A stretch of DNA of 64,000 nt, from assembly GCA_002686085.1 (NCBI GenBank), contig NZAC01000019.1, positions 1-64,000 of the forward strand, given 5' to 3'. A program made the translations under genes and the position numbers. Each line of letters starts with the position of its first letter. The first letter of the stretch is position 1. This stretch comes from Roseibacillus sp. GTDB taxonomy: Bacteria; Verrucomicrobiota; Verrucomicrobiia; Verrucomicrobiales; Akkermansiaceae. Positions 1-64,000 of the stretch are shown piece by piece. The notes under the pieces were generated by a model, which was not told where the DNA came from, did not search any database, and worked only from the letters and a program-made list of their open reading frames with translations.

Positions 1-1
1 T

Positions 2-982
2 GCCCACGAGACGCAAGCAGAGGCAGAAGAGGAAACGCGCTTGATTCATAAGTTGTATGAGGACTTCCTCCGTGATCATCTTGCGATTCCGGTGGTGCCC
101 GGTGAAAAGACGGAGGCCGAGCGCTTCCCGGGTGCACTTAACACCTACACGGTTGAGGCCATGGTGCAGGACCGGAAGGCTATTCAGGCAGGAACGTCAC
201 ACTATCTGGGTCAGAATTTTGCCAAAGCTCAGGAAATTACCTTTGTTGGTCGTGAGGGAGGTAAGGAGTATGTTCATACTACTTCATGGGGAGTAAGCAC
301 CCGCCTGATTGGAACGCTCATCATGGCTCATGCGGATGACGATGGATTGGTCCTTCCGCCGATGGTCGCCCCCCAGCAGATAGTCATCGTTCCTGTCACC
401 CCCAAGGAGGAGACGCGAGAGGCCATAATCGAGTCCTGCGAGGCGTTGGCAGAAACACTCAGGCGAGAACAGAGTTATGCGGGAGCTCCTCTCCGGGTCC
501 ATGTTGATACCCGCGATCTTGGTGGAGGGGTAAAAAAATGGGAGTGGGTGAAGAAAGGCGTCCCGATCCGAATCGAGATTGGCCCGAGGGATCTTGATGC
601 GGGGAAGGTTTGCCTGCAGCGTCGAGATCGAGCTCCAAACGAAAAGGATTTTGTTGATCGAGAGGAGTTCATTCAGACCGCAGCCCAGATTCTCTTGGAA
701 ATTCAGCAGGCCCTCCTCAAACGCCTCTCGGTGTTTCGGGATGAGAATATCAGTGAGTGCAGCAGCCTGGAGGACTTCAAGTCTCACTGGGAGGGAGAGG
801 GTAATCCTGGGTGGCTTCTTACTCCGTGGGCCGGTTCGACCGAGGAGGAAGAGAAGCTCTCAAAGGAGCATAAGATTACGATTCGTTGCCTTCCGAACGG
901 CCAGCAGGACGGCCCCGAGGCGCCCTGCTTCCTGACAGGTCAGGGAACCAGCGTGCGAGCTCTCTGGGGTCGAGCCTACTAG
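2..982 (+). CDS. proS: Prolyl-tRNA synthetase, archaeal/eukaryotic type (C-terminal part)
   Basis: Charges tRNA-Pro with proline in the cytoplasm. The reading frame is open from base 2, so the gene starts before the window; the TTG at 41 is internal, because the residues before it (AHETQAEAEEETR) match the conserved block that precedes the active-site region in this family. About 326 C-terminal residues are visible: the end of the class II catalytic domain (THxxGxSTR-like segment at TSWGVSTRLIG), the anticodon-binding domain (LVLPPMVAPQQIVIVP) and the C-terminal extension that ends in Tyr (RALWGRAY), the hallmark of the archaeal/eukaryotic-type enzyme. The zinc-binding cysteine set of the C-terminal domain looks incomplete. 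The gene is convergent with the next one, with a 66-base gap. Confidence 0.95.
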   Translation, partial: AHETQAEAEEETRLIHKLYEDFLRDHLAIPVVPGEKTEAERFPGALNTYTVEAMVQDRKAIQAGTSHYLGQNFAKAQEITFVGREGGKEYVHTTSWGVSTRLIGTLIMAHADDDGLVLPPMVAPQQIVIVPVTPKEETREAIIESCEALAETLRREQSYAGAPLRVHVDTRDLGGGVKKWEWVKKGVPIRIEIGPRDLDAGKVCLQRRDRAPNEKDFVDREEFIQTAAQILLEIQQALLKRLSVFRDENISECSSLEDFKSHWEGEGNPGWLLTPWAGSTEEEEKLSKEHKITIRCLPNGQQDGPEAPCFLTGQGTSVRALWGRAY

Positions 983-1048
983 GAGACGCTATCCACCCTG
1001 ATGTCCTTTTCCGGGGACTGGTGCTTAACGATTCGGGGCCGAGAGGGC

Positions 1049-1993
1049 CTATTTCAGCTCCTTGAGTTTCTCGCGGACCATCTTGGCTTGCTCTCCCTCG
1101 AGGACCTGCCAGCAGGCGAGGCCGTTGCCCACGAGGTCCCATTCATCAAACTGCCAGACGACCTTCTTTTCCTTGGTAATCTCAAAGATCTGAGGGTTCT
1201 TGTCCCCAGCGTGGCAATTGCCGATCACGTAGTTGCCATTAGAGAGTTCCTGCAGGCAGGTCATCCATCCTAGACTGATCGCGGTGCCTGGAACCTTGCC
1301 CTTGATTTCCCACACGATTTCCTTGGCTGGACTCACCTCCAGAATGCTCTTGCCGTTTCCCGAGGCGATCAGGGTGTTGCCGTTCTTGAGGCGGATGGCG
1401 CCGTAGACCCGAGACCCGACCTTGTATTCCCAGACCAGCTTTCCGGTCTTGTCGTATTCAGTGACTACGCCCGGGCTCTCTGCGCAGGATAGATAGTGGC
1501 CGTTGTCCAGAACACGGACGAGGCGGGTGTTCCTGCGTCCGCCCTCACCCATTGGAACCTCCTTGATCTTCTTTCCATCCTTGTCGACGTGAAGAAAGCG
1601 TCCCACGCCACTTTCCGCGATCATGGTGGAGCCATCCGCATAGCGCTTGAAGGCGTGGACGTCCACTCTCTTGCCCTCGTTGCCATTCTCCCGAGCGGAC
1701 TCGTATTCCCAGACGACTTTTTTGGCCAGAGTGATCTCCTGGGTCTTGGTCCAGGTATCGTGGAAGAGGACGTTCCCGTTATCGAGGAGATGGATGTCGT
1801 GATGGCCCGTGTGCCCCCGCTGGGGGCCGGCAGTGTCGTGCTTCCACAGGACAGAGCCATCCATCTCGCAGATGGCCACAATATTTTTTCCGTATGAGAC
1901 ACCGAGGAGAACCAATCGCTGGTCCTTAGCCTTAGCTGGCGTGAAGAGGAGAAGGGTGAGCGTAAGAGCAGCAAGCAAGGCAGGTTTTCGCAT
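1049..1993 (-). CDS. Exported beta-propeller protein (PQQ/arylsulfotransferase-like repeats)
   Basis: A 314-residue protein that starts with a signal peptide (MRKPALLAALTLTLLLF, cleavage near AKA). I chose the ATG at 1993 rather than 2029 because it places the signal peptide at the N terminus and has AGGA 9 bases upstream. The mature part has repeated blades with the pattern (V/L)-x-W-(K/E)-x, for example GSVLWKHD, KKVVWEYE, GKLVWEYK, KEIVWEIK and KKVVWQFD, and 'DNGN' or 'NGNTL' turns, as in PQQ-type and arylsulfotransferase-like propellers. No catalytic residues can be named. It stands alone between convergent proS and recQ on the same strand, 56 bases downstream of recQ. The substrate is unknown. 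Confidence 0.8.
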   Translation of the reverse strand: MRKPALLAALTLTLLLFTPAKAKDQRLVLLGVSYGKNIVAICEMDGSVLWKHDTAGPQRGHTGHHDIHLLDNGNVLFHDTWTKTQEITLAKKVVWEYESARENGNEGKRVDVHAFKRYADGSTMIAESGVGRFLHVDKDGKKIKEVPMGEGGRRNTRLVRVLDNGHYLSCAESPGVVTEYDKTGKLVWEYKVGSRVYGAIRLKNGNTLIASGNGKSILEVSPAKEIVWEIKGKVPGTAISLGWMTCLQELSNGNYVIGNCHAGDKNPQIFEITKEKKVVWQFDEWDLVGNGLACWQVLEGEQAKMVREKLKELK

Positions 1994-2049
1994 GAGCAAG
2001 ATCCTAGAGAGGGGAAGAGCAAAGGGCAAACACTCGGTGAGCTGTCTGA

Positions 2050-4008
2050 TCAGGGGATGATCAGGCTACTGCAATACGCCAGAACGTTGTTAAATGAATG
2101 GTCCTGCAATAGAGCAAAGGCGTCATGGGTCGTCAGTCGGGCGCGTCTGCCCGTAGTTGGCAGGACGACCCAGGTGCGGGAAGTGGCCGGGCTGTTCAGG
2201 CCGCAGAGAAAACGGGCAAGTTGGCGAGCGGTGCGGAGAGGACCATGTCGTTCGTCGAGAAGGCCCTGAATGATTTCTGCGTGCTCCAATGTGATCTCAG
2301 GGGAGGTAGCCCCGGGCGCCTTGCCGCCTGAGGATCCAAGGCATGTCCCGCAGTGCCCACAGGGATCCGGTTGAGCCTCTCCAAAATGGTTCAGCAGATG
2401 CTGGTTCAGACAGCGATCCTCTTCTGCATAGGACAGGACCTTTTCGAGGCGATGAAGGTCCTGTTCTTCCCGTTTTAGAAAGAGTTGTTGAACCCGGGAG
2501 GTGAGGTCCTGCATCTTTTCGGGAGATTTGAGCCGCCGATAGGAGTGTCGGATTCTGGTAGGCTTTAGGGAGATGTCGCCATGGGTCTCCAGAGAGGAAA
2601 GCTCATGGATTATTTGGTCTCGATCACACTGCATTTGTTCCGCTGCAGCTGCGGGTTCAATCGTAACCCACGTACGCCCTTGCTTTCCCGTGGCGAGGAT
2701 CCGGGCAAAAAATTTCCTCTGACCTGGCTCGAGCCCAAGGTTGATCTGGTCGATGTCACGTAACAGGCGGACGCGGTAAGAGCTGTAAAATGGCGAGGCC
2801 GCAACAATATAGCCTTCGAGCTCGAGGTAGGTGAGCAGAGTGCTAATCACCAGTGGACGAATGTCATTTGAGACCGCGAGATCGTAACGGGAGAGGTCAA
2901 AGTTCGCGCCGCGCATGAGGATCTGCTCAAGTACTCTGCTCACCGCTTCCGGCGAGGGGGTATCGCCATAGATGAAGTTTTCAAGGACCAGTAAGTCATC
3001 TCGGCAGGCGAGGAGCTCACAGCAGGCAGGTTGTCCATCACGGCCTGCTCTCCCGGTCTCCTGGGTATAGTTTTCGAGAGATTTAGGGAGGTTGTAATGG
3101 ATGATCCGGCGAATATCGGCTTTGTCGATTCCCATGCCGAAGGCAATCGTGGCGGTAATGATGGGAGCGTCTCCTGACATGAAGGCTTCCTGGCAGGCGG
3201 CCCGAGTTTCGTCGCGAAGACCGGCATGATAGGGGCGAGCGGATAGACCCTCCCTCTTGAGATAGGCCGCAAGGCCCTCGGCGGTTTCCTGCCTGGTCAC
3301 ATAGATAATGGTGGGGGCTTCGAGGTCCGTCCGCAGGCGCTCCAGAAGAATGGGTCGCTTTTCCTCCTCGAGACATGGTGTGACGTGAAGTTCGAGGTTC
3401 GGCCGGTGGAATGAGAGTTGGACATGATCCTGTTCAGCGATCCCAAAATTTTTGCGGATATCCTCGGCCACCGGTGGAGTGGCAGTAGCCGTGAGGGCGA
3501 GAATACGGGATACCTTCAACTCCCGTGCAAAGTGTGATAATTTGAGGTAGTCGGGTCGGAAGTTGTGTCCCCATTCAGAGATGCAGTGAGCCTCATCGAC
3601 TGCGAGAAGTGAGATATCCACGCGCTGGAGATGATTCCTGAAATTCTCATTAGCAAGACGCTCGGGTGCGACATAAAGAAGTTTGAGGCGCCCATTCAGT
3701 ATGTCAGCTTGAACGGTTTGAACCTGTTCGAGGGACAGAGAGGAGTCCAGTCTTGCTGCAGCGACACCGTGGCTTACCAGAGCATCGACTTGGTCTTTCA
3801 TCAATGCGATGAGAGGCGACACCACCACCGTCAGTCCCTCCAAGAGGACTGCGGGCAATTGATAACAGAGCGACTTTCCGCCGCCTGTGGGAAAGACCGC
3901 AAGGGTGGGGCGGTCGGACAGGATCGACTCGATGACACGGCGCTGTCCGTCGCGGAAGGAGGAGAAGCCGAAGTGCTTCTCCAATGCTTGGGTCAGGTCT
4001 GTGGACAC
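2050..4008 (-). CDS. recQ: RecQ-family ATP-dependent DNA helicase
   Basis: A 3'-5' DNA helicase of superfamily 2 that acts in recombination and repair of stalled forks. All core motifs are visible: Walker A TGGGKS at about residues 41-46, DEAH at about 138-141 followed by the RecQ aromatic loop (CISEWGHNFRPDY), motif III LTATATPP, and motif VI TGRAGRDGQ. These are followed by the winged-helix part and the four-cysteine zinc subdomain (DRCLNQHLL...PCGHCGTC). At 652 residues it is close to E. coli RecQ in length, but I see no typical HRDC domain at the end; the C-terminal 80 residues look like a short RQC/winged-helix tail. The next gene upstream (PhoX-like) is on the same strand, 63 bases away. 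Confidence 0.95.
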   Translation of the reverse strand: MSTDLTQALEKHFGFSSFRDGQRRVIESILSDRPTLAVFPTGGGKSLCYQLPAVLLEGLTVVVSPLIALMKDQVDALVSHGVAAARLDSSLSLEQVQTVQADILNGRLKLLYVAPERLANENFRNHLQRVDISLLAVDEAHCISEWGHNFRPDYLKLSHFARELKVSRILALTATATPPVAEDIRKNFGIAEQDHVQLSFHRPNLELHVTPCLEEEKRPILLERLRTDLEAPTIIYVTRQETAEGLAAYLKREGLSARPYHAGLRDETRAACQEAFMSGDAPIITATIAFGMGIDKADIRRIIHYNLPKSLENYTQETGRAGRDGQPACCELLACRDDLLVLENFIYGDTPSPEAVSRVLEQILMRGANFDLSRYDLAVSNDIRPLVISTLLTYLELEGYIVAASPFYSSYRVRLLRDIDQINLGLEPGQRKFFARILATGKQGRTWVTIEPAAAAEQMQCDRDQIIHELSSLETHGDISLKPTRIRHSYRRLKSPEKMQDLTSRVQQLFLKREEQDLHRLEKVLSYAEEDRCLNQHLLNHFGEAQPDPCGHCGTCLGSSGGKAPGATSPEITLEHAEIIQGLLDERHGPLRTARQLARFLCGLNSPATSRTWVVLPTTGRRARLTTHDAFALLQDHSFNNVLAYCSSLIIP

Positions 4009-4071
4009 ATCACCGTTCAGGGTGCCTGATTGAGACTGGAGACGCCATGGTGAACAAGCTTGAATCCTGCT

Positions 4072-5490
4072 CTAGGTACGCCAAGGACCCCTGATCGCGA
4101 AGGTGTGATCAAGGTTCTGTATGTTCACAAAAAGGATGTCTCCGTCAGGTGAAAAGATAGAACCGCAGAATTCGTTTTTGTTCTTCGCGTCCGGATTGCG
4201 GCCAAATGTGAATATCTGCCCTTCGGGAGTGACTCCGCGCAAGTGCGGTAGTTGCTCTTTTGAAAACGGGCTGACGAGGTCTTCGCAGATGATGAGATCC
4301 CCATTCGGTGCTACGCAGAGGTTGTCCCCACTGGTCAGAAGATCGCTCTTGCCCGGCTCAAGAAACAGCTCCACTGAAGCTGCTGGGTGCTGGGGACTGC
4401 TGGGAAGGATCCGAAAGATCTGACCGCGCTTTGTGGGGCCACCGTTAGTGCAACAGAGATAAATTGCCCCTTTGTCGTAGAAGATGCCTTCTCCTCGTGC
4501 GAATTTGGCAGCGCCTTTTTTGAACCCCTGAATTCTGAGGTCGTCTTTCGGTGAGGTAGGATCTTCAAGGTCTACCCAGGAAATAAGTTTATCCTGTCCT
4601 TCGGTTATCACGCGCTTTGGCTTGGGCTGGTAATTCCTCAAGTCGGCTGCGGCATGATCCTTCAGGCACATGGCTTGAAGCTTTCCGCTTGAAAGGTCGT
4701 TTTTACGATCAGGCACAAACCGATATAGCAAGCCGTCGTCGCGATCCTCGGTTAGATAGACTGATCCATCTCCGGGATCGTAGGCGACTGCCTCGTGGCG
4801 AAAGCGCCCCATTGCCTTAAGGGCGACAGCTTTTTGCAAACCGAGTTCGGGATCGGCCCTTACTTCAAAACAATAGCCATGTTGACGTGTTCGGTCACCT
4901 TTGTCGAGGTCTGCAGGCTCCTCGCATGTGATCCATGAACCCCATGGCATGGTTCCGCCAGAACAGTTCCGGTCCGTTCCAGCAAGAGAAAGAAACTCCT
5001 TCTCAGTTTTCCCTGAGGCAGGGTTGTAAATGATGGTCGTTGTCCCTCCGAGGTGGGGGGGCTCGTTATTCCCTCCGGCATCGTAAAGAAGATCGCTGTC
5101 GAGGTGGGAAGGAACCTCCTTTTCGGGGAAGGGACCAAAGTTGGGTTGGTCGAGGGCGACTTCATGGTTACGTATCAGAATGATCCTGCCGTTGTCTCCG
5201 GGAAAGGCGGCCATGTCGTCAAACTTTCCCGGGACCTTCATGCCGTCCGCCATGGGAGTGCCACTCCGTGAGATCACATCGTAGGTGAAATTCCTTGGGA
5301 GGTCGAGAAGGCCAGCCTTATCGCGGACGAGAGGACCGTAAGGTTGGATAACTCTCTGGGAAGAAGAGGAAGTTTCTTTGGCTTGGAGGTAGCGACCGAG
5401 GCCGAGAAAGCCCGCGGTCCAGCCCGCTTGATGCAGAAATGTTCTGCGACCAGTCGAAGCAGAGCCTTTAGGATGGGTTGAGTGACTCAC
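4072..5490 (-). CDS. PhoX-like (DUF839) exported phosphatase-family protein
   Basis: A 472-residue protein of the PhoX/DUF839 family, which includes calcium- and iron-dependent periplasmic alkaline phosphatases. Signs of this are FRHEAVAYDP, VYLTEDRDDGLLYRFVP, WGSWITCEE and the late KNEFCGSIFSPDG block. A twin-arginine-type start (GRRTFLHQAGWTAGFLG) suggests Tat export after folding with metal. The frame is open to a TTG at 5532, but the GTG at 5490 has AGGA six bases upstream and gives a normal-length Tat leader, so it is preferred. Some PhoX-family proteins act on other substrates, so phosphatase activity is family inference. It is divergent from the 5756 gene across a 265-base region that contains repeats and a promoter. 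Confidence 0.85.
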   Translation of the reverse strand: MSHSTHPKGSASTGRRTFLHQAGWTAGFLGLGRYLQAKETSSSSQRVIQPYGPLVRDKAGLLDLPRNFTYDVISRSGTPMADGMKVPGKFDDMAAFPGDNGRIILIRNHEVALDQPNFGPFPEKEVPSHLDSDLLYDAGGNNEPPHLGGTTTIIYNPASGKTEKEFLSLAGTDRNCSGGTMPWGSWITCEEPADLDKGDRTRQHGYCFEVRADPELGLQKAVALKAMGRFRHEAVAYDPGDGSVYLTEDRDDGLLYRFVPDRKNDLSSGKLQAMCLKDHAAADLRNYQPKPKRVITEGQDKLISWVDLEDPTSPKDDLRIQGFKKGAAKFARGEGIFYDKGAIYLCCTNGGPTKRGQIFRILPSSPQHPAASVELFLEPGKSDLLTSGDNLCVAPNGDLIICEDLVSPFSKEQLPHLRGVTPEGQIFTFGRNPDAKNKNEFCGSIFSPDGDILFVNIQNLDHTFAIRGPWRT

Positions 5491-5591
5491 AACTGGTCCT
5501 ATATGGATCGCAAATTGATCCTTACGACACAAAAATGCGACGTTTCAAAATTGTTGCAGTTTAGTGAAGGGTCGCTCCCCTCAAAGGAGTA

Positions 5592-5640
5592 GATTTGGGC
5601 CAAATTTGGTCTAAAAGTGCCGAATGGCCAAATTAGGGCC
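5592..5640. repeat. Repeated GGCCAAATT elements with dyad symmetry
   Basis: Two copies of GGCCAAATT lie at 5598-5606 and 5626-5634. The first sits inside overlapping inverted repeats (ATTTGG-G-CCAAAT at 5593-5605 and the perfect 10-base palindrome CCAAATTTGG at 5600-5609). The second is followed by GGGCC. The cluster lies between two divergent genes, just upstream of a good promoter, and could be a regulator binding site. No regulator is known. Confidence 0.35.
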
Positions 5641-5660
5641 TTATTTTTCCTCTTGAGGGT

Positions 5661-5690
5661 TTGACACCCTATGGCGGGCTTCCCTTAAAT
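5661..5690 (+). promoter_or_regulatory. Sigma-70-type promoter for the 5756 gene
   Basis: TTGACA at 5661-5666 and TTAAAT at 5685-5690 with an 18-base spacer. The predicted start site is about 60 bases before the ATG at 5756. The -35 box is a perfect consensus. Confidence 0.5.
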
Positions 5691-5755
5691 CCTGTCCATC
5701 GGCAAACGCCGGCATTCATTGACCGGCTGACGCCAGAATCTCAACAACACGCGCC

Positions 5756-6304
5756 ATGAGTGAAGACGACAAGAAAGCTCCCGACTCTTCTGAGAAGAAG
5801 GCTGACAACGCCCCCGCAGCTCCGGCGCCGACAATCCCGTTGAAGCCTGCTGGAAGCGCACCTACGACTCCTGCACCTGCACCTACCATTCCCCTCAAGC
5901 CCGCCTCCGACGCGGCTGCCCCTTCTGCACCGGCTGCCCCTGCGCCCACCGTGCAGTTGAAGGCTCCGGGAGCAAGTAGCGCACCCAAGACGACCCCTCT
6001 CAAAACTCAGCCGCTTGCTGGTGACTCGGATGCTACTCAAGAGCTGCCCAAGGCGACGGTGCAGCTCGGTAGCGCGACTCAGGCATTAGGAGCTCCTACC
6101 GCCCTGGCCGGACCACCCTCACTGCAAACGTCGGGGGCCGAGGAAGAGGAGGCGCCGGACACGATGTCTAATATTCTTTCCGGTGTGGCCTTTGCCGCCG
6201 CGCTCGTGGTTCTTGTTGTCCAGTTGATGACGACAGGGACTTGGGCGAACGAGCAATCACCAGTGGAAGGTCCCGGATGGAGCGCAGCACTGTTAGGAGA
6301 ATAA
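5756..6304 (+). CDS. Ala/Pro-rich protein with one C-terminal membrane segment
   Basis: A 182-residue protein of unknown function. Residues 1-135 are low in complexity and rich in Ala, Pro and Thr, with several copies of a short motif of the form P-T-(I/V)-x-L-K (APTIPLKP twice, APTVQLKA, TTPLKT, KATVQLG). A short acidic stretch (AEEEEAPD) comes next, then one hydrophobic segment at about 141-162 (ILSGVAFAAALVVLVVQLM), and a short tail. The topology looks like a cytoplasmic, disordered N terminus anchored by one helix. The TxxLK motifs resemble threonines used for phosphorylation and FHA binding, but this is speculation. A strong promoter lies upstream and the gene precedes a possible 26-residue peptide and trxA. 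Confidence 0.75.
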   Translation: MSEDDKKAPDSSEKKADNAPAAPAPTIPLKPAGSAPTTPAPAPTIPLKPASDAAAPSAPAAPAPTVQLKAPGASSAPKTTPLKTQPLAGDSDATQELPKATVQLGSATQALGAPTALAGPPSLQTSGAEEEEAPDTMSNILSGVAFAAALVVLVVQLMTTGTWANEQSPVEGPGWSAALLGE

Positions 6305-6313
6305 ATTACACTC

Positions 6314-6394
6314 ATGGCTTTTCCCATTATAACAACTGTAGTCGCAGGGATCGTCCTTGCTATTTTGATCCTCACAGGGAACTCACCTACCTGA
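6314..6394 (+). CDS. Possible 26-residue membrane microprotein
   Basis: An ATG at 6314, ten bases after the stop of the preceding gene, opens a 26-codon frame ending in TGA at 6392-6394. The peptide is one hydrophobic helix with Thr/Gly/Pro ends (MAFPIITTVVAGIVLAIL and so on). AGGAGA at 6296-6301, inside the end of the upstream gene, is a possible but distant ribosome site, so translation might be coupled. I know no family for it. It may be a real small membrane protein or chance. Confidence 0.3.
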   Translation: MAFPIITTVVAGIVLAILILTGNSPT

Positions 6395-6472
6395 ATCCTG
6401 CAGGCAGAGTTCCTTACCAGGAAGTGCCTTGCATGAAGGTGCAGCCTGCAACGAAACATAATAGGTCTGAAC

Positions 6473-6796
6473 ATGGCTCTTCAATTTACCAGTGAGAATT
6501 TTGACGCAGAAGTTCTGCAGTCTGAACTGCCCGTTCTTGTGGATTTCTGGGCGGAGTGGTGTGGTCCCTGCAAGATGATCGGTCCTCTCGTTGATGCGGT
6601 GGCCTCGGATACCGAGGGCAGCGCCAAAGTTGGGAAGGTTGATGTCGACAGTCAGCAGGAACTGGCTCGCACTTTTAACATTCAGTCTCTCCCTACCATT
6701 GCCTTCTTCAAAGGGGGGGAAGTCGTTGAGACGATGATCGGCACCAAAGGAGTGACCGTTGATGTGCTGAAGGAGAAGCTTTCTGCGCTCGCCTAG
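6473..6796 (+). CDS. trxA: Thioredoxin
   Basis: A 107-residue cytoplasmic thiol-disulfide reductant. It has the WCGPC active site with cysteines at residues 30 and 33, the buried Asp in VDFWAEW, and the cis-proline loop SLPTIAFFKGG. The length and all features fit canonical thioredoxin 1; no signal peptide is present. It is separated from hemL, which is convergent, by only 26 bases. Confidence 0.97.
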   Translation: MALQFTSENFDAEVLQSELPVLVDFWAEWCGPCKMIGPLVDAVASDTEGSAKVGKVDVDSQQELARTFNIQSLPTIAFFKGGEVVETMIGTKGVTVDVLKEKLSALA

Positions 6797-6822
6797 GGGC
6801 CAGGGGGGAGACCAGCGGGTGT

Positions 6823-8100
6823 TCAGGCCAGGCACTCCTCAAAGACCTCCAGAGTCTCATCGATATCGCTCTCGGTATGTGCGAGTGATAGGAATCCCGT
6901 TTCGTAGGGACTAGGAGCGAGGTAGATCCCGCGCTCGAGGCAGGCCCAGAAGAATTTCCGGAAGGCGTCAAAGTCCCCCTGCTGCACGGAATCGACATTC
7001 ACGATCTCGGCGTCACCAAAGTAGAGGCACCACATAGATCCCGCACGGTTGAAGCGGTAAGGTAGCCCCTTCTCTCGAATGATACTCTGCACACCATTTT
7101 CGAAGCGCTGCCCGATCTCTTCCAGCCTTTGATAGCCATTTTGTTTTTCCAGCTCTCTCAGCTGTGCCAGTCCGGCCGCCATGGCCACTGGGTTGCCCGA
7201 GAGGGTGCCGGCCTGATAGACTGGGCCATCCGGGGCAAGGTGATCCATGATGTCCGCCCGACCTCCGAAGGCTCCCACGGGCAGGCCGCCTCCAATCACC
7301 TTTCCGAGAGCGCAAAGGTCTGGAGTGATTCCTGAAAGTTCCTGCACGCCTCCCCTCGCAAGACGGAATCCCGTCATGACCTCATCAAAGATCAGGAGAG
7401 CCCCGTGTTTGCTGGTAAGGTTGCGCAGAAGCGCGAGGTAGCCCGGGTGGGGAAAGACAAAACCGGCGTTGGCCGGATAGGGTTCCAGAATAACCGCGGC
7501 GATCTTCTCGCCGCATTCGGCGAAGACCTCCTCCACGCGCTCAGGAAGATTAAATGGGAGGGTGATTGTTTCCGCGGCGAGAGATCGGGGAATCCCTGCG
7601 GAGTCCGGTTCGCCATGAGTGAGAGCGCCTGATCCTGCCGCCACGAGCAGCGAATCGACGTGTCCATGGTAGTGCCCTTCAAACTTGATGATCTTGTCCC
7701 GACCCGTGAATCCGCGGGCCAGCCGGATCGTGGACATTGTGGCCTCCGTTCCCGAGTTGACCATGCGAACTTTCTCGACCGAGGGGACCCACTCGCTGAC
7801 GACCTTGGCCATTTCCACCTCGAATGGGTTGGGGATTCCAAAGGAGAGGCCATTCTTGGCGACCTCGTGCACGGTGTTAGTCAGAACGGTCGGGGCGTGA
7901 CCCAGAATGGCAGGCCCCCAGGTTCCGATGTGGTCAATCAGGCTACGGCCATCGACATCCTCAATCCGGCATCCCTTGGCTCTTCGGACAAAGAAGGGAT
8001 CTCCGTCGACGTTACGGAAGGCCCTGACGGGGGAGTTCACTCCGCCGGGAATTACTGCCTTAGCGGCTTTGAATAGTTTTTTGGAGAGTTCGCCCTGCAT
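6823..8100 (-). CDS. hemL: Glutamate-1-semialdehyde 2,1-aminomutase
   Basis: A PLP-dependent enzyme that turns glutamate-1-semialdehyde into 5-aminolevulinate, the C5 route to heme. The 425 residues include the N-terminal PGGVNSPVRAF block, the substrate/PLP region MVNSGTEATMSTIRLARG, EGHYHGHVDS, IFDEVMTGFR, and the PLP lysine at residue 267 in ALGKVIGGGLPVGAFGG. Length is normal for the family. It is convergent with trxA. Its start is followed on the other side by a 435-base non-coding stretch. Confidence 0.97.
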   Translation of the reverse strand: MQGELSKKLFKAAKAVIPGGVNSPVRAFRNVDGDPFFVRRAKGCRIEDVDGRSLIDHIGTWGPAILGHAPTVLTNTVHEVAKNGLSFGIPNPFEVEMAKVVSEWVPSVEKVRMVNSGTEATMSTIRLARGFTGRDKIIKFEGHYHGHVDSLLVAAGSGALTHGEPDSAGIPRSLAAETITLPFNLPERVEEVFAECGEKIAAVILEPYPANAGFVFPHPGYLALLRNLTSKHGALLIFDEVMTGFRLARGGVQELSGITPDLCALGKVIGGGLPVGAFGGRADIMDHLAPDGPVYQAGTLSGNPVAMAAGLAQLRELEKQNGYQRLEEIGQRFENGVQSIIREKGLPYRFNRAGSMWCLYFGDAEIVNVDSVQQGDFDAFRKFFWACLERGIYLAPSPYETGFLSLAHTESDIDETLEVFEECLA

Positions 8101-8535
8101 GCTTCCGGCCGGACTATACGGCTATGGAAGAAATTGCCGACTAAAAGTCCTACGGTCCTTCCAGGTAACTGGTCTCGGGGATCGTGGCGAAAATCATGAC
8201 CTGTGGCTCTTACGGGTGGGATTCCGGTCCTGATTCGCCGGCGGCAGGAGTCGATTTGTAACAGGATATGAGAAATCCGTAATAATTTCACTGTCCGTTC
8301 CCTTTGGCGGAAGTCTTCCGCGAGGTCCGAGAAAACGGCTGTCTTCTGGGCAATGCAGCAGTGCCTAAAGCCTTTTGCGGAAATGAGTTGTCTGTTTTCG
8401 GCTGCCACACGATGAAGCCGCCTCCGGGTTGTGACAAGTTCCACATGCTCTCCTAGAGCGCGCAAAACACGAAAAAAAAAGTAAATTTCTTGATCAAATC
8501 CGCTGAGGAGGAACGGCGATTGCTGCTTATTTGTT
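8101..8535. other. 435-base intergenic region between hemL and the PEP-CTERM gene
   Basis: This divergent region must hold the hemL promoter (minus strand) and the long leader of the PEP-CTERM gene (plus strand). A run of nine A residues lies near 8472-8480, and a strong GGAGG-type site (GAGGAGGAA, about 8504-8512) lies about 25 bases before the GTG at 8536. I see no recognised RNA family. A 260-codon antisense frame crosses it but is not convincing. Confidence 0.5.
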
Positions 8536-9105
8536 GTGAAATCTCCAAGCTCTTCTGTTGCCGCACGCGCTGCCCTCGCCGCCCTTGCCGCCATTGGGTT
8601 GGGCGCAGCGCCCCTCCACGGGGCGATCATAGCCCCCTCCGATTTAGGTGGTCCAATAGACCTCACTGTCACCTGTCCAGATTCTGGTGGCTCTCCCGAA
8701 ACCGCAGCGTCGTTTGGCACCATCGGTGTGGTGGGCGACCTGATCGATATCAATACCTTTAACTCCCTTGGTGACACAGAGTTGGGACTCTTCAGCGCAT
8801 CCGGCGATTTGCTTGGCAGCAATGATGATACCATAGGGCTTTTGAGTCAGATCGTCTTTGAACCAACCGTTGAAGGCACCTTTTATATCGCCTCTGGAAA
8901 CTACAATTCATTCTTCAGCCCCGGGTTCGGTGCGCAAGGGCCTGCTGGGGCTCCAGTGATCACCACGGTAAATGGAGTCGACGCAAGCTTTGTGGTCGGG
9001 GAAACCGGAGCATTCTGGACTTCCTTTGATGTTGTGCCTGAGCCTTCCAGCCTCAGTTTGGTCGCGGTTGCTGGTCTTGCTCTTCTCCGCCGGCGCCGTA
9101 GCTAG
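8536..9105 (+). CDS. PEP-CTERM sorting-domain protein
   Basis: A 189-residue exported protein. It has an N-terminal signal peptide (AARAALAALAAIGLGAAPLHGA), a mature beta-rich domain of about 125 residues rich in Gly, Ser, Thr and Asp, and a C-terminal PEP-CTERM signal: VPEPSS at about 167-172, a short hydrophobic helix, and RRRRS. Such proteins are processed by an exosortase and are linked to exopolysaccharide production; no exosortase lies in this window. The GTG start at 8536 is the first in-frame start; the only good ribosome site lies some 25 bases upstream. The gene ends at a strong intrinsic terminator. Confidence 0.85.
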   Translation: MKSPSSSVAARAALAALAAIGLGAAPLHGAIIAPSDLGGPIDLTVTCPDSGGSPETAASFGTIGVVGDLIDINTFNSLGDTELGLFSASGDLLGSNDDTIGLLSQIVFEPTVEGTFYIASGNYNSFFSPGFGAQGPAGAPVITTVNGVDASFVVGETGAFWTSFDVVPEPSSLSLVAVAGLALLRRRRS

Positions 9106-9143
9106 GCAACAAGGAGCTCATATCCTTTTTGGACTTTGTATAC

Positions 9144-9176
9144 ATCCCGCCTTGTCTATAAAGGCGGGATTTTTTT
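9144..9176 (+). terminator. Rho-independent terminator after the PEP-CTERM gene
   Basis: A perfect 10-base stem (ATCCCGCCTT at 9144-9153, AAGGCGGGAT at 9161-9170), a 7-base loop, and seven T residues ending at 9176. It lies 39 bases after the stop codon at 9105. Confidence 0.9.
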
Positions 9177-9403
9177 GTGGCCGTCACACGCTGCAACACC
9201 TTCGGAGCCCGGGCCATCTTGCGAGTGGATTAAGGACATAGAGTGAAGCCGATGAGGAGAAGAGTCCCAGGGGTAGCGTCGCTCCGGTGCCCGTGCGCTT
9301 CCGGACTCGACGAACATACACAAAGTTGAATTTTCAGCGTGGACCCCGCGTCAGACCGAAAAGGACTTTTCTTTGGCGGTCCGGAGTTTAGCCTGATACG
9401 AGC

Positions 9404-10126
9404 ATGAAACCACTTTTGTCTCTCCTCTTACTGGGTTTTCTGTTCTCGACCAGTGGTCTTGATGCGGCCGAGCCGCGGGCGAAGGCCTCGCTGCTCAACA
9501 GTGATCCCGATGTTGTTTACTCGGAGGAGTTTACGGAGAAGGAGATTGAATTTCTAGTAGTGAAGCCAGCAACGGTGTTTGCGACGAAGAAAGGCGGGAG
9601 AAAACTCGGGGTTCTCAAGGCTGATAGCAAGGTGATGTTCATCGGGATGACGGAGAAGGCTTACAAGGTTCGGGGAACGGCGACGCACGGGCAGGTGCTG
9701 GGTTGGGTTTCTCCCAGGTTTTTGGGATCCAAGGACAAGGATTTCGTGGAAAACCTGAAAAAAGTTTACGAGCGCCAGAAAGTCATCCGAGAGCTGGTAG
9801 CGAAGCATGAAGTCGCCATCGGGATGTCGATTGAAGAGGTGAGCGCTTCGCTGGGTAAACCGACCAAGACGAAGGTGCGGCAAACCATAAAGGGACGCAC
9901 CGGGGTCTGGGAGTTCATCGAATACGAAGAGCAGGATCACTATCAGGCCGTGCGTGACCCTGTAACCGGACGAGTCTTCCGGCAATATTCCCATACGACC
10001 AAGGAGGAAACCGGCAAGATCGTGGTCGAGTTTGAGAATGAGGTGGTAGCTGCCATCGAGGAGAGCGAGAATAACGAGGGTGGCAAAGTGCGCATCGTCA
10101 CTCCTCCACTCGTTTTTGCGTGGTAG
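9404..10126 (+). CDS. Secreted protein with SH3-like and BamE/SmpA-like regions
   Basis: A 240-residue protein with a clear signal peptide (MKPLLSLLLLGFLFSTSGLDAAEP). Residues of about 50-110 look like a bacterial SH3-type barrel (KKGGRKLGVLKADSKVMFIGMTEKAYKVRGTA...GWVSPRFL). Residues of about 135-225 look like a BamE/SmpA-type fold, with the typical IGMSIEEVSASLGKPTKTK entry followed by beta strands WEFIEYEEQDHYQ and GKIVVEFENEVVAAIEE. Both calls come from pattern only. It is probably periplasmic or attached to the envelope. It stands alone: the gene before it ends in a terminator and a weak hairpin with T residues follows it. Confidence 0.75.
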   Translation: MKPLLSLLLLGFLFSTSGLDAAEPRAKASLLNSDPDVVYSEEFTEKEIEFLVVKPATVFATKKGGRKLGVLKADSKVMFIGMTEKAYKVRGTATHGQVLGWVSPRFLGSKDKDFVENLKKVYERQKVIRELVAKHEVAIGMSIEEVSASLGKPTKTKVRQTIKGRTGVWEFIEYEEQDHYQAVRDPVTGRVFRQYSHTTKEETGKIVVEFENEVVAAIEESENNEGGKVRIVTPPLVFAW

Positions 10127-10127
10127 A

Positions 10128-10155
10128 CCTGCTTGCTGAGGCAGCAGCTTTTTAG
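10128..10155 (+). terminator. Possible terminator after the SH3/BamE-like gene
   Basis: GCTTGCTG-AGG-CAGCAGC followed by five T residues (10131-10153). The stem is short, with one bulge, so this is only a moderate call. Confidence 0.4.
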
Positions 10156-10191
10156 CACCCCCAGCGGCAGGCTGCCTGAATGGCGTTACCC

Positions 10192-10599
10192 TTAACGTGC
10201 ACGGAGGGGTCGCAGGGACGCCCGCCCGGTGGCCGAGGTGTCGATGAGTCGGCCGGAAGCCGCTGCTCTTCGTCGGAGAGGAGCCCTAGTAGTGCCCGGC
10301 GAGAACTTCCTGAGTGCACGCGGTGGGTCGTGGCCCGCCCGGGGGGCAGTTGCCAGATCTACGGAACGCCGGCGGTGGAGAAGGAGCGCGCAGCCAATAC
10401 AGGCTCCTAGCAGAGAGTAGCCTGGTTCAGGAACCGTGTCAGAAACAGCGAACGATTTCTCCCCGGAAGAAGAACCATCCGGGGGGACAGGGAGAGATAC
10501 AGCAGTGGCCGAGCTCAAGAGGAGGGCTCCTAAAAGAGCTCCTCGCAGGGGCCTCGGCAATACGTACGAACGGGTAGGGGAAGTCAGGGCGGACAACAT
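10192..10599 (-). pseudogene. Mini PEP-CTERM protein gene, probably frameshifted at its 3' end
   Basis: The frame codes for a signal-peptide-like segment (LRGALLGALLLSSATAVSLP), only about 20 mature residues, and then a PEP-CTERM signal (DTVPEPGYSLLGACIG, hydrophobic, HRRRS). Instead of stopping there it runs on for about 56 Arg-, Ala- and Pro-rich residues. Removing one of the two A bases at 10365-10366 (plus strand) would place a TAG at once after HRRRP, the normal ending of this signal. I therefore read it as a short PEP-CTERM gene with a one-base frameshift, or a sequencing error. The mature part is unusually small, so it could also be a decayed remnant. Confidence 0.45.
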
Positions 10600-10706
10600 G
10601 GGTGAACGTTGCTCTATGCTTAACTATCCCAAAATATCAATAGAATGAAAAGAACTTTACGAAAAGAAGTGATGGAGCGAGGCACAGGCCACTTGTTTCC
10701 GAATGC

Positions 10707-11480
10707 CTATCGGACGATTCCTCTCTCGGAAGAGCGGAGAAAGTCTAAGAGCTGCCGGACCTTCTCGTTGCTGGCAGAGTCCAGCTTATCGAGGGTTTCG
10801 ATCTGAGCGGTGAGATTGAGTCCTTTCTTAAGAAAGAGCGTCTTATAGGCAGTTTTGAGTGCCCGGATATCCTCCGGAGCAAAGCCGCGGCGCTGCAGTC
10901 CGATCAGGTTGAGGCCACGAATCTGGGCGGGGTTTCCATCTGCGATGGTGAAAGGGGGAACATCCTGTACGATTTTGGTGCAACCTCCGATCATGGAGTG
11001 GGCACCGACCCGGCAGAACTGATGGACACCGGCCATCCCGGAGAGAATGACGTGGTCCTCAACGGTCACGTGCCCTGCCAGAGTGGCGGCGTTGGAAAGA
11101 ATGCAGTGATCTCCCACAATCGCATCGTGTGCCACATGGGTGTAGGCTAGAAAGTTATTATCCGATCCGATACGGGTGGGTGACTCCGGGGAGGTGCCGC
11201 GGTGGACCGTGACGAACTCTCGAAAGGTATTACGGTCGCCGATCTGCGCGTAAGTGGGCTCCCCGCTGTATTTAAGGTCCTGGCTCCGCGCTCCAATGGA
11301 AGAGAAGGGATAGAATTCGTTGTCTTCGCCGATGGTGACAGGGCCCTCGAGGACGAGGTGAGAATGAAGGCGGCTCCGGGCGCCAATCTGGACCTCGTCA
11401 CCAATCACGCAATACGGTCCGATTTCTACGTCATTCCCGATTTCGGCCTTGGGGGAGACGACTGCGGTGGAATGAATCAC
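10707..11480 (-). CDS. lpxA: Acyl-ACP--UDP-N-acetylglucosamine O-acyltransferase
   Basis: The first enzyme of lipid A synthesis; it moves a hydroxyacyl chain from ACP to UDP-GlcNAc in the cytoplasm. It shows the hexapeptide-repeat left-handed helix (AEIGNDVEIGPYCVIGDEVQIG), the catalytic histidine loop YTHVAHDAIVGDH, the SGMAGVHQFCRVGAHSMIGG segment, and a C-terminal helical part (LNLIGLQRRGF...). The frame is open to 11567, but the GTG at 11480 gives the usual start (V/M-I-H-S-T-A-V-V) and a normal length of 257 residues; the longer form would add an unusual hydrophobic leader. It is divergent from the metal receptor gene. LpxC/FabZ is elsewhere in the window. Confidence 0.95.
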   Translation of the reverse strand: MIHSTAVVSPKAEIGNDVEIGPYCVIGDEVQIGARSRLHSHLVLEGPVTIGEDNEFYPFSSIGARSQDLKYSGEPTYAQIGDRNTFREFVTVHRGTSPESPTRIGSDNNFLAYTHVAHDAIVGDHCILSNAATLAGHVTVEDHVILSGMAGVHQFCRVGAHSMIGGCTKIVQDVPPFTIADGNPAQIRGLNLIGLQRRGFAPEDIRALKTAYKTLFLKKGLNLTAQIETLDKLDSASNEKVRQLLDFLRSSERGIVR

Positions 11481-11588
11481 GGTAACGAGGTGTGAAATGC
11501 AGAAGATCAGGTGAACGCCTAGCAATGGAAAGGCGATTACTACCAAAGGAAAGGCTAGTATTTCCAAAGTTGCGACTCCGAAATTAAT

Positions 11589-11601
11589 GCAAATTACTTG
11601 C
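11589..11601. promoter_or_regulatory. Possible operator (GCAA-N5-TTGC inverted repeat)
   Basis: GCAAATTACTTGC lies 26 bases before the start of the zinc/manganese receptor gene. The arms are GCAA and TTGC, with an AT-rich centre. By position it could bind a Zur- or MntR-like repressor, but the arms are short and no regulator is known here. Confidence 0.25.
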
Positions 11602-11626
11602 GCTTTGTGCAGGGCTGGGCCATTTC

Positions 11627-12511
11627 GTGGATATGTTGATCTTCCGCTTCCAATTTCTTCTCCTTCTACTCATGAGCTCTCTTGCGGGGGCTCAAATCAA
11701 GGTAGCGGTCCTCCATCCACTTCTTGGGGATCTCGTCGAAAAGGTTGGTGGCGACAGGGTCGAGGTAGTGGATTTGATGGGAGAGGGGGGTGATCCTCAT
11801 CAATTTCAGCCGGGTGCGAAGGAGCTGCGACGTGCGCAGGGCGCCAAAGTGTATTTTGCCTGCGGGAAGGGGTTGGAACCTTATTTGCCGAAATTGCGGG
11901 ATGCGGCTGGCGCTGCAAAAGTCGTAGAGGTTGGCAAGACCCTGCCCACTCTGAAGGCCGAGGTTCTTTGTGATCATGATGGCCACGCTCACGTCCATGA
12001 AGAAATTGATCCTCACTGGTGGCATTCGATCGATTGCTGGCGACGGGCTGTCACCCGGGTGCGCAAGGAGCTATCCGCAGTTGACGGACAAAATGCGGCA
12101 TTCTACCAGAAGAGGGCCGTTGAGGTGAGGAGAGAGCTGGCTGGCCTGCAGCGTTGGGCCACTACGGAATTGGCAAAGGTGCCTGTAAAGTCCCGCACTC
12201 TGGCTACCGCTCATGCCGCGTTTGGCTATTTCTGCAACGAGCACGGGTGGAAGATGCTGGCAGTCCAAGGCCTTAACCGGGAACGAGTCGACTCTCCCAA
12301 GTTTCTGGCGGAGGTGGTATCTGCAATCCGGAAAGAAAAGGTCCGTGCTCTTTTTCCAGAGCAGCGCTCAAATCCCAAAATTCTCAGGACCGTAGCTGAA
12401 GGAGCGGGTGTCGTGGTGGGAGAACCTCTCATTGCAGATGGGGGGGGCTCTATTGAGGAGATGTTCCGTCATAACGTGAGCGTCATCGTGGGAGCATTGG
12501 GAGAGAAGTAA
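11627..12511 (+). CDS. Metal (Zn/Mn) ABC transporter substrate-binding protein, ZnuA-like
   Basis: A 294-residue periplasmic receptor of the ZnuA/MntC cluster. It has a signal peptide (FQFLLLLLMSSLAGAQ), the first metal histidine in GGDPHQFQP (about residue 58), a His/Asp-rich loop (CDHDGHAHVHEE), the DPHWWHS motif with a second ligand, ATAHAAFGYF with a third, and a C-terminal block ending IADGGGSIEEMF. The His-rich loop favours zinc. GTG at 11627 or ATG at 11633 could start it. No membrane or ATPase partner lies next to it; the antiporter gene follows on the same strand, 112 bases away. It is thus an orphan receptor in this window. Confidence 0.88.
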   Translation: MDMLIFRFQFLLLLLMSSLAGAQIKVAVLHPLLGDLVEKVGGDRVEVVDLMGEGGDPHQFQPGAKELRRAQGAKVYFACGKGLEPYLPKLRDAAGAAKVVEVGKTLPTLKAEVLCDHDGHAHVHEEIDPHWWHSIDCWRRAVTRVRKELSAVDGQNAAFYQKRAVEVRRELAGLQRWATTELAKVPVKSRTLATAHAAFGYFCNEHGWKMLAVQGLNRERVDSPKFLAEVVSAIRKEKVRALFPEQRSNPKILRTVAEGAGVVVGEPLIADGGGSIEEMFRHNVSVIVGALGEK

Positions 12512-12623
12512 GAGCTCGCGCAGGCAAATTCTTCAGACCCATCGGGGGGAAGCCACTAGCAGGGAAATACGTGGGATTTCCTCCACGCTTTGAGATTGAG
12601 AGGTTCCCGCAGTCAGTTCACAG

Positions 12624-14348
12624 TTGGGTGTGCTCAATTGTCGAGCCATACCGCTGGCAAGTGCTGGCGAAATATCGCCTCTGTTTGGATTGCTGACGCT
12701 CGTTCTGGTGGGGGTGGTCCTCGTATCGCTGGTGCTTCAGCGTTTTCGTCAGTCTCTTCTTGTCGGCTATTTCCTATGCGGCGTACTTCTTGCCAATAGC
12801 GGGCTGCTTGACTGGGTCGGAGCGGATTCCGGTGACCTAGACCGGTTAGCTGACCTGGGCGTGATTTTGCTCCTGTTTACTCTGGGTCTCGAGTTTTCGG
12901 TCAAAGAAATCAAGCATCTGCGTCGCGTTGCGCTTTTGGGTGGGGGCCTTCAGGTAGGCCTTGTTGGTATAGCAGCAGGAGGGGCGTGCGTGCTCTTCGG
13001 ATTTCCGTTCCCGGTGGCGATTGCCCTGGCGGTAGCGATCGCACTCTCCAGTACTGCTGTCAGCATTAAGGCCTTCCACGATCTAGGCATGGCGGATAGC
13101 CCTGCTGCCCGAGTGGCCCTCGGAGTGGCGATTTTTCAGGATATTCTCGTGATCTTCTTCATGATCATATTACCCCCCTTGCTCGGGCAGGGCGACGGTG
13201 AGATGGCTGTTGGAATAGTGGTGGCAGTCTTAAAAGGTGCTCTGTTCCTGTGTGCCTGCTGGTTTCTGAGTAGGCATGGAATTCCACAGATTCTGCATGC
13301 TGTGGCGCGGACGCGGAGCCGCGAGCTTTTTACGGTCACTGTGATAGGGCTCTGCGCGGCCGTTGCATTTGGAGCGGTTCAGCTCAACCTGAGTGCTGCA
13401 CTAGGTGCTTTTGCTGCGGGGTTGGTGGTGAGCGAGTCGATTTACAGTCATCGGGTCCTAGCGGATATCCTGCCATTCAGAGACCTGTTCCTCACCATCT
13501 TCTTCGTGTCCATTGGTCTCCTGATCGACCTCGGAGAGGTAGCTTCTAGTTGGGCACTGATCTCCAGCGCGACCCTGATGATCCTGATTATTAAATTTGG
13601 AGCGGGATTTCTCGCTGCCAAAAGGCTGGGGGTGGGATTGCGACCCTGTCTTCTCGCTGCTGGCGCGCTGGCCAGTACAGGAGAGTTTTCTCTGGTTCTT
13701 TTCGAGAGGGTCGCAGATTTCGGGGTGTTCAATGCCTGGCCTGAAGTGGAGCAGATTCTTCTGGTTTCCACCGCGATCGGAATGGGGCTGGTTCCCGGGA
13801 TTATGCGTTTTGTCGAGAGAATGGCTCCGGTGCTTGAGCGGCGTGGGTGGTTCGACGGGAAGGCAGACTTACCCCTGGAGCTCACACCAGAGGGGGAACG
13901 GGAAGCGTTGAGCGGGCATGTGATTGTATGTGGTTACGGACCGGTGGGCAGGGTTCTGCAGCAGGCACTGGCGAAATGTAATATAGGAGCACTCATCCTC
14001 GAACTTAATGCTGACACCGTTCATGAGATGGTGGGAAAGGGTGTGCTGGGCCTTTTTGCGGATGCGCGGCACCCGGAATCCCTTGAGATGGCTGGCGTTG
14101 AAAGGGCGCGAGGTATTGCGTTCACCTTTCCCGATGTAGATGCCGCGATCGCGGGAATGCGACTCGCGCGACAGCGGAATCCCGAGATTCTCGTATATGC
14201 GCGCGCGAAGTTCACGGAGGAGGCAGATCGCTTGCGTGAGGAGGGGGCAGACCATGTCTTTCATGATGAACAGGAAAGTGGTCAGGCTCTGATCAAATCC
14301 GTCTTAAACAGTTACGTCGAGAAGGACGTTCTCGATGATTTTTCGTGA
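12624..14348 (+). CDS. Monovalent cation:proton antiporter (CPA2/KefB-like) with TrkA-N domain
   Basis: A 574-residue inner-membrane antiporter. Residues of about 18-390 form roughly 11-13 hydrophobic segments, with the family blocks LGVILLLFTLGLEFS, ALSSTAVSIKAF and GAFAAGLVVSES. Residues of about 425-545 form a cytoplasmic Rossmann RCK/TrkA-N domain (SGHVIVCGYGPVGRVLQQAL, then ALILELN). These proteins exchange K+ or Na+ for H+, sometimes gated by glutathione adducts; the exact ion cannot be read. The start is uncertain: TTG at 12624 or GTG at 12630, and no clear ribosome site. It precedes hrpA on the same strand by 107 bases. Confidence 0.92.
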   Translation: MGVLNCRAIPLASAGEISPLFGLLTLVLVGVVLVSLVLQRFRQSLLVGYFLCGVLLANSGLLDWVGADSGDLDRLADLGVILLLFTLGLEFSVKEIKHLRRVALLGGGLQVGLVGIAAGGACVLFGFPFPVAIALAVAIALSSTAVSIKAFHDLGMADSPAARVALGVAIFQDILVIFFMIILPPLLGQGDGEMAVGIVVAVLKGALFLCACWFLSRHGIPQILHAVARTRSRELFTVTVIGLCAAVAFGAVQLNLSAALGAFAAGLVVSESIYSHRVLADILPFRDLFLTIFFVSIGLLIDLGEVASSWALISSATLMILIIKFGAGFLAAKRLGVGLRPCLLAAGALASTGEFSLVLFERVADFGVFNAWPEVEQILLVSTAIGMGLVPGIMRFVERMAPVLERRGWFDGKADLPLELTPEGEREALSGHVIVCGYGPVGRVLQQALAKCNIGALILELNADTVHEMVGKGVLGLFADARHPESLEMAGVERARGIAFTFPDVDAAIAGMRLARQRNPEILVYARAKFTEEADRLREEGADHVFHDEQESGQALIKSVLNSYVEKDVLDDFS

Positions 14349-14455
14349 TCATCGGCCCTTGGCTGGTGGAGGGAACCAGTTTCATCAGAAGCCTAGGAGA
14401 AAATTTCTGCCATTCCCGGGCTTGACGCAATGGAGCAGGCGAGCGACCCAGAAGC

Positions 14456-17400
14456 GTGCCGGATTGGGATTATCCAGACCTTCCAGTTTCCCGAAAGAGG
14501 GAGAAGATTCTTGAGGCGATGCGCTCGAGCCGGGTTGTGGTTGTTGTCGGGGAGACTGGAAGCGGCAAGACAACCCAGCTTCCTAAAATGGCTCTCGAGC
14601 TGATTCGGGAGTCTGCGAAGGGTTATCCGGGAAAACGGGCGGGTCGGATTGGCTGCACCCAGCCCCGTCGTCTTGCAGCTACCAGTGTTGCCCGCAGGGT
14701 TGCGGAGGAGATGAGAGAGAGAGAGGGGGGGCTTGTTGGTTACCAGGTTCGGTTTGCGGAGAAAGTCAGTGAGCAGACAGAGATCAAGTTCATGACGGAT
14801 GGAATCCTTCTCGCCGAAACGCAGAGGGATCGCCTGTTTCGACAATATGACACCCTGATTATTGATGAGGCTCATGAACGTTCCCTCAATATCGATTTCC
14901 TTCTGGGATACTTCCATGGAGTGCTGGAGAGAAGGAAGGACCTCCGGCTGGTAATCAGCTCGGCAACTCTGGATGCAGGACGATTCTCGGAGTTCTATCG
15001 AAACGCACCAGTGGTGGAGGTTGAGGGGCGAACTTATCCCGTGGAAGACCATTTTCTTCCGGGTGAGCAAGAGGAGGAACTTCGTCATCATGTTGCTCGT
15101 GCAGTGGATTGGATTTCCCAAATCGATGACCGGGGAGATGTTCTAGTCTTTCTTCCCGGAGAGCGGGAAATTCGTGAATGCGCAAAGTTGCTGGAAGGGC
15201 GGTTCCTGCCAGACACAGAGATACTGCCTGTATATGCGCGGTTGAGTCTCGCGCAACAACAGCAGGTCTTTCAGTCCAGTGAGAGAAGGCGGATCGTTCT
15301 TGCAACTAATGTAGCGGAAACCTCCCTGACGATCCCCGGGATCGTTTATGTCATTGATAGCGGTCTCGCACGAATCAGTCGTTTTAACCCCGGCCGCCAG
15401 GTGCAGCGATTACAGGTTGAGCAGATCTCGCAGGCGAGTGCACGTCAGAGGAGGGGAAGGTGCGGAAGGGTCAGGGAGGGAGTATGTTTGCGGTTGTATG
15501 ACGAATTTGACCTTGAGCAGGCTCCCGAGTTTACCGATCCCGAAATCCGGCGGTCCTCTCTTGCCGGGGTGGTGTTGCGGATGAAGGCATTGAGGCTTGG
15601 GGATGTCAGGGAATTTCCCTTTCTGGACCCCCCTTCTCCGCGTGCTGTCAGTGAGGGTTTCCGGACTCTTGAGGAGGTGGGCGCGCTGGAATCCCGGCAG
15701 GGAGATCTTACCGAGGTTGGAAGACAGCTGGCGCGCCTGCCCTTGGATCCCCGGCTGGGACGGATGTTGCTGGAAGCGCGTGAGCGAAAGGTTCTGGGAG
15801 AGGTTCTCATTGTTGTTGCAGGGCTCAGTGTCATGGATGTCCGCGAGCGACCTCCGGAGAAGGAGAGTAAGGCAGATGAAATGCATGCAGCCTTCGAGGA
15901 CCCTGAATCAGATTTTGTGAGTCTGCTCAATATCTGGCATAGGCTGCGTGAGTTTCGAAAGGACCACAGGCGATGGCACCGCAATCAGTTGCGTCGTTTT
16001 TGCGAGAGAAACTTCTTCAGCATGCGCCGGATCATGGAATGGGATCAGGTGGCAAGAGAGCTCGGGCGTCTGGTTAGAGAGCAGTATGGAAAAGGGCCAA
16101 AGCCTCTTCCGGAAGAACGGCGGGAGTGGGGAGATTTTACGGAGATCCATAAGTCCATTCTTGCAGGCATGCCTCGTCAGATCGGCTTCTGGGATAAGGA
16201 AAAGCGTGCATACCATGGGACGGGTAACCGTGATTTTGCGGTCTTTCCGGGCTCCGGTCTTTTCGGCAAGAAACGGCCGGAATGGGTGTTGGGTTTTGAT
16301 CTTGTAGAGACCTCAAGGCTCTGGGCTCGTAAAGTGGCTGAAATCCTTCCCGAATGGGTAGAGGAGGTTGCGCCTCAATTATGCAGGAGCCGTTATCACT
16401 CTCCCGCGTGGGACGAGCAGCAGGGGGCTGTCTATGGGGTTGAAACTGTTCAATGTGGTGGTCTGACTCTTATCCCCGAGCGGAGAGTCCACTTTGGACG
16501 GGTTGACCCGAAATCGGCCCATGAGGTCTTTGTGCGCGATGCCATTCTTGGGGACGGGATCCATGCTCAATGCCGATATAAAGACCAGCTCGCGTTGGTC
16601 CGGGCAGAGGTGGAACGAGCAGAACACAAGCTGCGGCGGGTTGGAGGGCTCTGGTCAGATGAAGGGGCTTTCGATTTTTTCTTTGAGCGCATTCCGGTCG
16701 AAGTTTCAACCGCCAAAGGATTTCATCAGTGGCGCCTCGTCGATCGAAACGAGGAGCGCTTGATGATTAGACTCTCCGATGTGGTATGGGAGGAGATTGC
16801 AGAAGAGTTACGCCTTTTTCCTGACGCAGTGGAATGTGAAGGGAAATCTTACCGGGTGATTTACCGTAGCGCGCTGGAAGCTCCTGATGACGGGGTCACT
16901 TTTGAGATTGGAATTGATGAGTTGTCGACCTTCCCCGGCTACCTGGTCAGCTGGGGTGTGCCAGGAATATTTGAGGAGCGGGTGGACTTACTAATGCGGT
17001 CGCTGTCGAAGTGGCAGAGACAGGCATGCTTTCCCATTGCCGATGCGCTGGCAGAGTTTCTTGCGCTGTGGCAGGGTTGGGAGCCTCAATGTCATCTGTG
17101 TGCCGCATTGGCAGAGTTTCTTTCCGAGCGCTCTGGCCATGAAATTAAGGAGGAGGATTTCAACTCTGATCGGTTGCCGGCGCAATTACGACCGAAGATC
17201 AGGGTCTATGGTGACGAGGGAGAAGAATTAGGCCTCGGCGAGGAGGTGGGCCCTATCAGGGATAGCTTGGCTGCCATACTGCGGGGCAGAAAAGAAGAAG
17301 CGGCCAACCTGCAATGGGAGATGACTGGAGGAGAAGTCTGGAGCTTTGGAGAGGTGCCCTTCGAGGATATTTCTCACTTGTCTGAAGGCTCAGGGAGTCC

Positions 17401-18175
17401 AGATCCTGTGTATCCGGCGCTGGTTGACGAGGGGGCCTCTGTCGGTATGCGGGCGTTCATAGAGAGAGAGGAGGCAGAGGAAAGTCATCGAGCTGGGTGT
17501 GTGCGCCTATTTCTTTTGGAGCAATGCGATCATGTAGAATTTGTCAGGCGCAAGCTTCCGCTTGGTCCTGCATTCCGCCTTCATGCCGCTTCGTTGTTTC
17601 CGGAAGGGGGACTGGTGGATGCACTGATCCAGTGTGCTGCGGCCGGAGCGCTTGGAAAGATGCCCCGCTCGGGGGAAGATTTTTCGAAAGCATCTCTCGC
17701 GGCCAAAGAGCGTCTTTTTGATTCAGCTCAACTGCTTTGCAATGGGATGGAGCAGGCTGTTGAAAGCTACCACAGGGTTTCGGAGTGGATGGAGGCCCAT
17801 CGACAGGATCGACATCTAGGAGAGGTGGTTCAGGACCTTGATGAAGAGATCTCGTGGCTGTGGAGAGAAGGGTTTGTTTGGAAGGCTGGGTTTACCCGAT
17901 TATCTCGTTACTACCGCTATTTTTATGGAATCGAAGAGCGTTTATCCCGTCTGGAAAGCCAGCCTCTGGTTCGGGATGAGGAGAAGCGAAATCGGATTCT
18001 CCCTCTCTGGCAGCGATGGATTGCGCGTTGGATGGAATGTCCCGAGGCGGTTCGGCTGTGGGAGGTTGGATGGATGTTGGAGGAGCTGCGCCTTGCCCAG
18101 TTCGCACCAAGTCAGCCGAGGGAGATGCGAGTGAGTGAAAAACGGATTGAGAAGGTCCTTGAGGAACTGAAGTAG
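14456..18175 (+). CDS. hrpA: ATP-dependent RNA helicase HrpA
   Basis: A 1239-residue DEAH-box RNA helicase. In E. coli HrpA is involved in mRNA processing and ribosome rescue. Motif I GETGSGKTT (Lys38), motif Ia TQPRRLAA, DEAH with the following ERSLNIDF, SAT motif III, TNVAETSLTIPG and QRRGRCGR (motif VI) are all present. They are followed by the HA2 and OB-type domains and a long C-terminal DUF3418-type region. Length is close to E. coli HrpA (1300). The start is GTG at 14456, and the next residues (PDWDYPDLPVS) match the start of the helicase core, so the N-terminal extension of the enterobacterial protein is missing. Confidence 0.95.
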   Translation: MPDWDYPDLPVSRKREKILEAMRSSRVVVVVGETGSGKTTQLPKMALELIRESAKGYPGKRAGRIGCTQPRRLAATSVARRVAEEMREREGGLVGYQVRFAEKVSEQTEIKFMTDGILLAETQRDRLFRQYDTLIIDEAHERSLNIDFLLGYFHGVLERRKDLRLVISSATLDAGRFSEFYRNAPVVEVEGRTYPVEDHFLPGEQEEELRHHVARAVDWISQIDDRGDVLVFLPGEREIRECAKLLEGRFLPDTEILPVYARLSLAQQQQVFQSSERRRIVLATNVAETSLTIPGIVYVIDSGLARISRFNPGRQVQRLQVEQISQASARQRRGRCGRVREGVCLRLYDEFDLEQAPEFTDPEIRRSSLAGVVLRMKALRLGDVREFPFLDPPSPRAVSEGFRTLEEVGALESRQGDLTEVGRQLARLPLDPRLGRMLLEARERKVLGEVLIVVAGLSVMDVRERPPEKESKADEMHAAFEDPESDFVSLLNIWHRLREFRKDHRRWHRNQLRRFCERNFFSMRRIMEWDQVARELGRLVREQYGKGPKPLPEERREWGDFTEIHKSILAGMPRQIGFWDKEKRAYHGTGNRDFAVFPGSGLFGKKRPEWVLGFDLVETSRLWARKVAEILPEWVEEVAPQLCRSRYHSPAWDEQQGAVYGVETVQCGGLTLIPERRVHFGRVDPKSAHEVFVRDAILGDGIHAQCRYKDQLALVRAEVERAEHKLRRVGGLWSDEGAFDFFFERIPVEVSTAKGFHQWRLVDRNEERLMIRLSDVVWEEIAEELRLFPDAVECEGKSYRVIYRSALEAPDDGVTFEIGIDELSTFPGYLVSWGVPGIFEERVDLLMRSLSKWQRQACFPIADALAEFLALWQGWEPQCHLCAALAEFLSERSGHEIKEEDFNSDRLPAQLRPKIRVYGDEGEELGLGEEVGPIRDSLAAILRGRKEEAANLQWEMTGGEVWSFGEVPFEDISHLSEGSGSPDPVYPALVDEGASVGMRAFIEREEAEESHRAGCVRLFLLEQCDHVEFVRRKLPLGPAFRLHAASLFPEGGLVDALIQCAAAGALGKMPRSGEDFSKASLAAKERLFDSAQLLCNGMEQAVESYHRVSEWMEAHRQDRHLGEVVQDLDEEISWLWREGFVWKAGFTRLSRYYRYFYGIEERLSRLESQPLVRDEEKRNRILPLWQRWIARWMECPEAVRLWEVGWMLEELRLAQFAPSQPREMRVSEKRIEKVLEELK

Positions 18176-18306
18176 AGGTTTTTTCAGGCTCGGAGCGCTG
18201 GAAAGAGGAATGGTCTTCTTTTTGAGGAGGAGTCTACCTGCTTGGGTGAGGCTCTCTTCGGATTGGCATACAGGTCTCCTTGCCCCCGGAGGGCTCTCCA
18301 TTTATT

Positions 18307-19098
18307 ATGAAGCTCATGAAGATGGAAAAGGTCAGTCGAACTATGCTCCTGCTGCAGGTTCTTGTCCTTGCCTTCGGTGAATTGCATGCTGATCCGGGAG
18401 AGGCACAGCCGGAACTGGAATGTCAGGCAGCTCTGGTTGAGGCTCTTGCTGTGCACCTTGAGTCACTTGCTCCAGTCGATGGGGCGGAAGTCCGTTTCGA
18501 AGAGTTACGGGCAGCTCTCAAGCAGCTCGAGGTGGATACTCTTAAGCAAAAGCTGAGCCGGGAGCATCTTGCCCTCCTCGAGCCCGAAATCCGGATCCTC
18601 TCGCAGGGACTCATCCCGTACCGGGAGCAATATCTACGGTGGGTCCGGCTGACTGCTGAGGGCGAAAAGCACCCGGAACTTCGTCTTCTGAACGGTAAAG
18701 TCTATCGCGAGGTTGTAATACGCCGGGTTACCGATGTCGGTCTGGAAATCAGGCACCTCTCTGGGAGTGCACGGTTACGCCATGATGCCCTTGGAGAAGA
18801 GTGGAAGGACAGATTCCTATGGACGGGAGACGAGGCCCACCGTTCATTGGTGGCGGAGGCCAGTGCGGATAGGAAAGTAGCGGAGCTACAACGGTATGCG
18901 GTTGAGCAGGGCAGGGACCCGGTCGTAGCCCGTGAGGAAGCTAAAGCGCGGCTTTATCTCGCGGAGCTCGAGTCCTCGGCGCCGATTGTGCCTGCCAAAC
19001 TAGAGCCCTCGGAGCCATTGGAGCTGGCTGAACTTGAACCTGCGGAGCTGGAGCCTGCCCGAAAGGTCGCTCCACGCAGCCCAGGTAAAAGTCGCTGA
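18307..19098 (+). CDS. Secreted protein, unknown function, with Leu-Glu-Pro repeats at the C terminus
   Basis: A 263-residue protein starting at ATG 18307 (a longer frame reaches 18280, but the signal peptide begins here: KVSRTMLLLQVLVLAFGELHA). Residues of about 35-110 look helical and charged (EELRAALKQLEVDTLKQKLSREHL). A small beta-rich part follows (LRLLNGKVYREVVIRRVTDVGLEIRHLSGSARL), typical of a short 'legumain/TonB-like' hypothetical found near cell-envelope genes, but I do not recognise the family. The last 45 residues repeat (K/E)LEPxEPLEL-like units and end in basic residues. It stands alone between hrpA and a convergent DUF1501 gene. Confidence 0.7.
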   Translation: MKLMKMEKVSRTMLLLQVLVLAFGELHADPGEAQPELECQAALVEALAVHLESLAPVDGAEVRFEELRAALKQLEVDTLKQKLSREHLALLEPEIRILSQGLIPYREQYLRWVRLTAEGEKHPELRLLNGKVYREVVIRRVTDVGLEIRHLSGSARLRHDALGEEWKDRFLWTGDEAHRSLVAEASADRKVAELQRYAVEQGRDPVVAREEAKARLYLAELESSAPIVPAKLEPSEPLELAELEPAELEPARKVAPRSPGKSR

Positions 19099-19107
19099 GG
19101 AGGTTCG

Positions 19108-20559
19108 CTAGGCCAGCAGTTCTTTGATGACTTTTGCCTGCTCGACGCCTGTGAGGCGTTGGTTGAGACCCTGGTATTTCACTGTGAACCTTTCGTGGTC
19201 GTAGCCGAGAAGATGAAGAATGGTGGCGTGGAAGTCGCGGATGTGGAGAGGGTCTTTCGTGATGTTGTAGCTGAAGTCATCGGTTTCACCATAGATGGAT
19301 CCTCCTTTGGTGCCCCCTCCGGCCATCCACATTGTGAAGCATCGTGGATGGTGATCGCGCCCGTAGTTCGTCTTGCTGAGCCCGCCCTGACTATAAATGG
19401 TCCGACCAAATTCTCCACCCCAGATGATCAATGTGTCGTCGAACATCCCCCTCTCTTTAAGGTCGTTGATGAGGGCGTAGCATGGGCGATCGACATCCCG
19501 GCATTGAGAGGGCATCCGCCCATTTACATTGCCGTGGTGATCCCAGTTGTTGTGGTAGACCTGAATAAAACGAACATCTCTCTCGGCGAGTCTTCTGGCC
19601 ATCAAGGCTACGTTTGCGAAGCTCCCTGGCTTCCGAGCCTCTTCACCATAAAGCTCGAAAGTGTGTTCAGGCTCCTTGCTCAGATCAGTGAGTTCAGGCA
19701 TGCTGGCCTGCATGCGCGCAGCCATTTCATACTGCTTGATGCGGGTGAAGGTTTCAGGATCTCCAAGCTCCTTGTAGGTCAGTTCGTTCATCTCGTTGAT
19801 GCCCTTGATAGTGCGTTGGCGAATGGCATCCGGGACTCCTGCAGGATTGTTGATATACAGGATTGGGTCGCCCTTGCTCCGGAAGGAGACCCCAGCGTGT
19901 TCTCCGGAAAGGTAGCCGCTTGACCAGAGGCGGGACGAGATTGCCTGCTCCTGTTCGCGATTACTCGGGGTAGCAACCATCACGACGAAGGCAGGGAGGT
20001 TCTCATTTGTTGAGCCAAGGCCGTATGATGCCCACGCGCCCAGGCAAGGCCGGCCAGTGATCTGGTTCCCGGTCTGCATTGCAGCAATAGCAGGCTCATG
20101 GTTTATCGCCTCGGTGTGAAGGCTGCGCATCCAGCAGATATCATCAGCGCACTGGTGGAGATTAGGCAGGAGCTCGTCATTCATCCACATTCCGCATTGG
20201 CCCTTCTGGGCGAATTGATATTTCGAGGGAGCAATAGGAAACCGCTTCTGTCCACTTGTCATAGTGGTCAGTCGCTGACCCATCCGGACGCTATCGGGAA
20301 GATCCTTGTCATACCATTTCCCGAGTGCCGGCTTGTAGTCGAACAGATCCATCTGGGCCGGACCGCCCACCATGTGAAGGTAGATCACCCTTTTTGCCTT
20401 GGGAGCAAAGTGGGTCTTTACCGCTCCAGGGCCGTCTGTTTCCGCGCCCATGGAGCGTCCAAGAAGGCCTGCGAGTGCAGCCCCACCAAGAACGTTTTTC
20501 CCCTGGGAGAGAAAGTAACGACGAGATTGAGCCTGAAGATATTCCTGAAAAAGATTCAT
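19108..20559 (-). CDS. DUF1501 protein (sulfatase-fold, Tat-exported)
   Basis: A 483-residue protein of the DUF1501 family, which has an alkaline-phosphatase/sulfatase-like fold and is nearly always encoded beside DUF1553 cytochrome proteins in planctomycetes and verrucomicrobia. The start at ATG 20559 has AGGAA six bases upstream; the frame is open to 20610. The N terminus is SRRYFLSQGKNVLGGAALAGLLG, a Tat signal. Core blocks are KRVIYLHMVGGPAQMDLFDYKP, WMNDELLPNL, MRSLHTEAINHEPA, IWGGEFGRT, GRDHHPRCFTMWMAGGG and the C-terminal [15 protein letters not shown]. It is the second gene of an operon with the cytochrome protein upstream (60 bases apart). Its biochemical role is not established. Confidence 0.93.
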   Translation of the reverse strand: MNLFQEYLQAQSRRYFLSQGKNVLGGAALAGLLGRSMGAETDGPGAVKTHFAPKAKRVIYLHMVGGPAQMDLFDYKPALGKWYDKDLPDSVRMGQRLTTMTSGQKRFPIAPSKYQFAQKGQCGMWMNDELLPNLHQCADDICWMRSLHTEAINHEPAIAAMQTGNQITGRPCLGAWASYGLGSTNENLPAFVVMVATPSNREQEQAISSRLWSSGYLSGEHAGVSFRSKGDPILYINNPAGVPDAIRQRTIKGINEMNELTYKELGDPETFTRIKQYEMAARMQASMPELTDLSKEPEHTFELYGEEARKPGSFANVALMARRLAERDVRFIQVYHNNWDHHGNVNGRMPSQCRDVDRPCYALINDLKERGMFDDTLIIWGGEFGRTIYSQGGLSKTNYGRDHHPRCFTMWMAGGGTKGGSIYGETDDFSYNITKDPLHIRDFHATILHLLGYDHERFTVKYQGLNQRLTGVEQAKVIKELLA

Positions 20560-20619
20560 GGTAAATTCCTGGTTGGTTTTGAGGCGGTCTGGATTCGCAT
20601 TAGTTAACAAGGAGGCCCC

Positions 20620-23600
20620 TCATTTGGTCAGCACTTCGTCAAGATTGAGGATCTGATTACAGAGCATCGTCCACGCAGCAAGCTGTCGTGGGTCGAGGGT
20701 TGGGTCCGCTTTGCTTTCTCCAACCTTCAAAAGGGCATTAGCGTCGGACAGGTTGGCTTTGTAGTAGGTCAGATGATCTGCCAAGCTTGCTGTGAGAATG
20801 GCGATTTCCTGAGGTTTCAGAGGTCTGCATAGTGCGCGGGTGGCGACATACTCGAGCGCGACAGAGTCTGCCCCTTCCGCTCTCTGTAGTGCGCCCTGAG
20901 CAAGGGTGCGGGCAGCTTCTACGAACTGAGGATCGTTCATTGTGACCAGCGCTTGCAGCGGGGTGTTAGTGCGTTCGCGGCGGACAGTGCAGACTTCCCG
21001 GCTAGGAGCATTGAAGGCCTCCATGTTCGGTGGATGGGCCATTCGCTTCCAGAAGCTGTAAAGGGTCCGCCGGTAAAGCTTCTCCCCGGTGTCCTGCTTG
21101 TAGTTGCGGGTATTTCCTCCCGGAAGGCCGACGACATTCCATATGTCGCTTGGCTGGTAGGGGCGAACTCCGGGGCCTCCGGTGGATGAGGAGAGCAGGC
21201 CGCTGGCGGCGAGGGCGTAGTCGCGGACCATTTCAGCGTCCATTCTGAAGCGTGGGCCACGGCTCAAAAAGCGGTTGTCCTCATCCTTGGCAAGCTTTTC
21301 TGCGGTAGTGACGGCGGCCTGCCTGTAGGTGCGGGAGGTGACAAAGAGCTTGATGAGTTTTTTCAGATCCCAGCCGGAATCCTGGAACTCCACAGCGAGC
21401 CAATCAAGGAGCTCAGGGTGGGTCGGAGGCATTCCCATGATTCCGAAATCCTCCGAAGTTACCACGATGCCCTGCCCGAATATCTCCTGCCAGAGCCGGT
21501 TGACGGTGACACGGGCTGTAAGCGGATTCCCGGGGTCCACCACCCAGCGAGCCAGGCCCAGCCTGTTGCGGGGCGCGTCCTGCGGAAGGGGTGGGAGAGC
21601 CGAGGGCGTGTTGGCCGTTACCTGCTCTCCTTTTTTGTCGTATTGGCCCCGCATCAGAATGTGGGCCATAGCCATGCCGGGTTTCTCCTTCTGGACATGA
21701 GTGATTGCGGCCTTGCCGTTCAGCGCCTCACGTTGAGATTTCAGTTTGGCAAGGGTATCGTTGAGGGTTGCGAATTGCTTGTCCCGTGTGTGGAGAAAAT
21801 TTTCGAAGAGGACCTTGTTCTGCTCGAGACTACGCTCCTGATGAGAGGTGGCGAGAATGGCACGTAGTGGCCCGGAATCAGCCAGAGCCATGATTTCTCC
21901 AGCCGAGAGGGCTCTGGAATAGATTCGCATGTCCTGAAGAAAGCCGTCCTCGAAGTAGGCACCATTACTCCGCTGGCCAATCTGCAGGGGCGTCTCGGCG
22001 GAGATATCGGCATTGGATTTGAGAGTGTTAGTCTCAATTTTTTTAGCTTGCTCGGCACCATTGTAATACAGGCGAATCCCCTCGGCTTTTCCACTTCCAT
22101 CATAGGTAACGAAAATGTGATTCCACTGCGTCGGCTTCAGTACGTTTTTTTCAGTGACGACCTTGATGGCATTTTCAGGCCAGCTCTCTACGATATGAGT
22201 TCCAAATTGGCCGCCTTGCTGCCAGAGATCCCAGCCTTGGAACTTCTTCGCGCCGTCCATTCGAGCAAACACCGATCCATTGAGGCGTTGCGGAGATCGT
22301 ACCCATGCGCCATAGCTGAATGACTGATCAGCCTTGAAGTCAGCAAGGTCACCGAGGTCGAAGGTGCGTCCCCGTTTGATGCGAGGTGCCGGCCCAATTT
22401 TTCCTTTCGGGTCCCAGGTAAGGAAACCCTTCGATTTAAAGGTTTGAGCTTCTCCGTTGACGGAGGACTTCACCTTGTCTCCAAGGCCCTCATTGAGCGG
22501 CACGTGAAGAATGAGGCTCTCCTGGGGCTGAGCTTCAGCGAGTTGATCTGAATCCGCTGTTAACGCCCATTTTTCAAAAGCAGGCTTCGCTTCCGTTCGC
22601 CGTGCCTCGATCAGGATCTGAGTCTCGGCCACCTGCTCGTCCAGCAGGTCTCGTTTCTCCCGGTCTTGGTTGAAGGGAACCTTGATGACCGGTCCACGGC
22701 CATCTGAGGAATTGCCGTCCATTGCGCCCTGCGTGGTATTACGGAAAAAGGCTGCCATGGCGTAGTAGTCCTTGGTGGTAAAGGGATCGAACTTATGATC
22801 GTGGCACTGGGCGCAATTGGTAGTCAGGCCAAGATAAACCCATCCGAAGGTCTGAACGCGGTCCGCAGCGTAGTTGGCCAGATTTTCCTCCGCGATCGTC
22901 CCACCTTCATTGGTGGTTATATTGCAGCGCTGGAATCCCGTTGCGATGAGCTGGTCGAGGGTGGGTTCTGGGAGAAGGTCTCCCGCAAGTTGCCAGACTG
23001 TAAAATCGTCGTAGGGAATATTCTGGTTGAACGCACGTATCACCCAGTCGCGATAAGGATGCATCTCCCGGTAGTTGTCAAAGTGAAGGCCGTGAGTGTC
23101 TCCGTAGCGAGCCGCATCCAGCCAATAGCGAGCGCGATGCTCTCCATAGTGTGTTGAGGCGAGAAGAGTGTCGATGAGCTTGCCGTAGGATTCTTCACTG
23201 GGGGTGTTAATAAAATCAGCAGTGAGTGCAGGGTCGGGGGGCAGGCCAGTCAGGTCTAGGGACAGTCTCCGCGCGAGGGTGTAAGGGTCGGCATCAGAGG
23301 CCGGGGTGAGGTTTTGTTCTTCGAGCTTAGAGAGGATAAAGTGATCGATAGAATTCCTGGGCCATGTGTCCAATTTCGTTTCTGGAAGTTCGGGCTTCGT
23401 TGGAGGGCGGAGAGACCAATGTGCCTGCCAGGGCGCGCCCTCAGTGATCCATTGTTTGATCAGCGAAATCTGTCCCGGTTCGAGCTTCTTGTGACTATCC
23501 GGCGGAGGCATGATTTCGTCCACATCGTCCGTGATAAGACGAAGGTAGAGTTCGCTCTCATCGGGATTTCCTCGGACTACTACCGGGGGAGCATCCTTTA

Positions 23601-23799
23601 CGCCGCTAAAAAAACCACTCTTGGTATCAAGGCGCATGTCGGCTTCCCGGCTTCCGGGGTCAGGGCCGTGACAGGCGAAGCAGTTTTCGGCAAGGATGGG
23701 TCGGATATCCCGGTTGAATTCAACCTGCGGCTGACCACTGGCCGCCTGCAGGAGCCCTGCCGCGGCTGCGAGGACGTGGTAGATTGTTCTGACGCTCAT
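20620..23799 (-). CDS. Planctomycete-type cytochrome protein (PSCyt1-DUF1549-LamG-DUF1553)
   Basis: A 1059-residue exported protein. It has a signal peptide (residues 1-22), a PSCyt1 c-type heme site CFACH at 40-44, DUF1549 (about 140-350) containing a second CxxCH in NCAQCHDHKFDP, a LamG/concanavalin-like domain at about 480-640 (FSYGAWVRSPQRLNGSVFARMDG...QIGQRSNGAYFEDGFLQDMRIYSRAL), a helical spacer, and DUF1553 (about 720-1030, with NRLWQEIFGQGIV). It is the first gene of an operon with the DUF1501 gene. The LamG domain is usually a carbohydrate-binding or pectin/laminarin-like module, so the complex may act on extracellular glycans; that is inference. Confidence 0.92.
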   Translation of the reverse strand: MSVRTIYHVLAAAAGLLQAASGQPQVEFNRDIRPILAENCFACHGPDPGSREADMRLDTKSGFFSGVKDAPPVVVRGNPDESELYLRLITDDVDEIMPPPDSHKKLEPGQISLIKQWITEGAPWQAHWSLRPPTKPELPETKLDTWPRNSIDHFILSKLEEQNLTPASDADPYTLARRLSLDLTGLPPDPALTADFINTPSEESYGKLIDTLLASTHYGEHRARYWLDAARYGDTHGLHFDNYREMHPYRDWVIRAFNQNIPYDDFTVWQLAGDLLPEPTLDQLIATGFQRCNITTNEGGTIAEENLANYAADRVQTFGWVYLGLTTNCAQCHDHKFDPFTTKDYYAMAAFFRNTTQGAMDGNSSDGRGPVIKVPFNQDREKRDLLDEQVAETQILIEARRTEAKPAFEKWALTADSDQLAEAQPQESLILHVPLNEGLGDKVKSSVNGEAQTFKSKGFLTWDPKGKIGPAPRIKRGRTFDLGDLADFKADQSFSYGAWVRSPQRLNGSVFARMDGAKKFQGWDLWQQGGQFGTHIVESWPENAIKVVTEKNVLKPTQWNHIFVTYDGSGKAEGIRLYYNGAEQAKKIETNTLKSNADISAETPLQIGQRSNGAYFEDGFLQDMRIYSRALSAGEIMALADSGPLRAILATSHQERSLEQNKVLFENFLHTRDKQFATLNDTLAKLKSQREALNGKAAITHVQKEKPGMAMAHILMRGQYDKKGEQVTANTPSALPPLPQDAPRNRLGLARWVVDPGNPLTARVTVNRLWQEIFGQGIVVTSEDFGIMGMPPTHPELLDWLAVEFQDSGWDLKKLIKLFVTSRTYRQAAVTTAEKLAKDEDNRFLSRGPRFRMDAEMVRDYALAASGLLSSSTGGPGVRPYQPSDIWNVVGLPGGNTRNYKQDTGEKLYRRTLYSFWKRMAHPPNMEAFNAPSREVCTVRRERTNTPLQALVTMNDPQFVEAARTLAQGALQRAEGADSVALEYVATRALCRPLKPQEIAILTASLADHLTYYKANLSDANALLKVGESKADPTLDPRQLAAWTMLCNQILNLDEVLTK

Positions 23800-23954
23800 G
23801 AGACCTTGCTTTAATTTTCAACCGAGAATTCCTCTTGGCTAGGCGTAATTTGATTTTAGTGCACTAAATTGTGGAGCCGTTCTCCATCGTAGTTCATAGG
23901 AGTGATAATTCGCGAGGTTGTGGTCGGGGACGGGAAAGGCTATGAGCAGGTGTC
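23800..23954. promoter_or_regulatory. Divergent promoter region with a 14-bp perfect palindrome
   Basis: This 155-base region separates two head-to-head cytochrome gene pairs. TTTAGTGCACTAAA at 23855-23868 is a perfect 14-base palindrome, and could be the operator of a dimeric regulator shared by both directions. No clear -35/-10 pair is visible for either gene. Confidence 0.5.
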
Positions 23955-26702
23955 ATGTGGAGGGTGCGAAATCTTCTCGGAAGCCTCGTTTTCCTGTTTT
24001 TGGCTGCAGACCCATGCGCCGGGAAACGAGTGGTAGACTTTGGAGAGGATGTTCGGCCAATACTGGAGAGTAATTGCTTCAGTTGTCACGGTTCGTCCAA
24101 GGAAAAGGGAGGGCTCCGGCTCGATAGCCCGGGGTCAATCCTGCGGGGCGGTGATTCCGGAGAGCCTCTTTTCGTGGTTGGTAAGCGAGAGAAAAGTTTC
24201 CTCTTCAAGGTGATCAGCAGGCAAGATCCGGATGAGGCTATGCCGCCCCGGGAAAAAGATGCTCTTTCGCGTGATGAGATCGAAATAATCGGATCATGGA
24301 TTGATGCGGGAGCAAAACTACCGGAGTCCGCAGGGGAGAGTTTCCTGAAAACAGACCACTGGTCGTTTCAAGCAGTGACTGGTGAGCACAGGCGCGATAG
24401 CGTTGACGCCTACCTTGGGGACGCTCTCAGAAAAAAGGGGCTGCAGTTTTCGGCTCGTGCGGATCGGCGTACTCTGATCCGGAGGTTATACCTTGTGGTC
24501 TTAGGCCTTCCTCCATCATTGGAGGAGGTGGAGGCCTTCGTTGCAGATGAGTCTCCCCGGGCGTGGCCGGATCTCATCGAGAGAGTGCTGGCCAGCCCTC
24601 ATTACGGGGAGCGGATGGCCCGGCACTGGCTCGATATCGTTCGCTTTGCGGAGACAAACGGGTTTGAGACAAACAGGGAAAGGCTGACGGCATATCATTT
24701 CCGTGACTATGTGATTGAATCGTTCAATGAGGACAAGGGCTACGATCAGTTCGTCAAGGAGCACCTCGCGGGCGACATGATGGGAAAAACGGTTGCGACA
24801 GGATTCCTCGTTGCTGGCCCGCATGATGTAGTGAAGAGCCCGGACAAGGCGCTGACTTTGATGCAGAGGCAGGATGAGCTTGCCGACATGATCAATACCA
24901 CGGGGACCGCTTTTCTTGGAATGACCATTGGGTGTGCCCGCTGTCATAATCATAAGTTCGATCCCATCAGGCAGAAGGATTATTATGCCATGCAGGCCGT
25001 CTTTGCCGGGGTGAAATTTGGGGAGCGAGAATTGCCTGAGAGGAAAGATTCCCGCGGGCGGCAGGAAATATCGGATCTACGTAAGCGAATTAAAGGGATG
25101 GAGGTAGAGTTGGAGGGCTTGCTGTCGAGGGGCAGGGCGATCTCGGCGAGTCGCCACAATGACAAAAGTCGCCCGGCGATCAAGGCGGAGGGCAATGTCG
25201 ATCGTTTCAAGCCGATGGAGGCGCGCTTCGTCCGGTTTACTATTTTACAGACTAACGGCGGAGAGCCCTGCATCGATGAGCTCGCTGTATTTTCTCCAGA
25301 GGAGGCGAATGTAGGCCGGGAAGCAAAGCCCTCTGCTTCCGGAACCCTCCCTGGCTATGACATCCACAAGCTCGAGCACATCAATGATGGATATGACGGG
25401 AATTCAAGGAGTTGGATTTCGAATACGAAAGGAACAGGCTGGGTCCAGCTGGAATTCGGTAAGATTGAGAAGATCAACCGTGTCGAGTGGGCGCGAGACA
25501 GAAAGGGGCTTTTCAAGGATCGAGTTCCTGTAAAATACACTATCGAGTTGTCCGTCGACGGTAAGAATTGGTCCGAAGTGTCCAGTCACAGGGGCCGCAG
25601 GCAAAGCCCGGGCGCGGATATTGACCGGGATGCCCTTCTTCGGCTGCTTCCTCTCGAGGCCGCGGCACGAGGACAGGCTCTGATGTTGGAGATTGCGCAG
25701 GCTCAACGCAGGTTGGCCGAGCTGTCTCCTGCTCGGAAAGCATGGGTTGCAAATTTCTCCCAACCTGGCCCAACTCATCGCCTTTACCGGGGTGATCCGC
25801 TCGCGGTCCGTGAGGAAGTTGCTCCGGATGCGATCCCGGCTATCTCTACGCTCGATCTGGAAATCAGTAGTCCTGAGGGAGAGCGAAGAAAGGCATTGGC
25901 GAACTGGATTGCCAGTGCGGAAAACCCCCTCACTGCGAGAGTGGCAGTGAACCGTCTCTGGCAGTTTGTTTTTGGAACCGGATTGGTGGATACTCCCAGT
26001 GATTTTGGGTCGAATGGGACCGAGCCTTCGCATCCCGAGCTGTTGGATTGGATGGCGACTACGTTTGTCGAGGGAGGCTGGTCCGTTAAGGGAATGATGC
26101 GCATTCTGTTAAATTCAGAAGCTTTTCAGCAGTCCAGTTTCCCGAACAAAGAGGCAGAAGTCGTTGATGCGGAGAGTCGTCTTTTATGGCGCTTCCCACC
26201 CCGGCGGCTCGAGGCTGAAGCTATCCGGGATGGAATTCTGGTAGCTGCAGGGACCATTGATAAAAGGATGGGCGGACCGGGGTTTTACCTGTTGGAGGTC
26301 GAGCGGGAAAACGTTGTGCACTATCACCCGAAGGAGGATGTTGGGCCATCCGAATGGCGCCGCATGATCTATATGTTCAAGATTCGTCAGGAGCAGGATC
26401 TGGTCTTCGGGGCCTTTGACTGTCCCGATGGTAACCAGGTCATCCCAAAGAGGAGTCGTTCCACAACGCCGTTGCAGGCTCTCAATCTTCTGAATAGCAA
26501 ATTCACCATGCAGCAAGCTGGCCGCATGGCTCAGCGCATCGGCCGCGGCAGAGAGGGAATCGTCAAGGCGTATGGGATTCTTTACGGGCGACCTGCGACA
26601 GAGGAAGAAATTTCAGACGCTGTGAAATTCGTCGAGGAGCATGGAATGACTTCGTTCTGTCGAGCGATGTTAAATACGAATGAGTTCCTGTTTGTCTTCT
26701 GA
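23955..26702 (+). CDS. Planctomycete-type cytochrome protein (PSCyt1-DUF1549-discoidin-DUF1553)
   Basis: A 915-residue exported protein with a signal peptide ([17 protein letters not shown]), a PSCyt1 heme site CFSCH at residues 41-45, DUF1549 (about 145-350) with [12 protein letters not shown], a charged helical spacer (about 370-400), a discoidin/F5-8C-like domain at about 415-560 ([27 protein letters not shown]..., [38 protein letters not shown]), and DUF1553 (about 620-900, with [20 protein letters not shown]). It is divergent from the LamG-bearing paralogue and forms an operon with the DUF1501 gene 31 bases downstream. The two paralogues differ in the glycan-binding module they carry. 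Confidence 0.92.
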
Positions 26703-26733
26703 CGAATTCCGGCTTCCCACTTCAACTCCAGCA

Positions 26734-28230
26734 ATGATCAAAACCGCTGAATTCCTCGATCGTCGTAATTTTCTCTCCCACACTGCAAGTGGGCTGGGAA
26801 GTGTCGCACTTGCGTCGCTGTTAAGTCGGGATGGGCTGCTTGCAGCTCAGAGGGAGAGCGCGCCGGGCAAAGTTCCTGTCCGTCCGGCTATTAACTCAGG
26901 TCGTCCCCATGCGGCTCGTGATCCGCATTTTCAACCGCGAGCCAAGCAAGTGCTGATGATTTTCTGTTCGGGGGCTATCAGTCAGGTCGATACGTTTGAT
27001 TACAAGCCCGAGCTCATCAGGAGACACGGGACACCGATGCCTGGAGGAGAGAATTTGATCACCTTCCAAGGGCAGCAAGGAAACCTTACCCGGAGCCCGT
27101 GGCGTTTCAGACCACGGGGCCAATCAGGGAAGATGATTTCCGACCTCCTGCCGAAGCTGGGAGAGCTGGCGGATGAAATGAGCTTTATTCACTCCATGGT
27201 TGGAAAAACCAATACTCATGGACCAGGAGAGAATTATATGTGTACGGGTTTCACACTCGATGGGTTTCCGAGTGCCGGGGCATGGACCACTTATGCCCTG
27301 GGAAGCGAAACGGAAGATTTGCCCGCATACGTCGCGATTCCCGATGTCCGTGGCACACCCCAGTCGAGCGTGAATTGCTGGGGCCCAGGATTTCTCCCGG
27401 CGGCCTTTCAGGGTACGGCGTTTAATGCATCGAAGCCCCTTGGGAACCTCGCCATACCCGGAGGGGTGCCAAAACGAACTGATGAGGCGACCCGCGCTTT
27501 TCTTGAGCGTCAGAACAGGCGGCACCTGCGATCCTATGAGGGAGATTCAGAATTGGCGGCTCGTATTGCCAGCTATCAGCTTGCCGCTCGAATGCAGATG
27601 AGTATTCCGGATGTGACAGACCTTAGTAAAGAGCCTGCCCACATTCTTAAGTCTTATGGAGCAAACGATGCCGGGAGCAAGGTCGCTGACCTTCGTGCCG
27701 CATATGGTAGAAACTGTATCCTGGCTCGCAGGTTGGTTGAGAAAGGAGTTCGGTTTGTTCAGCTTTTCAATGGGGCCTACCAGACCGGAGGGGAAGGGGT
27801 GAGTAACTGGGACGGTCACAAGTCACTCGAGAAGCAATATTCAGTTCATGGCTCTGTGCTGGATCAGCCGACGGCCGCGCTGCTCAAGGACCTTAAGGAG
27901 CGGGGGCTCCTCGAGCACACTCTGGTGGTTTTCTGCTCTGAGTTTGGGCGCATGCCGACCTTCCAAAAAGGGGCTAGCGGTAGAGATCATAATCCACGGG
28001 GATTTACGACCTGGCTTGCCGGGGCTGGCGTGAAAACTCCCTTCAGTTACGGCGCGACGGATGACTTCGGCTATGAGGCTGTAGGGGACAAGGTCACGGT
28101 GCACGATTTTTACGCGACTATTCTGCATCTGCTAGGCATTGATCATGAGCGTCTCAGCTTCTACCATAACGGAATAGAGAGGCGACTGACCGACGTGCAC
28201 GGCAAAGTAGTGAAGGGAATCCTTTCCTGA
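26734..28230 (+). CDS. DUF1501 protein (sulfatase-fold, Tat-exported)
   Basis: A 498-residue DUF1501 protein, partner of the cytochrome gene that ends 31 bases before it. The start at ATG 26734 is chosen because it puts the Tat signal ([24 protein letters not shown]) at the N terminus; the longer frame (from 26680) overlaps the upstream gene. Core blocks: [73 protein letters not shown], and [18 protein letters not shown] at the end. Its blocks differ from those of the 19108 paralogue, which argues for an old duplication with separate roles. The activity is not established. Confidence 0.93.
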
Positions 28231-28277
28231 TCGATCTGGCTTTTGAGAGATTTCGGCTCGTGTTCAAAATAGCGTGG

Positions 28278-29063
28278 CTACTTTTCGAACGAGGCGATGT
28301 TGCCAGTAAAAATGAGATTGAGGGTGGTGCCCTCATCGTCGATTTCGAAGCTGTCCTTCATGACCGTGCCTGGTAGGTCAAGATGCCACCTGTTTTCCTC
28401 CCGCCTGAGCGTGCCCGCCAATGTTACCGGTTCGGTTTCTTCAATGGTAAGGTCGGTCTCGGTATCCCCGATTTTTTTTCGCAGGACCAGCCCGGTGGTT
28501 TCCACCTGACCGGTTCCGTTGACCTGAAAGGTATAGCCGGGGTGCGACCATTCACCACCTTCACCGAGTTGCATCACCGGGTCCGGAGATTTGTTGCTGA
28601 TCTTTAGCAGACCTGCAGGAATCAGCATCCTAACTGTGCCAATGATGGGGGACCATGCGAATTCAAGTTTCCCTTCTCCTGCGGTTACAAGTTCGACCTT
28701 CTCAAGTGTCAGAGTTCGCACCCCCGATTCTGAGGTTTGAAGAGTTGCTGTGATGCTTCCCTTGAGGGGGCACTCGCACACCGAACGGCGTGGAGCTAGG
28801 GATTCGTGGTCGAGGGCAAGGTCTATGGTGCCGGTGGATACGCTGGAATCTATCTGGAATTCCAGACGGCTAAGGCTGGGGATAAATCTTTGAGTGACAG
28901 AGGGCGTAGAGACAGCAGGCTTGATGTCGGGAGAAGGAGGGATAGCGGCCGCTTTTTCAGGGGGCTTCACGAACAGATGGCAACTGGGCAGGCTGGCAAT
29001 CAGCGCAACGAAGGTCATCCAAAGAAGAGGAGCGGTGTGCCGGTTGTAGAGCATCTCAGGCAT
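28278..29063 (-). CDS. Putative lipoprotein, translationally coupled to lpxC/fabZ
   Basis: A 261-residue protein of unknown function. The N terminus is a lipoprotein signal (PLLWMTFVALIASLPSCHL, with a lipobox LPSC), followed by a Pro-rich linker (KPPEKAAAIPPSPDIKPA) and an all-beta domain (about 60-261) with strands such as TIDLALDHESL, TLEKVELVTAG and WHLDLPGTVM. The ATG at 29063 lies inside the end of lpxC/fabZ (the start overlaps the TGA stop by ATGCCTGA), which points to coupled translation. Its link to LPS genes suggests an outer-membrane role, but no family is recognised. Confidence 0.7.
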   Translation of the reverse strand: MPEMLYNRHTAPLLWMTFVALIASLPSCHLFVKPPEKAAAIPPSPDIKPAVSTPSVTQRFIPSLSRLEFQIDSSVSTGTIDLALDHESLAPRRSVCECPLKGSITATLQTSESGVRTLTLEKVELVTAGEGKLEFAWSPIIGTVRMLIPAGLLKISNKSPDPVMQLGEGGEWSHPGYTFQVNGTGQVETTGLVLRKKIGDTETDLTIEETEPVTLAGTLRREENRWHLDLPGTVMKDSFEIDDEGTTLNLIFTGNIASFEK

Positions 29064-30384
29064 CAACTACTGCGAACTTTAACTCAGCGGAAGAAACGAC
29101 TTGGCCGTTGACGAGGCACTGGCAGACAGCGAGGCCAACGCTGCGCTTCATTTTCACAATCTCTGCTTCGATGAAAAGGGTGTCTCCCGGGAGCACGGGT
29201 CGGCGAAACTTGACGTTGTCGGCAGACATGAAATAGCCGATTTTCCCCTCGTTATCAGGAAGTCGCAGGACAAGAACCGATGCGGCCTGAGCCATGGCCT
29301 CGAGTTGAAGGACCCCGGGCATGACCGGGTGGTCGGGGAAGTGCCCTTCAAAGAAAGGCTCGTTAAAGGTAACATTCTTTACCGCGGTGCATTTTAACTC
29401 GCTGGAGAAATCGATCACCCGGTCAATGAGAAGAAAAGGGGCCCGGTGAGGAAGGATTCGGAAGATATCCTTGATATCGAGAACCGCTTCATTTTCGGGA
29501 AGTTGGAAGGGCGGGACCATGGAGCGCATTCTCTGGTATTCCCGTTTAAGCATGCCTGCCATTTGGGTGTTGGGTCCGTGACCTGGAGCAACTGCGATGA
29601 CATGACCCGTGATCCGTTTTCCAGCGAGAGCAAGGTCGCCGACGAGATCGAGCGCTTTGTGGCGGGCAAACTCGTTGTCAAAGCGCATGGCCTCTTTGGA
29701 AAGGATCTCTTCGTCCCGAATCACGACTGCGTTTTCGAGAGATCCACCCTTGATCAAGCCCTGGTCGAGCAATGGCTTTATGTCTTCGTAGAAGGTAAAG
29801 GTTCGAGCAGGGGAGACCTCTTTCTCATATATTTCAGGAGTGATTTCGCTCGAGAAATACTGAGTGAATTTCCCAATGTGGCTGAGGTTGGTAACGGAGA
29901 CCCGGAATCCTCGGTAGGGCACGATCGTAATATGGGATCCGCTTTTGTCCTGAAAGTGAATGGGCTCGCGGATCTCCCAAGTTTTTCGTCGAGCCTCCTG
30001 CTCCTCAAGGCCCGCCTTTTTAATGAGCTCTACGAAAGGCTTCGCTGAGCCATCACCGATAGGGGGCTCGTTGGCGTCCATCTCAATCAGGGCGTTGTCA
30101 ACTCCCATTCCTGTGAGCGCGGACATGATATGCTCCACGGTATGAACCCGGACAGAGCCTGAGGCAAGGGTGGTAGCGCGCTCAACTTTTTCGACTTTGT
30201 CGACGTCGGCGTCAATGAGTGGCTTGTCCGGGAGGTCGATCCGTCGGAACTTGAAGCCATGACCCTCCGGGGCGGGTCTGATGGTAAGGGTTACCTTCTG
30301 ACCTGTGTGGAGAGAGGTGCCCTCAAGGGTAGCGGGTCCTGCAAGAGTGCATTCTCTTTCCGAATGGGCGGAGGGAGCGGGCAT
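29056..30384 (-). CDS. lpxC/fabZ: Bifunctional UDP-3-O-acyl-GlcNAc deacetylase / 3-hydroxyacyl-ACP dehydratase
   Basis: A 442-residue fusion. Residues 1-295 are LpxC, the committed zinc deacetylase of lipid A synthesis; residues of about 300-442 are FabZ, a hot-dog dehydratase of fatty acid synthesis. LpxC ligands can be seen: His84 in HTVEH, His242 and Asp246 in RHKALD, and the catalytic-type His269 in APGHGPN. FabZ has HRAPFLLIDRV and GHFPDHPVMPGVLQLEAMAQ. The start is ATG 30384; the frame runs to 30561, but the residues before it look unlike LpxC and overlap the divergent gene. Such fusions are known in Bacteroidota and verrucomicrobia. The 3' end is coupled to the lipoprotein gene. Confidence 0.95.
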   Translation of the reverse strand: MPAPSAHSERECTLAGPATLEGTSLHTGQKVTLTIRPAPEGHGFKFRRIDLPDKPLIDADVDKVEKVERATTLASGSVRVHTVEHIMSALTGMGVDNALIEMDANEPPIGDGSAKPFVELIKKAGLEEQEARRKTWEIREPIHFQDKSGSHITIVPYRGFRVSVTNLSHIGKFTQYFSSEITPEIYEKEVSPARTFTFYEDIKPLLDQGLIKGGSLENAVVIRDEEILSKEAMRFDNEFARHKALDLVGDLALAGKRITGHVIAVAPGHGPNTQMAGMLKREYQRMRSMVPPFQLPENEAVLDIKDIFRILPHRAPFLLIDRVIDFSSELKCTAVKNVTFNEPFFEGHFPDHPVMPGVLQLEAMAQAASVLVLRLPDNEGKIGYFMSADNVKFRRPVLPGDTLFIEAEIVKMKRSVGLAVCQCLVNGQVVSSAELKFAVVDA

Positions 30385-30466
30385 GTGCGCAGGGTAGGAG
30401 GAGCGTAGCCTCTGGCAAGGCGTTATTGGGTATTGGGTTCCCTGCCAATTAAGATATGAGGAAAGG

Positions 30467-31255
30467 GTGTCTGCCGACGGGATAAGCGCGGGGAGAGGCC
30501 CGATCGCAGTATCGACCGATATCTGCATGGTGGAGGTCGTGAAGGATTGGCTGGTAGTCAATAAGCCTGCGCCTCTTATCGTTCACCCAACCAACGCTCG
30601 GCCTGAACCGACTTTACTCGGAGAGGTGAAGACCTGGCTCTCCAGCAGAGGCGAGGATTGTGCGACTCTTAGTATTCTTAATCGTCTTGATCGAGAGACG
30701 AGTGGGCTGGTTCTAATGTCTCGGACGAGGGAGGCTGCGAGGCGTTTTGGGCGAGCGATGGAGCGGAGAGAGGTCCAGAAGGAATACCTTGCGATAGTGT
30801 CCGGGTGGCCTGAGTGGGACCGCCAGAGGGTGGCCGAGCCGATACTCCGGCAGGGCGAAGTGCGGGAATCACGAATCTGGATAAAGCAGGTTGCTCATCC
30901 CGATGGCAGAGATGCGGCAACAGATTTTAAGGTGCTCCGCCGATTCGAAAACGCACATGGTTGTTTCGCTGTTGTGCGCGCCATGCCTGAGACGGGACGA
31001 ACGCACCAGATACGAGTTCATCTCGGCTGCCTTGGACATCCTATCGTAGGAGACAAGATCTATGGTCCATCTGAAGATTGCTATCTCGAGTTTATCGAGA
31101 CTGGCTGGAGCCGTGGTTTGGAAGAGCTCCTCTACCTTCCCCGTCATGCCCTGCATGCAAGTAGACTGGCAATACCTGATGACACTGGTGGGCTCGATTG
31201 GAGTTCGTCGATGCCCTCGGCATTCAGGGAATTTTGTGAGATCAAGAGTTGCTAG
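30467..31255 (+). CDS. RluA-family pseudouridine synthase
   Basis: A 262-residue enzyme that changes uridine to pseudouridine in rRNA or tRNA. The catalytic motif is LNRLDRETSGL; the family normally has HRLDxxTSG, so the conserved His is Asn here but the catalytic Asp is kept. Further blocks are KEYLAIVSGWP, RTHQIRVHLGCLGHPIVGD and YGPSEDC. The GTG at 30467 with AGGAAAGG directly upstream is a good start; ATG 30527 is an alternative. No S4 domain is visible, so it looks more like the RluA/RluC-type short form. The target RNA cannot be told from sequence. It is divergent from lpxC/fabZ and followed by the Nif3-like gene after 26 bases. Confidence 0.9.
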   Translation: MSADGISAGRGPIAVSTDICMVEVVKDWLVVNKPAPLIVHPTNARPEPTLLGEVKTWLSSRGEDCATLSILNRLDRETSGLVLMSRTREAARRFGRAMERREVQKEYLAIVSGWPEWDRQRVAEPILRQGEVRESRIWIKQVAHPDGRDAATDFKVLRRFENAHGCFAVVRAMPETGRTHQIRVHLGCLGHPIVGDKIYGPSEDCYLEFIETGWSRGLEELLYLPRHALHASRLAIPDDTGGLDWSSSMPSAFREFCEIKSC

Positions 31256-31281
31256 GTGAGGCTGAAGGGTGACATTGAGGG

Positions 31282-32037
31282 ATGGCCACTCTCGATGACA
31301 TTGTCTCGTTTCTTGATAGCGAGTTGCGGATAAAGGAAGTGCCTGACTACCCGGGCGCCATGAACGGATTGCAGATGGAAGGGCAGCAAAAGGTTGAGCG
31401 GGTGGCAGTTGCCGTGGACGCGTCCCTTCCTGTTGTGAGAAAAGCGGTGGATTCAGGAGCAAACCTCCTGATTGTACATCATGGGATGTTCTGGCATGGA
31501 AGTCGCAGGGTTACCGGAGCAATGTATGAAAAATTCAAGTTGGCGATGGAAGCTGGTCTCGCCATCTACAGTGCACACATTCCTCTCGATATTCACCCTG
31601 TTATCGGAAACAACGCATGTCTTGCCTCTGCCCTGGAACTTGAAGAGCCCAGGCCATTTTTTGATTGGAAGGGAATTCTTTTGGGAATTCGCGGCAGGTT
31701 CGGGGGCTCGTTGAATCAATTGGTAAGTCGGGTGAGTGAAGTGCTTGGTGAGGAGCCCCATGTATGTTCTGCAGGTTCTGAGGATGCGGGAGTAGTGGGC
31801 ATCATTACCGGAGGAGCTGGATCTGAAGTTGTTGCGGTTCGAGAGTCGGGGATCGATAGTTTTCTTACGGGAGAGGGTCCTCATTGGAGTTATACGGAAG
31901 CTGAGGAACTCGGGATGAACATGATCTATGGAGGGCACTACCTGACAGAAACAGGAGGAGTGAAAGCCGTTGCAGATCTACTGTCCGAAAGATTTCGTCT
32001 TGGGACAGAGTTCATTGATCACCCTACCGGAATGTAA
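31282..32037 (+). CDS. Nif3-like dinuclear metal centre protein
   Basis: A 251-residue member of the NIF3/YbgI family, whose members are toroidal hexamers with a two-metal site; some act as GTP cyclohydrolase I-like or other hydrolases, but the function in most bacteria is not clear. Metal residues are visible in IVHHGMFWH, YSAHIPLDIHPVIGNN, and GEGPHWSYTEAEELG plus GGHYLTETGGVKAVAD. Length is normal for the short form without the PII-like insert. It lies in a run with the RluA-type gene and mpg, all on the plus strand. Confidence 0.92.
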   Translation: MATLDDIVSFLDSELRIKEVPDYPGAMNGLQMEGQQKVERVAVAVDASLPVVRKAVDSGANLLIVHHGMFWHGSRRVTGAMYEKFKLAMEAGLAIYSAHIPLDIHPVIGNNACLASALELEEPRPFFDWKGILLGIRGRFGGSLNQLVSRVSEVLGEEPHVCSAGSEDAGVVGIITGGAGSEVVAVRESGIDSFLTGEGPHWSYTEAEELGMNMIYGGHYLTETGGVKAVADLLSERFRLGTEFIDHPTGM

Positions 32038-32075
32038 GGCGCGAACGAAAGGCAAGTCGTCCCTCATGTGGTTCC

Positions 32076-32669
32076 ATGAAGAAGTTTGGTGAATCTCTTA
32101 ATCCGACATTCTTCCAACAGAGTCCAGAGGACTGCGCGCGAGATTTAATTGGTTGTCGTCTTGAGTGGAAGGGTTGCGCCGGGGTCATCGTGGAAACGGA
32201 AGCTTATGCGGCTGAAGGAGACGAGGCGTGTCACACGCACTTTCGACCTAGTGCACGACGATTCATCGCAGAGCATCCGGCGGGAAGCGCCTACGTGTAT
32301 CTGAATTATGGAGTGCACTGGTTGCTGAATTTTCTCGTCAAGGGAGGGGACGCCGATGGCTTTGTCCTGATTCGGGCACTGGCTCCGAGCGAGGGTTTGG
32401 AGCAGATGCGGTTGCGCAGGCGTAGGACGAGGGAGACCGAGTTGTGCTCAGGTCCCGGAAAATTGACTCAGGCGTTAGGAATTGACCACTCAATGCACGG
32501 AATGGAACTCGTCCATGGTCTCGGGCTATCGCTTTCCCGATGTTCGCGCCGGGTGAGGGCGAATACCATCGCATGCCGGCGCGTTGGAATTTCGAGGGAA
32601 ATAGATCGGAAATGGCGTTTTGTTTTAGCGGGGTCTTCCTGCCTGAGCGTAGGACCCGGGGCAGAGTGA
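32076..32669 (+). CDS. mpg: 3-methyladenine DNA glycosylase (AAG/MPG family)
   Basis: A 197-residue base-excision repair enzyme that removes alkylated purines. The family features are ARDLIGCRLEW, the catalytic Glu in VETEAYAAEGDEACHT, the conserved YVYLNYGVHWLLNF block (DNA-intercalating Tyr region), FVLIRALAPSEGLEQMR, and the C-terminal ELCSGPGKLTQALGI. The length is typical. A bidirectional-looking terminator hairpin lies 110 bases downstream, before a tRNA gene on the other strand. Confidence 0.93.
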   Translation: MKKFGESLNPTFFQQSPEDCARDLIGCRLEWKGCAGVIVETEAYAAEGDEACHTHFRPSARRFIAEHPAGSAYVYLNYGVHWLLNFLVKGGDADGFVLIRALAPSEGLEQMRLRRRRTRETELCSGPGKLTQALGIDHSMHGMELVHGLGLSLSRCSRRVRANTIACRRVGISREIDRKWRFVLAGSSCLSVGPGAE

Positions 32670-32778
32670 AGCCCGGATGCCTCGTTTCGGGTGCGGCGGT
32701 TCGGGTTTCGGGTATTTCGTCGCGAAAACCCCTAATCGGCCGCCTCTTGGGATAAAGGGTCCCAGGAAAGGATCGTTT

Positions 32779-32800
32779 AAACCCTTAAAAAAAGGGTTTT
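32779..32800. terminator. Terminator hairpin between mpg and tRNA-Gly(CCC)
   Basis: AAACCCTT (32779-32786) and AAGGGTTT (32792-32799) form an 8-base stem with a five-A loop; T residues follow on the plus strand, and T-rich sequence also follows when read on the minus strand. It may serve both mpg and the minus-strand tRNA gene. Confidence 0.6.
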
Positions 32801-32817
32801 CGTGCCCCTATCTGAAG

Positions 32818-32891
32818 TGGTGCGGGTGAAGGGAATCGAACCCTCGCCTCAAGCTTGGGAAGCTCGCATTCTACCACTGAACTACACCCGC
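32818..32891 (-). tRNA. tRNA-Gly (anticodon CCC)
   Basis: Read on the minus strand: acceptor stem GCGGGTG/CACCCGC of seven pairs, D arm GTTCAGTGGTAGAAT, anticodon stem CGAGC/GCTTG with loop TTCCCAA (anticodon CCC, reading GGG), a T arm with GGTTCGATTCC, discriminator A, and an encoded CCA end (32818-32820). All arms fold normally. Confidence 0.95.
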
Positions 32892-33014
32892 CACTCGACA
32901 GGGAGAGACGGGTAGCTTGTTTCTCATGCAATAAAAGCGTAAAAACAGCGATAAACCCATAAAATTTGGGGATTGAGGGGCTGGCAGTTTCTTTTGTATT
33001 TCCCGAGAAAATCC

Positions 33015-33043
33015 TTGGCGGGGCGAGGGATGGACCCTACATT
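33015..33043 (+). promoter_or_regulatory. Promoter for tRNA-Gly(TCC)
   Basis: TTGGCG at 33015-33020 and TACATT at 33038-33043, 17 bases apart, 12 bases before the first base of the tRNA. This is the spacing expected for a sigma-70 promoter. Confidence 0.5.
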
Positions 33044-33055
33044 TTTCTCGAAGTA

Positions 33056-33129
33056 GCGGGTATAGCTTAATGGTAAAGCCCCAGCCTTCCAAGCTGGCCA
33101 TAAGGGTTCGATTCCCTTTACCCGCTCCA
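33056..33129 (+). tRNA. tRNA-Gly (anticodon TCC)
   Basis: Acceptor stem GCGGGTA/TACCCGC, D arm GCTTAATGGTAAAGC, anticodon stem CCAGC/GCTGG with loop CTTCCAA (anticodon TCC, reading GGA and GGG), a T arm with GGTTCGATTCC, discriminator T, and an encoded CCA. It lies head to head with tRNA-Gly(CCC) across 164 bases. Confidence 0.95.
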
Positions 33130-33162
33130 AGTTAGATCATTCTCCAAACAAAAATCAGCATA

Positions 33163-33714
33163 ATGAAAGCAACGTTATACTCCGCATTAACCGCATGTGC
33201 GCTAGTTTTGGCCCCTGCCCTGAAGGCGGATCAGGCTGACTGTCTCAAAGTGGCAGACGCCGTGAAAAAGCAGGTCGAGGCAGATACTGACAATATTCTT
33301 AAGATTGTTGAGAAGCAGGCGGCTACTAGCCCTTCCTGCTCTTGTGAGGTTGTTAAAGCTGCGATCCTAGCGGCAGAAGCTGATAAGAATCTTGTGGGAC
33401 AGATCGTTGCTACTGCGATTGAGGCGGCTCCAGAGCAGATGGACCTCATCGCCTCCTGCGCAGTTGCGGTAGCGCCGGATGCCGTGTCCGAAATCAAAGC
33501 TGTTCTGGCCAAGCTCAACCCGAGAGCTCTTGCAAAGAAGGGTAATGATCCAGCTGCTGCGAGCGCCAAGGACGGCAAAACAGTCATTGTGGGTGAAAAG
33601 GTTAAGAATCCTCTCGATGGCCCCTATCTTATTCCAGGACTTCCCCCGATTCACCCGCCTATCGTACCCGCAATCAGCACGCCGAGTAGTTCGGACGTCA
33701 CCTTGGCTGAGTAA
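33163..33714 (+). CDS. Secreted helical protein, unknown function
   Basis: A 183-residue protein with a signal peptide (MKATLYSALTACALVLAPALKA). The mature part is mostly helical, with Ala, Val, Lys and Glu, and has four cysteines (27, 59, 61, 99) that could form two disulfides; CSC at 59-61 is notable. A Pro-rich, beta-like end follows (GPYLIPGLPPIHPPIVPAISTP). I recognise no family. It begins 33 bases after tRNA-Gly(TCC) and precedes the outer-membrane barrel by 98 bases on the same strand, so it may belong to the exopolysaccharide export group. Confidence 0.75.
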   Translation: MKATLYSALTACALVLAPALKADQADCLKVADAVKKQVEADTDNILKIVEKQAATSPSCSCEVVKAAILAAEADKNLVGQIVATAIEAAPEQMDLIASCAVAVAPDAVSEIKAVLAKLNPRALAKKGNDPAAASAKDGKTVIVGEKVKNPLDGPYLIPGLPPIHPPIVPAISTPSSSDVTLAE

Positions 33715-33812
33715 GTGAACGCAAGGCTGCGTCGCGCTTCACTGCTTGGAGTCCAACCGACAGCTTAAAGGACCAAATCGATCCACTACAACGCACAGCA
33801 TTTAAAGATCTC

Positions 33813-35081
33813 ATGAAGAACATCCTCCTCACCTCCGCCCTTGGATTAGCAACGGGTGGCCTGCTCTCCGCTCAGGGCCTCTATAACATCATGCCCTTTG
33901 ATGACGAACCTACCGATTCTTTGCCGCTGCACTGGACTGCCGGTGCGAGCTTGGGGTGGGATTCCAACGCTTCTCCACTGTTTTCGGACTGTGATGGAGT
34001 TGGAAGCCAAGACGTGGGCTACATCTCTGCTTTCGCGCAAGCCAATTTCGTTAGTAAGACTCCGCAGACCACAATCGACATTTGGGGAAGGGCTGGAGCT
34101 ACTTACTATATGGACAAGATCACCCGGAGTAACGGATTTGCTCCCGGAGTAGGGGTCAGTGAAGACTATTTCCCGCAGTTCCGTGCGGGTGCGAATTTCG
34201 TGCACAGGGTTAATGAGAACCTGCGTCTGCGGAGCCGTAATCATCTCACCTACGAGCAGGAGCCCGATTATGACTTTGGGATCGCTTCCGATCGCCGCCA
34301 AGGTAGCTACCTGCGCTACAGTTCTGACAACAGCGTGGGATACCGTTGGACTGAGCGTCTCGGTACTAACACAGGATATCGCTTCAGCGGTGTGACTTTT
34401 GACGAGGTTGATGGGAACGACTACGTCAGGCATCTTTTCTACAACCAGTTCCGTTATCGGACTAGTTCTACTACAGTCTGGACTGCGGCCTACCGTTACC
34501 AGTCCCAGGAGAACGATGATTCAGCAGATTCAAATTCCCACTACTTCCTTCTTGGAGCGGAAACTGAGCTCAGCCCCACCACGGTGGCCGTGATTCGGGC
34601 GGGTGCCCAGATTCAGGAGGTCGACAGTGGCGCCAGCAACTCGTCACCTTACTTGGAGGCGACTGTTCGCTCATCTCTCTCGGAGTCCACTCAGATTCGC
34701 GCATTTGCCCGCTACGGTTTGGAAGATCGTAACAGGCTGATTTCGACTCATGATTGTGGCGAGCCATTCGAACTAGGTAGATACGAAGAGCGGCAAACCT
34801 TCCGCCTTGGTTTGCAAGGTTCTTACGTTGCATCTCCTAAGCTCACATACTTCAGCGGTCTGAACGTTATCATGCTTGGCTATGACGGCAAAGTCGGTGG
34901 CGGAACCGCTCCAGATAGCTTGGATGACAGAATCCTGAACTTCAATGTTGGTGCAAGTTATGAAGTTTCTGACAATCTTTTCGTAACCGGATCCTACAAC
35001 TATACGAAGTCCTCTTCGGATGCGGACATACGGGACTACGATCGTAGCCGTGTTCAAGTGGGACTTCAGTCCTCCTTCTGA
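33813..35081 (+). CDS. Outer-membrane beta-barrel protein (exopolysaccharide-export type)
   Basis: A 422-residue outer-membrane protein with a signal peptide (SALGLATGGLLSAQG), alternating aromatic and polar strands throughout (WTAGASLGWDSNASPLF, TIDIWGRAGATYYMD, LRLRSRNHLTYEQEPDYDFG, VWTAAYRYQSQENDD, LFVTGSYNYTKSSS), and a C-terminal Phe (VGLQSSF), the signature recognised by the BAM machinery. It resembles barrels that are encoded with Wzc-like kinases in verrucomicrobia and that are thought to let exopolysaccharide pass the outer membrane. It ends in a strong terminator, so the kinase gene downstream has its own promoter. Confidence 0.85.
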   Translation: MKNILLTSALGLATGGLLSAQGLYNIMPFDDEPTDSLPLHWTAGASLGWDSNASPLFSDCDGVGSQDVGYISAFAQANFVSKTPQTTIDIWGRAGATYYMDKITRSNGFAPGVGVSEDYFPQFRAGANFVHRVNENLRLRSRNHLTYEQEPDYDFGIASDRRQGSYLRYSSDNSVGYRWTERLGTNTGYRFSGVTFDEVDGNDYVRHLFYNQFRYRTSSTTVWTAAYRYQSQENDDSADSNSHYFLLGAETELSPTTVAVIRAGAQIQEVDSGASNSSPYLEATVRSSLSESTQIRAFARYGLEDRNRLISTHDCGEPFELGRYEERQTFRLGLQGSYVASPKLTYFSGLNVIMLGYDGKVGGGTAPDSLDDRILNFNVGASYEVSDNLFVTGSYNYTKSSSDADIRDYDRSRVQVGLQSSF

Positions 35082-35115
35082 AGATTGGGCCACAAAACTC
35101 CCTTCGAAATAGCAG

Positions 35116-35148
35116 CCCTCGCAATGCCTTTTTCATTGCGGGGGTTTT
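35116..35148 (+). terminator. Rho-independent terminator after the barrel gene
   Basis: An 11-base stem (CCCTCGCAATG at 35116-35126, CATTGCGGGGG at 35134-35144) with one G-T pair, a 7-base loop, and TTTT after it. Confidence 0.85.
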
Positions 35149-35219
35149 CTGCCTACTGGATTTCCTCCACTTCTGGCCTTACAGTCGGAAAGCTACTAGT
35201 TTATTGAAACTCTAAAGAT

Positions 35220-37418
35220 ATGCGAAACGGACCCGAACGCCAAACAAATGCCAGCGAAGCCGCACTCCACGCGGTTGATTACTGGCAGGTCCTGAAAAAT
35301 CGCTATGGCGTCATCCTCCTGACATTCCTTCTTATTTTCATGACGGCGGCCGTAATCACTTACGTCCTGCCTAAGAAATACGAAAGCACTGCGCTCCTGC
35401 AGGTTAACCATTCCTTTATCGAACTGGATCCGCTCAATGGGTCCGTCGGTCAACCAATGACAGGGGCTTCGCCGTCTCACGCATACATACAGAACCAGTT
35501 TAAAATTATCGAGTCGGAGAAGACCTTGCTCCGGGTTGTTGAGCAGCTCGATCTGCCCACCCGCTGGAATGGATTCGACCGGAATATGGCGGTGCTCAAG
35601 CTCAAATCGATTCTGAAGACCGAGCAGATTAGAAATACAGATCATATCGAAATCCGAATCCGTCACCAGAACCGTGATGACGCCCGCGACATAGCCAAGG
35701 CGATCGCGAAGTCCTACCAGGAAGGGCGAAATGAGGATGAACGTAAACGTGCTGGTGATGCCTTGGACGCCTTGGAGTCTGAGGTGCGATCGCAGGAGGA
35801 CCTCGTTGAGGACAAGCGTCGCCATTTCCACTCGATTGTGAGAGCTGTAGGGATTCCTTATATCGAGGGAGTGCTCACGAGTGGTCGAATGGGCCAGAGT
35901 GAGGAAACAATTCTTAGAACTGCTGAAATGCAGCAGTTTACCGCTGAGGAAAAGAAAGGTCAGCTTGAGAACCAAATTGCACAATTGCTGACCCTGCGGG
36001 ATGAAGAGCTTATTGACTTTGCAGAGGGGCTTCAGTTACCGGGAAGCCAAGTGCCCGTCTTGCGGGCCCGGTATCAGGAGGGCAAGGTGAATATTGCGGC
36101 GCTTGAGGCCTCAGGCTTGGGGAGGAAGCATCCATCTGTCGAAATGGCCTATATCGCCCAGGAAAAATTGAGCGAGGATCTTAAGTCCTCGGTAGTTGTT
36201 CTCAGGGAATTGCTGAAAACGCAGCTGAATCTGGTGAATGGGCAGCTGGACAAAATCAAGGACAGGGTAGAGGATCGACGCTTCGATGCAGTTGACAAAG
36301 CGCTGCAATCGCAGGACTACGTCGAGGCAAAACAGGATTACGAGACAGCAAAGGCGATGCTGTCCCAGATGAAGTTAACGAATTCGGCGCGGCGGATTGC
36401 ACTAAAAATCCCCAAGACTCCGATTACCATTCTTGAGGAAGCCAAGATCGGAATGGACCCGGTATACCCAAAGGTCACCCTGTTTCTCTCTCTGGGTGCC
36501 GCGGTGGGGTTAATCTTCGGTATCGCGATAGCGTTCTCTCTTGAATACCTCGATACCTCGGTCAAGACCCTTGAAGACGTGGAGCGTTACTTGCAGGTGC
36601 CGGTTCTGGCCGTGATTCCCACCGATGTTGGTGTGTTGCACAAGCAGAGCGGAATGAGTCCTGATGCAGAGGCCTACCGAATCTTAAGAACCAATATTGA
36701 GTTTAATCGTAATAATCCCGAGGATAACAGTATTACCATAATATCTGGAGGAGCTGGAGAGGGAAAATCGACTACTCTGGTCAATCTGGCGTATGTCTGT
36801 GCTCAGGGTGGCTATACGACGCTTATGATCGACGCGGACCTTCGCAGGCCGAACGTTCATACCTTTTTCGATATCAACAACTCGGTTGGCCTCAGTAATT
36901 ATCTCACCACGGATCTGATGTTGGAGGATGTGATCCTTCAAACTCCGGTGGACAACCTCTACTTTCTGCCGTCGGGGATTCTCCCTGCGGATGCAGCTGG
37001 GCTTTTGAACTCGCGGCGGATGTCAGAACTCATCCAAGATGTGAAACAGAGGTTCGATCTCGTTCTGGTTGACTCTCCGCCAATTCTTGGAGTGAGTGAT
37101 GCATCAGTATTAGCCTCAGAGGTGGATCTCACGATGATCGTGGTACAGCACCGTAAGCTTCCGCGGAACATGCTGGTAAGGGTGAAGGAAGCGGTTGAAA
37201 ACGTCGGCGGTCATGTCATCGGAGTTGTTCTTAACAATGTGGATGTTCGGAGTGACAGCCAGTATCAGTACTACACCAGCTATTATACCTATTACGCTCC
37301 TTCTGCAGACTCAGATCCAGTGCCTTCGGTTGGGGCAACGGCCTCGGGAACTAGCGCAGCAACGGAATCTACGGTGGCGACTAGTGATGAGGATAAAGAT
37401 GAAGGGCTCACCTACTAG
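35220..37418 (+). CDS. Wzz/Wzc-like polysaccharide co-polymerase with tyrosine autokinase domain
   Basis: A 732-residue inner-membrane protein that controls exopolysaccharide chain length and export. It has the Wzz N-terminal domain (VDYWQVLKNRYGVILLTFLLIF with the first membrane helix at about 29-50), a long periplasmic coiled coil (about 160-400), the second helix near 420-440, and a bacterial tyrosine kinase domain with Walker A GGAGEGKS (Lys516), Walker A' LMIDADLRRPN and Walker B LVLVDSPPILG. Residues 682-692 hold seven tyrosines (YQYYTSYYTYY), the usual autophosphorylation tail. A short linker rich in Ser, Ala and Thr ends the chain. The gene precedes the Wza-like gene by 62 bases. Confidence 0.95.
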   Translation: MRNGPERQTNASEAALHAVDYWQVLKNRYGVILLTFLLIFMTAAVITYVLPKKYESTALLQVNHSFIELDPLNGSVGQPMTGASPSHAYIQNQFKIIESEKTLLRVVEQLDLPTRWNGFDRNMAVLKLKSILKTEQIRNTDHIEIRIRHQNRDDARDIAKAIAKSYQEGRNEDERKRAGDALDALESEVRSQEDLVEDKRRHFHSIVRAVGIPYIEGVLTSGRMGQSEETILRTAEMQQFTAEEKKGQLENQIAQLLTLRDEELIDFAEGLQLPGSQVPVLRARYQEGKVNIAALEASGLGRKHPSVEMAYIAQEKLSEDLKSSVVVLRELLKTQLNLVNGQLDKIKDRVEDRRFDAVDKALQSQDYVEAKQDYETAKAMLSQMKLTNSARRIALKIPKTPITILEEAKIGMDPVYPKVTLFLSLGAAVGLIFGIAIAFSLEYLDTSVKTLEDVERYLQVPVLAVIPTDVGVLHKQSGMSPDAEAYRILRTNIEFNRNNPEDNSITIISGGAGEGKSTTLVNLAYVCAQGGYTTLMIDADLRRPNVHTFFDINNSVGLSNYLTTDLMLEDVILQTPVDNLYFLPSGILPADAAGLLNSRRMSELIQDVKQRFDLVLVDSPPILGVSDASVLASEVDLTMIVVQHRKLPRNMLVRVKEAVENVGGHVIGVVLNNVDVRSDSQYQYYTSYYTYYAPSADSDPVPSVGATASGTSAATESTVATSDEDKDEGLTY

Positions 37419-37480
37419 TAGAACTTCTGACAACCCATTTCGCCTTTCTCCTATCGTCTTTCACTAACCTTATTTCCTTT

Positions 37481-38041
37481 ATGAAAACTCTTCTCAAGTA
37501 TGCCATCGTCCTCCTGATGCTTTTCCCTGCATCTCTCCATGCCCAGATTGAAGCTGGAGGAGCAATCAAGATTGCCATCCAAGGAGTTCCCGTCGGAGAG
37601 CAGGGGAGGATCAATGGCAGCTATCCGGTTTCCGATAAGGGCTACATCACGATGTGGAAGATTGGCACTATCAAGGTCGTGGGAAGTGAAACGGACGTGT
37701 TGGCACGCAAAATAGAGGCAGCTTACAGAGACGCTGAAATCTATACCAGCCCCGTGATTCAGATTTTGGCCGACTCAGGTGACAGCATCACAGTCCAGAT
37801 GGTAACGGTGGGGGGGAAAGTACGGGCGCCAGGGCCAAAACCCTACAGAAAGGGGATGACTTTGTATCAGGCAGTCATGTCAGCAGGGGGACCGACTGAG
37901 TTTGGCGCGGTGAACAGGATCAGTCTTTTCCGAAATGGAAAGCGCTATGTCTATGATCTGAACAAGGGAGAGCACAAACTGCTCAAGCTTTATCCGAAGG
38001 ATACGTTGGATATTCCTCAGAAAACGGTATTTGGTAATTAG
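37481..38041 (+). CDS. Polysaccharide export protein (short Wza-like, SLBB)
   Basis: A 186-residue exported protein with a signal peptide (YAIVLLMLFPASLHAQ). The Poly_export domain (about 25-105: GGAIKIAIQGVPVGEQGRINGSYPVSDKGYITMWKIGTIKVVGSETDVLARKI broken into its usual strands) is followed by a SLBB-type domain (VTVGGKVRAPGPKPYRKG, TLYQAVMSAGGP). No lipobox cysteine is present, so unlike classic Wza it is probably not a lipoprotein, and it lacks the C-terminal outer-membrane helix. It would be a periplasmic link between the kinase and the outer-membrane barrel. Confidence 0.88.
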   Translation: MKTLLKYAIVLLMLFPASLHAQIEAGGAIKIAIQGVPVGEQGRINGSYPVSDKGYITMWKIGTIKVVGSETDVLARKIEAAYRDAEIYTSPVIQILADSGDSITVQMVTVGGKVRAPGPKPYRKGMTLYQAVMSAGGPTEFGAVNRISLFRNGKRYVYDLNKGEHKLLKLYPKDTLDIPQKTVFGN

Positions 38042-38136
38042 GGAGGCGCACAGGGGTTCGTGGATTCATTGAATCTGGGTGTCCTTGGCGGCTGCCAGTC
38101 CAGTGGTACTCCAAGTCGCAATCTTACGCTGATGGA

Positions 38137-38901
38137 ATGAAGACAAATTGCTTCAAGAGAAAGGCGCTCCTAGTGTGCTTGCCGATCATCACTGCAGTAA
38201 TAGGAGGAGAAATATTTGCTCAGGTTGAAGCTCCTGATAGACCGGAAAAAGATGAATTGCCGGAATTGCCGGAAGGAATAATCGAGTCCCTCGGACACGA
38301 GGACTTTAAGAAGCGCCATGCGGGGCAGAGGGAGTTGCTTATGTGGGGCAAGGAAGATCTTCAAGGAAGTATCAAGGTGCTGTACCGCATTTACAGGGAG
38401 GCAGACAATCCAGAGGTGCGCCTTCGGAGCAGAGAGGTTTTAAAGGCGTTGGTTATCCTCAAACAGCCTCTTCCGGGCCAAGGATACCTGGGTATACAGA
38501 TGGATACTGCTCGATGGAAAGATGAGGAAGGCATGATGCGGCCGGCCGTGCTCATTACAGAGGTTCGGAAGGGAACAGCAGCAGACCTTGCCAAACTCAA
38601 GGCTGACGATTTGATTACTGGGCTTGATGACGTGCAGTTCGATGATTTGGCTCCGACTCGGCGTCTTGCCGACTACATTAAATCGAAAGGTCCGGGGGAT
38701 AAAATCACACTCAAGGTGAAGCGTGGAAAGGAGCATCTCGAGCTCACGGCGTCTCTCCGGCGGCGTCCCGCCGCCCTCGACGAAATCGTCCAGTGGGGAG
38801 TGCTTCCTGTTTTGCCGCAGGAAACTGAGATGGATGAAGATTACTTTCAAGAATGGCTTAAGAAACAGAGGAAGAAGGATAGAAACTCTCCTAAAGGTTG
38901 A
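38137..38901 (+). CDS. PDZ-domain exported protein
   Basis: A 254-residue protein with a signal peptide (ALLVCLPIITAVIGGEIFAQ). A helical segment of about 45-110 (HEDFKKRHAGQRELLMWG..., VRLRSREVLKALVIL) looks like a short HEAT-type stretch. A PDZ domain is at about 115-205 (GYLGIQMDT...PAVLITEVRKGTAADLAKLKADDLITGLDDVQF, GDKITLKVKRGKEHLELTASL). A charged tail (KKQRKKDRNSPKG) ends the chain. It could bind the C termini of exported proteins; it lies just before the Prc-type protease, so the two may act together, which is inference. Confidence 0.85.
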   Translation: MKTNCFKRKALLVCLPIITAVIGGEIFAQVEAPDRPEKDELPELPEGIIESLGHEDFKKRHAGQRELLMWGKEDLQGSIKVLYRIYREADNPEVRLRSREVLKALVILKQPLPGQGYLGIQMDTARWKDEEGMMRPAVLITEVRKGTAADLAKLKADDLITGLDDVQFDDLAPTRRLADYIKSKGPGDKITLKVKRGKEHLELTASLRRRPAALDEIVQWGVLPVLPQETEMDEDYFQEWLKKQRKKDRNSPKG

Positions 38902-39010
38902 GCAGAAAGGGCTTCCTGCCTCTCTGGGTTGGGGAAAGAAATCGACAAATCATCCGCCATCGTAGAGTGTAGGGCACCATCAAATCCTTCCGAATCTGGT
39001 AAACGGCACA

Positions 39011-41251
39011 ATGAACATGGTTCGTAATTCATCCACCATGGTAGCTCTGGCAGCTGCCTTGATCGGCACAGTTTCCCTGCCGATCCATGCCAAGACCGAC
39101 TTCAATGTCGTGGGCCGGGAAATGGCGGGAATGTTACAGAACAGTCACTATGCACGAATCCAGTTCAACGCGGATTTGAGTAACAAGATCCTCACGGATT
39201 ATCTGGCTGATCTTGATTCTGCGAGGCTCTACTTCACGCAGCAGGATGTGGATGCGTTTGAAAAAAAATACGGGAGGCGTCTCCACGAGCTCCTTATCAA
39301 GGGACGCTGCATGGAGCCGGCCAATGAGATCTACAAGGTGTTTTCCCAACGTGTTGGAGAAAGAGTAGATTACGCCAAGAAGCTGCTGAAGACCGCGGAG
39401 TTCAGTTTTGATTCTACAAAGACGGTGATGCGGACACGAAAGGACGCGGATTGGCCCTCAAGTCAGCAGGCAGCTGAAGAACTATGGAATATACAGATAG
39501 AGGAGGCACTTCTTTCTGAGATTCTTCGAAGAGATGCAGTCAAACGGCTTGCAGAAGAGCAGGGAAAGAAAGATCCCCTTGCAGACGATAAGAGCCCTCA
39601 AGAGAAAATCGCTCAGCGTTACGACCGCTTTCTACGAAGTATTGGAGAAGCTGATGAGGAGGACGTTGCGAACTATTTCCTGAGCGCGGTAGCTGCAGCT
39701 CATGATCCACATACAGACTACATGAGCACCCGGGAAATGGAGCGGTTCCGGTCTGGAATGTCCAACTCCCTTGTGGGAATTGGCGCCCTACTCCAGGCGG
39801 AGGATGATGGCGCGACCAAGATCATGGGTATTGTAGTCGGCGGTCCTGCAGATAAGCAGGGTGAATTGAAGCTCAACGATCGGATCGTCGGGGTGGACTC
39901 CCTTAACAAGGGTGACGTGGTTGATATCATGTATATGAAGATTGATCATGTCGTAGAGATGATCAGGGGGAAGGTGGATACCGAAGTGCGGCTTAAGGTT
40001 GAGCCTTCTGATGGTGCGCCGGGGGAAGTGAGATTCATTACGATCAAGCGGGGGCGGGTTGAGTTGAAGGACGAGCTTGCCAGCGCAGAAGTAATTGAGA
40101 TGAAGCATGGCGCGGGACAGCGCAGGATTGGTTGGCTGCAAATTCCCTCTTTCTACATGGATTTTGATGATGGTGATCCGAGTGTCTCAGCAGATGTCCA
40201 GAAGTTGCTGAACAGACTCAACCAGGAGAAGATTGATGGTCTGGTTCTGGATCTCAGGCGCAATGGTGGAGGATCCCTCGAGGAAGTCCGGCGGATCACG
40301 GGGTTCTTTGTTGGAAGGGGCCCGGTCGTGCAGATTAAGGACACTATCGGGCGGATCGAGTCCAAGGAGGCGCTGTTAAGGGTGCCAGTTTACAAAGGAC
40401 CTCTCATGGTCGTTACCGACAAATCGAGCGCCTCAGCAAGTGAGATTCTCGCAGGAGCTTTGCAGGATTACAACCGTGCGGTGATTGTGGGAGATAGTTC
40501 AACTTTCGGGAAAGGAACTGTGCAGCAGCCAATGGAAATCGGGCGCTACTTCCGTTTCTTTGAAGACAACACCAGAGCTGGATATCTCAAGACGACAATT
40601 CAGAAGTTCTACCGGGTCTCTGGAAGCTCAACTCAGAAGCTTGGAGTCGAGCCTGATATCGTTCTCCCCTCGGTAACCGATGCCCTGGAAATTGGAGAGG
40701 CCTATCTCAATCACCCTCTTGATCATGATTTAATTCGGGAGGCTCCAAACTTCAAACCGCGAAACAGGAAGGACCTTTTTATTCCGATATTGAAGGAGCG
40801 CAATGAAGCACGAGTCAAGAAGGCGAAGGACTTCCAATATGTCGTTGAGGATGTTGCCAGGACCAAGCAGCGGATCGTTGCCAATGCGGTTTCTTTGAAC
40901 CGTGCCAAGCGGGAAGCGGAATTGTCGGATTCCGAAAAGCGGAGGAAAGATCGGAATGTAGAGCGTCGGGAGCGGTTTGCGCAAATGGAAGCCGCCGATC
41001 GCCAGCATTTCAAATTCTATCGGCTCACTCTCGATAACCTCGAAGTGGATAGTCTTCCGGAAGTAGATCGCGAGAAGGATGCACAAGCTTTTATGCGCCG
41101 TGCGAAGGATAAGGAGGATGCCTTGGACGACACGCCGCTTTGGCCCAGTGGTTTGGATCCAGTGAAGAGGGAAGCTCTTTCGATCGTGGCGGATCTCGTC
41201 GAGCAAATCGACAAGGCCGCGACAGTAGGCATTCTCCCTGCGGCTGAGTAG
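39011..41251 (+). CDS. prc: Carboxy-terminal processing protease (Prc/Tsp family, S41)
   Basis: A 746-residue periplasmic serine protease that removes or degrades proteins from their C termini. The order is a signal peptide, an N-terminal helical domain (about 25-225), PDZ (about 240-330), the S41 catalytic domain (about 370-540), and a C-terminal DUF3340-type helical region. The catalytic Ser475 lies in SASASEIL, Asp486 in QDYNRA and the general base Lys501 in TFGKGTVQQ, matching the Ser-Lys dyad of E. coli Prc. Length is like the long Prc/Tsp form and not CtpA. It probably works in envelope quality control together with the upstream PDZ protein. Confidence 0.95.
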   Translation: MNMVRNSSTMVALAAALIGTVSLPIHAKTDFNVVGREMAGMLQNSHYARIQFNADLSNKILTDYLADLDSARLYFTQQDVDAFEKKYGRRLHELLIKGRCMEPANEIYKVFSQRVGERVDYAKKLLKTAEFSFDSTKTVMRTRKDADWPSSQQAAEELWNIQIEEALLSEILRRDAVKRLAEEQGKKDPLADDKSPQEKIAQRYDRFLRSIGEADEEDVANYFLSAVAAAHDPHTDYMSTREMERFRSGMSNSLVGIGALLQAEDDGATKIMGIVVGGPADKQGELKLNDRIVGVDSLNKGDVVDIMYMKIDHVVEMIRGKVDTEVRLKVEPSDGAPGEVRFITIKRGRVELKDELASAEVIEMKHGAGQRRIGWLQIPSFYMDFDDGDPSVSADVQKLLNRLNQEKIDGLVLDLRRNGGGSLEEVRRITGFFVGRGPVVQIKDTIGRIESKEALLRVPVYKGPLMVVTDKSSASASEILAGALQDYNRAVIVGDSSTFGKGTVQQPMEIGRYFRFFEDNTRAGYLKTTIQKFYRVSGSSTQKLGVEPDIVLPSVTDALEIGEAYLNHPLDHDLIREAPNFKPRNRKDLFIPILKERNEARVKKAKDFQYVVEDVARTKQRIVANAVSLNRAKREAELSDSEKRRKDRNVERRERFAQMEAADRQHFKFYRLTLDNLEVDSLPEVDREKDAQAFMRRAKDKEDALDDTPLWPSGLDPVKREALSIVADLVEQIDKAATVGILPAAE

Positions 41252-41273
41252 CAGAACCCGGGCCTTTGGTGCT

Positions 41274-41978
41274 ATGGAGAGGAGCGAAATTGTCTCCAAC
41301 CTCGAAACTGTAAGGCAAAGAGTAGCGAAAGCTGCCAGACGATCTGGGCGCTCTCCCTCAGCAGTGGAATTGCTGGTGGTGTCAAAAACTTGGCCTGCTG
41401 AGGTCGTTTCTCATGTCGTAGAATCCGGTCACGAGCTTCTGGGAGAAAATAAACTGCAGGAAGCTGAGTTGAAGATACCGGGTTTGCCGCCTTCGGTGCG
41501 CTGGCACTTCATCGGGCGGCTGCAGCGGAATAAGGCTCGTAAGACTTTGGCCCTGTTCGACGCTATTCACAGTGTCGATACGCTTCGTCTTGCAGCTCAT
41601 TTAAGCCGAATTGCAGGGGAAATGGGTAAGACTTCCAGAATCTATCTGCAGGTTAATCTGGATCACGAAGAGAGCAAAGGAGGATTCAGCGTGAGCCAAC
41701 TGCGGGAGGATTTGCCAGAACTGCTTTCGATGCCGCATCTGTATATTGCAGGGTTAATGAGTATTCCCCCGGCCGTCGAGGATCCGGAGAATGCTAGATG
41801 CTCATTCCGAAAACTAAGGGAGTTTCGGGACAGTCTGGAAAGTGATGCCGGAGTTGAAATCGAGGGGCTCAGTATGGGCATGAGTCATGATTTTGAAGTG
41901 GCCATTGAAGAGGGCGCAACAATTGTCCGGGTTGGATCATCCATTTTTGGTCCAAGAAGCCAGAAGGGTCTATCTTAG
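41274..41978 (+). CDS. YggS/PLPBP-family PLP-homeostasis protein
   Basis: A 234-residue cytoplasmic PLP-binding protein with an alanine-racemase-like barrel; it keeps the PLP pool in balance and has no known catalytic reaction. PLP Lys is in LLVVSKTWPAE; other blocks are ELLGENKLQEAELK, RWHFIGRLQRNKAR, VNLDHEESKGGF and GLSMGMSHDFEVAIEEGATIVRVGSSIFG. The length is normal. It lies between prc and the DUF971 gene, with gaps of 22 and 14 bases, so it may be co-transcribed. Confidence 0.95.
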   Translation: MERSEIVSNLETVRQRVAKAARRSGRSPSAVELLVVSKTWPAEVVSHVVESGHELLGENKLQEAELKIPGLPPSVRWHFIGRLQRNKARKTLALFDAIHSVDTLRLAAHLSRIAGEMGKTSRIYLQVNLDHEESKGGFSVSQLREDLPELLSMPHLYIAGLMSIPPAVEDPENARCSFRKLREFRDSLESDAGVEIEGLSMGMSHDFEVAIEEGATIVRVGSSIFGPRSQKGLS

Positions 41979-41992
41979 CGTGAGATGAAAGC

Positions 41993-42313
41993 ATGTTATC
42001 GATTTTAAATATCGGTCTCGTACAAAACGAACTCGCTATTGCGTGGTCTGATGGGGAAGAAAGTTTTATACCTATTGAAAGGCTGCGGAGGGCATGTCCC
42101 TGCGCGAGTTGTCAGGGTGAACCTGATGCTACCGGACGGGTAGTACGCCCTGAGGTTACTTATACGAGCCGTAGTTTTATGCTAAATAGCTACGAGCTTG
42201 TCGGCGGTTACGCGCTTCTTGTCCGGTTTGAGGATGGTCATGCGACCGGCATCTATCCCTTTAAATATCTGCGTGATCTTTCCGCCCGAACTGGCTTCGA
42301 CGAGGAATCGTAA
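41993..42313 (+). CDS. DUF971 (GBBH-like) protein
   Basis: A 106-residue protein with the DUF971 pattern: AIAWSDGEESFIPIERLRRACPCASC, then a beta-rich end (VTYTSRSFMLNSYELVGGYALLVRFEDGHATGIYPFKYLRDL). The fold is like the N-terminal domain of gamma-butyrobetaine hydroxylase, and the CxC pair may bind zinc. In other bacteria such genes lie next to Fe-S and P-loop ATPase genes; here it follows the YggS-like gene. Function unknown. Confidence 0.9.
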   Translation: MLSILNIGLVQNELAIAWSDGEESFIPIERLRRACPCASCQGEPDATGRVVRPEVTYTSRSFMLNSYELVGGYALLVRFEDGHATGIYPFKYLRDLSARTGFDEES

Positions 42314-42351
42314 CTTGCTGGGAGCCTCGCAAGTTACGCTGGAGAGGACTG

Positions 42352-43014
42352 CTAGATAATTCCTTCCCTGAGTGCTTTTGCAACCGCGCCGGTATTCGTG
42401 TTGACATGAAGCTTATCGTAAACGCGGCGGAGGTGGGTCGAAACTGTGTTCACGCTGATACTCAAGGCGTCTGCTATTTCCTTCTTGAGGAGTCCTTCGG
42501 CGAGAAGTCTCAGAATTTCCTGCTCTCGTGCGGTCAGTCCGTAGTCCCCTTTTTCACCTGGTAACAAATCGGAGTTGGCAAAAGCATCGAGAACCTTTTT
42601 TGCGACTTCCGGGGTCATAGGCGCCCCACCACCCATGACCTGACGGATGGCTTCCCCAATTTTGTCGGTACCCGACGCTTTGAGGACGTAACCTGAAGCC
42701 CCAGCACAGACAGCGCGAAAGATTTTGTCCGCATCGTCAAAAACAGTGAGGATGATCACCCGGGTCTCAGGAATGGCTTCTCGGAACTCGGTAAGGGCTG
42801 CAATGCCATCGACTCCGGGAAGTTGAACATCCAACAGGATGACATCTGGAGCCGGATTAGTTTGAAGTGCTTTGAAAGTAGCCTCCGCAGAGTCAAAGCT
42901 GCCTTCGCAAGTCATCCCCTCGAGACTGTTAATAACTCGCTGAACGTTTCGCCGGAAGACTTCGTTGTCTTCAACCAGCCAGACTTGAATTTTTTCGGAA
43001 TGTGATTCGCTCAT
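42352..43014 (-). CDS. NarL/FixJ-family response regulator
   Basis: A 220-residue two-component regulator. The receiver domain (about 9-125) has WLVEDNEVF, the phospho-accepting Asp62 in DVILLDVQLPG, Thr in VIILTVFDDAD, and Lys in YVLKASGTD. The output is a LuxR-type helix-turn-helix (about 155-212: LTAREQEILRLLAEGLLKKEIADALSI). The ATG overlaps the TGA of the histidine kinase gene (ATGA), so both are translated together. It should bind DNA as a dimer after phosphorylation by the neighbour. Confidence 0.96.
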   Translation of the reverse strand: MSESHSEKIQVWLVEDNEVFRRNVQRVINSLEGMTCEGSFDSAEATFKALQTNPAPDVILLDVQLPGVDGIAALTEFREAIPETRVIILTVFDDADKIFRAVCAGASGYVLKASGTDKIGEAIRQVMGGGAPMTPEVAKKVLDAFANSDLLPGEKGDYGLTAREQEILRLLAEGLLKKEIADALSISVNTVSTHLRRVYDKLHVNTNTGAVAKALREGII

Positions 43015-45023
43015 AAGTTTCTGTGGTTCAGCGGTGCGGAGAACCGGATGGTCGTCCCCTTGTTTACAATACTGTCAATTTTCAACTGTCCGTTCACTCG
43101 ATTTGCCCGACGGCGAAAATTTTTCAAGCCGTGGCCTGAACCCTTGACTTCCTCAGGTTCAAACCCAACGCCATCATCCGACACCTCGAATGTCACGTGA
43201 CTGGGTGTCAATTCAAAAACTACCCGGACTTTGGCAGCATTCGCGTGTTTCTGGACGTTGTTGAGTGCTTCCTTGAAAGCGAAGAAGAAATGACGGCGGG
43301 ATTGAAGTCCAATCGGCCTACTTTTTTGGGATGGAGGTATAGAATGCACCGAAGTGTCGAGGTGACCTACGATCAGCTCAATAGATTCCCTCATTCTCAT
43401 GAAAAGATCCCGTGTGGTAGCCTCCCCGGTGTCTATAAGCCATACAATATCACGCATGGCCTCTGCTGTCTGTTCGGCTGTTTCTTGGATTTCTCTGAAG
43501 TCATCACGTGCAGTCTCACAGGCATCTTGGTTTGTGCTGCCTACTTCGCTGATGAGCACGATTCCGGCAAGATTGCTCCCGATGTCATCATGAAGGTCCC
43601 TCGCGATCTGTTTGCGTAACTTTTCTGAATCCCTAATGCGCACGGACCGTTGCCTGAAAATCATCCAGATCCATCCAACGAGAGCAATACCTCCGATGGT
43701 TCCTACTCCTATCGTCAACCTGGTGAGAGCTGTATCAGTATCCTTGCTCTGACGGTTGACCAGCTGGGTGCGTTCGTCCTCGAGAGCTCCGCGGTCGATG
43801 ATGACATCAATGTAATCGGGCAACTCGATCAAACTCGAGGAACTTGAGAAGCCATCCACTACATTTTGTGGAGACCATCCGGCAGTACCTGGGTCGGTGC
43901 TTTGATCGCTTACAGTCACTTTCTTGTGGAGAGCGACGTTAACTCCCTTGTGATATGCCTGAAGTTCCGAGATAGCGAAACTATGCATATCGCCCCGTGC
44001 AAAAAGCTCTCTCGAAGCGAGTCGTAGATAGCGTCCGGCTTCTCCGTTGCAACGTAAAACCAGGGCCGAGTCCCAGGGGAACCCCAAAGGGTGTCTGTAT
44101 TTCCTAGTTCTCCACACTGTCGTTTCAAATTTGGAGTCGTTAGAGAGCTCGATCGTAAGTGATTTTGGAAAACCTCTACCTCCGATGATCTCCGGATGAT
44201 CGGAGGACGTAGGAATAATACGGATTTCATCAACTGGGAGAGAGTGTCCAAGATCAACGATAATCCATTTAGGATCACTTGCTGATGCTGATCGAGCACT
44301 CAGGAATCCATTGGTCGGACTTGGCTTTGCCTCGTGAGGGTTTCCAGCCCGACTGATTCCGTCATTGATGCGTTGTAATGACCAATTTGGAAACAGTTCC
44401 TGAGTACTGGTTGCAGTACGTGGTCGCGCCGTGGCGATGTTGTAATTCCCGGAAAAAATCATGATTTCTTCCATAGCCCAGACGAAGCCGCCTTTTGCCG
44501 GAACGTGTTTTGTCGAGGTGAGCCGAACAAAGCGACCCCGAAATCCAGATGCAGAAAATTTGACAGGATACCGGCCAGGATTGGAGAAGTCGTATTCGGT
44601 GTGGTCCGCAATCGAACGAAATCCAGTGGTAGGAGTCTTAGAGACTTCAATTTTGAACCGTATGGGAAAACCGTATCCTTCTCCCGCGGGCCCAAGGGTG
44701 GGAAGGTGGACCGGGAGCAATACCACAGAATCGAGGGGGCGTACCTCTCCGAGGTCGATTTGCACATAATGCGGCTCCGTCTGCTGGATGATGGTTTCGC
44801 TATGAAAGCCAAACCGTGACCCTCTTGGGCCGGTGTAGAGCTTGGGGAGCTCTGAAAGTTCTTGGTCAATCCGGGCCAGACGAGCGTCGGCCTTCCGGAT
44901 ACCGGGTTTAATCAGGCGCACCATCCAGTCCTTAAGAGAAGAATTCGTATCCACAGGTGTTGCCAGAAGGGCAGGTGCAGCAGTTGCTAATACAAAAGCT
45001 ACTATGCGGAGAAGGTGAGGCAT
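43011..45023 (-). CDS. NarX-type sensor histidine kinase with discoidin-like periplasmic domains
   Basis: A 670-residue membrane sensor. It has a signal peptide, then about 400 periplasmic residues with at least two and probably three discoidin (F5/8C)-like domains (for instance YVQIDLGEVRPLDSVVLLPV, GRFVRLTSTKH; WIIVDLGHSLPVDEIRIIP, GRYLRLASRELFARGD; then NVALHKKVTVSDQS). One membrane helix is at 437-456, then HisKA_3 with the phospho-accepting His478 in RDLHDDIGSNLAG, and a GHKL ATPase domain with EALNNVQKHANA, DDGVGF and GHGLKNFRRR. AGGA eight bases before the ATG supports the start. The discoidin folds often bind sugars, so a glycan may be the ligand. Confidence 0.92.
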   Translation of the reverse strand: MPHLLRIVAFVLATAAPALLATPVDTNSSLKDWMVRLIKPGIRKADARLARIDQELSELPKLYTGPRGSRFGFHSETIIQQTEPHYVQIDLGEVRPLDSVVLLPVHLPTLGPAGEGYGFPIRFKIEVSKTPTTGFRSIADHTEYDFSNPGRYPVKFSASGFRGRFVRLTSTKHVPAKGGFVWAMEEIMIFSGNYNIATARPRTATSTQELFPNWSLQRINDGISRAGNPHEAKPSPTNGFLSARSASASDPKWIIVDLGHSLPVDEIRIIPTSSDHPEIIGGRGFPKSLTIELSNDSKFETTVWRTRKYRHPLGFPWDSALVLRCNGEAGRYLRLASRELFARGDMHSFAISELQAYHKGVNVALHKKVTVSDQSTDPGTAGWSPQNVVDGFSSSSSLIELPDYIDVIIDRGALEDERTQLVNRQSKDTDTALTRLTIGVGTIGGIALVGWIWMIFRQRSVRIRDSEKLRKQIARDLHDDIGSNLAGIVLISEVGSTNQDACETARDDFREIQETAEQTAEAMRDIVWLIDTGEATTRDLFMRMRESIELIVGHLDTSVHSIPPSQKSRPIGLQSRRHFFFAFKEALNNVQKHANAAKVRVVFELTPSHVTFEVSDDGVGFEPEEVKGSGHGLKNFRRRANRVNGQLKIDSIVNKGTTIRFSAPLNHRNL

Positions 45024-45244
45024 CGGAATAATCCTACCGGGATAACTACTTGATCACGAGGCGAAGTGTCGGGGAGTAACGATTGCTTCTTTTTTCAGGG
45101 GAGATCCATGAAGGAGTAGTGCCGGACGATCAATCATGTGAATAGATGTGAATAAGCAAAGGGGACCTTTCTTGGGATTTTTCAACTATCTTGATATGAA
45201 CGCGCTAATTCAAACGTAGGAAGCTGTGAAGTCTCCTTGGGAGA

Positions 45245-47671
45245 ATGCGAAACCCATCCCTCCATATCCTAGTTACTCTTATCCTCGCGGGTTCGATTGC
45301 GTGCGAAGCGGCTCGGAAGCCGGTCGTGCCCGATTTAATCAAGGGAGAACTGCCGGATGCTTTTCACGACTGGAATCTCGGGCCAACCGGAGCCAGAGGA
45401 TGGATCTGGGGATGGAATCTTGAGACTACCGATAGTCGGCAAATTCTGATCACATCAGTAAAGGAGGATACGCCCGCATTTGGAGTCCTCAGAAAAGGGG
45501 ACGTCATTCTTGGAACGAATGGCAAATTGTTTGATGCCGATGCGAGGAAGCTATTTGGGAATGCCGTCACCGATGCTGAGACTGAGGAGAAAGCGGGCAG
45601 ACTGAACGTGCTCCGTTGGCGGGATGGAAAAACAGAATCTGTGGTCATTCAGCTTCGGGTTCTCGGTGCCTATCACGATGCTTCTCCGTGGGAGTGCAGG
45701 AAGTCTGCTGAGATTGTGGATGTTGGCTGTAGATACATCGTCAATAATCTGAAGGAAGGAGTGGATGGGAAGATCAATGTTCTCGCCTTACTTGCATCCG
45801 GGAAAGAGGAGTTTCTGCCAATCGTGAGAGACTATGCGCGAAGGCTGGCTCCCAGTGACCTTCGCCTGAAAATGTCTCCTGCGAGTTCGATGGCATCGTG
45901 GCATTGGGGATATACGAACTTACTTCTTACTGAGTACTTTCTTGCTACAGGTGATCGTGAGGTTCTGCCTGCGATCCGTGAATATACAATCCGGCTGGCG
46001 GAAGGGCAAAGCGGAGTTGGAAGTTGGGGTCACACAATGGCTTGGCCTCAATGGAATGATGGAAAAGAGCATGGACGGCTAGGTGGATACGGCGCTCTTA
46101 ATCAGGCTGGGTTGATATGTCAGCTTTCGCTCATCCTTGGCAAGAAATGCGGAGTGTCCGCGCCTCAGGTAGACCAGGCGATAGAACGTGGAAACCTGTT
46201 CTTCGGGTTCTATGTTGGAAAGGGGTCCATCCCTTATGGGGACAATCCGCCAGATATGAGCTTCCATGATGACAATGGTAAAAATGGAATCGCGGCACTC
46301 CTCTTCGATGCTCAGGATAAACAGAAGGAGGCTCAGTTCTTCTCTCGGATGGCAGTCGCCTCCTACGGAGAGCGCGAACGTGGGCATACAGGGAACTACT
46401 TCAGCTATCTCTGGGGTGCCCTTGGTGCTATGAGAGCTGGTCCCGAGGCAGTATCGGCATATCTTAAAAAACAGCGATGGTATCTCGACTTAAACCGGAG
46501 TCACAATGGTCAATTTCCCTATCAGGGGGGAGCGGGAAGCTCGAAATCTGAGCATCTTTACAGCAATTGGGACTGTACAGGAGCATTTATCCTGTCCTAC
46601 CTCCTGCCAGAGGGGCGGTTGTTCATGACGGGTCGTGGTGTGAAAGTCCGGAACGCGCTGGTGGGGCAAGCGCTTACTGATACCATTGCAGCAGGACGGG
46701 AATTCAATTCCTGGGACAAGGGAGCAGGATCGTATCGCTCGCTTTCAGTGGCGCAGTTGTTGCAAGCATTGAGGAGCTGGTCGCCAGTGGTGAGGCAAAG
46801 AGCAGCGAGGATTCTAGCCGAGCAGGAGGAGCTCCCCCTCGAAGAGTTGATTAAAAGGCTGGACGCGAGTGACTATGAGTCACGATATGGAGCATGCCAG
46901 GCAATCGCGATACTAGGAGCACGTGGATTGCCAGCAGTGAAACCCCTGCGGGAGCTTCTATGGGATCAAGATCCCTGGTTGCGGATCCTTGCAGCGAAGG
47001 CTCTCACAGCAGCTGGGGCACCTGCCGCTCAGCTTGTGCCAGATTTCCTTAAGATGATATCGGAGGAAGAGTTTTCCGGTTCGGGCGAGGTGGTGCAGCG
47101 CTATCTTGCGTTTTGCCTCTTCTGCAGGGGAGGAGTCCTTGGAATGGAGGGGCTTCTTGCTCATTCGGTCCAAGGCATAGACTTGGGAGAGTTGCGGCCT
47201 GCGGTGGAGCGAATACTCAAGAATCCTGATGCCCGGGCGAGGGCGACCGTGAAGTCTCTATATCACCAGCTTAATTATGAGGAGATAAAGCCGTTTCTCC
47301 CAGCCGTAATTCGATCTATTGTTGATCCAGCTCCTACAGGAATCATGTTTGCAGATGCTATTCGACTTGAGGGCCTTGATCTTCTCGCCCGTCATCGAGT
47401 TAGGGAAGGAATGGAACTCTGTCTGGCAATACTGGACCTTGATTCATGGGGAAAACGGAATCGAATTCTACGCTGCCTGAGGGCTTTGCGAAAATATGGA
47501 GGAGCCGCAAAGCCTCTCCTCCCACAGTTACAGGTGATACAGATGCAACTGCTGAGGCATCGTGAGAGACGCTCCCTTGAAGCACAAATTGACGAGCTTA
47601 GCTCGTTGATCGAAGTGCTTGAAAATGCTCCCGAGGAGAATGAAGCGCTACGCTCCCTGTCCCTGCCCTAG
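45245..47671 (+). CDS. Exported PDZ / alpha-toroid / HEAT-repeat protein (DUF6288-like)
   Basis: An 808-residue exported protein. Signal peptide (LHILVTLILAGSIACEA), a PDZ-like domain at about 45-140 (RQILITSVKEDTPAFGVLRKGDVILGTNGKLF), an alpha-helical toroid region of about 150-500 with W/G-rich turns (ASWHWGYTNLLLTEY, SHNGQFPYQGGAGSSKSEHLYSNWDCTGAFILSYLLPEGRL) as in DUF6288, and HEAT-like helices (about 540-800: LIKRLDASDYESRYGACQAIAILG, LRELLWDQDPWLRILAAKAL). A GGGAG ribosome site lies almost directly before ATG 45245. Its stop codon overlaps that of the convergent dehydrogenase gene. The function is not known. Confidence 0.85.
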   Translation: MRNPSLHILVTLILAGSIACEAARKPVVPDLIKGELPDAFHDWNLGPTGARGWIWGWNLETTDSRQILITSVKEDTPAFGVLRKGDVILGTNGKLFDADARKLFGNAVTDAETEEKAGRLNVLRWRDGKTESVVIQLRVLGAYHDASPWECRKSAEIVDVGCRYIVNNLKEGVDGKINVLALLASGKEEFLPIVRDYARRLAPSDLRLKMSPASSMASWHWGYTNLLLTEYFLATGDREVLPAIREYTIRLAEGQSGVGSWGHTMAWPQWNDGKEHGRLGGYGALNQAGLICQLSLILGKKCGVSAPQVDQAIERGNLFFGFYVGKGSIPYGDNPPDMSFHDDNGKNGIAALLFDAQDKQKEAQFFSRMAVASYGERERGHTGNYFSYLWGALGAMRAGPEAVSAYLKKQRWYLDLNRSHNGQFPYQGGAGSSKSEHLYSNWDCTGAFILSYLLPEGRLFMTGRGVKVRNALVGQALTDTIAAGREFNSWDKGAGSYRSLSVAQLLQALRSWSPVVRQRAARILAEQEELPLEELIKRLDASDYESRYGACQAIAILGARGLPAVKPLRELLWDQDPWLRILAAKALTAAGAPAAQLVPDFLKMISEEEFSGSGEVVQRYLAFCLFCRGGVLGMEGLLAHSVQGIDLGELRPAVERILKNPDARARATVKSLYHQLNYEEIKPFLPAVIRSIVDPAPTGIMFADAIRLEGLDLLARHRVREGMELCLAILDLDSWGKRNRILRCLRALRKYGGAAKPLLPQLQVIQMQLLRHRERRSLEAQIDELSSLIEVLENAPEENEALRSLSLP

Positions 47672-48780
47672 GTGAAGGATATAACGTTCTTGATTCCAGT
47701 GGCTCGCCCCAAGAGAAGCTCTCGGCAATCGTCTACCGGAAAGCGTTTTGTGATCACGGCCTCAATGGCCTCGGGCCAATGCTGCTTAAAGTAGGCTAGG
47801 TCGGAGATCGCGGCCTTGAACGAGGCGTCGTCGGCATTGACCGTTCCAATGATTGCCTGATTCCCCAGAACAACATCACGCATCAGTTGGTTGGCATCGA
47901 TTGGAATACGAGCTCCCGGAGCTGGGATTCCCGTGAAAATATAGACGCCATTCACTCCCAGGATGCTCAGGGCGTCAAAGGCAACGGCGGAAATTCCAAC
48001 AGCCTCATAAATCAGGTCTACTGATCCCACAACCTTGGGGAGATCTTCGAGGGGCGTATCTTGTGAGGAGATATATTTTGCGCCAATTGATTCAATGATA
48101 TCTGATTTAGGGTTTGGAGCTGGAGATCGATTGTAGACATAAGTTTCAAACCCGGCTGCCTTCATTGTCATTGCTCCGAGGATTCCAATTGGTCCAGCGC
48201 CAAGAATAACGGCGTTCAACCCTTTTCCGGTCGGTTTCTCCCGATCATAATGCCGAACCCATGGCAGGCGCTGCTGCGCTGCCCACGCTTGGGCGAGCCC
48301 TTTTTCCGCGATGGTTAAAGGCTCCGTCAGAACTGCCACATCTTTTAGATTGTCTGGCACATGAGTGAGATACTGTTCCTGTTCGACAAAGAACTCGGTC
48401 ATGAAACCATGGCACTCCTTGATGCCTCTCTCAACGTAGTTTCCGGTCGAGCAGAAGTCCTGAAGATTTGACTGACAGGGCAAGCAGTTTTTGTCCTGGC
48501 AGGGTCTCCGAACAGAAGGCACGACAAAATCACCAACCTTCAGATTACTCACATTAGCGCCAACTTCGACGATCTCGCCCATGGCTTCATGACCAAGGAC
48601 AAGGTGTTCGGATCCGGAGGGTGGATCCCCGTAGACAAAAGTACATATTTCGCGATCGGTCCCGCAGATACCCACATCAATTGTTCGGACCCTGACCTCG
48701 TCATCCTGATGGAGTGCAGGCGATGGATGTTCAATAATTCCAACCTCCTTTTGACTCGGGGTAACGGCTACTGCTTTCAT
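47668..48780 (-). CDS. Glucose dehydrogenase-like zinc MDR enzyme
   Basis: A 370-residue NAD(P)-dependent medium-chain dehydrogenase of the archaeal glucose dehydrogenase type. The start is ATG 48780 (the longer frame is not conserved). Catalytic zinc: VGICGTDREI and HEAMGEIVEVG; structural zinc cysteines: RPCQDKNCLPCQSNLQDFC. The Rossmann part has AVILGAGPIGILGAMTMKAAG. The C-terminal Glu_dehyd_C-like block ends FPVDDCRELL. It should oxidise an aldose such as glucose to the lactone in the cytoplasm. It is convergent with the PDZ/HEAT protein, and the stops share CTAG at 47668-47671. Confidence 0.9.
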   Translation of the reverse strand: MKAVAVTPSQKEVGIIEHPSPALHQDDEVRVRTIDVGICGTDREICTFVYGDPPSGSEHLVLGHEAMGEIVEVGANVSNLKVGDFVVPSVRRPCQDKNCLPCQSNLQDFCSTGNYVERGIKECHGFMTEFFVEQEQYLTHVPDNLKDVAVLTEPLTIAEKGLAQAWAAQQRLPWVRHYDREKPTGKGLNAVILGAGPIGILGAMTMKAAGFETYVYNRSPAPNPKSDIIESIGAKYISSQDTPLEDLPKVVGSVDLIYEAVGISAVAFDALSILGVNGVYIFTGIPAPGARIPIDANQLMRDVVLGNQAIIGTVNADDASFKAAISDLAYFKQHWPEAIEAVITKRFPVDDCRELLLGRATGIKNVISFT

Positions 48781-49174
48781 GCGGACCTTCTTCGTTTGGG
48801 ACAGCCGGGATATGGCTGCCGGAACGATGGCAGTCAAGACGGGTCTTTTTTGCGCGCAGACCCCGGTTTGTAACCTTTGAGTGACAGGCCTCGGGGCTGA
48901 TCTCAATTTATTCCAGTTTTCTAGGAGATGGGATCATGCGCTTGTGCAGTCTGAGAGACTCGCGACATGAATATGGGGTAGAAGAATCTTGCTGCAAGAT
49001 GCAGGAAAGTTCTGAACAGAGAATTGTCACCCGGTCGGATCCCTATGAAGTGTTGCTGAATTCTCGACCTCTAAACAGGGAGTTGGTCAAGTTTGCCCCT
49101 GCTTTCCAGCAACGGGTTGCGAAGGTCAAATTGAGGAGCTGTGGGCTATTCCCGGGCCGGGCAATCTCTTTACT
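48781..49174. other. 394-base region without a convincing gene
   Basis: This stretch lies upstream of the glucose dehydrogenase gene and downstream of the heme/cyclase-like gene, both on the minus strand. It should hold the promoter of the former. A 98-codon plus-strand frame (48936-49232) has no recognisable features and overlaps the end of the next gene. I see no clear terminator or RNA. Confidence 0.5.
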
Positions 49175-50233
49175 CTACTCCGGAGGGCTCAGAGCGAGGA
49201 GTGCAAAGCTAGTGGCAGCATTGGAAATGTAGTGCCTGTTGTCCTTATGGGGGGAGCGAGTATACCATCGGCCACTCGCTCGTTGCTGGGTCCGTAGCCA
49301 CCGTCGCGCCTTCATCAGCCGCGGATCACCATATTCTACTCCCGATTTAACCAGCACATGAGCAGCAAACGCAGTTGCGTAGGCATCCGGATCAGTGGAC
49401 TGAGACTTGCCATCAGATCTTTTCCAATTTTTGTCACCAAGTTCTGGAAGGACCCACCCGCCATTCAATTTCTGGACTGAGAACAACTCGTCCTGCCATT
49501 TCTTCACCACATTTTTTTTGACAAGATCGTTACGGTATCCTGCTGCCCACAGGAGCATGCCCTTCTGGTGGAGAGATTCAGGGGGATGACTGCGCAGGAA
49601 TTTTTTAAGGCGTTGGTCCGCCTCCGCTGCTTGGGGTGATTGGGTATATTCATCACGGGAGGCCACTCCAAGGGCGAGCGCTACGAGGGATACTCCGAAG
49701 TGATCGTCTGATTCATATGGCCCCCAGTTGCATTTGATCCACTTTTCCCATGCTCCGGAGTCGGACTGTATTCTCCATATGTAATCAAAAGCCTGACGAG
49801 TGGTCTCTGAAAGTGCGCCCTCGATTTTCATATCGCTGATTGCCAGAAAGGCAGTGGTAGCAACCATTGCCTCGGCTCCGGGCGTCCGCGTCCCTTTCCT
49901 TTGATGGTCCGGGTCAACATGCGGCTTTATAAATTCATGGGCAAAATTTCTTGCCTCAAGATAGGCGGGGGCCTGACTTCCGCTCCGCGCTCGACCAATA
50001 AGGTAAAACCCGTTGGTGTGACATGTGATGCAGCTGTGGGACTGCTGCCAGTTCATTGCCGCATGGTCAGCAGCACGGGTGGCGGCGGGGTAGGAAAATT
50101 GAGAGCGAAGTTGTTCCCCGGCGGTGAGCGGTTCCGGTGCCAGGTGATTTTCCAGAGTTACCGCGGTGTCGTCCGCCAGTAGGCTCAAGGAATATGAGCT
50201 GATCAGTATGATGAAAAAGGACAAACGCATCAT
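49175..50233 (-). CDS. Exported c-type heme protein with squalene-cyclase-like repeats
   Basis: A 352-residue exported protein; the start is ATG 50233 or the adjacent ATG 50230. The signal peptide is MRLSFFIILISSYSLSLLA, followed by a single c-type heme motif CITCH (Cys68, Cys71, His72). The rest is an alpha-toroid of the squalene-cyclase/prenyltransferase type with Gly/Trp turns (GAWEKWIKCNWGPYESDDHFG, GGWVLPELGDKNW, SGRWYTRSPHKDNRHY). It is the last gene of a tight three-gene group (11 bases after the previous one). The heme and toroid combination suggests a redox role in the periplasm, possibly with the two propellers upstream; the substrate is not known. Confidence 0.8.
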   Translation of the reverse strand: MMRLSFFIILISSYSLSLLADDTAVTLENHLAPEPLTAGEQLRSQFSYPAATRAADHAAMNWQQSHSCITCHTNGFYLIGRARSGSQAPAYLEARNFAHEFIKPHVDPDHQRKGTRTPGAEAMVATTAFLAISDMKIEGALSETTRQAFDYIWRIQSDSGAWEKWIKCNWGPYESDDHFGVSLVALALGVASRDEYTQSPQAAEADQRLKKFLRSHPPESLHQKGMLLWAAGYRNDLVKKNVVKKWQDELFSVQKLNGGWVLPELGDKNWKRSDGKSQSTDPDAYATAFAAHVLVKSGVEYGDPRLMKARRWLRTQQRASGRWYTRSPHKDNRHYISNAATSFALLALSPPE

Positions 50234-50244
50234 TCGAAGTTGTC

Positions 50245-51474
50245 TCAGGGGGCGTATGCCCGGATCGTTCCATGGCTGTCCGAAGCGTAGAGCATGCCGC
50301 CAGAGATGGCGAGGCCATGCACTGCTCCTCCTTGGGGGATTTGAGATTCCCAAAGCAAGGACCCATTTTCACGGGAGTAGGCTTTGATTCCTCCGTCATG
50401 ACCGAGGATCACAGCCCCAGAGGAGACAATCAATTCGGAAGGAGGTGGGGTGTCCACTGCCCACTCAGAAAGCTCATCTTTGACCTTCCCAAGGGCAACG
50501 GCCTTGAGCGAGCCCCTGGTGTGGAGATAGGCGATACCATCTGCCACCACCGCGCAGGAGGTGTCGTTGAAAGTTGCAACGCGGGCTCCTTTTGCGTCAG
50601 TAAGGAAAAGTTGGTTGTCTTTGGCTTTCTGGGATTTTGGACCAGAGATCAGCTGATTATCCTCGGTGACGAGGCAAAAGACTCCTCCAGCGTGCCCGAT
50701 AGCTCCAGAGGGCTTTCCGGTTTTCAGGTCATAGAGGAGGGGTGCAGATCTGCCCTGGGGTGCGATCAGGGTATCGGCAGTCGCCAGGAGTGCTCCTTGA
50801 AGGGTAACGTTACTGATCTCTTGACTGAATTTGCGCATGCCTGTTTCGGGGTTGGCTGCGATCAGCCAGCTCGACTCCCACGGAGTGAGTGATGCGGTAA
50901 AGAACAGAGTATTGTTCACCACGAGTGGTGCAGTTCGTACTGGCCACAATGAAATCATGCTCGCATTACTGGGGATCCGGCGGTCATCGGGAGATCCTCG
51001 GTCTTTCCATATCAGATTGCCCGATCGCGCATCTAGAGCATAGAGATGCCCGTCATCTGAGCCCGCGAAGGCAATGCCATCGTGGATTGTCGGGGGCAGT
51101 CGCACGGGTGCTTCTGTGAAGAAAACCCAGCGCTCCTCCCCGGTCCTTGTGTCGAGAGCGTGCACAGCATTGTCATGAGAGGAGCCGAAATATACGAGAT
51201 CCCCGACACTGGTAACATAGAAGCATGGATCAAAATTCCGCATCGACTGAAGCCCCGAGTTGCCCGAGTAGGCATCCCATTTGGCGGGGCCGCTCCAGGC
51301 CTGACGCGGATACCCTCCTTTCACCTGCCAGGATTCTGAGAGAGGGAATTTGAGCGTTGCAGCACTGACGCCACTGCGCCGCGAGTCGTGGCGATAGGTA
51401 GGCCAGTCATCTGCCCGAAGCATTGATGAGGACAGGGCTGCAGCGATGAAGAGTATGAATGAAAGTATTCTCAC
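50245..51474 (-). CDS. Exported PQQ-type beta-propeller protein (BamB-like)
   Basis: A 409-residue exported protein. The GTG at 51474 is chosen because it puts the signal peptide (RILSFILFIAAALSSSMLRAD) at the N terminus and leaves 10 bases after the upstream gene; the longer frame begins at 51516. The propeller has blades with typical turns: AVHALDTRTGEERWVFF, GHLYALDARSGNLIWKD, LLYDLKTGKPSGA, GIKAYSRENGSLLWESQ, and GTIRAYAP. It could be a BamB-like scaffold or bind PQQ. It is the second gene of the tight exported module, so a role with the 963-residue protein is likely. Confidence 0.85.
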   Translation of the reverse strand: MRILSFILFIAAALSSSMLRADDWPTYRHDSRRSGVSAATLKFPLSESWQVKGGYPRQAWSGPAKWDAYSGNSGLQSMRNFDPCFYVTSVGDLVYFGSSHDNAVHALDTRTGEERWVFFTEAPVRLPPTIHDGIAFAGSDDGHLYALDARSGNLIWKDRGSPDDRRIPSNASMISLWPVRTAPLVVNNTLFFTASLTPWESSWLIAANPETGMRKFSQEISNVTLQGALLATADTLIAPQGRSAPLLYDLKTGKPSGAIGHAGGVFCLVTEDNQLISGPKSQKAKDNQLFLTDAKGARVATFNDTSCAVVADGIAYLHTRGSLKAVALGKVKDELSEWAVDTPPPSELIVSSGAVILGHDGGIKAYSRENGSLLWESQIPQGGAVHGLAISGGMLYASDSHGTIRAYAP

Positions 51475-51484
51475 GACGGACGAT

Positions 51485-54376
51485 TTATCTGGCCGCGGGT
51501 GGAGAGGAGGGGGCAATTTTTGGAGGGGAGGTTCTGGGCCTGAGGCCGATCGAAGTCTCCATCCAACCTCCGCACGAGCACCCGGCGCCTCCCTCAGGAA
51601 TCAGGAGCATGCCCTGGGCTGGGATTGTATTCAGCCAGCAACTGGGACGAATTCGCATGAAACGGGATACCGACCCAGTGTCCTTGTTCCATAGGCCAAG
51701 AGGAGAGTTGCCCTCGCCGAGAATCCGAAACATGAGAGCGTTTTTGGTCGCGACTACGGTTGAGCAGCCTCGGCGTGGTCCATAGCTTTCGCCGAGGGGC
51801 TGCCCGGTCCTGAGGTCATGAATATGCGGTGCAAAATACAGCCGGTCCTCAGTGACAACCGGATGCGTAATGTGTGTGCCGTGATGATCGGCCCCCCAGG
51901 GACTTTCGGTTGACCACATCAGAGATCCATCCTGATCATAACTGGTGCAGCGAAAGTTTCCCTTCTTCTGGTAGGTCCCACTGTTGTTGACTGTGCCCTC
52001 GGAAAGAACAGCGAGGTAGCCTTGTGATGTTGCAATACCGTAGGCGGCTTGGACGAAGCCCACTTTTTCGGTCAGGAAGACAGGCTTTGGGCCGGGCTTT
52101 TCCCAAATGACCTTCCCCGTGGTGGCGTCGAGACAGACTGCGGTCAATCCAAGCCATAATCTGCGGTCGGATACTCTGGAGGAGGGTTTCCCCGAAAGGT
52201 CAAGAGAGCGATTCTCGAGGAAGTAAACCCTGCCTCCGTGAAGAGCGATGGTTGCATTCAGAATCAGTCCGCGACCATAGGACCAGATGCCCTCGGCGGT
52301 TGATTTCTGGTAGCCAAAGAGCTGGTCGCTGCAAACCTGTGTGACCTCCACGCCTACCTTGTCGAACCACGCGGCATCGCCCCAGAATTCCCGATACGCA
52401 GAGTTCGCCCAAACAGAGGAACCGATGATGACGTCGTTTTCCTGGGCGACGAAACCCCAGTCGTGGGATTTGCGTTTGGCAGTGGGAAGAAGTAGCGCAT
52501 GACGGAGTTCTCCAGTTCTGGCGCTGAGTATCCAGAGGCGGTCTTTGATAGAGAGATAGACATTCGAGCCATCGACTGACCAGTTGGAGCAGTCGTGAGC
52601 AACGTTGAGCCGGCGCAGAGAGGGAATCTCGTAGGACCATAGCACAGCTCCGTTGTAAGTGTTCAATGCCACCATGCGGTCCATGCCCTGGTGGAAGAGT
52701 CGGCCATTCGCTGCCAGAGGGGCAGGCATCCGAGGTTGGCGATCGATTCCGAAGTCACCCCCCGGATGGCCGATCCACTGAACAGACATCCCTGAAGTGG
52801 CGCTCACATCGCCGAGAGCCTCACCCGTGTATGAGGCGTTACCTGCCGTCCCATACTGGTGGGTCCAATCCCTTGCTCCAGTGAGCTCCCCGCGGCGGAA
52901 AAGGGAGAAGGAGCCTGCCTCCTCCCATCGCCCCGGAGCATTTTCGAAGTCGGGCAACTTCTTGCCGGAAGGCGTGAGGAGGGCTCCACCATCAGGTCGG
53001 AGCAGGCGAAGGCATTCCGAGGCGGAAACAGGCAGAGATTCCCGCTCTGATAGGATAAGATCCGCAAAGCCATCAGTCCAAGGGGTCTCCCCATTGTCGC
53101 CGAGGGAAACGACAGAGATGCGATGGCCAAGAGTGCCGTTCTCATAAAGTTTTTTCCGGACGGACTGGAGAACAGAGGGGTCGGAGTCAGCTGCGACAAT
53201 GTGGAATCGCGATCTGGCGGCCAAGGCAGAGGCCAGTGCGCCATCTTCGAGCCCGAGAATGAGGAGGTAGCCGTTCTGATCCGCAGTAGCTTTCAGAGCG
53301 GTAGTGGCGAGCGCCTCGGTGTCTTCTGAGAGGGTTTGGGGGCCTCTTACAGGGGTAGGAGAAAGATTAAACTTGGTATCGAATTCAAACATCTCGCTGA
53401 GGCGACGACGTTTATTTTCGAGCAGTGCGATACGGTAGCGATAGGTGGTCGCCCTTTTCAGTGCAGCGAGGTCTACGTCATAGCGCCCATCTGAAGATTC
53501 CACTTCCTCTTTGTGCTCCAGTATTCCTTTCTTCCCTTCGCCATAGTAGAGAATGGCCTTTTGAGCGGGAGCCTGCCACGAGACCGTGGCGGTATCGGGG
53601 TCAGGGAAAGCGACTCTGGGCTGGACCGAAAAGGTAGCTGGTTGCTCGTCATTCACTTCAATATTATCGATCACCCACCACCAGTGGTTGGATCCGATCT
53701 TCCTCCATTCGATCCGCATCGTACTTGCTCCTTCGGGGTTTTTGAGCGCCACCCGGATGGTCTCGCTGTAGGCAGTCGATTTGCCCTCATCGAAGCGAAG
53801 AACTTCAATTCCCTCCTGGTTATCATAAGAAACCATGACGGTTCCAGTCTGGGATTCAGCCTGCCACCCTGAATCAAATTTCAGGGTTAGGCTCATTGGG
53901 TCGGCTCTCGAGATATCAATTGATGGAGTCCGTAAGGTCGCATCGAAGGGTCTTCCTCCCGGGGCGTCATCGAATTCATCACTGTCAGCAATAGCGATTA
54001 CGTTCGTGCCGAGCGAAAATTTCTCGCGTCGCTGACCTGGGGCTGCATCAGCCCACCCCTTGGGAGAGGCAAATGTCCACCCCGACCACTCGACCACCCC
54101 GCCTTTCCCATGTGATGCATTCTTAATCATGTGCCACCCCAGGAGAGCGCCGGCTTTCTGTGCGGTTGGTAAATCCAGCCAGTCAGTCCCATCTCCGTTG
54201 GGTTCAGACGGGAAAGGAAGTAGCCCCGGCTCAGTGGCCAAGGAGTCAAAGTTCTCGCTGAAATAAGTTGTGACTCCAGAGAAATTGTCACTCTCCTGGG
54301 CAATGACGAACGGCAGGCCGCAACCAGCAATTACAGCCGGGGTGACCCGTGATATCAATTTGCAGATCATTCCCAT
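51485..54376 (-). CDS. Exported protein: beta domain, FN3-like, methyltransferase-like and PQQ propeller
   Basis: A 963-residue exported protein. Order: signal peptide (1-26), a jelly-roll/MAM-like domain (about 35-243, with WWWVIDNIEV), an FN3/phosphatase-N-like domain (about 250-335, ATVSWQAPAQKAILYYGEG), a class I SAM-methyltransferase-like Rossmann segment (about 355-495: GYLLILGLEDGALASALAA, HIVAADSDPSVLQSVRKKL, ECLRLLRPDGGAL), a PQQ-type propeller (about 500-930: VALNTYNGAVLWSYEIP, VCLDATTGKVIWEKPG), and a C-terminal SCWLNTIPAQG...GCSCGGW block with three cysteines. The methyltransferase segment has a degenerate glycine motif (GLEDGA instead of GxGxG). First gene of the exported three-gene module; a soluble methyltransferase-like domain outside the cytoplasm is odd. 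Confidence 0.85.
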   Translation of the reverse strand: MGMICKLISRVTPAVIAGCGLPFVIAQESDNFSGVTTYFSENFDSLATEPGLLPFPSEPNGDGTDWLDLPTAQKAGALLGWHMIKNASHGKGGVVEWSGWTFASPKGWADAAPGQRREKFSLGTNVIAIADSDEFDDAPGGRPFDATLRTPSIDISRADPMSLTLKFDSGWQAESQTGTVMVSYDNQEGIEVLRFDEGKSTAYSETIRVALKNPEGASTMRIEWRKIGSNHWWWVIDNIEVNDEQPATFSVQPRVAFPDPDTATVSWQAPAQKAILYYGEGKKGILEHKEEVESSDGRYDVDLAALKRATTYRYRIALLENKRRRLSEMFEFDTKFNLSPTPVRGPQTLSEDTEALATTALKATADQNGYLLILGLEDGALASALAARSRFHIVAADSDPSVLQSVRKKLYENGTLGHRISVVSLGDNGETPWTDGFADLILSERESLPVSASECLRLLRPDGGALLTPSGKKLPDFENAPGRWEEAGSFSLFRRGELTGARDWTHQYGTAGNASYTGEALGDVSATSGMSVQWIGHPGGDFGIDRQPRMPAPLAANGRLFHQGMDRMVALNTYNGAVLWSYEIPSLRRLNVAHDCSNWSVDGSNVYLSIKDRLWILSARTGELRHALLLPTAKRKSHDWGFVAQENDVIIGSSVWANSAYREFWGDAAWFDKVGVEVTQVCSDQLFGYQKSTAEGIWSYGRGLILNATIALHGGRVYFLENRSLDLSGKPSSRVSDRRLWLGLTAVCLDATTGKVIWEKPGPKPVFLTEKVGFVQAAYGIATSQGYLAVLSEGTVNNSGTYQKKGNFRCTSYDQDGSLMWSTESPWGADHHGTHITHPVVTEDRLYFAPHIHDLRTGQPLGESYGPRRGCSTVVATKNALMFRILGEGNSPLGLWNKDTGSVSRFMRIRPSCWLNTIPAQGMLLIPEGGAGCSCGGWMETSIGLRPRTSPPKIAPSSPPAAR

Positions 54377-54562
54377 GTCCCTGAACCTAGGCAGCCTAGG
54401 CTTATGTGCGGCCGAGGGAAAAGAATAACATTCCAGATCTTCCGGACAGGAGCCTAATCACAGGAAATAATAATCCAGAGGGTGACTTGCCCGTCCTTCT
54501 GTAAAGGGATCTGAGTCCGGAGGATCCTAAGCCTGCTTTTTCTGACTAACGAAGCGTCTGGA

Positions 54563-55873
54563 TTACTTGCCGGGAACGATTTTCCAGATCTCCCCATTTT
54601 TTCCTGATGGCCCCTTGCCTGTGTTGGTGAGCACGTAGACCTCTCCGGTTTGGTCATATCCGAATCCAATGACCATCCTCGAAATTGGGCCGGCTGGGGT
54701 CTTTGCGCCGGGGATTACTTTCATGGTCCAAGTCGTCTTGGAGTCCCGGATGCCACCATAGAGACCATATTTTTTTCCTGCCCAGCTTTGGGCCCAGTCT
54801 GCAAAGAGGTAGACTCCGTTGAGCCCGGGGATCGCCTTACCTCTGTAGACATGCCCCCCGGTGACACTGACTCCATAACCGGCAGCTTTGCCGAGGCCGT
54901 CGTGGTGAGGGTAGACAAGCACCGGTGCGACGAATCCCTCCGGCGCAGCTGATACCTCCAACGTGCATGGCTCACTTGGTTTCAGCTGATCGAAGGGAGC
55001 ATAACCTTCGTAGCGGGGCCAGCCGAAGTTGCCAGCAGAGAGGACGTTGATTTCCTCAAAGCGATTTTGACCAACATCTGCGACGATAATATCTCCGCTC
55101 TCATGGTCGACGGTGATGCCCCACGGATTGCGAATTCCCCAGGCGTAGATCTCCTCTCTCCCGTCCTGGCTGCCCTTGAAGGGGTTGCCATCAGGGATGG
55201 CGTAAGGGTCTTTGGAATCAATGTCGAAACGCAGAACTTTACCAAGATAGCGATTGAGAGCCTGTCCGTTACCGCCCTTTTCGTGCCCGCCTTCCGGAGA
55301 GCCCTTTGGGTCAAGGTCGTTGGCGGCGCCCCCGTCACCAAGCCCGAGGTAAAGAAATCCATCTTTCCCAAAAACCAGATTGCCTCCATCGTGATTCCAC
55401 TGTGGCTGGTCCACGGTGAAGATGATGCGCTCGCTTCTCGTGTCAGCCGTTCCGTCAGCCTTGACTTTAAATTCCGAAAGATGTGCCGTGTGATCAAAAT
55501 TCTCAGTTCCCCCTGACGCGAGTGGTGCGCTGTAGTACACATACACCTTTCTGGTGGATTTGAACTGAGGGTGGAGCGCGACTCCGAGAGATCCACGTTC
55601 GTCGAAACCTTTTTTCAGATTCACAATGGACTTGCGGAGATCGAGGAAGGCTTTGCCAGGTTTCCCTCCTTTCTCGTCAAGAAAGTGAATGACGCCTGTT
55701 TGGTCGACAACGAGATACGCCTGCTCGCCCTCTCCATATGGGATCATGCTGAGGGGTGAGACAAAGCCAGATGCAAACTTCTCATAGCTCACGTTGGGAA
55801 GTTCCTCTGCGGCCTGGAGGGTGGGCAGGGCAAGAGTGAGAGCCAGGGCTGGGAGAAGAAATCGTGGTGTCAT
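54563..55873 (-). CDS. PQQ-dependent sugar dehydrogenase-like protein (GSDH family)
   Basis: A 436-residue periplasmic protein of the glucose/sorbosone dehydrogenase family with a six-bladed propeller. The start ATG at 55873 gives a signal peptide (FLLPALALTLALPTLQAAE). Family blocks: PLSMIPYGEGEQAYLVVDQTG, GSLGVALHPQF, QPQWNHDGGNLVFGKDGFLYLGLGDGG, YAWGIRNPWGITVDHESGD, IIVADVGQNRFEEIN, and TGGHVYRGKAIPGLNGVYLFADW. These can bind PQQ and oxidise aldoses outside the cell, but substrate and cofactor use vary. It precedes the 963-residue gene on the same strand by 186 bases. Confidence 0.92.
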   Translation of the reverse strand: MTPRFLLPALALTLALPTLQAAEELPNVSYEKFASGFVSPLSMIPYGEGEQAYLVVDQTGVIHFLDEKGGKPGKAFLDLRKSIVNLKKGFDERGSLGVALHPQFKSTRKVYVYYSAPLASGGTENFDHTAHLSEFKVKADGTADTRSERIIFTVDQPQWNHDGGNLVFGKDGFLYLGLGDGGAANDLDPKGSPEGGHEKGGNGQALNRYLGKVLRFDIDSKDPYAIPDGNPFKGSQDGREEIYAWGIRNPWGITVDHESGDIIVADVGQNRFEEINVLSAGNFGWPRYEGYAPFDQLKPSEPCTLEVSAAPEGFVAPVLVYPHHDGLGKAAGYGVSVTGGHVYRGKAIPGLNGVYLFADWAQSWAGKKYGLYGGIRDSKTTWTMKVIPGAKTPAGPISRMVIGFGYDQTGEVYVLTNTGKGPSGKNGEIWKIVPGK

Positions 55874-56049
55874 CTTGATAGTATTCTGCGCGTTTCCGGT
55901 GGTTTGGCAACCCGTCATTAATAGGCACACGTTGATGGGACCGGAAGGGATGAATCGGTAAATATTCAGATGCCTGAATCTCGTATCATCCTAAATTGTT
56001 ACCCTGTGTTTTTCTTGCCATTGGCTGGACGGGCTGGAGGATCAGTCCC

Positions 56050-57471
56050 TTGAATCCGCGTCTATTTCCAGCGCTCTCTGCGATCTTTCTGGCTCATGCT
56101 GTTCCCGTGCCGGCTGCGAAAGCTCAGAAAGTTCATCCACCGAATATCATTTTGATCATAGCGGATGACCTTGGCTACGGAGACCTTGGATGTTTCGGCC
56201 AGAAAGTGCTGAAAACACCTCGAATCGATGGGATGGCTTCCGAGGGAATGCGGTTCACGCAATTCTATGCGGGATCGACGGTATGTGCGCCCTCACGGAG
56301 CGTCCTGATGACAGGGCGGCATATGGGCCGAACGGTCGTACGGGGTAATTCAACCCGGCCTGTGATTCTTCGTCCGGAGGACCCTAACCTCGCGTCACTC
56401 CTGAAAAGCGCAGGTTATCGAACGGCCTGTATTGGAAAATGGGGATTGGGAACTCCCGACAACATAAGTAATCCAAATGATATCGGATTTGATCATTTCT
56501 TTGGCTATGTGGATATGTGGCACGCGCACAACTTTTATCCTGAGTTCCTGATCCGGAACGGTGAGGTGCAGCAGTTACGTAACGAGGTGGCCCCGCGCTG
56601 GAAGCCCTTTCAGCAACCGGGGAGGCCCCAGGCAGGGCGGGGAGTAGCGATCAAGCGGGTTGACTATGCCCCTGACCTCTTCATTGCCGAGGTTCAGAAA
56701 TTTATCCGCGACAGCCACAGGGAGCCATTTTTCCTTTTTCATTCTCTCAACACACCTCATGCCAATAACGAGGCAGGTTCCAAGGGGATGGAAGTGTCGG
56801 ATCTGGGGGAGTTTTCGGACAAGGACTGGCCGGCTCCTGAGAAGGGCTTCGCTGCCATGATTCGCAATATCGATCGTGATGTCGGTCGGATCCTTGATTT
56901 GCTCAAGGAGCTCAAGATTGAGAAGGATACCCTGGTCATCTTCAGCTCGGATAACGGGCCCCACCAGGAGGGTGGACACCGGGCAGATTTCTTTGATTCA
57001 AATGGCCCCCTGCGTGGAACCAAGAGGGATCTTACGGAAGGAGGAATCCGTGTGCCCGCCATTGCCTGGTGGCCGGGAACCATTGATCCCGGGGCAGTGG
57101 ACGACGCTCACTGGTATTTTGGCGACCTGATGGCGACCGCTGCGGAACTTGCTGGAGTAGAGCCTCCCGCCAACATCGACAGCGACAGTTTTGTGGCGCC
57201 CCTGCTGGGCGAACCCCGTGAGAAGCGTTGGACCCGGAAATCCCTCATGTATTGGGAGTTCTACGAGAGAGGGTCGGCCCAGGCGGTTCGTTTTGGGAAG
57301 TGGAAGGCCATTCGTAAGCCGATGTTCACTGGGAAGATCGAGCTCTACGACATGTCGAATGATCCGGGGGAAAAGCACGATTACAGCAGGAGGCGACCTG
57401 ATCTGGCCAGGCAGGCGGCCGGGTTAATGGACCGTGCTCACGAGGGCGATCCGAACTGGAAGGTCAGATAG
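56050..57471 (+). CDS. Exported arylsulfatase-family enzyme
   Basis: A 473-residue sulfatase that releases sulfate from sugar or aryl esters. The frame opens at TTG 55996, but TTG 56050 has GGAGG nine bases upstream and places the signal peptide (LFPALSAIFLAHAVPVPAAKA) at the N terminus. The active site Cys79 in CAPSRSVLMTGR is changed to formylglycine by the FGE enzyme. Metal residues are in IIADDLGYGDLG and FSSDNGPHQEGGHRADFF. The C-terminal part has the typical YDMSNDPGEKHDYS turn. Sulfatases like this are common in bacteria that eat marine sulfated polysaccharides. It is divergent from the GSDH gene. Confidence 0.94.
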   Translation: MNPRLFPALSAIFLAHAVPVPAAKAQKVHPPNIILIIADDLGYGDLGCFGQKVLKTPRIDGMASEGMRFTQFYAGSTVCAPSRSVLMTGRHMGRTVVRGNSTRPVILRPEDPNLASLLKSAGYRTACIGKWGLGTPDNISNPNDIGFDHFFGYVDMWHAHNFYPEFLIRNGEVQQLRNEVAPRWKPFQQPGRPQAGRGVAIKRVDYAPDLFIAEVQKFIRDSHREPFFLFHSLNTPHANNEAGSKGMEVSDLGEFSDKDWPAPEKGFAAMIRNIDRDVGRILDLLKELKIEKDTLVIFSSDNGPHQEGGHRADFFDSNGPLRGTKRDLTEGGIRVPAIAWWPGTIDPGAVDDAHWYFGDLMATAAELAGVEPPANIDSDSFVAPLLGEPREKRWTRKSLMYWEFYERGSAQAVRFGKWKAIRKPMFTGKIELYDMSNDPGEKHDYSRRRPDLARQAAGLMDRAHEGDPNWKVR

Positions 57472-57629
57472 GTAATCTCCTTGAAGCGTTAGTGATGGAA
57501 GTGCGCGCCATAGTCCGCAAGCTCTGGGCGGGCGCGGGGAGGAGGTGAGCGGAGAGGCATATGACTCCCGTGGGATTGCAGTGTATTATAAGCCTCGAGC
57601 ATAACAGTCGAATCCTCCTCTGTTGGGAA

Positions 57630-59180
<1,551 letters not shown>

Positions 59181-59459
59181 CCAATTAGCTCTATGAGAAC
59201 AGCTATCCTGCCGTCCCCCTGAACCCGTATTCTTAATTAGGTGAAGGGTCTCGTCTTCTTCCTGCGTCTTGCCGGTAGGGCGTCTGTTGAAGTCCCGGCT
59301 GATGACTACCTCGAAGGTATTTCTATTTCTCTCAAAGCGATCCTTGAGTCCATCAGGAACGGCGCCAGTGGACCGGAGTAATCAGGCGGTCTGGTTTTCC
59401 AGAGGGGAAGCTTCGTTCTTGGCGTTGTTTTTGTTGGAGAAAGAAGGCAGATTGTCTGG

Positions 59460-61895
59460 GTGACTTTCCTGCGTTTTCTACTCCTGGGGGTTCTTCTGGT
59501 TCTTGCGGGGACAGCCCCCCGGGGTGCCGCCGAGCTTTCCGTGGAAGACAGGAAGTTTCTGAAGGCTCACGCGGGGCGGCTACTGGAGCTTATTGAGGAG
59601 GCCCGGGAGAGGAATTATGAAGAAGTGCTGGAAGAGGCCATGGAAAGAGTAGGGGAGTTGCAGGACGAATGGAGAGAGGCCCGGGAGGACGGGGAGGAGT
59701 GGGCGGGGCTCATGGTCGGGGAAATGGCAAACGAGGCGGCCCTCGATTATCTGGTGTGGAAGTTCGAAGAAGGTGAGATAGAGGAGGGTGAGGCAGAAGA
59801 GACTCTCCGGGATTTGATGGAGGAGCGTTGGCGGATTGAAAATGGAATCACGGAGAGGGAAATGAAGATGGTTGAGGTAGACGGTAATGCGGATCTCGCG
59901 GCAGAGCTTGCTGAGGAATTGACATGGCGGAAAGAGAATCCCCGCAAAGCAGTTAATGAAATGATCGCAGAGTTTCTGGGAGAACTTGAGGGGCTCGGTG
60001 AGGAAAGGAAGGAGGTCGAAGCTGAAGGAGAGGAATTCGTGGGAGAGATATATATTCCGCCGCCGTTGGACCGCGAAGAGAGCGAGAGCGTACTTGAGGG
60101 GGTCACTTTTCAGTATGAGAAGCATATCGTGGTTGCTCTGGAGACCTACTGCTTCGATTGTCATGACTCTTCCAGCGCGAAAGGAGACCTCGACCTCGAG
60201 AAGGCCCTTCTAGAAAAGCCTCTCGTACGGAATCGGCTTCTATGGGAAAATGTAGCGGAGCGGATTCGAAGTGGGGATATGCCACCAAAGAAAAAGCCGC
60301 AACCAGCTGCTGAGGACAGACTGCGGCTTCGTGCGTGGTTGCGGCAGGAAATTGAGCACTTCCCCTACGAGAAAGTACGCGACCCTGGCTACGCCCCTGC
60401 GAGGCGCCTTACCCGGGAGGAATATAATCGAACTATTCGGGATCTTGTCGGTCTTGATCTGCGCCCGGCCGACCAGTTTCCAGTAGATTTCAGTGGAACA
60501 AGTGGTTTTTCGAACAGCTCCAATACCTTGTTTCTGGCGACTGCCCACCTCGACCGATACCTGACTGCGGCCGAGGAGGTTATCGATGTGGTGCGTAATG
60601 TGCCGCAGGCTTGGGCGGCACTGAAGGGAGACGGTGGAAGTGACGAGAGCCTCCGGCGCTTCGCCCGGCTGGCCTTTCGGAGAACACCCGGGAGCCGCGA
60701 GCTTAAAGAATTAAGAAGCCATCTGAAGCTTGCTCGTGATGCAGGGCAGTCAGAGGAGGATGCGCTGGCAACAGCCCTCAAGTTGGTTTTGATCTCACCT
60801 CATTTTTTGCTCAGGGTCGAGAAGGCGGGGCTTCCGGGGGTAGAGGAAAGAGTAGCCGCCACGGATCTCGCTTCACGTCTTTCTTACTTTCTCTGGGCGT
60901 CTTCTCCTGACGAAAAACTTCTCGGAGCAGCAGAGGGCGGGCTTCTTGAGGATAAGACAGGACGCGAAAACGAGATAGGCCGAATGCTTTCAGATCCCCG
61001 TAGTCTGGCCCTTGGGGAAGTTTTTGCTGGTGAGTGGCTAGGAACGCATAATGTCGGACCCCGCATTCGTAAAGATCCCATCGACAATCCATGGTGTACA
61101 GAATCATTGATGAAGGCCATGCGAGATGAGACTGCGCTTTTTATTCATTCCCTGATCCGTGAAAACGCTCCCGTAGAGCGCATGATTAATGCCCGCTATA
61201 CCTTTCTCAACGAGGAGCTCGCCCGGTTTTACCGCATTCCCGGAGTGGATGGAGACGCGATGAGGAAAGTATCTCTGAAGACTCCTCGTCGGGGAGGGCT
61301 TCTCGGTCATGCAAGCATCCTTGCGGCGACTTCGTTTCCCGATCGCACGAGTCCGGTAGTGAGAGGCACTTGGATTCTCACTACTCTGCTGGGAACGCCG
61401 CCCCCGCCACCACCTCCCAATGTTCCAGAAATTGAGGGCGGTGGGCGAGGACGGGACGGTGTTCGTAATCTCCGGGAGCAGCTTGAGGTTCACAGGCGTT
61501 CGGAGCGTTGTGCAGGGTGTCACTCAAGAATTGATCCCCTCGGTTTCGCGCTCGAGAATTACGCGGAGTTTGGGCAGTGGCGGTCAAATGTGGACAATCG
61601 GGGGACCTTACCCAATGGAGCTCGGTTCCGCGGCCCGGAGGGTCTTAAAATCGCCCTTCGAGAGTGGCGACTCGATGATCTCGGGATGCAGGTGATTCGC
61701 AAAATGATGGCCTATGGCCTTGGCCGACAGCTGGAATATTACGATGAGGGAGCGGTTCGAGAGATCGCGGCCAGATTGAAACCGTCTGGTTATCCCATGG
61801 GTGACATGGTAAAAGAAGTGGCAGAAAGCCGGCCATTTCTCATGCGGCGGTTGCCTGTTAATACAGAACCCGCTGTGCCCTCCACTTCAGAATGA
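59460..61895 (+). CDS. Planctomycete-type cytochrome protein (DUF1587/1592/1588/1585) with Glu-rich coiled coil
   Basis: An 811-residue exported protein; GTG 59460 starts the signal peptide (FLRFLLLGVLLVLAGTAPRGAAE). Residues of about 27-205 are very acidic and helical (for example EEARERNYEEVLEEAMERV), and look like a long coiled coil not usual in this family. The first heme motif is CFDCH at 231-235, with MPPKKK nearby, then DUF1587/1595/1592 (about 310-560, YNRTIRDLVGLDL; RLSYFLWASSPDEKLL), DUF1588 (about 600-690, RGGLLGHASILAATSFPDRTSP) with a second heme motif CAGCH at 684-688, and DUF1585 at the end (YGLGRQLEYYD). Translated together with the DUF1552 gene (ATGA overlap). Confidence 0.92.
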   Translation: MTFLRFLLLGVLLVLAGTAPRGAAELSVEDRKFLKAHAGRLLELIEEARERNYEEVLEEAMERVGELQDEWREAREDGEEWAGLMVGEMANEAALDYLVWKFEEGEIEEGEAEETLRDLMEERWRIENGITEREMKMVEVDGNADLAAELAEELTWRKENPRKAVNEMIAEFLGELEGLGEERKEVEAEGEEFVGEIYIPPPLDREESESVLEGVTFQYEKHIVVALETYCFDCHDSSSAKGDLDLEKALLEKPLVRNRLLWENVAERIRSGDMPPKKKPQPAAEDRLRLRAWLRQEIEHFPYEKVRDPGYAPARRLTREEYNRTIRDLVGLDLRPADQFPVDFSGTSGFSNSSNTLFLATAHLDRYLTAAEEVIDVVRNVPQAWAALKGDGGSDESLRRFARLAFRRTPGSRELKELRSHLKLARDAGQSEEDALATALKLVLISPHFLLRVEKAGLPGVEERVAATDLASRLSYFLWASSPDEKLLGAAEGGLLEDKTGRENEIGRMLSDPRSLALGEVFAGEWLGTHNVGPRIRKDPIDNPWCTESLMKAMRDETALFIHSLIRENAPVERMINARYTFLNEELARFYRIPGVDGDAMRKVSLKTPRRGGLLGHASILAATSFPDRTSPVVRGTWILTTLLGTPPPPPPPNVPEIEGGGRGRDGVRNLREQLEVHRRSERCAGCHSRIDPLGFALENYAEFGQWRSNVDNRGTLPNGARFRGPEGLKIALREWRLDDLGMQVIRKMMAYGLGRQLEYYDEGAVREIAARLKPSGYPMGDMVKEVAESRPFLMRRLPVNTEPAVPSTSE

Positions 61896-63232
61896 CGAAT
61901 TCTTCCAACCGACGAGCCTTCCTGAGAGGAGTTGGAGCCTGCCTGTTCCTTCCCACTCTGGAAAGCATGGGAGCGCCAGCCCCAGGGTTGAAAGGCGGAA
62001 AGGCGGGCTCGGCGACAAGGTTGGCTTATCTTTACTTTCCCAATGGTGCCGCAGCGGGCTCATGGGCTCCGAGCAAAGTGGGCCCGGATGGGAGCCTAGA
62101 GAGGTTGAATGACTGGATGTCTCCTCTGGAACCTCATAAGCGGGATCTGGTGGTGACCCGTAACCTGTGGACACCACGCGGAAACGGCCACGGAGCAGGA
62201 ACTGCAACCTGGCTGACCGGGGGAGCTTTTGATGGGCGTCGAAACGACGTAGGGAGTGCTTCGGTCGATCAAATGGTAGCTCAGCACCTTTCCGCATCAC
62301 CGCTTCCTTCGTTGGAGGTTAGCACGAGTGGAGAGGGAAGTTTCTCTGGAAGTCTCTCGAGGAATTGCCTGTCGTGGACCTCCCGCGATACGCCGGCAGT
62401 TCGTGAGACCGTGCCCCGGGCTATCTTCGACAAGCTCTTTCGGCGGTCCAAGGAAGGGTTCGTCAACAAAAGTGTCCTCGACCTCGTTCTTTCCCAGTCG
62501 AAAGATCTCAAACGCAGAGCAAGCAGGGCTGACCAGCGCAAGATTGATGAGTACTTCGATGCGGTCCGGTCGGTTGAAAAGCGCCTTGCATTTGCCGAGA
62601 AGCAGAGCCTGCGCATGGGTGAGGACCGGGCCTTGACGGATACGCTTCGGCGGCCGCAGCCTGGGATCCCGTCAAGTCATGAGGAATACGTTCGTCAGCT
62701 GCTGGACCTGATGGCCCTTGCATTCTGGTCCGGTGCAACACGGGTCTCAACCTTCATGCTCGATCATGGACAGAGTAATCGCTACTTCAACTTTCTTCCT
62801 GGTGTGAAGGGGACGTGGCATGCCCTTTCCCACTGGAAAAATGCCAGTGGACGTACCGAGGATGACGATGGACTCACGAAGTGGGACAGTGTTCGGAGTA
62901 AGAAAGATCAATACAACGAGGTTACCAGGTGGCACCACTCTCAGCTTGCGTGGTTCCTTGACCGGCTCAAGGGGCTCGAAGATGGTGACGGCGCCACGGT
63001 TTTAGAGCGTTCGATGATCGTTTATGGCTCAAGCCTTGCGGATGGGGATGAACACGCAGAGAAAGATCTGCCGATCCTGGTGGCTGGAGGTGGAGATGGA
63101 ACGATCAGGACGGGGCGGTATGCCGATCATGCCAGGAGCACTTCCATGTCTCGTTTGCACCTTGCGATGATGCAGCGAATGGGAGTGCCCTCCGACCGGT
63201 TTGCGGAAACCGACGAGCCCTTGGTCCTCTAA
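61892..63232 (+). CDS. DUF1552 protein (Tat-exported)
   Basis: A 446-residue DUF1552 protein, always found beside DUF1592-type cytochrome proteins. The start ATG overlaps the stop of the cytochrome gene. It has a Tat signal (SSNRRAFLRGVGACLFLPTLES), then RLAYLYFPNGAAAGSW, LVVTRNLWTPRGNGHGAGTATWLTGG, SSHEEYVRQLLDLMALAFWSGATRVSTFMLDHGQSNRYF, and DGDEHAEKDLPILVAGGG. By fold it is related to DUF1501 proteins. Function not established. Confidence 0.93.
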   Translation: MTNSSNRRAFLRGVGACLFLPTLESMGAPAPGLKGGKAGSATRLAYLYFPNGAAAGSWAPSKVGPDGSLERLNDWMSPLEPHKRDLVVTRNLWTPRGNGHGAGTATWLTGGAFDGRRNDVGSASVDQMVAQHLSASPLPSLEVSTSGEGSFSGSLSRNCLSWTSRDTPAVRETVPRAIFDKLFRRSKEGFVNKSVLDLVLSQSKDLKRRASRADQRKIDEYFDAVRSVEKRLAFAEKQSLRMGEDRALTDTLRRPQPGIPSSHEEYVRQLLDLMALAFWSGATRVSTFMLDHGQSNRYFNFLPGVKGTWHALSHWKNASGRTEDDDGLTKWDSVRSKKDQYNEVTRWHHSQLAWFLDRLKGLEDGDGATVLERSMIVYGSSLADGDEHAEKDLPILVAGGGDGTIRTGRYADHARSTSMSRLHLAMMQRMGVPSDRFAETDEPLVL

Positions 63233-63252
63233 GAGATTCTTTTGCTTCTCCG

Positions 63253-64000
63253 ATGGCGTCTCGCGACCTTTTCAGCATAGTCACAGGATTCACGCTTTGT
63301 CTGGTGTTCGTCGGGTGCAGGGAGAAGAACAGGGATGAAGTTGAGATTCGTGAAGAAGGATCTGCAGCTGTCCCTGCGGTTCTCCCTGTTGATGAGCTGA
63401 TCAGGTTAGAGGTTAGGGCAGTCTCACCCGGACGGAAGGATTCTTCGATCCACCAGATCTTGGAGGTAACCCCCGTCAAAGAGCTGAGGCGAGAAGAAGC
63501 TGGAGAACCTGACGGCGGGTGGCAATCTGAAACCCTGAGTAAAGTAGTGTCAAAAAGGCTGAAGTCTCTTCTGCGAGCAGGGGACCGCCAGGTGCTTGCG
63601 GATGAATTTGCATCTACGGAGTTACGACCGTCCCTGCTGATTGAAAAACAATATCATGGAGGACTTCGGACCCTGCGGCCACGAGGCCAGCTCGGTGCAG
63701 TGACCCGGCACAAGGGATGGGCAGGTTTTGCCGCAGCGCGGGGTATTTTGCTTGGTGAAGATCCGGCACGACTACTTAAGAGTCTCTCGATCAAGGTTAT
63801 CGATTTGAAAGAGCTCAAGTCCGAATTTTCTGCTGAATTGTTGATGGAAATGGGGATTGGGGGGGGCGGCGATGAGTCTCTCCGGCAGATCAATGCAACG
63901 TGGTTTACTCGTTGGACGAAGGAAAGTCCGCCTCGGCTTTCCTATCTGCAGGTGGAACATTACGAAGAGTGCTGGTTAGGACCGGGTCAGAGATTTGTTG
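63253..64000 (+). CDS. Putative lipoprotein, N-terminal part (cut by the window end)
   Basis: ATG 63253, 20 bases after the DUF1552 stop, opens a frame that runs to the end of the window (249 codons). The N terminus is a lipoprotein signal (FSIVTGFTLCLVFVGCREK, lipobox FVGC). The mature part is mixed: KVVSKRLKSLLRAGDRQVLADEFASTELRPS, AGFAAARGILLGEDPARLLKSLSIKVIDL, and a beta-like end (LSYLQVEHYEECWLGPGQRF). In related operons an FG-GAP/CRTAC1-type protein often follows, so this may be the start of one, but the repeats are not yet visible. Confidence 0.7.
   Translation, partial: MASRDLFSIVTGFTLCLVFVGCREKNRDEVEIREEGSAAVPAVLPVDELIRLEVRAVSPGRKDSSIHQILEVTPVKELRREEAGEPDGGWQSETLSKVVSKRLKSLLRAGDRQVLADEFASTELRPSLLIEKQYHGGLRTLRPRGQLGAVTRHKGWAGFAAARGILLGEDPARLLKSLSIKVIDLKELKSEFSAELLMEMGIGGGGDESLRQINATWFTRWTKESPPRLSYLQVEHYEECWLGPGQRFV

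Follow-up and report, generated by a model that had tools for sequence, protein, structure and literature searches.

A conserved pair of predicted exported propeller proteins in Roseibacillus, its operon in several phyla, and a genus-limited neighbour with a putative c-type heme site

The window analysed here is a stretch of 64,000 nucleotides from Roseibacillus sp. (contig NZAC01000019.1), on the minus strand of which three genes lie in a row: gene 1 (51485..54376; 963 aa, ATG start), gene 2 (50245..51474; 409 aa, GTG start) and gene 3 (49175..50233; 352 aa, ATG start), with intergenic gaps of 10 bases (51475-51484) and 11 bases (50234-50244). A hydrophobic, signal-peptide-like N-terminus was read from the sequence of each protein, and on this ground all three products are predicted to be exported. 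Since dN/dS against congeners was 0.07-0.14 for the three genes, indicating purifying selection, they are not chance ORFs; synonymous sites were near saturation in this comparison. Coordinates, N-termini and dN/dS agree with a sequence-only reading of this DNA, which had described three exported minus-strand genes with these gaps, and the single operon proposed there is probably correct. A promoter/terminator scan of 48850-56050 gave the same counts as in shuffles, and therefore provides no evidence on transcript ends. Upstream of gene 1 on the same strand lies, as had also been noted, a gene for a GSDH-family protein (54563..55930; PF07995, 118 bits); 186 bases separate it from gene 1. It is a conserved neighbour of genes 1 and 2 inside the genus, by which we mean in all counts the Roseibacillus type (Akkermansiaceae, Verrucomicrobiota), and none was seen beside them in the inspected loci from outside it.

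The gene 1 protein is composed of an N-terminal beta domain (residues 28-245; 53642..54295), a purple-acid-phosphatase-N/FN3-like domain (residues 252-334; 53375..53623), a methyltransferase-like Rossmann domain (residues about 350-470; 52967..53329) and a BamB-like beta-propeller of the PQQ_2/BamB type (residues 526-948; 51533..52801), all encoded on the minus strand. The domain fusion proposed earlier is retained, with the FN3-like match (25.6 bits, Pfam cut-off 30) and the weak methyltransferase match (residues 374-463) both under the Pfam cut-offs. The N-terminal domain is variable, giving a weak Reelin-like match in the window protein and being replaced by LamG, or absent, in relatives; in a plasmid search with gene 1 it was the only part that matched, in actinobacterial metallophosphoesterases and phospholipases. 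The middle domain has the Rossmann methyltransferase fold, with 3dlc matched both by profile (E 3e-6) and by model (E 1.5e-5). Its SAM motif I reads GLEDG in the window protein, and among 56 homologs the first, middle and third glycines of this motif are found in 42, 9 and 32 sequences, respectively. The glycine-rich SAM-binding motif I of class I methyltransferases is not kept in this set, which makes an active methyltransferase unlikely; the domain looks degenerate, with the usual SAM motif lost.

The propeller of gene 1 carries four Cys and three His that are kept in 77/77 homologs. The His residues are the last three of an HHxxHxxH motif (H831, H832, H835 and H838; 51863..51886, minus strand), and the Cys residues are C871 (51764..51766), C913 in RPSCW (51638..51640) and the two of a CSC motif, C933-C935 in CSCGGWMET (51572..51580), on the same strand. 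The Cys pattern recurs in 16 of the 17 intermediate homologs and in 8 of the 14 that are remote. These residues may form a metal site, or the four Cys may instead pair as two disulfides in an oxidising compartment.

Gene 2 encodes a propeller of the PQQ_2/BamB type, whose PQQ_2 repeats score above the Pfam cut-off (36 vs 26.7 bits). BamB profiles match this protein, and the BamB model TIGR03300 gave 54.4 bits with a cut-off of 285.2, with no match for gene 1. For the quinoprotein model TIGR03075 the score of gene 2 was 38.6 bits (cut-off 480), and gene 1 had no match to the NCBIfam quinoprotein models. The binding of PQQ by the propellers, which had been suggested from the sequence, is unsupported, because no vicinal Cys-Cys pair (CC) occurs in either protein, the quinoprotein cut-offs are far from reached, no pqqE was found over the cut-off in the genome, and pqqC had no match, a search in which the pqqC controls were silent too. 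A cell without PQQ biosynthesis may still use the cofactor, as its import is reported to be widespread (PMC12124388).

The gene 3 protein has a CITCH heme-binding motif (residues 68-72; 50018..50032, minus strand), of which the two Cys and the His are invariant in nine homologs. A CxxCH heme-attachment motif on a predicted exported protein would classify this as a c-type site; gene 3 has no Pfam match to the Cytochrom_C domain (PF00034) and is not among the 25 PF00034 matches of the genome. The rest of the protein resembles the alpha-toroids of squalene/terpene cyclases, with a profile match to squalene-hopene cyclase repeats at E 5e-8, but the repeats are weak (21.4 bits, Pfam cut-off 26.1), there is no catalytic DxDD motif in the 352-aa sequence, and, in distinction from those cyclases, the protein has CxxCH and is predicted to be exported. 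The fold assignment is based on profile matches, because the model, built from seven close sequences, has a mean pLDDT of 53 and gave nothing below E 0.02 with Foldseek; it is all-helical with toroid-like matches.

Comparison across genomes has separated the three genes. In 74 of 76 named loci, which come from several phyla, and likewise in the window, the next gene after gene 1 on its strand is gene 2; the two form an inseparable pair and a conserved unit. The third gene is gene 3 in 10 loci, all of Roseibacillus, and more commonly, in 41 loci, it is a gene for a protein that we name CVPVF after its CxVPVF motif. In the neighbour test for the three families, which had been set beforehand, the pair therefore held across phyla and gene 3 was limited to the genus. 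Of the three-gene module proposed earlier, the propeller part has stood and the heme part has not; a module of all three genes common to several phyla is ruled out, since gene 3 joins the pair in Roseibacillus alone. Within the genus, the short-gap adjacency of gene 3 to the pair persists in these 10 loci at protein identities down to about 65-70%. Homologs of gene 3 elsewhere lie in unrelated neighbourhoods, so that its part alongside the propellers may be a loose one.

CVPVF is an exported, membrane-anchored protein with the motif CxVPVFRYALERW...CSCxVK, in which three Cys and one Lys are invariant (42/42). The members scanned against Pfam and NCBIfam had no match, and nothing significant was found among PDB sequences. 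Gene 1 is sparse, occurring in about 16 of 288 genomes sampled from the phylum, and CVPVF was found in 16/16 of those with a real gene 1 vs 16/272 of the others (p about 1e-17). Frequent companions in what we define here as the propeller-pair/CVPVF operon are genes for an ABC transporter resembling LolCD, for the sulfur-carrier pair ThiS/ThiF and for ModABC. Of 79 loci, 20-22 have a gene for ModA, ThiF, LolD or FtsX within 10 kb, the number depending on the gene; ModABC and ThiS/ThiF were seen in only roughly one locus in four, many loci being truncated. The permease matches FtsX/LolCE, with a LolCE model score far under the cut-off (20 vs 362 bits), and the ATPase matches LolD. The operon is widespread in Verrucomicrobia, Planctomycetes and relatives, and apparently undescribed; no description of this gene set was found in the open-access literature covered by the search.

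The operon in the window departs from this arrangement: CVPVF is missing, gene 3 occupies its position, and ModABC and ThiS/ThiF are absent beside the pair. A second, fuller copy is present on another contig of the same genome (G000:C7), consisting of ThiF, ThiS, a 1288-aa protein that matches both propeller families, CVPVF and ModABC. An orphan CVPVF gene lies elsewhere in this genome (G000:C53), outside the operon of the pair, and is 52% identical to the in-operon copy of G009, a genome of the same genus in which CVPVF has been kept in the operon and gene 3 lies about 11 kb downstream. Because G009 has additional CVPVF copies, a relocation of CVPVF may have involved duplication.

As the best explanation we tentatively favour a pair of exported redox proteins in which Cys and His form a metal or metal-sulfur site, and which is linked in Roseibacillus to a c-type heme. 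Genes 1 and 2 would be an obligate pair of exported propellers at the core of the conserved operon. The propeller of gene 1 would hold a redox-active metal or metal-sulfur site formed by the four invariant Cys and the His of HxxHxxH, with gene 2 as its structural partner, and the accessory genes would deliver sulfur and an oxyanion metal and assist in loading the site. In Roseibacillus, CVPVF would have moved out of the operon and the one-heme toroid protein taken its place, probably as electron acceptor. A redox complex is conceivable from the CITCH motif of gene 3 and the invariant Cys and His of gene 1, rather than from chemistry. The more detailed version, an exported metal-sulfur system of PVC bacteria in which ModABC, ThiS/ThiF, the ABC transporter and CVPVF mature the Cys/His cluster of gene 1 and electrons pass to the c-type heme in Roseibacillus, is rather unlikely as a whole.

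It is somewhat doubtful, and still to be taken seriously, that the pair performs no redox chemistry and is an exported scaffold or glycan-binding pair, with two disulfides and a lectin-like N-terminus that sets the target. The exchange of the N-terminal domain among Reelin-like, LamG and absent forms is characteristic of binding modules, some loci have sulfatase and DUF1080 genes next to them, and BamB-like propellers are the best match for the propeller fold; however, such a scaffold needs neither an invariant HxxHxxH next to the Cys nor linkage to ThiS/ThiF, ModABC and CVPVF. A separate proposal covers gene 3 alone and is compatible with any reading of the pair: gene 3 may be a passenger, inserted behind the pair in an ancestor of the genus and sharing its transcript with no relation to the propellers. 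Its restriction to one genus, the distant gene in G009 and the unrelated loci of its homologs agree with this, but adjacency maintained over the protein divergence given above, with synonymous sites near saturation, makes it unlikely. That BamB-like propellers, the LolCD-like transporter and CVPVF act together in transporting or folding lipoproteins or proteins of the envelope is improbable: BamB is among the closest folds and the transporter matches point the same way, but the BamB and LolCE scores are far under their cut-offs, ThiS/ThiF and ModABC are left without explanation, and the distribution of gene 1 is too sparse for a housekeeping assembly factor. The mechanism of the sequence-only reading, in which PQQ-dependent dehydrogenase propellers pass electrons to the heme protein, is highly improbable: the PQQ-type repeats of gene 2, the GSDH neighbour, the heme site of gene 3 and the possibility of PQQ import favour it, but the lack of a vicinal Cys pair, the quinoprotein scores and the pqq searches argue against it, the heme protein does not accompany the pair beyond Roseibacillus, and BamB has the same repeats as PQQ propellers without PQQ.

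Among known systems, BamB aligns with residues 526-947 of gene 1 at Z of about 24, whereas the pair differs from it in the invariant Cys/His, the FN3 and methyltransferase-like domains and the other operon. PQQ quinoprotein dehydrogenases belong to the same repeat superfamily, and those for methanol and ethanol are matched weakly, but they are set apart by the vicinal disulfide pair that the window pair lacks. The best Foldseek match of the gene 1 model is a propeller protein, the tetrathionate hydrolase of Acidithiobacillus (6l8a, E 9e-14), a likeness of fold at 14% identity. NosZ combines a propeller with a metal-sulfur site, and an ABC transporter, NosDFY, serves its maturation; we draw this as an analogy only and claim no sequence relation, the present system having four Cys, ThiS/ThiF and ModABC.

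The window has thus led to a conserved operon of several phyla that includes a family, CVPVF, whose scanned members matched nothing in Pfam or NCBIfam. Should the Cys and His bind a metal or metal-sulfur cluster, gene 1 would encode an exported cofactor enzyme of a new kind, accompanied by dedicated genes for its supply. The pair is carried also by cultured Rhodopirellula and Stieleria, so that experimental testing is feasible.

Three exported proteins are encoded in a row on the minus strand of the window, and the positions and the gaps of 10 and 11 bases given in the sequence-only reading were borne out. Gene 1 (51485-54376, 963 aa) encodes a beta domain followed by a purple-acid-phosphatase/FN3-like domain, a region that matches methyltransferases weakly, and PQQ_2 propeller repeats. 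Gene 2 (50245-51474, 409 aa), which starts with GTG, encodes a PQQ_2 propeller, and gene 3 (49175-50233, 352 aa) has one heme motif (CITCH) and weak squalene-cyclase repeats. The three genes, which are under purifying selection (dN/dS 0.07-0.14), probably form a single transcript, judging by their intergenic spacing; promoter and terminator scans around them were uninformative. A GSDH-family gene (54563-55930) lies on the same strand 186 bases upstream of gene 1.

The genome that carries the window (its contig C19) has Roseibacillus and Akkermansiaceae MAGs, in Verrucomicrobiota, as its closest named relatives. When 84,980 species genomes were searched with the gene 1 alignment, 79 named loci came up, from Verrucomicrobia, Planctomycetes, Kiritimatiellia and Lentisphaeria, and from single Armatimonadetes and Nitrospiraceae MAGs. 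Of these loci, 76 have room for a further gene behind gene 1, and in 74 of them gene 2 comes immediately next; the two genes are a conserved pair. The three families had been proposed as one module; the pair recurs elsewhere, but gene 3 stands beside it only in Roseibacillus. The third gene is most often that of CVPVF, a membrane-anchored exported protein (41 loci); in 10 loci, all Roseibacillus, it is gene 3, in 4 a LolC-like permease, and in 19 other, none or a contig end. The heme protein occupies the place of CVPVF in this genus, where genes 1, 2 and 3 are contiguous and the GSDH and sulfatase neighbours are conserved, while the pair is kept without gene 3 in four compared genomes outside it (G022, G034, G050 and G056). 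Transfer or mis-binning may account for the pairs at loci L123 and L168, whose contigs are labelled Armatimonadetes and Nitrospiraceae.

Immediately behind a signal-like sequence, CVPVF begins with the Cys of the motif CxVPVFRYALERW; it also carries CSCxVK and nearly always has a hydrophobic anchor at the C-terminus. Neither of the two members scanned matched Pfam or NCBIfam, and a sequence search gave no solved relative of the family. Among 288 genomes sampled from the phylum, gene 1 was matched at E<=1e-20 in 18, two of which match its N-terminal domain only, and CVPVF was present in 16/16 genomes with the fuller match versus 16/272 of the remainder (Fisher p 9e-18, uncorrected for phylogenetic relatedness). 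The exclusion of those two was chosen after the table had been seen; with them retained, the count is 16/18 (p 1e-15), and gene 1 strongly co-occurs with CVPVF. Also linked to the operon are an FtsX/LolCE-like permease, a LolD-like ATPase, a ThiF/MoeB-like activating enzyme, a ThiS/MoaD-like carrier, ModB, ModC and a ModA-type binding protein that was matched over two stretches. ModA, ThiF, LolD and FtsX were each found in 20-22 of the 79 loci and ThiS in 9, which is probably too low because ThiS is short. A description of this operon was not found in the open-access literature searched, which is weak evidence of novelty.

The gene 1 model (mean pLDDT 74.6), well predicted from residue 245 on, contains an FN3 domain, a Rossmann domain and a propeller. 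Motif I is not kept in the methyltransferase-like domain, although its fold is. In 77 gene 1 sequences collected with the patterns CGGWMET and PG[GA]DFGID, C871, C913, C933, C935, H832, H835 and H838 are invariant, the conservation of C935, unlike that of the others, being partly built in since it lies inside CGGWMET. The C...C...CxC pattern occurs in 80/80 close, 16/17 intermediate and 8/14 remote homologs, including a 1288-aa paralog, the remote cases being weaker because the pattern is a loose regular expression. We infer that these Cys/His residues may bind a metal or metal-sulfur cluster, which ModABC and ThiS/ThiF would supply, and that gene 3 would take up electrons. Alternatively, the cysteines may form structural disulfides and the pair serve for binding or as a scaffold. 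A role in envelope assembly is another reading; the propeller of gene 1 and BamB can be aligned at Z about 24, but having this fold in common is uninformative on function. PQQ chemistry at the propellers is a further alternative. The N-terminal domain is swapped from locus to locus; this domain (53642-54295) is also present in actinobacterial metallophosphoesterases and phospholipases, and a 2443-aa frame of G050 (contig C5) has it repeated in tandem.

Gene 3 is rare, with full-length matches only in the window's genome and G055 among the 288 phylum genomes; in the relatives set these occur in the genus, G055, G048 and G044, with a weak partial match in G043. Outside the genus it is surrounded by unrelated genes, and its structure model is of low confidence; it may be a passenger rather than an electron acceptor. 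The window's genome (3.95 Mb) has the wider operon in full on contig C7 (94000-112000; locus L174, 4571-13805), with ThiF, ThiS, the 1288-aa protein, which matches both propeller families, CVPVF, ModA, ModB and ModC. An orphan CVPVF on contig C53 (locus L175, 8927-10132) adjoins a sulfatase-like gene with no propeller partner nearby, is conserved within the genus (90-98% in the nearest species) and is 52% identical to the CVPVF of the congener G009, which still follows genes 1 and 2, gene 3 being on the same strand about 11 kb away. The simplest reading is that CVPVF moved out of the operon of this lineage, which took in gene 3; a duplication history of CVPVF is possible because G009 has further copies. 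At locus L071 (9603-12020), a gene 3 relative is fused behind a long N-terminal region, which we take to be ceramidase-like, and a CVPVF-ModA pair lies 3.8 kb off with unrelated genes in between.

Elsewhere in the window, a sensor kinase with two F5/8-type C (discoidin) domains (42352-45023) has an apparent response regulator alongside, and an exported DUF6288 protein with HEAT repeats and a PDZ-like domain (45245-47671) is kept close to the three genes in the genus.
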